In this document: one piece after another, positions 1 through 11,738 of the stretch
Layout: every line of letters starts with the position of its first letter
How positions within the stretch are numbered: position 1 is the first letter of the stretch
Position numbers and translations under genes: made by a program
Notes under the pieces: model-generated
Seen by the model: the letters and a program-made list of their open reading frames with translations, nothing else
Databases searched by the model: none
What the model was told of the DNA's origin: nothing
Source: an uncultured Gemmatimonadota bacterium
Lineage (GTDB): Bacteria; Gemmatimonadota; Gemmatimonadetes; Gemmatimonadales; GWC2-71-9
Assembly (NCBI GenBank): GCA_913009915.1
Contig: CAJVYZ010000028.1
Coordinates: 1-11,738, forward strand
DNA: 11,738 nt
Direction: 5' to 3'

Positions 1-1
1 C

Positions 2-2557
2 GAGGTTCGACACATTGGCTATGAGCTCGCCAGGCGGGACAGCATTCTGGTGCGCGGCGGCGAGACCGTGGTCATCGACGTGTCGCTCCGGGCGCTCGCC
101 ATCGAGATGGACAGCCTGGTGGTCACCGCCGTGCGGGACCCAGTGCTCGACCCGTTCGCCATGCGCTCTGAACAGCGCATAACCGCGTCGGACCTGCGCG
201 ACCTCCCGATCAGCACCCTGGAGGACGCCCTTCAACTGCAAGCAGGCGTCGTGGGCCAGAGCTATCGTGGCGGCCGGGTGGGCCAGCAGGCACTGCTGCT
301 GGATGGGCTGGGCATCAAGAATCAACTGGACGCCCAAGACGAAGCGACCGGTCTCCACCTGCCACCGGACATGCTCACGGAAGCGTCGCTCACCACCAGC
401 GGCTTCTCCGCCCGCTACGGCCAGACCATCTCGGGGCTGGTCAACGTCGTCACCAAGGACGGCGGCGACCGCTGGCGGGGACGCACCGCTTACGAAACCG
501 ACCGGCCGTTCGACGCCGCCAACAACCGTGGGCTCGACCGCCTGTTGCTGCAAGCCGACGGCCCCATCGGCGGCGGGGTAACCTTCGCCGGCGCCTTCGA
601 ACTCAAAGGCCGGCTGGACGTCGATCCCGTCAACGCCCCGGCGCCTACCAACCCGCGGGATCCGCGCGCCAGCCAGCCGTACACGCTGCCACACAACAGC
701 GCCGAGCAACTGGACCTGGTCGGCAAACTTCGCATCCCGGTAGCCGGGAGACATACCGCCCGCGTGTTCGGCATCCACTCGGAGGAACAGCGCCTGCTGT
801 TCAGCCCGGTGTACAAGTACGAGCCGGGCCTGTCGCCCGCGCGCCGCCTGACCGCCAACCTGGTGACCGGGAGTTTCCAGTTCGTCAGCGGACCCACCGC
901 GGGAACGCCGCTAGTGGTAGATCTCCGGACCTCACTGTACGACCGCGACTTTACCCGCGGTACCCTGGTGGAACCGGTGCAATACCAGGTCGGTGCGTTT
1001 ACCGCCGACCGATTCCATTTCGTCGGCGAAGATCTGGCCAAGCGGCAAGACACCACGGCGGCCCAGGCGCCCATCGACGGCTTCGATGTTCCCCGATTCA
1101 CCGACCGCTCGCCCTGGGGCGTCCCGGCGTTCTTCCTGGGCGGGGCGTCCGCGGGAAGCATAGGCTGGAACCACTACCGCGAGTGGCGCAGCCAACTCGA
1201 TGCCACGATCGGCGTGGGCCAGACCTCGGACATCTACGCCGGGGCACTGCTCCTCAAGCAACGGGTGCAATCCTTCCAGCGGGTGCTGGGCTACCTCCCC
1301 GTGGGCGACTCGGTACCCCCGGCCACGAGCTCGGATTTTTCCCCCAGTTCGGCGGCAGCCTACCTCGAGGGCCGCACCCGCCTAGCCGAGATGGCATTCA
1401 CCTTTGGCCTCCGGTGGGACACGTTCGATCCCAACACCACGCTCCTCGATGAACGCATCAGCGCGCAAAGCCGCATCAGCCCCCGGTTCGGCTTCTCGAC
1501 CGTCCTCGGGCCGGCCACCGTGGTGGGGAGCTACGGCGTGTTCTACCAGGCGCCGGATTTCCAGTTCCTGGTCGACGCCGCGTTCGACGACACCACCAGG
1601 ACCGGGCGCTTCCGCCGGGGCAACCCCAATCTGGGGTTCGAGAAGGCCACCATGTTCGAGGGGAGTGTGCGGGTCCGGCCGGCGCCGCTGGTGGCCCTTA
1701 CCGTCAACGGATTCGTCAAGCAGCTCGATGGCCTGGTGTCGTCGGTGCCACTGGGATTCGACCCCGACTCCTCGATCTTCGGCAACGCCGATTTCGGCAA
1801 CGTGAAGGGCCTGGAGATCATCGCTGAACGGGAGTTCGCCAGGGGATGGGGGATGAGCGTGGCCTACACGCTCCAGCAGGCGACCGCCACCTCTACCAGC
1901 GCCTTCCTGCGGTTCCGCTTGCCAAGCATCGACCCCGTTACCGGCGACACCATAATCCCGGCCCGGGTCGAGTTCCCGCTCGACTTCGACCGGCGCCAGG
2001 CGTTGACGTTCATCGCCCAGGGGCAATCTCCGGCCAACTTCGGTCCGCGCCTGCTGGGCATCCACCTCCTGGCCGACTGGCACGCCTCGGGCATTTACCG
2101 CTATCAGTCGGGACTGCCCTACTCGCGGACCAACGTGGCAGGGGACTCACTGCTGGGCGAACCCAACGGCTTCAGGCTCCCCAGCCAGTCGACCATAGAC
2201 CTGTTGATCCGCCGCACCTTCCAGGTTGGCGCCCAGGTTGCCGGGCTCTATCTCGACATCCGCAATCTGCTGAACACCGATAACGTGGTGGCGGTCCGCC
2301 GGGACACCGGCACACCGTTTCAGGACCAGGCCCAACTCGAAAAAATGGCGGACCAGGCCTTGACGCGCGACCCCAACCCCATCCCCTACGAGTCTCCCCG
2401 CTACCGCCGCTGGGCCGATCTCGACGGCAATGGGCTGATCGAGGGGCCAGCGGAGTTGCGGCCGCTATACTTGCAGGCGGCCACGGATTTTTCACAGCCG
2501 CTGTTTCTCTATGGACCGCCGAGGATAGTGCGGTTGGGGTTTGAGTTCCTGTTTTGA
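2..2557 (+). CDS. TonB-dependent outer-membrane receptor with carboxypeptidase-regulatory-like N-terminus (5' partial)
   Basis: The frame is open from the first bases of the window, so the true start and signal peptide lie upstream; the GTG at 50 is internal. The visible 851 residues begin in the end of a carboxypeptidase-regulatory-like beta domain (about residues 1-40, ending in LVVTA, the usual junction to the plug). A TonB plug domain follows at about 55-165, including ALLLDGLG and a SGLVNVVTKDGG segment. The rest is a long beta-barrel rich in alternating aromatic strands and ends in FEFLF, a terminal-Phe barrel signal. Family members import substrates across the outer membrane using TonB/ExbBD energy; the substrate cannot be read from the sequence. 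Residues 806-818 hold an EF-hand-like DLDGNGLIE segment just before the last strand. The gene converges with the CtaG gene, with about 60 bp between stops. A copper role from proximity alone would be speculative. Confidence 0.93.
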   Translation, partial: EVRHIGYELARRDSILVRGGETVVIDVSLRALAIEMDSLVVTAVRDPVLDPFAMRSEQRITASDLRDLPISTLEDALQLQAGVVGQSYRGGRVGQQALLLDGLGIKNQLDAQDEATGLHLPPDMLTEASLTTSGFSARYGQTISGLVNVVTKDGGDRWRGRTAYETDRPFDAANNRGLDRLLLQADGPIGGGVTFAGAFELKGRLDVDPVNAPAPTNPRDPRASQPYTLPHNSAEQLDLVGKLRIPVAGRHTARVFGIHSEEQRLLFSPVYKYEPGLSPARRLTANLVTGSFQFVSGPTAGTPLVVDLRTSLYDRDFTRGTLVEPVQYQVGAFTADRFHFVGEDLAKRQDTTAAQAPIDGFDVPRFTDRSPWGVPAFFLGGASAGSIGWNHYREWRSQLDATIGVGQTSDIYAGALLLKQRVQSFQRVLGYLPVGDSVPPATSSDFSPSSAAAYLEGRTRLAEMAFTFGLRWDTFDPNTTLLDERISAQSRISPRFGFSTVLGPATVVGSYGVFYQAPDFQFLVDAAFDDTTRTGRFRRGNPNLGFEKATMFEGSVRVRPAPLVALTVNGFVKQLDGLVSSVPLGFDPDSSIFGNADFGNVKGLEIIAEREFARGWGMSVAYTLQQATATSTSAFLRFRLPSIDPVTGDTIIPARVEFPLDFDRRQALTFIAQGQSPANFGPRLLGIHLLADWHASGIYRYQSGLPYSRTNVAGDSLLGEPNGFRLPSQSTIDLLIRRTFQVGAQVAGLYLDIRNLLNTDNVVAVRRDTGTPFQDQAQLEKMADQALTRDPNPIPYESPRYRRWADLDGNGLIEGPAELRPLYLQAATDFSQPLFLYGPPRIVRLGFEFLF

Positions 2558-2637
2558 GTGCGCAGGTCGCAGTGCGCAGTGCGCAGGAAATGCGCTCCGC
2601 ACTTCGCGGGCCCAGCTCCTAGCTCCCAGCTCCCAGC
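2557..2637. repeat. Two short heptanucleotide tandem repeats at the convergent gene ends
   Basis: A unit AGTGCGC is repeated at 2571-2577 and 2578-2584 and continues into AG, with another AGTGCGCAG at 2557-2565. A second unit, AGCTCCY, occurs at 2614-2620, 2621-2627 and 2628-2634 and ends with AGC. Both have a 7-bp period. The second array carries the stop codon (CTA on the plus strand, 2619-2621) and the last few codons of the minus-strand CtaG gene. The segment also allows a weak stem, AGTGCG (2578-2583) with CGCACT (2598-2603), but no T-tract follows, so I do not call a terminator. The layout recalls heptanucleotide STRR repeats of cyanobacteria; I infer only similarity of form, not homology. 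Confidence 0.75.
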
Positions 2638-3461
2638 ATTGCTCGATCCAGTTCCGCCTCGCTCCTCACCCATCGAATTGCCACCACGATCATCGCCGTC
2701 CACATGATCACGTCCCCCAGCACCTTCATGGCGATGCCGGCCACCAGTTGATCGTCGACCGCCGATATGCCGTTGACCCTGGGCGCCAATTCGTACAGGG
2801 CGTACAGCGGGTAGTCGGCGAACACCAGGAACGCGGACGGAATGGTGGGCAGGATGGTGCTGATGAACAGGTAGCCGAACTTCCAGGGGTACGACAGGCG
2901 GCTCACCGCCGGCACCGGCGCGATCACCGGCCACCAGAGCGCCAGGCCGCCGGCCAGCCACGCCATGTCGACGGCAAACGATCCGAGTTGCGAGGGACGG
3001 ACACCGTCGATCACCTGCTGGGTGTGCGACCCCAGGAGCACCACGTTGAAGATGAGTAGTGCCACCAACGGGTTGGCCAGGAGCCGCAACACGCGCCACA
3101 GCCTGGGCGCCGCTTGTTCTACCCCGAGGATGAGCCACTGGGGAATGCCCAACAGCAACAGCGGAGGCGCCACCAGGCAGTAGAGGGCGTACTGCAGGGT
3201 GTGGACGCTCAACAGGTACCCAGACCCGAGCGTGCCGATGGGCCAATCGGAGGCGATCCACAGGACGGCTACCCCCGTGAGGTAGCTGGCCAGCTGGAGG
3301 CCGGTCGCCCGGGGCTTCCCGGGCGCAAACCGGGGGCCCATGCGGGCGAGCACCGCCAGATAACCGGCGACCAGTGCCGCCACGAAGAGCCACACACCCA
3401 GGTAGGGCCGCCACGTCCAACTCCAGGCGAGATTGCTCGCCGAGCACCACCAACTCACCAC
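2619..3461 (-). CDS. ctaG: CtaG-like cytochrome c oxidase assembly membrane protein (caa3_CtaG family)
   Basis: This 280-residue polytopic protein has about seven hydrophobic segments (roughly 20-40, 55-72, 83-112, 127-146, 162-182, 195-222, 238-264). Its order matches the caa3-type CtaG family: an N-terminal WSWTW before helix 1, SVHTLQ then LVAPPLLLLG in helix 3, a WWPV end of helix 5, and DDQLVAG in helix 7. Family members are implicated in assembly of haem-copper oxidase, probably at the copper centres, in the inner membrane. An in-frame TAG at 3474-3476 limits the start to the tandem GTG codons at 3461 or 3458; no strong ribosome site precedes them. It is the third gene after SCO and PCu(A)C, with 25 nt between its start and the PCu(A)C stop. 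Family histidines look depleted: Tyr91 stands where many members have His in HxxQH. The C-terminal LGAGS is encoded by the 7-bp repeat. Confidence 0.82.
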   Translation of the reverse strand: MVSWWCSASNLAWSWTWRPYLGVWLFVAALVAGYLAVLARMGPRFAPGKPRATGLQLASYLTGVAVLWIASDWPIGTLGSGYLLSVHTLQYALYCLVAPPLLLLGIPQWLILGVEQAAPRLWRVLRLLANPLVALLIFNVVLLGSHTQQVIDGVRPSQLGSFAVDMAWLAGGLALWWPVIAPVPAVSRLSYPWKFGYLFISTILPTIPSAFLVFADYPLYALYELAPRVNGISAVDDQLVAGIAMKVLGDVIMWTAMIVVAIRWVRSEAELDRAMLGAGS

Positions 3462-3468
3462 CGAGCCG

Positions 3469-3490
3469 ATGACCTATCACGAAAGGTCAT
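3469..3490 (-). promoter_or_regulatory. Intercistronic stem-loop between PCu(A)C and CtaG genes
   Basis: A perfect 7-bp inverted repeat (ATGACCT and AGGTCAT) separated by 8 nt spans 3469-3490. One arm includes the PCu(A)C stop codon; the other contains the only AGG available as a weak ribosome site for the CtaG GTG start at 3461. An 11-codon mini-ORF (MTFRDRSSARW, 3455-3490) begins at an ATGA overlapping the PCu(A)C stop and ends within the first codons of CtaG, so translation could be relayed by coupling. The geometry is directly visible; a role in translation or mRNA stability is inference. Confidence 0.4.
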
Positions 3491-3957
3491 GGCAGATCCC
3501 CGTACGTCACTACCGGCACTCGGGCCGTGATGGTGTCGCCGCTGGCAAAGTGGAAGTCGACCACCAGGGTATCACCCGCGGCGACCGGCTGCACCAGTTC
3601 CATCAGCATGACGTGCAGTCCCCCGGGCGCAAAGACGACCGCGCCGTTCGCGGGAACGACCACGTACTCGCGCGAGCGCATGTGCACCATTTCCCCGTCG
3701 GGCACCTGATCGTGGATCTCCGCCCGCCCGGCGCTCCCGGTACGGACCGCCACCAGCGTGTCCTCCTCCTCCCCGCCGTTTCGGATGGTCAGGTAGAGCG
3801 CGGCGACGTCGTCCAACACCGGTTCGACCGCGATGGCCTGATATATCGAGAGGCCGGTTTCGGCCGCGTCGGTGTCGGGCACCACATCCCCCCCGCCGCA
3901 CGCCGATGCCGCGACCAGTGCCAACCCCGTTGCCGTCGCCCGGGGAGCGAACCTCAT
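3487..3957 (-). CDS. PCu(A)C-type periplasmic copper chaperone (lipoprotein)
   Basis: This 156-residue protein has an N-terminal hydrophobic stretch ending in the lipobox-like LVAASAC (Cys20), so it is probably an outer- or inner-membrane lipoprotein facing the periplasm. The core carries the PCu(A)C metal-binding pattern exactly: His82, ten residues, Met93, twenty-one residues, His115-x-Met117. The family binds Cu(I) with His/Met ligands and hands copper to the CuA site of cytochrome c oxidase or to Sco proteins. The ATG at 3957 is chosen because it overlaps the SCO stop codon as ATGA, implying translational coupling, and because it opens a proper signal sequence. An upstream in-frame start at 3999 would lie inside the SCO gene and spoil the signal peptide. 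It is the middle gene of the SCO-PCu(A)C-CtaG operon. Confidence 0.93.
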   Translation of the reverse strand: MRFAPRATATGLALVAASACGGGDVVPDTDAAETGLSIYQAIAVEPVLDDVAALYLTIRNGGEEEDTLVAVRTGSAGRAEIHDQVPDGEMVHMRSREYVVVPANGAVVFAPGGLHVMLMELVQPVAAGDTLVVDFHFASGDTITARVPVVTYGDLP

Positions 3958-4595
3958 TCCGCTTTCCACGCCACGAGGGCCGGGATCTCGGCGGCCCAAT
4001 CGGCTTGCCTGGTGCCGAAGGGATACAGGTACCGGCCGGCACCGTCGGCCGTGAAGGCGATCACCCGGGCGGAGTGGCCCATCAGATAGTCGCCGTTCTC
4101 CAGAGGTTCCTTGACCGCCGGCGCGATCTTGACCTGGCGGCCCGCCTCGGCAATCTCTTCCTCGGTGCCGGTGAGACCGATAAATTCAGTGTCGAAGTGA
4201 TCCAGCCACTGCCGGATCCGCCCGGGCGTGTCGCGGTCCGGGTCGGTAGTGACGAACACCACCTGCACCTGCGACGCGATCCGGTGCGGCAGTTTCTTCA
4301 GCGCCCCGGCGATGTTGGCCATGTGCACCGGACACACGTCGGGGCACCTGGTATATCCGAAGAACAACAACGTCACCGAGCCCTTCGACTCGGTTGCAAA
4401 ATCGAAGGTCTGGCCCTCGGTGTCCGTCAACTGGAATTGGGGATAGAGTGGGTTGTGGAGCTTGGCGCCGAGTTCCACCGGCTGGACCTGCTGCTGGCAC
4501 GCCGCCACCCCGACGGCCGCCGCCGCGGCAGCCAGGAAGAGCCATCGCCGCAGCGAGCGGGGGGTGCCTGATACCTGGGTAATGGGAATAGACAT
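3954..4595 (-). CDS. SCO1/SenC family copper chaperone / thiol-disulfide protein (lipoprotein)
   Basis: This 213-residue protein has a charged N-terminus, a hydrophobic alanine-rich segment, and a lipobox-like VGVAAC (Cys33). The thioredoxin-like fold carries the Sco signature: FGYTRCPDVCPVHM with the CxxxC pair Cys84 and Cys88, the segment FVTTDPDRDTP, and the distal copper-ligand His174 in MGHSARV. Sco proteins bind copper through the two Cys and the His, and mature the CuA site of cytochrome c oxidase subunit II or keep its thiols reduced. The start at 4595 gives a compact signal sequence. In-frame ATG codons at 4625 and 4655 would extend it through the divergent promoter region, but the 4625 alternative cannot be excluded. 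It is the first gene of the copper operon, overlaps the PCu(A)C start by 4 nt, and is divergent from the TSUP gene. Confidence 0.93.
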   Translation of the reverse strand: MSIPITQVSGTPRSLRRWLFLAAAAAAVGVAACQQQVQPVELGAKLHNPLYPQFQLTDTEGQTFDFATESKGSVTLLFFGYTRCPDVCPVHMANIAGALKKLPHRIASQVQVVFVTTDPDRDTPGRIRQWLDHFDTEFIGLTGTEEEIAEAGRQVKIAPAVKEPLENGDYLMGHSARVIAFTADGAGRYLYPFGTRQADWAAEIPALVAWKAE

Positions 4596-4611
4596 GGTGC
4601 CGGAAGTTAGC

Positions 4612-4643
4612 CACCCCTCCAGCATTGGAGGAGGTGCCACCTC
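4612..4643. promoter_or_regulatory. Inverted repeats in the SCO/TSUP divergent intergenic region
   Basis: The 66-bp gap between the divergent SCO and TSUP starts holds two overlapping dyads. One is a near-perfect stem of CACCCCTCC (4612-4620) against GGAGGAGGTG (4627-4636) around the 6-nt loop AGCATT, with one bulge. The other is the odd-length palindrome GAGGTG-C-CACCTC (4631-4643). Their position suits an operator or overlapping promoter elements controlling both directions, possibly metal-responsive given the neighbours. No convincing -35/-10 pair was identified. Part of the dyad would lie inside SCO if its start were 4625. Confidence 0.35.
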
Positions 4644-4661
4644 AACGGGGAGCAACCAGGC

Positions 4662-5039
4662 ATGACGCTGCTCTACATTCTAATCGGAATACTCGCTGGC
4701 ATACTCTCGGGCCTGTTCGGCATCGGCGGCGGCGTGCTCATCGTCGGCGCCATGGTTGTCCTCCTGCGGGTTCCCATCCTCGAAGCCACCGGGACGTCGC
4801 TTGTCGCTCTGCTCCTCCCGGTAGGCTTACTCGGCGCCATGGAATACTACCGTGCCGGGAACGTGCACCTCGTTCCGGCAGCGTTGATTGCCGGCGGGTT
4901 GTTTCTGGGAACCTGGGTCGGCGCCCGGTGGGCTCACGTGCTGCCGCCGGTGACGCTGCAACGGATGTTTGCGGTGTTTCTATTGGTGATGGCGGTGAGG
5001 CTGTGGCTTAGCGCCAAACCCGACGTCCTACCGCATTGA
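4662..5039 (+). CDS. Half-length TauE/SafE (TSUP) family membrane protein
   Basis: This 125-residue, very hydrophobic protein has about four membrane segments. It begins with ILIGILAGILSGLFGIGGG, followed by ATGTSL and a closing arm VTLQRMFAVFLLVMAVRLW. This matches one repeat of the TSUP fold (TauE/SafE), whose usual members are about 250 residues with two such halves. It would therefore have to dimerise or act as a single-repeat variant; such short members exist. TSUP proteins are linked to export of sulfite or other sulfur anions, and relatives occur beside copper and oxidase genes. Divergence from the SCO-PCu(A)C-CtaG operon suggests a metal or oxidase context, which is an inference. A GGGGAG ribosome site at 4647-4652 sits 9 nt before the ATG. 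The 3' end overlaps the stop of the convergent malate synthase-like gene by 12 nt. No frameshifted second half is visible downstream. Confidence 0.85.
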   Translation: MTLLYILIGILAGILSGLFGIGGGVLIVGAMVVLLRVPILEATGTSLVALLLPVGLLGAMEYYRAGNVHLVPAALIAGGLFLGTWVGARWAHVLPPVTLQRMFAVFLLVMAVRLWLSAKPDVLPH

Positions 5040-6641
5040 CGTCTCGCGCTCGAGCAGAGGTTCCATGCCCTCCTGCGCCACGGTGGCACTGAGCGCTGGG
5101 GCAAGCACCAGACGGTCGAGCAACGAGCGGGCACGATCGAATTCGCCCATGGCCCACACCTCCTCCCCCAAGGCACGGCGAATACTCCCCATCTCGTAGT
5201 CGACCGTGGCGCCGTAGAGCTTCTCGGTGACGGTACGACCGTCATCCAGTCGGGCCTGGCACCGAATCCAATGCCACAACTGGGCCCTGGCCACCTCCAC
5301 CATGGCCAAGGTGGTTTGATCGTGGCGCACGGGAAGACAGCCCACACCCCTGAGCCATGCCTCCAGGTACCGGAGGGATACCCGGACACAATGGCGCACC
5401 CCAGCCTCGGTCACCGGGCCATCGGGGAATGTCAGCAAGTCCTTGGCCCGCGGACGCATGTAGCTCATGGCACCCTGAGGCGTGCGCCGGCCCGACCAGC
5501 GTGACTCGAACACTCCCATCGCCACCCGGACGAAATCGGGGTGTCCGACACGACTCCCGTCGAAGCCGCCGTCGGCCTCCCGCGTCTTGTCCGCCACCAG
5601 ACGCGCCATGGCCACCCGGTCGGCGATGGGATCGGACGGGATCGGTACCTGGGTCGACGTCACCCCGATGACCGGGACGCCCCGGCGGTGGCCAATCTGA
5701 ACGACGAGCATGCTGACCGCTTCGAGGAAATGGCGCTCCATGGTAACCAGACTGGTGTCAGGCATGAGGAAGCCGCCTCGGCCCCCGAAAGCACGCACAA
5801 AACTGAAGACGTAGTTCCACCGGTCACACACCAGACCCGCGGCTCGTTCGCGGAGTTCATAGAGCATCTCCTCCACCTCGAACGCTCCCGTGATACTGTC
5901 GACCACGAGGGACGTCCGGATGGAAGCTTCCGGCAAGCCGAGGATCGACTCAGCCAGCTGAAGCACCTCGTGCCACCAGCGCGCCTCCAGCCGACCTTCC
6001 ACCCCACCGAGGGAAACGAATGGACCGCAGCGATGCTGGTGCAGGTGTTCGGCGTTGTGGAACAGGAACAGACCAATGTCGAGCAGGCTGGCGCTCACGG
6101 GTTCGTCATCGACGGACAACCGGGACTCGACCAGGTGGATGCCTCGCGGTTGCAGCATCAGGGCGGCCGCAACCGGCGCCAGTTCCACTTCGCGTCCATC
6201 GGGAGCTTGGTAGGCGATCGTGCCGCGAACGGCGTCGCGCACGTGCCGTTGGCCGAGGAGGAGGGACTCCCAGGTTGGTGAGGTGGCGCTGTCGAGATCG
6301 GCCACGTAGACGTCGGCCCGGGAGTACAGGCCGGCCATGAGTGACTCCCGGTCCACCGATCCGACACACTCCATCCGCCGGGCGTTGAGACCCGGCGGTG
6401 GCGGCGGCGTCATCCACGAACCGGCCCTGATGGGTCGTGTCTGGTCAGCGAATCCGGGACGGCCGCCAGCCTGGTACGCCGCGTGCACCTCCGCCCTGCG
6501 GTCCATGAGTTCGCGCCGCCTGCCCTCGAAACTTCGCTGCAGATCGGCCACGAACCGTAACGCTGCGGGCGTGAGGATCTCCTCGCTCCCTTCTACGGGA
6601 GCGCCACTCACGACAATGCCTTCGCCGGCCAAATGAGCCAC
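5028..6641 (-). CDS. Malate synthase A homologue with altered active-site residues
   Basis: The 537-residue protein matches the layout of malate synthase A along its whole length: an early EILTPAALRF, then SPTWESLLLGQRHVRDAVRG, RGIHL with the conserved Arg166, a central barrel signature, GVGCLPV, and a C-terminal ARAQLWHW. The family condenses glyoxylate with acetyl-CoA in the glyoxylate shunt. The signature normally read as GLNCGRWDYIFS is GLVCDRWNYVFS here, so the metal-ligand Asp is Asn276. The metal-ligand Glu 28 residues earlier is Asp248. The catalytic-base Asp of the usual MEDAAT motif is Thr444. Codons were read from both flanks and are unambiguous. Family identity is firm, but malate synthase activity is doubtful. 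GTG 6641 is chosen for its AGGAGG ribosome site; a start at 6692 would add 17 unmatched residues. No isocitrate lyase gene lies nearby. The gene follows the POT transporter gene by 122 nt on the same strand. Confidence 0.85.
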   Translation of the reverse strand: MAHLAGEGIVVSGAPVEGSEEILTPAALRFVADLQRSFEGRRRELMDRRAEVHAAYQAGGRPGFADQTRPIRAGSWMTPPPPPGLNARRMECVGSVDRESLMAGLYSRADVYVADLDSATSPTWESLLLGQRHVRDAVRGTIAYQAPDGREVELAPVAAALMLQPRGIHLVESRLSVDDEPVSASLLDIGLFLFHNAEHLHQHRCGPFVSLGGVEGRLEARWWHEVLQLAESILGLPEASIRTSLVVDSITGAFEVEEMLYELRERAAGLVCDRWNYVFSFVRAFGGRGGFLMPDTSLVTMERHFLEAVSMLVVQIGHRRGVPVIGVTSTQVPIPSDPIADRVAMARLVADKTREADGGFDGSRVGHPDFVRVAMGVFESRWSGRRTPQGAMSYMRPRAKDLLTFPDGPVTEAGVRHCVRVSLRYLEAWLRGVGCLPVRHDQTTLAMVEVARAQLWHWIRCQARLDDGRTVTEKLYGATVDYEMGSIRRALGEEVWAMGEFDRARSLLDRLVLAPALSATVAQEGMEPLLERETSMR

Positions 6642-6647
6642 CGACCC

Positions 6648-6653
6648 CCTCCT
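6648..6653 (-). promoter_or_regulatory. Ribosome binding site deciding the GTG start of the malate synthase-like gene
   Basis: AGGAGG on the minus strand lies 6 nt before the GTG at 6641. It is a near-consensus site at ideal spacing and favours this start over the in-frame start at 6692. Confidence 0.8.
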
Positions 6654-6658
6654 GATTG

Positions 6659-6673
6659 CGGCGCCACGCGCCG
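6659..6673 (-). promoter_or_regulatory. Perfect GC hairpin in the leader of the malate synthase-like gene
   Basis: A 6-bp stem CGGCGC/GCGCCG closes a 3-nt loop, 5 nt upstream of the AGGAGG site. It is stable and well placed to influence ribosome access, or to be the stump of a processed POT-to-malate-synthase transcript. No U-tract follows, so it is not called a terminator. The hairpin is seen directly; any role is inferred, and in DNA of this GC content such stems also arise by chance. Confidence 0.3.
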
Positions 6674-6763
6674 GTCTATGAGGGGGACTCAAGCCAATTC
6701 CGTGCCAGAACTTGCACGCAGGGGCGGCCGCTGGGCCCCCCCGTGAACTGGCCCGGTAACTCC

Positions 6764-8305
6764 TTACGTATCAGTGGATTGCGATGACTGCATCAGCCGC
6801 CGCATGGGCCGGACCAGGAACGCCAGGATCACACCCGCCCCGATGGAGAATGCCGCCACCGCGCCAAATACCTCCGACTGGGTAAAGGACGCATACAGGC
6901 CCACCACCGTCCCGGCGATGAAGTTGCCGGCTGAGGTGGCCATGAACCAGACGCCCATCACCATGCCGGCGATCCGTTGCGGGGCCAGCTTGGTCATGGC
7001 GCTCAGACCTACCGGGCTGAGAGTCAGTTCGCCCACGGTGTGCAGGAAGTACGTCAGGATGAGCCACATGGGACTCACTTTGACCCCGGAGGCCGACAGC
7101 GATGCCGCCACCACCATCACCAGGAAACCCGCACCCACCAGGATGAGTCCGAAGGAGAACTTGGCGGGAGTGGAAGGGTCGCGGCGGCGCTGGGCCAGCC
7201 AAACCCAGAGCCAGGCGAACAGCGGTGTCAGGAAGATGATGAACAGTGCGTTGGCCGACTGGAACCAGCTGGCGGGGAAGTAGTTCTTGGTATCGTTCTG
7301 GGCAAACAAGTTGAGGGACGAGCCCGCTTGCTCGAAGGCCGACCAGAAAACGGCCGACGCGACGAACAGCACCAGAATCATATACAACCGCTTGCGCTCT
7401 TCCCTGGTCCACTCGCTGGCCATGAACAGCCAGGTGAAGAACCCAACGATGATGAGCAGCAGGCTCACGCCGACCACTTGGGCTACGCCCTGGGGAGTTA
7501 TCGTGATCGCCCCGAGGTTGGCTAGGACGACCAACGACACCAGGCCGCCGACGATCCCGCCAACTCCCAAGGCGGTGTTTCGCTTGAGCCTCCGCGCCGC
7601 TTCGGGCGATTCAGCCGGTGCCGGGTGCATGCCCCGATCGCCAAGATACTTCCCGCCTTTCACGTACCACACCAGCCCCACGAACATCCCGATGGCCGCC
7701 ATGGCAAAGCCGAAGTGCCAAGAGGACTCCGGCGACAACCCGACGGACTCCAGAAACCGTTGGAACGCGGGGAGTTGGGCCAGCCCCCCCACGACGAACG
7801 GCGAGATGAACGCGCCAACGTTGATTCCCATGTAGTAGATGGAGAACCCTGAATCCCGGCGTACATCACCTTGGTCGTAGAGCGTGCCGACCATGGCCGA
7901 TACGTTGGGCTTGAGCAGACCGGTTCCCACGACGATCAGCAGAAGGCCCAGATAGAACCACTGTTCACCGGGAACGGCGAGGGAAATGTGTCCCAACATG
8001 ATGATGATGCCGCCGTACAGGACCGCCCGGCGCATGCCGATCAGGCGGTCGGCCACCCACCCCCCAGGCAGCGCCAGGAGATACACCAACGAGACGTAGG
8101 TGCCGTACACTGCGCCGGCCTTCCCCACGTCGTACTCCATCCCGCCGGCCGCGATGGGGGCCGTCATGAACAGAATCAGGATGGCCCGCATGCCGTAGTA
8201 GCTGAACCGCTCCCACAACTCGGTGAAGAACAGGGTGGATAGCCCCCGGGGATGCCCGAAGAAGGCGGTATCGTCCGTCTGGGCTGCCGCTGCGCGTTCG
8301 CTCAT
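6764..8305 (-). CDS. POT/PTR family proton-dependent oligopeptide transporter
   Basis: This 513-residue inner-membrane protein belongs to the POT (PTR2) branch of the major facilitator superfamily. It opens with HPRGLSTLFFTELWERFSYYG, whose last part is the POT ExxERFxYYG motif (Glu29, Glu32, Arg33, Tyr36-Tyr37) needed for proton coupling. The second family signature appears as FSIYYMGINVGAF near residue 155. About 14 hydrophobic segments follow the bacterial POT pattern, and the length is typical. Members import di- and tripeptides with protons; the substrate range cannot be read here. The ATG at 8305 places the HPRG motif at the usual distance from the N-terminus, although no strong ribosome site is seen. 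The gene lies 90 nt downstream of the coiled-coil gene and upstream of the malate synthase-like gene on the same strand, so a loose operon is possible. Confidence 0.95.
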   Translation of the reverse strand: MSERAAAAQTDDTAFFGHPRGLSTLFFTELWERFSYYGMRAILILFMTAPIAAGGMEYDVGKAGAVYGTYVSLVYLLALPGGWVADRLIGMRRAVLYGGIIIMLGHISLAVPGEQWFYLGLLLIVVGTGLLKPNVSAMVGTLYDQGDVRRDSGFSIYYMGINVGAFISPFVVGGLAQLPAFQRFLESVGLSPESSWHFGFAMAAIGMFVGLVWYVKGGKYLGDRGMHPAPAESPEAARRLKRNTALGVGGIVGGLVSLVVLANLGAITITPQGVAQVVGVSLLLIIVGFFTWLFMASEWTREERKRLYMILVLFVASAVFWSAFEQAGSSLNLFAQNDTKNYFPASWFQSANALFIIFLTPLFAWLWVWLAQRRRDPSTPAKFSFGLILVGAGFLVMVVAASLSASGVKVSPMWLILTYFLHTVGELTLSPVGLSAMTKLAPQRIAGMVMGVWFMATSAGNFIAGTVVGLYASFTQSEVFGAVAAFSIGAGVILAFLVRPMRRLMQSSQSTDT

Positions 8306-8395
8306 GCCGTGTATCCGTAGGTTGGAGTCGAGAGGTGTCCGCGTGGTGAGACGACCGCTGGCTGCAGTCGCACACGCCGTCGCAAGTGGATTGGG

Positions 8396-8968
8396 CTACC
8401 GGTCGTTCTTCATCTTGCGTTTGAGGTAGGCGAGTTGTTCGTCGACGGCGGCTTCCTTGGCCTGCCGGTCGAGATCGGCTTGCAGCAGCTCGCCCTTCAA
8501 GTCGGTATCAGGCCGCTGGCCACCGGCGGCTTCGAGATCGCGCCAAGCCCGGTTGACGCTGGCCAGATTGCCGTCGTCCTCCAGCCCCATGGATGCCGCC
8601 TTGAAGCGGGTCCGCAGTTCGTCGAGATCCCGGTGCGCCATGGCCAACTCCTGTTGCTGGACGGCTAGCTTCCGCTCCAGCAGCGCAATTCGTTCCCGGT
8701 GTTTCCCCGCGAACTCCTCGGCGATGCGGACGGTTTCCTGGTCGGGGACGGCGGCCGCAAGGCGGCCCCGACGTTCGACGTCGGCCAGGTGCTGCCGTTC
8801 ATCCTCGATCTGGCGCGTAGTCGCGTCGAGTCCCTCACCCATGGCCTGCAATCCGACCTTCAGCTCGATCATCGCCTCCCGCATCGGGCCGGTCCGCTCA
8901 CGCGGGTCGGTGTCGGGCGTGAGGTCAGACAACAGCTGCTCCACACGGTCACGCCAACCTTCAAACAT
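8396..8968 (-). CDS. Hypothetical coiled-coil protein
   Basis: This 190-residue, highly charged protein has no signal peptide or membrane segment. Long heptad-like helices run through about residues 30-67 and 78-125, rich in Glu, Arg, Gln and Leu, for example ERIALLERKLAVQQQELAMA. A short Gly/Asp break follows near 130, and a final helix ends in EQLAYLKRKMKNDR. The pattern recalls PspA/IM30-like or other cytosolic scaffold coiled coils, but I recognise no diagnostic motif and assign no function. The ATG at 8968 opens MFEGWRDRVEQLL, an amphipathic start; the ribosome site is weak. It is the first gene of the minus-strand run that continues to the POT transporter and is divergent from the lipoprotein gene. 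The 157 bp between those starts must hold promoters for both, but no clear -10/-35 pair was identified. Confidence 0.75.
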   Translation of the reverse strand: MFEGWRDRVEQLLSDLTPDTDPRERTGPMREAMIELKVGLQAMGEGLDATTRQIEDERQHLADVERRGRLAAAVPDQETVRIAEEFAGKHRERIALLERKLAVQQQELAMAHRDLDELRTRFKAASMGLEDDGNLASVNRAWRDLEAAGGQRPDTDLKGELLQADLDRQAKEAAVDEQLAYLKRKMKNDR

Positions 8969-9125
8969 GATGGATGTTCAACCGGTAGTGAGGAAATGGG
9001 AACCTGTGCTGGCAGACGTCCAATGTTAGAGGCCAGCCGCTGGAGCGTCAAGCGAAGCCGGCACGGGCCGGACGGATTGCGTGTATGTTTCGCCGAGCCC
9101 CACTATCCGCGCACCCGGAGGCACC

Positions 9126-9611
9126 ATGCGCCATCGCATGATGGTTACCCTGTCGATCCTGCTGGTCGCCGGCTGTGACGGCCAGCGCCAGAGCGGGACC
9201 GCCTGCGGCATCGCCGCCCTCGCCGGGCCGACCATACTGCTGAGTGAGTTCGGGGTCCCGGGCCAGACCCTGGCGGCCACGCCCAGCGAATTGCCCGAAC
9301 GGCTGGTTGCCCGGCTGGCCGCCGGGCCGGCCTACCGGGCCGTCGTGGGCCGCGCCGACACCACTTGGGTAATCGGGGTAGAGGGAACATTCGAGGCCGA
9401 TGAAATGCCCGGGTTCGGCGTGCTGGTGCTCGACCTATCGGCCACCGTGGTCGGCGTCATGCTATTCGCAGGCGACCCTCTCGAAGGAGCCCCCATCCTC
9501 GGTGAGGTGTCGATCGGAAACGAGATGATCCCGCTGATCGGCATCAAGCTGGATCGGGTGCGGTTCGAGGACCCGGCCTGTCCGTTCTTTCCGGATTCCC
9601 TGCTGCTGTGA
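9126..9611 (+). CDS. Small secreted lipoprotein of unknown function
   Basis: This 161-residue protein has a short charged N-terminus, a hydrophobic stretch and a lipobox LVAGC (Cys17), so it is probably lipid-anchored after Lsp cleavage. The mature part is rich in Val, Ile and Gly beta-like segments (TTWVIGVEG, FGVLVLDLSATVVGV) with a few Cys (Cys17, one near 27, one near the end), and no recognised domain. The ATG at 9126 is chosen because GGAGG lies 4 nt upstream and a clean lipoprotein signal starts there; an in-frame GTG at 9081 would place 15 extra residues before the signal. Its TGA overlaps the GTG of the next gene as GTGA, so the two are probably translated together. Function is not known. 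Confidence 0.85.
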   Translation: MRHRMMVTLSILLVAGCDGQRQSGTACGIAALAGPTILLSEFGVPGQTLAATPSELPERLVARLAAGPAYRAVVGRADTTWVIGVEGTFEADEMPGFGVLVLDLSATVVGVMLFAGDPLEGAPILGEVSIGNEMIPLIGIKLDRVRFEDPACPFFPDSLLL

Positions 9612-10372
9612 CAGCACCGCGGATCGGCATCAGCGCCCGAGTAACGGGTGAGCTCGGCAGGCAGCACACGGGTGTCCACATCGACTACGCCCACTCGGTG
9701 AGCGCTGCCGGCGGGGTTCCGCTGGTCCTGCCACCGGTCATCGGACCGTCCGCTGCCGCCGAGGCCCTCGCGGCCTGTCACGGGCTGCTCCTGACGGGCG
9801 GAGAGGACCTTCTCCCGGAGCATTACGGCCTGACCGGTACCGAGCACCTCCGTGACACCGACGGGGACCGGGATGCCTTCGAGATGGCCCTGTTCCGGGA
9901 CGCCCGGTCCAGCCGGGTGCCGGTCCTGGCAATCTGTCGGGGCTTCCAACTGGTCAACGTGGTCCTTGGGGGGACGCTGTGGCAGGACCTGCCAGCTCAG
10001 CGGCCTTCAGACCTCGACCACGACAAGGGATCCGAATGGCACGAACGGACCCACCACGTCCGGATGCTGCCGGGCAGCCTGGCGCTGGCTGCGATGGGAC
10101 GGGACCTGGTCCTCACCAACTCGTTCCACCATCAGGCCATCCGAGACCTGGCCCAGGGGCTGCACGCCACGGCGTTGGCGGACGACGGTGTCATCGAGGC
10201 CGCAGAGGGCAACGATGACAGGCACTGGCTGGTGGGCGTCCAGTGGCACCCGGAGAGTTTCTGGCGGGAATCCGAGGCGCCCGAACGAGGACTGTTCAAG
10301 GCATTGGTGGACGCGGCCGTGGAGTGGCGGTCAGGCCGGGCCCTCCAACTCACGGAGAATGCGATCGGGTGA
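9608..10372 (+). CDS. Gamma-glutamyl-gamma-aminobutyrate hydrolase-like protein (peptidase C26, class I glutamine amidotransferase fold)
   Basis: This 254-residue cytosolic protein has the class I amidotransferase triad: nucleophile Cys110 in AICRGFQLVNV, and His214-x-Glu216 in VQWHPES. The TGGEDLLP motif at 63-70 and NSFHHQAI at 171-178 are typical of the PuuD-like peptidase C26 family. PuuD hydrolyses gamma-glutamyl-GABA in the putrescine pathway; homologues act on other gamma-glutamyl amides, and no putrescine genes lie nearby, so the substrate is open. The GTG at 9608 overlaps the lipoprotein stop by 4 nt, implying coupling. The 3' end overlaps the convergent unknown gene by 42 nt. The length is normal and all catalytic residues are present. 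Confidence 0.93.
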   Translation: MTAPRIGISARVTGELGRQHTGVHIDYAHSVSAAGGVPLVLPPVIGPSAAAEALAACHGLLLTGGEDLLPEHYGLTGTEHLRDTDGDRDAFEMALFRDARSSRVPVLAICRGFQLVNVVLGGTLWQDLPAQRPSDLDHDKGSEWHERTHHVRMLPGSLALAAMGRDLVLTNSFHHQAIRDLAQGLHATALADDGVIEAAEGNDDRHWLVGVQWHPESFWRESEAPERGLFKALVDAAVEWRSGRALQLTENAIG

Positions 10373-11044
10373 ACAGCAGTTGGGGAACAGCAGTTGGTCG
10401 CTCAGTCGGTTGAGAGCACGCCGCGCCTGGGTGAAGCGCTCGGCGGCCGCACGGAACACCGGCTCGAGTCCCAGGCGGTCGGCCAACTCGTGGTCCGAGG
10501 CCATTTGGTACCCTCGTTGCCCCAGGAGTTCGTAATATTCGATGCCGGGACCACCCTTCCGCAACCGCCGTGCGGCGATATAGTCGGGGAAAACACCGAC
10601 CAGCCACAAGGCGTAGTTGCCTAGGTGGACCATGACCTTGAACCGGCGGCTGCCGCTGCTCAGGTTGAGATCGTCGAGGATGTCGACAACATATTGGTGG
10701 CGGTGGTCGTCGTTCCAGTCGATGCGCCAGGCACGGTCCCGGCGCCCAAATTCGAGGAGCATGGCGGCGAGATAGTCCGCCAGGTCGCGATCGTCCGTTC
10801 CCGTACCCCGCAGGAGGTGCCGCACGGCGACGTAATAGAACAGGGCGGGTGACGGCAGCAACATGCCGCGGACCGCCACGAGTCGCTCGAACAACTCGGG
10901 ATGATCCAGCAGGGCGTCGATCCCCTCCTGGTCCAGTTGACGTTCGACCCGAGCCCGGGTCACTGCCGACCCCCGACTCAAGAGGAGGATGACCAGCTGC
11001 CGGTCGTTGGCTGACAGGCGGCTTCTAGTATCCGCGAGAATCAT
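10331..11044 (-). CDS. Hypothetical protein, 237 residues, not recognised
   Basis: I do not recognise this family. The protein is probably soluble. It is helix-rich, with an N-terminal RLSANDRQLVILLLSRG segment and a central aromatic-rich part (SPALFYYVAVRHLLRG, RIDWNDDHRHQYVVDILDDL, HLGNYALWLVGVFPDYIAARR). A C-terminal helical tail (ELADRLGLEPVFRAAAERF) precedes the LLFPNCCSPDRIL end. ATG 11044 is preceded at 6 nt by an AAAGGAGGT-type ribosome site; starts further upstream (to 11260) would run antisense through the GAF-PAS gene. The gene is head to head with that GAF-PAS gene, the two ATG codons sharing CATG, and it overlaps the PuuD-like gene tail to tail by 42 nt. A 14-bp tandem duplication in the tail changes the C-terminal reading frame. 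The pairing with a sensor hints at a signalling role, which is only inference. Confidence 0.85.
   Translation of the reverse strand: MILADTRSRLSANDRQLVILLLSRGSAVTRARVERQLDQEGIDALLDHPELFERLVAVRGMLLPSPALFYYVAVRHLLRGTGTDDRDLADYLAAMLLEFGRRDRAWRIDWNDDHRHQYVVDILDDLNLSSGSRRFKVMVHLGNYALWLVGVFPDYIAARRLRKGGPGIEYYELLGQRGYQMASDHELADRLGLEPVFRAAAERFTQARRALNRLSDQLLFPNCCSPDRILRELEGPA
10370..10397. repeat. 14-bp tandem duplication at the convergent gene overlap
   Basis: TGAACAGCAGTTGG (10370-10383) is followed directly by GGAACAGCAGTTGG (10384-10397), identical at 13 of 14 positions. The first unit begins with the TGA stop of the PuuD-like gene. Since 14 is not a multiple of three, the duplication shifts the frame of the minus-strand gene: with one copy its tail would read LLFTRSHSP and stop about 20 bp earlier. 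Confidence 0.85.
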
Positions 11045-11660
11045 GACCGAACCTCCTTTCCCACCGTCCACCGAAGCCGTGGACATGGAAGCTACCGTGC
11101 AGGAATTGCGCCGTATCGCAGAATTCTCCCGGGCCGTGGCCGCGGCGGCAGCTCCCGCCGCCGTGATCGACCTGCTGTGGCAACAACTTGCGGGTTGGTA
11201 CCCCACCTGCGAGCGCGCCATCGCCCGGTACCAGGAGGACTCCGCCGACCCGGAGATCATTCACACGTCAGGTCCAAGCGCCTCGCGTGCCATCGAGCAG
11301 AACACCGGGGGGATCCCGGGGGCGACCGCCGGAATCAGCGGGCCGCAGGGCGCGGTGCTCGAGGGCTCGCTCGTCGTCCTCGGCCGGCGCCGTGGGCTGG
11401 TGGCGGTCGCCAGCCCAGGGACCCGATTCACGCCCTACGACGTAGATGTGTTGGACATCCTGTTGAACGCAACGGTCAACGCCCTGGCCAATCTCGGGCG
11501 GTACGGCGCGAGCGGCCAGGCGACCTGGGACCTCACCGTCGACGCCGTCCCTACCGCGCTGTGCACCGTGGCGGGCGACGGCCGTGTCCAGCTCACCAAC
11601 CGCGCCTTCACTGATCTGATCGGCCGATCGCGCAGCGACATCGCGGGGGAACGGTGGACC
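11043..11660 (+). CDS. GAF-PAS signalling protein, probably a sensor kinase N-terminus (3' truncated by contig end)
   Basis: The 206 genuine residues contain a GAF-like domain at about 20-153 (helix LRRIAEFSRAVAAAAAPAAVIDLL, then a strand core including GSLVVLGRRRGLVAVAS and the closing TPYDVDVLDILLNATVNAL). A PAS domain begins at about 160 (VDAVPTALCTVAGDGRVQLTNRAF) and is cut off at IAGERWT. This order is common in sensor histidine kinases, diguanylate cyclases and other multidomain regulators; the output domain is not in the window. Signal ligands are unknown. The ATG at 11043 is provisional: its ribosome site is weak, GTG 11079 and ATG 11085 are alternatives, and ATG 10989 has AGAGGAGG abutting it with no spacing. 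The apparent extension RSEEHTSELQSH beyond 11660 is translated sequencing adapter and is not part of the protein. The unknown gene lies head to head with it. Confidence 0.75.
11051..11059 (-). promoter_or_regulatory. Strong ribosome binding site of the unknown 237-residue protein
   Basis: AAAGGAGGT on the minus strand, nearly the full anti-16S complement, ends 6 nt before the ATG at 11044. It fixes that start. The same bases are codons 3-6 of the opposing GAF-PAS gene if the latter starts at 11043. Confidence 0.85.
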
Positions 11661-11738
11661 AGATCGGAAGAGCACACGTCTGAACTCCAGTCACACTGAT
11701 ATATCTCGTATGCCGTCTTCTGCTTGAAAAAAAAAAAA
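11661..11738 (+). other. Illumina TruSeq adapter with index, plus poly-A read-through (contamination)
   Basis: From 11661 the sequence is the TruSeq indexed adapter: AGATCGGAAGAGC onward through 11694, the index ACTGATAT at 11695-11702 (as in TruSeq index 25), and the constant ATCTCGTATGCC...CTGCTTG end at 11703-11726. Twelve A residues (11727-11738) follow, as produced when a read runs past the end of a short insert. This is non-biological and should be trimmed. Confidence 0.98.

Follow-up and report, generated by a model that had tools for sequence, protein, structure and literature searches.

A malate synthase A-like protein family of Gemmatimonadota lacking the metal ligands and the catalytic arginine, probably a pseudoenzyme

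The window, by which we mean the whole stretch of 11,738 nucleotides analysed here, carries a gene for a divergent homologue of malate synthase A (MSA). Its features are listed in Table 1. A gene for a POT peptide transporter in the same orientation precedes it by 122 bases, and a TauE gene stands tail-to-tail with it. The order of genes around the MSA-like gene is kept over about 7 kb in a congeneric genome. These neighbours were considered as a clue to operon structure and function, yet no functional link follows from them. The reading frame is open from the GTG at 6641 to a TAG stop and, as the original prediction had stated, a strong ribosome-binding site precedes the start. Scans for a promoter and a terminator at the gene yielded nothing convincing.

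Three further observations concern the rest of the window. The TauE/SafE protein (positions 4662-5039) has only 125 aa and matches its profile from 129 to 237 of 237, that is, in the second half alone; it is a half-length transporter. Genes for CtaG, PCuAC and SCO1/SenC follow in a row between 2619 and 4655; this copper/cytochrome oxidase assembly cluster is syntenic in the congener. At the contig end, positions 11661-11738 consist of an adapter, which we take to be of Illumina type, with an index and poly-A, and frames that extend into it, such as those at 10989-11699 (forward strand) and 11435-11737 (reverse strand), end in this artefact.

Table 1. Features of the MSA-like gene. Positions are those of the window; residues of the window protein carry its own numbering, and the residues that they replace are numbered as in E. 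coli MSA, or as in malate synthase G (MSG) where this is named.
Feature	Positions	Strand	Remarks
Putative pseudo-malate synthase A gene	5028..6641	-	537 aa, GTG start; PF01274/PF20659/PF20656 matches, TIGR01344 467.7 bits
AGGAGG ribosome-binding site	6648..6653	-	six bases 5' of GTG; read from sequence
N-terminal arm, residues 8-57	6471..6620	-	conservation 0.678 vs 0.371-0.470 in 100 matched Gemmatimonadota MSA sets
Codons C92-V93, replacing I94-T95 of the acetyl-CoA pocket	6363..6368	-	clade vs canonical rows
Codon Q164, replacing the catalytic Arg (E. coli MSA R166, MSG R338)	6150..6152	-	Q in 12/12 clade rows, R in 140/140 canonical rows
Codon D248, replacing metal ligand E250	5898..5900	-	D in 13/13 clade rows, E in 140/140 canonical rows
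Codon D273, replacing Gly 275 of the GRWD glyoxylate loop	5823..5825	-	D in 13/13 clade rows, G in 140/140 canonical rows
Codon N276, replacing metal ligand D278	5814..5816	-	N in 11, S in 2 of 13 clade rows; D in 140/140 canonical rows
Codon R364, replacing active-site Trp 365	5550..5552	-	R in 13/13 clade rows, W in 140/140 canonical rows
Codon T444, replacing catalytic base D447	5310..5312	-	T in 9, D in 4 of 13 clade rows
C-terminal helices, residues 457-512	5106..5273	-	conservation 0.743 vs 0.324-0.468 in 100 matched Gemmatimonadota MSA sets

The window protein matches all three Pfam malate synthase domains, and its alignment with the solved MSAs 3cux and 3cuz spans the full length, in agreement with the prediction of a full-length homologue. 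An AlphaFold model superposes 521 residues on 3cv2_A at 1.6 Å. The model was confident with canonical sequences in the alignment (pLDDT 90.8) and poor when built from ten sequences of the protein's own clade alone (pLDDT 58.6), so the MSA fold is predicted to be kept on the strength of homology and the mixed-alignment model. In other respects the protein departs from MSA. It possesses the N-terminal, barrel and C-terminal domains but lacks the Mg2+ ligands, the catalytic Arg and the base Asp, and its TIGR01344 score is below the curated cut-off of 594.5 bits. So are the scores of all ten clade proteins scanned, of which P0006 was the highest (569.3) and four further members ranged from 445.6 to 517.4. 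By comparison all four canonical MSAs scanned, including those of the congener and of E. coli, passed with 792.5-831.5 bits.

The clade was delimited by a protein search with the window protein, in which the best 120 of 2795 matches contained 11 further sequences at 57-96% identity, followed by a gap to 48% or less. The congeneric genome contributed one more member, at the single locus found by a scan of genome contigs. The 13 rows set a minimum for the size of the clade and stand for about 12 lineages, P0001 being nearly identical to the congener's copy. P0006 and the congener's copy, the members with a named source, both belong to Gemmatimonadota. Duplicates of the window and congener sequences (L001 and L035) were removed from all row sets.

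In searches of genomes, members turned up only in that of the window and in the one congener. With P0006 as query, 42 of 102 genomes of the same family gave a match and only those of the window and the congener exceeded 51% identity; with P0011, 2 of 288 genomes of the order matched at E 1e-170; and in a draw from the phylum 74 of 395 genomes matched, only the window's own above 45% identity (the congener is absent from the matches listed, presumably because it was not drawn). Fourteen low-scoring loci in other relatives (L036-L047, L049 and L050) were examined as possible members. Thirteen are malate synthase types or pieces that keep the catalytic motifs where covered, none of them in the clade, and L045 is a weak match without catalytic motifs, likewise not a member. 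Weak or partial matches in G008, G012 (contig C38), G061, G086, G091, G125, G154, G194 and G197 lay outside that inspection. Among the inspected loci, those from eight genomes of the same family (L036-L043) represent another divergent malate synthase type (ES/EAHP, GRWDY, GYMED) with complete catalytic motifs, which is the sole PF01274 match in those genomes. A third type of malate synthase-like protein, marked by EQLEA, GRWDYINS and LYLMED, occurs in three genomes (L044, L046, L047) and keeps the metal and base motifs.

Active-site residues were counted in the 13 clade rows and in 140 canonical rows, and canonical positions are numbered as in E. coli MSA, from the K-12 gene. The original prediction had placed D248, N276 and T444 at the positions of the metal-binding Glu, the metal-binding Asp and the catalytic base, and these residues indeed match E250, D278 and D447. 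D447 has been described as the base of MSA (PMC3112382). An hhalign comparison of E. coli MSG with the MSA family equates R338, E427, W534 and D631 of MSG with R166, E250, W365 and D447 of MSA. The same alignment is out of register at D455 of MSG, so the assignment of D278 relies on the common 28-residue spacing and on the RWDY signature. The predicted spacings (28 residues from 248 to 276, nine from Cys435 to 444) and drifted motifs (GVTST for GGMAA, RVGHPDF for WVAHPGL) were found as well. Because every clade row has Asp and every canonical row Glu at the position of D248, neither chance nor read error accounts for this residue. The suggestion that the D/N/T set is common to an orthologous clade was borne out at the two metal positions, the second with Asn or Ser; loss of the base applies to the window protein and eight other rows, and not to the family as a whole.

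The losses go beyond those first listed, extending to R166 (now Q164; counted in 12 rows, as one fragment does not reach the site), G275 (D273), W365 (R364) and residues of the acetyl-CoA pocket. The Trp lies beside the aldehyde carbon of glyoxylate, W365 being its MSA counterpart, and two backbone amides hold the glyoxylate carboxylate (both as described in PMC3112382); Gly 275 would just precede these amides. Malyl-CoA lyase has a second-shell residue pair (PMC3832036), of which E119 and D120 may be the counterparts. The position of E119 is Asp in 11 of 12 clade rows, and that of D120 is Gly or Ser in seven of 12 and still Asp in three. Six positions of E. coli MSA have been named at the acetyl-CoA site: I94, T95, G96, M102, M330 and P369 (PMC3112382). 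Four are replaced in every covering clade row (I94, T95 and M102 in 11 of 11, M330 in 13 of 13), while G96 (11 of 11) and P369 (12 of 13) are kept.

In a tree of 110 rows the 11 full-length members were split off by a branch with SH-aLRT support of 100 and a length of about 1.0 change per site. Left out of it were the two duplicates, the fragments P0005 and P0010, P0071-P0120, and L044-L047, L049 and L050. This was a quick tree, in which monophyly holds if the root lies outside the group, as midpoint rooting gives; five clade rows have an unusual composition and the branch of P0007 is long. The neighbour of the clade was P0023, a canonical MSA from Gemmatimonadota (support 91), a placement that is less certain than the grouping itself. 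Judged from the sequences, the clade is one family in which the losses had one origin. The four rows with an intact base (P0006, P0008, P0009 and P0011) fall outside a group of seven rows (support 99) to which the window protein and P0007 belong. For this reason the metal site and the catalytic Arg were probably lost before the base.

Does the host still possess a normal malate synthase? A second MSA was not found in the window's genome, an assembly of 676 contigs that is 76.5% complete. It does contain isocitrate lyase, on contig C35, and one CitE-like PF03328 match. The congener (G001) has a canonical MSA with complete motifs that adjoins isocitrate lyase, and also carries the MSA-like gene; it is the one host in which the two were seen together. 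The check proposed with the original prediction, a search for a canonical MSA and isocitrate lyase, thus found the latter in the genome itself and the former only in a genome of the same genus. On C35 (L076, 1-1332) sequence that by eye is presumably MutL-like runs in one open frame into isocitrate lyase, which sets in at the equivalent of E. coli residue 154. Similarity to the congener starts at 497, placing the join at about base 496. C35 looks like a chimeric join, and if so the assembly would simply lack the stretch in which the canonical MSA is to be expected. We infer that the window's host also has the normal malate synthase of the glyoxylate shunt.

Between the window gene and the congener's copy there are 46 nonsynonymous and 76 synonymous changes (dS 0.205), giving a dN/dS of 0.194 for this one pair. 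Six flanking genes gave 0.104-0.446 in the same comparison. A share of 46 in 122 changes differs from the neutral nonsynonymous share of 0.74, which we set from site counts, with p 4e-17 (binomial test). The gene thus appears, from one pair, to be under purifying selection. Together with the kept gene order and the single clade, this upholds the original view that the gene is not in simple decay.

The distribution of conservation along the protein differs from that of active malate synthases. We defined a catalytic face from the strand ends of the predicted model, taking the last two residues of its eight strands and the next four, with lid positions from 435 to 444, to give 56 positions. Conservation was tested in seven deep clade rows (mean identity 0.62) or in 11 full rows, P0005 and P0010 being excluded. 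In the deep rows 18 of the 56 face positions were invariant as against 116 of 349 elsewhere (odds ratio 0.95), and in the full rows 18 of 56 against 112 of 349 (1.00). The five canonical sets closest in identity among 400 drawn had 41-48 of 56 against 134-143 of 349 (4.2-8.6). Expressed as pairwise identity, the excess conservation of the face was 0.007 in the clade, compared with 0.221-0.300 in 60 canonical samples and 0.192-0.275 in 100 matched sets of Gemmatimonadota MSA. Eight rows of the other divergent malate synthase family, whose motifs are complete, gave 0.232 (mean identity 0.69, unmatched).

The reverse holds for the two ends of the protein (Table 1). Within the C-terminal helices, residues 473-505 reach 0.798 in the clade versus 0.216-0.410 in the 100 matched sets. 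The other divergent family, again unmatched, also shows some conservation of the N-terminal arm and the C-terminal domain, though it remains below the clade throughout (0.58 in the N-terminal arm, 0.499 in residues 457-512 and 0.455 in residues 473-505). In addition, the clade has a C-terminal tail of the type LLExExSxR that extends past the end of MSA. By these measures conservation has moved from the catalytic face to the N-terminal arm and the C-terminal helices, a pattern that fits a loss of catalysis combined with the gain of a binding surface.

Pseudoenzymes are known as catalytically dead relatives of enzymes that are retained as regulators or scaffolds. The present family descends from an enzyme family, has lost catalytic residues across its orthologues and, as far as one pair can tell, is maintained by selection. 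We suggest that it started from a copy of MSA in an ancestor of some Gemmatimonadota. Along the long stem branch this copy would have parted with its Mg2+ ligands, with the catalytic Arg and the active-site Trp, and with much of its acetyl-CoA pocket; the base would have gone later, in one sub-branch. The protein, still with the MSA fold, would most likely be non-catalytic and serve as a scaffold or regulator, its N-terminal arm and C-terminal helical domain forming the surface that binds a protein partner. A neofunctionalised pseudoenzyme that has no malate synthase activity and binds a partner through its ends is the best reading of the sequences and, we think, rather probable. It was already among those first proposed, and the absence of the catalytic Arg from 12 of 12 covering rows makes it stronger. 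We put forward only tentatively the fuller picture in which selection, across the whole family, has come to act on a new surface at the ends rather than on the barrel pocket, so that the fold binds another protein and places an arginine near the old Mg2+ site; the partner might perhaps be active malate synthase or isocitrate lyase.

The main alternative is a retooled enzyme, in line with the changed chemistry that the original prediction had allowed for. Its pocket would have been rebuilt on D248, D273, R364, R439 and Q164, with arginines replacing Mg2+, and its substrate would be something other than glyoxylate plus acetyl-CoA. All five residues are invariant in the covering clade rows; the first three and Q164 are absent from the 140 canonical rows and R439 is rare among them. 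Both charges are present, and the base Asp persists in four of 13 rows. The five make up the share of the 21 clade-specific invariant residues that lies on the face, a mild excess (hypergeometric p 0.057) that leaves room for this explanation. We nevertheless regard it as unlikely, since the face is no better conserved than the rest of the protein, quite unlike active sets, and positions 276 (Asn or Ser) and 444 (Thr or Asp) vary.

A ligand sensor, binding a small acid or a CoA ester without turnover, is improbable. The fold and the equivalents of G96 and P369 are kept, but the other four named acetyl-CoA positions are replaced, which weakens the earlier idea of a regulatory CoA-binding protein. 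Binding of some ligand by the face is possible, because its 18 positions invariant in the deep rows include polar ones (among the 18 are Q164, R166, D248, D273, R274, R364, H367, R439 and H440); this weighs against the main reading.

That the protein is still a malate synthase is very unlikely. Asp in place of Glu and Asn in place of Asp can in principle bind metal, so D248, D273 and N276 might form a degenerate metal site, and the window's assembly offers no second MSA. Against this highly improbable explanation, the catalytic Arg, the Trp and the base have changed as well, and the congener has a canonical MSA; where this gene would be expected in the window's genome there seems to be a chimeric contig break. 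In MSG the activity of D631N was unmeasurable and that of R338K was 6.6% (PMC3112382), and PMC3832036 describes the metal Glu and Asp as absolutely conserved among malate synthases and CitE-like enzymes. Lastly, decay of a gene copy or an artefact of assembly is conceivable in a fragmented MAG with at least one chimeric-looking contig. It is scarcely credible given the occurrence of 11 more such proteins in four source collections, the dN/dS of the pair, the open frame and a gene order shared with a second genome across about 7 kb.

Malate synthase is a textbook enzyme, and one selected family that drops the metal pair and the Arg while keeping the fold would be a clean case of an enzyme turned to another use. 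The order of the losses is readable, probably metal site and Arg first and base later. There is also a risk for annotation. Four of the 11 proteins found are labelled 'malate synthase' by one source, and such labels may credit genomes with a glyoxylate-shunt enzyme on false grounds. A search of the full-text literature, which is a weak test, returned neither a malate synthase pseudoenzyme or inactive paralog nor a malate synthase-like protein of this kind from Gemmatimonads.

In MSA (aceB; TIGR01344; PDB 3cuz, 3cux, 3cv2) the metal ligands, the Arg and the Trp are intact, whereas in the clade they are replaced; the window protein also lacks the base, four of six CoA-site residues are replaced in the clade, its scores fall below the TIGR01344 cut-off and its conservation is shifted to the ends. 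As described in PMC3832036 and PMC3112382, the Glu/Asp metal pair and the Arg are also kept in malate synthases G and H and in CitE-like lyases such as malyl-CoA lyase; the clade has neither. According to PMC3832036 the metal pair and the Arg are conserved across malate synthases and CitE-like enzymes, and for the base one exception is described. The family also resembles pseudoenzymes in general, with which it appears to share a conserved fold, lost catalytic residues, purifying selection and an active homologue, here in the congeneric genome.
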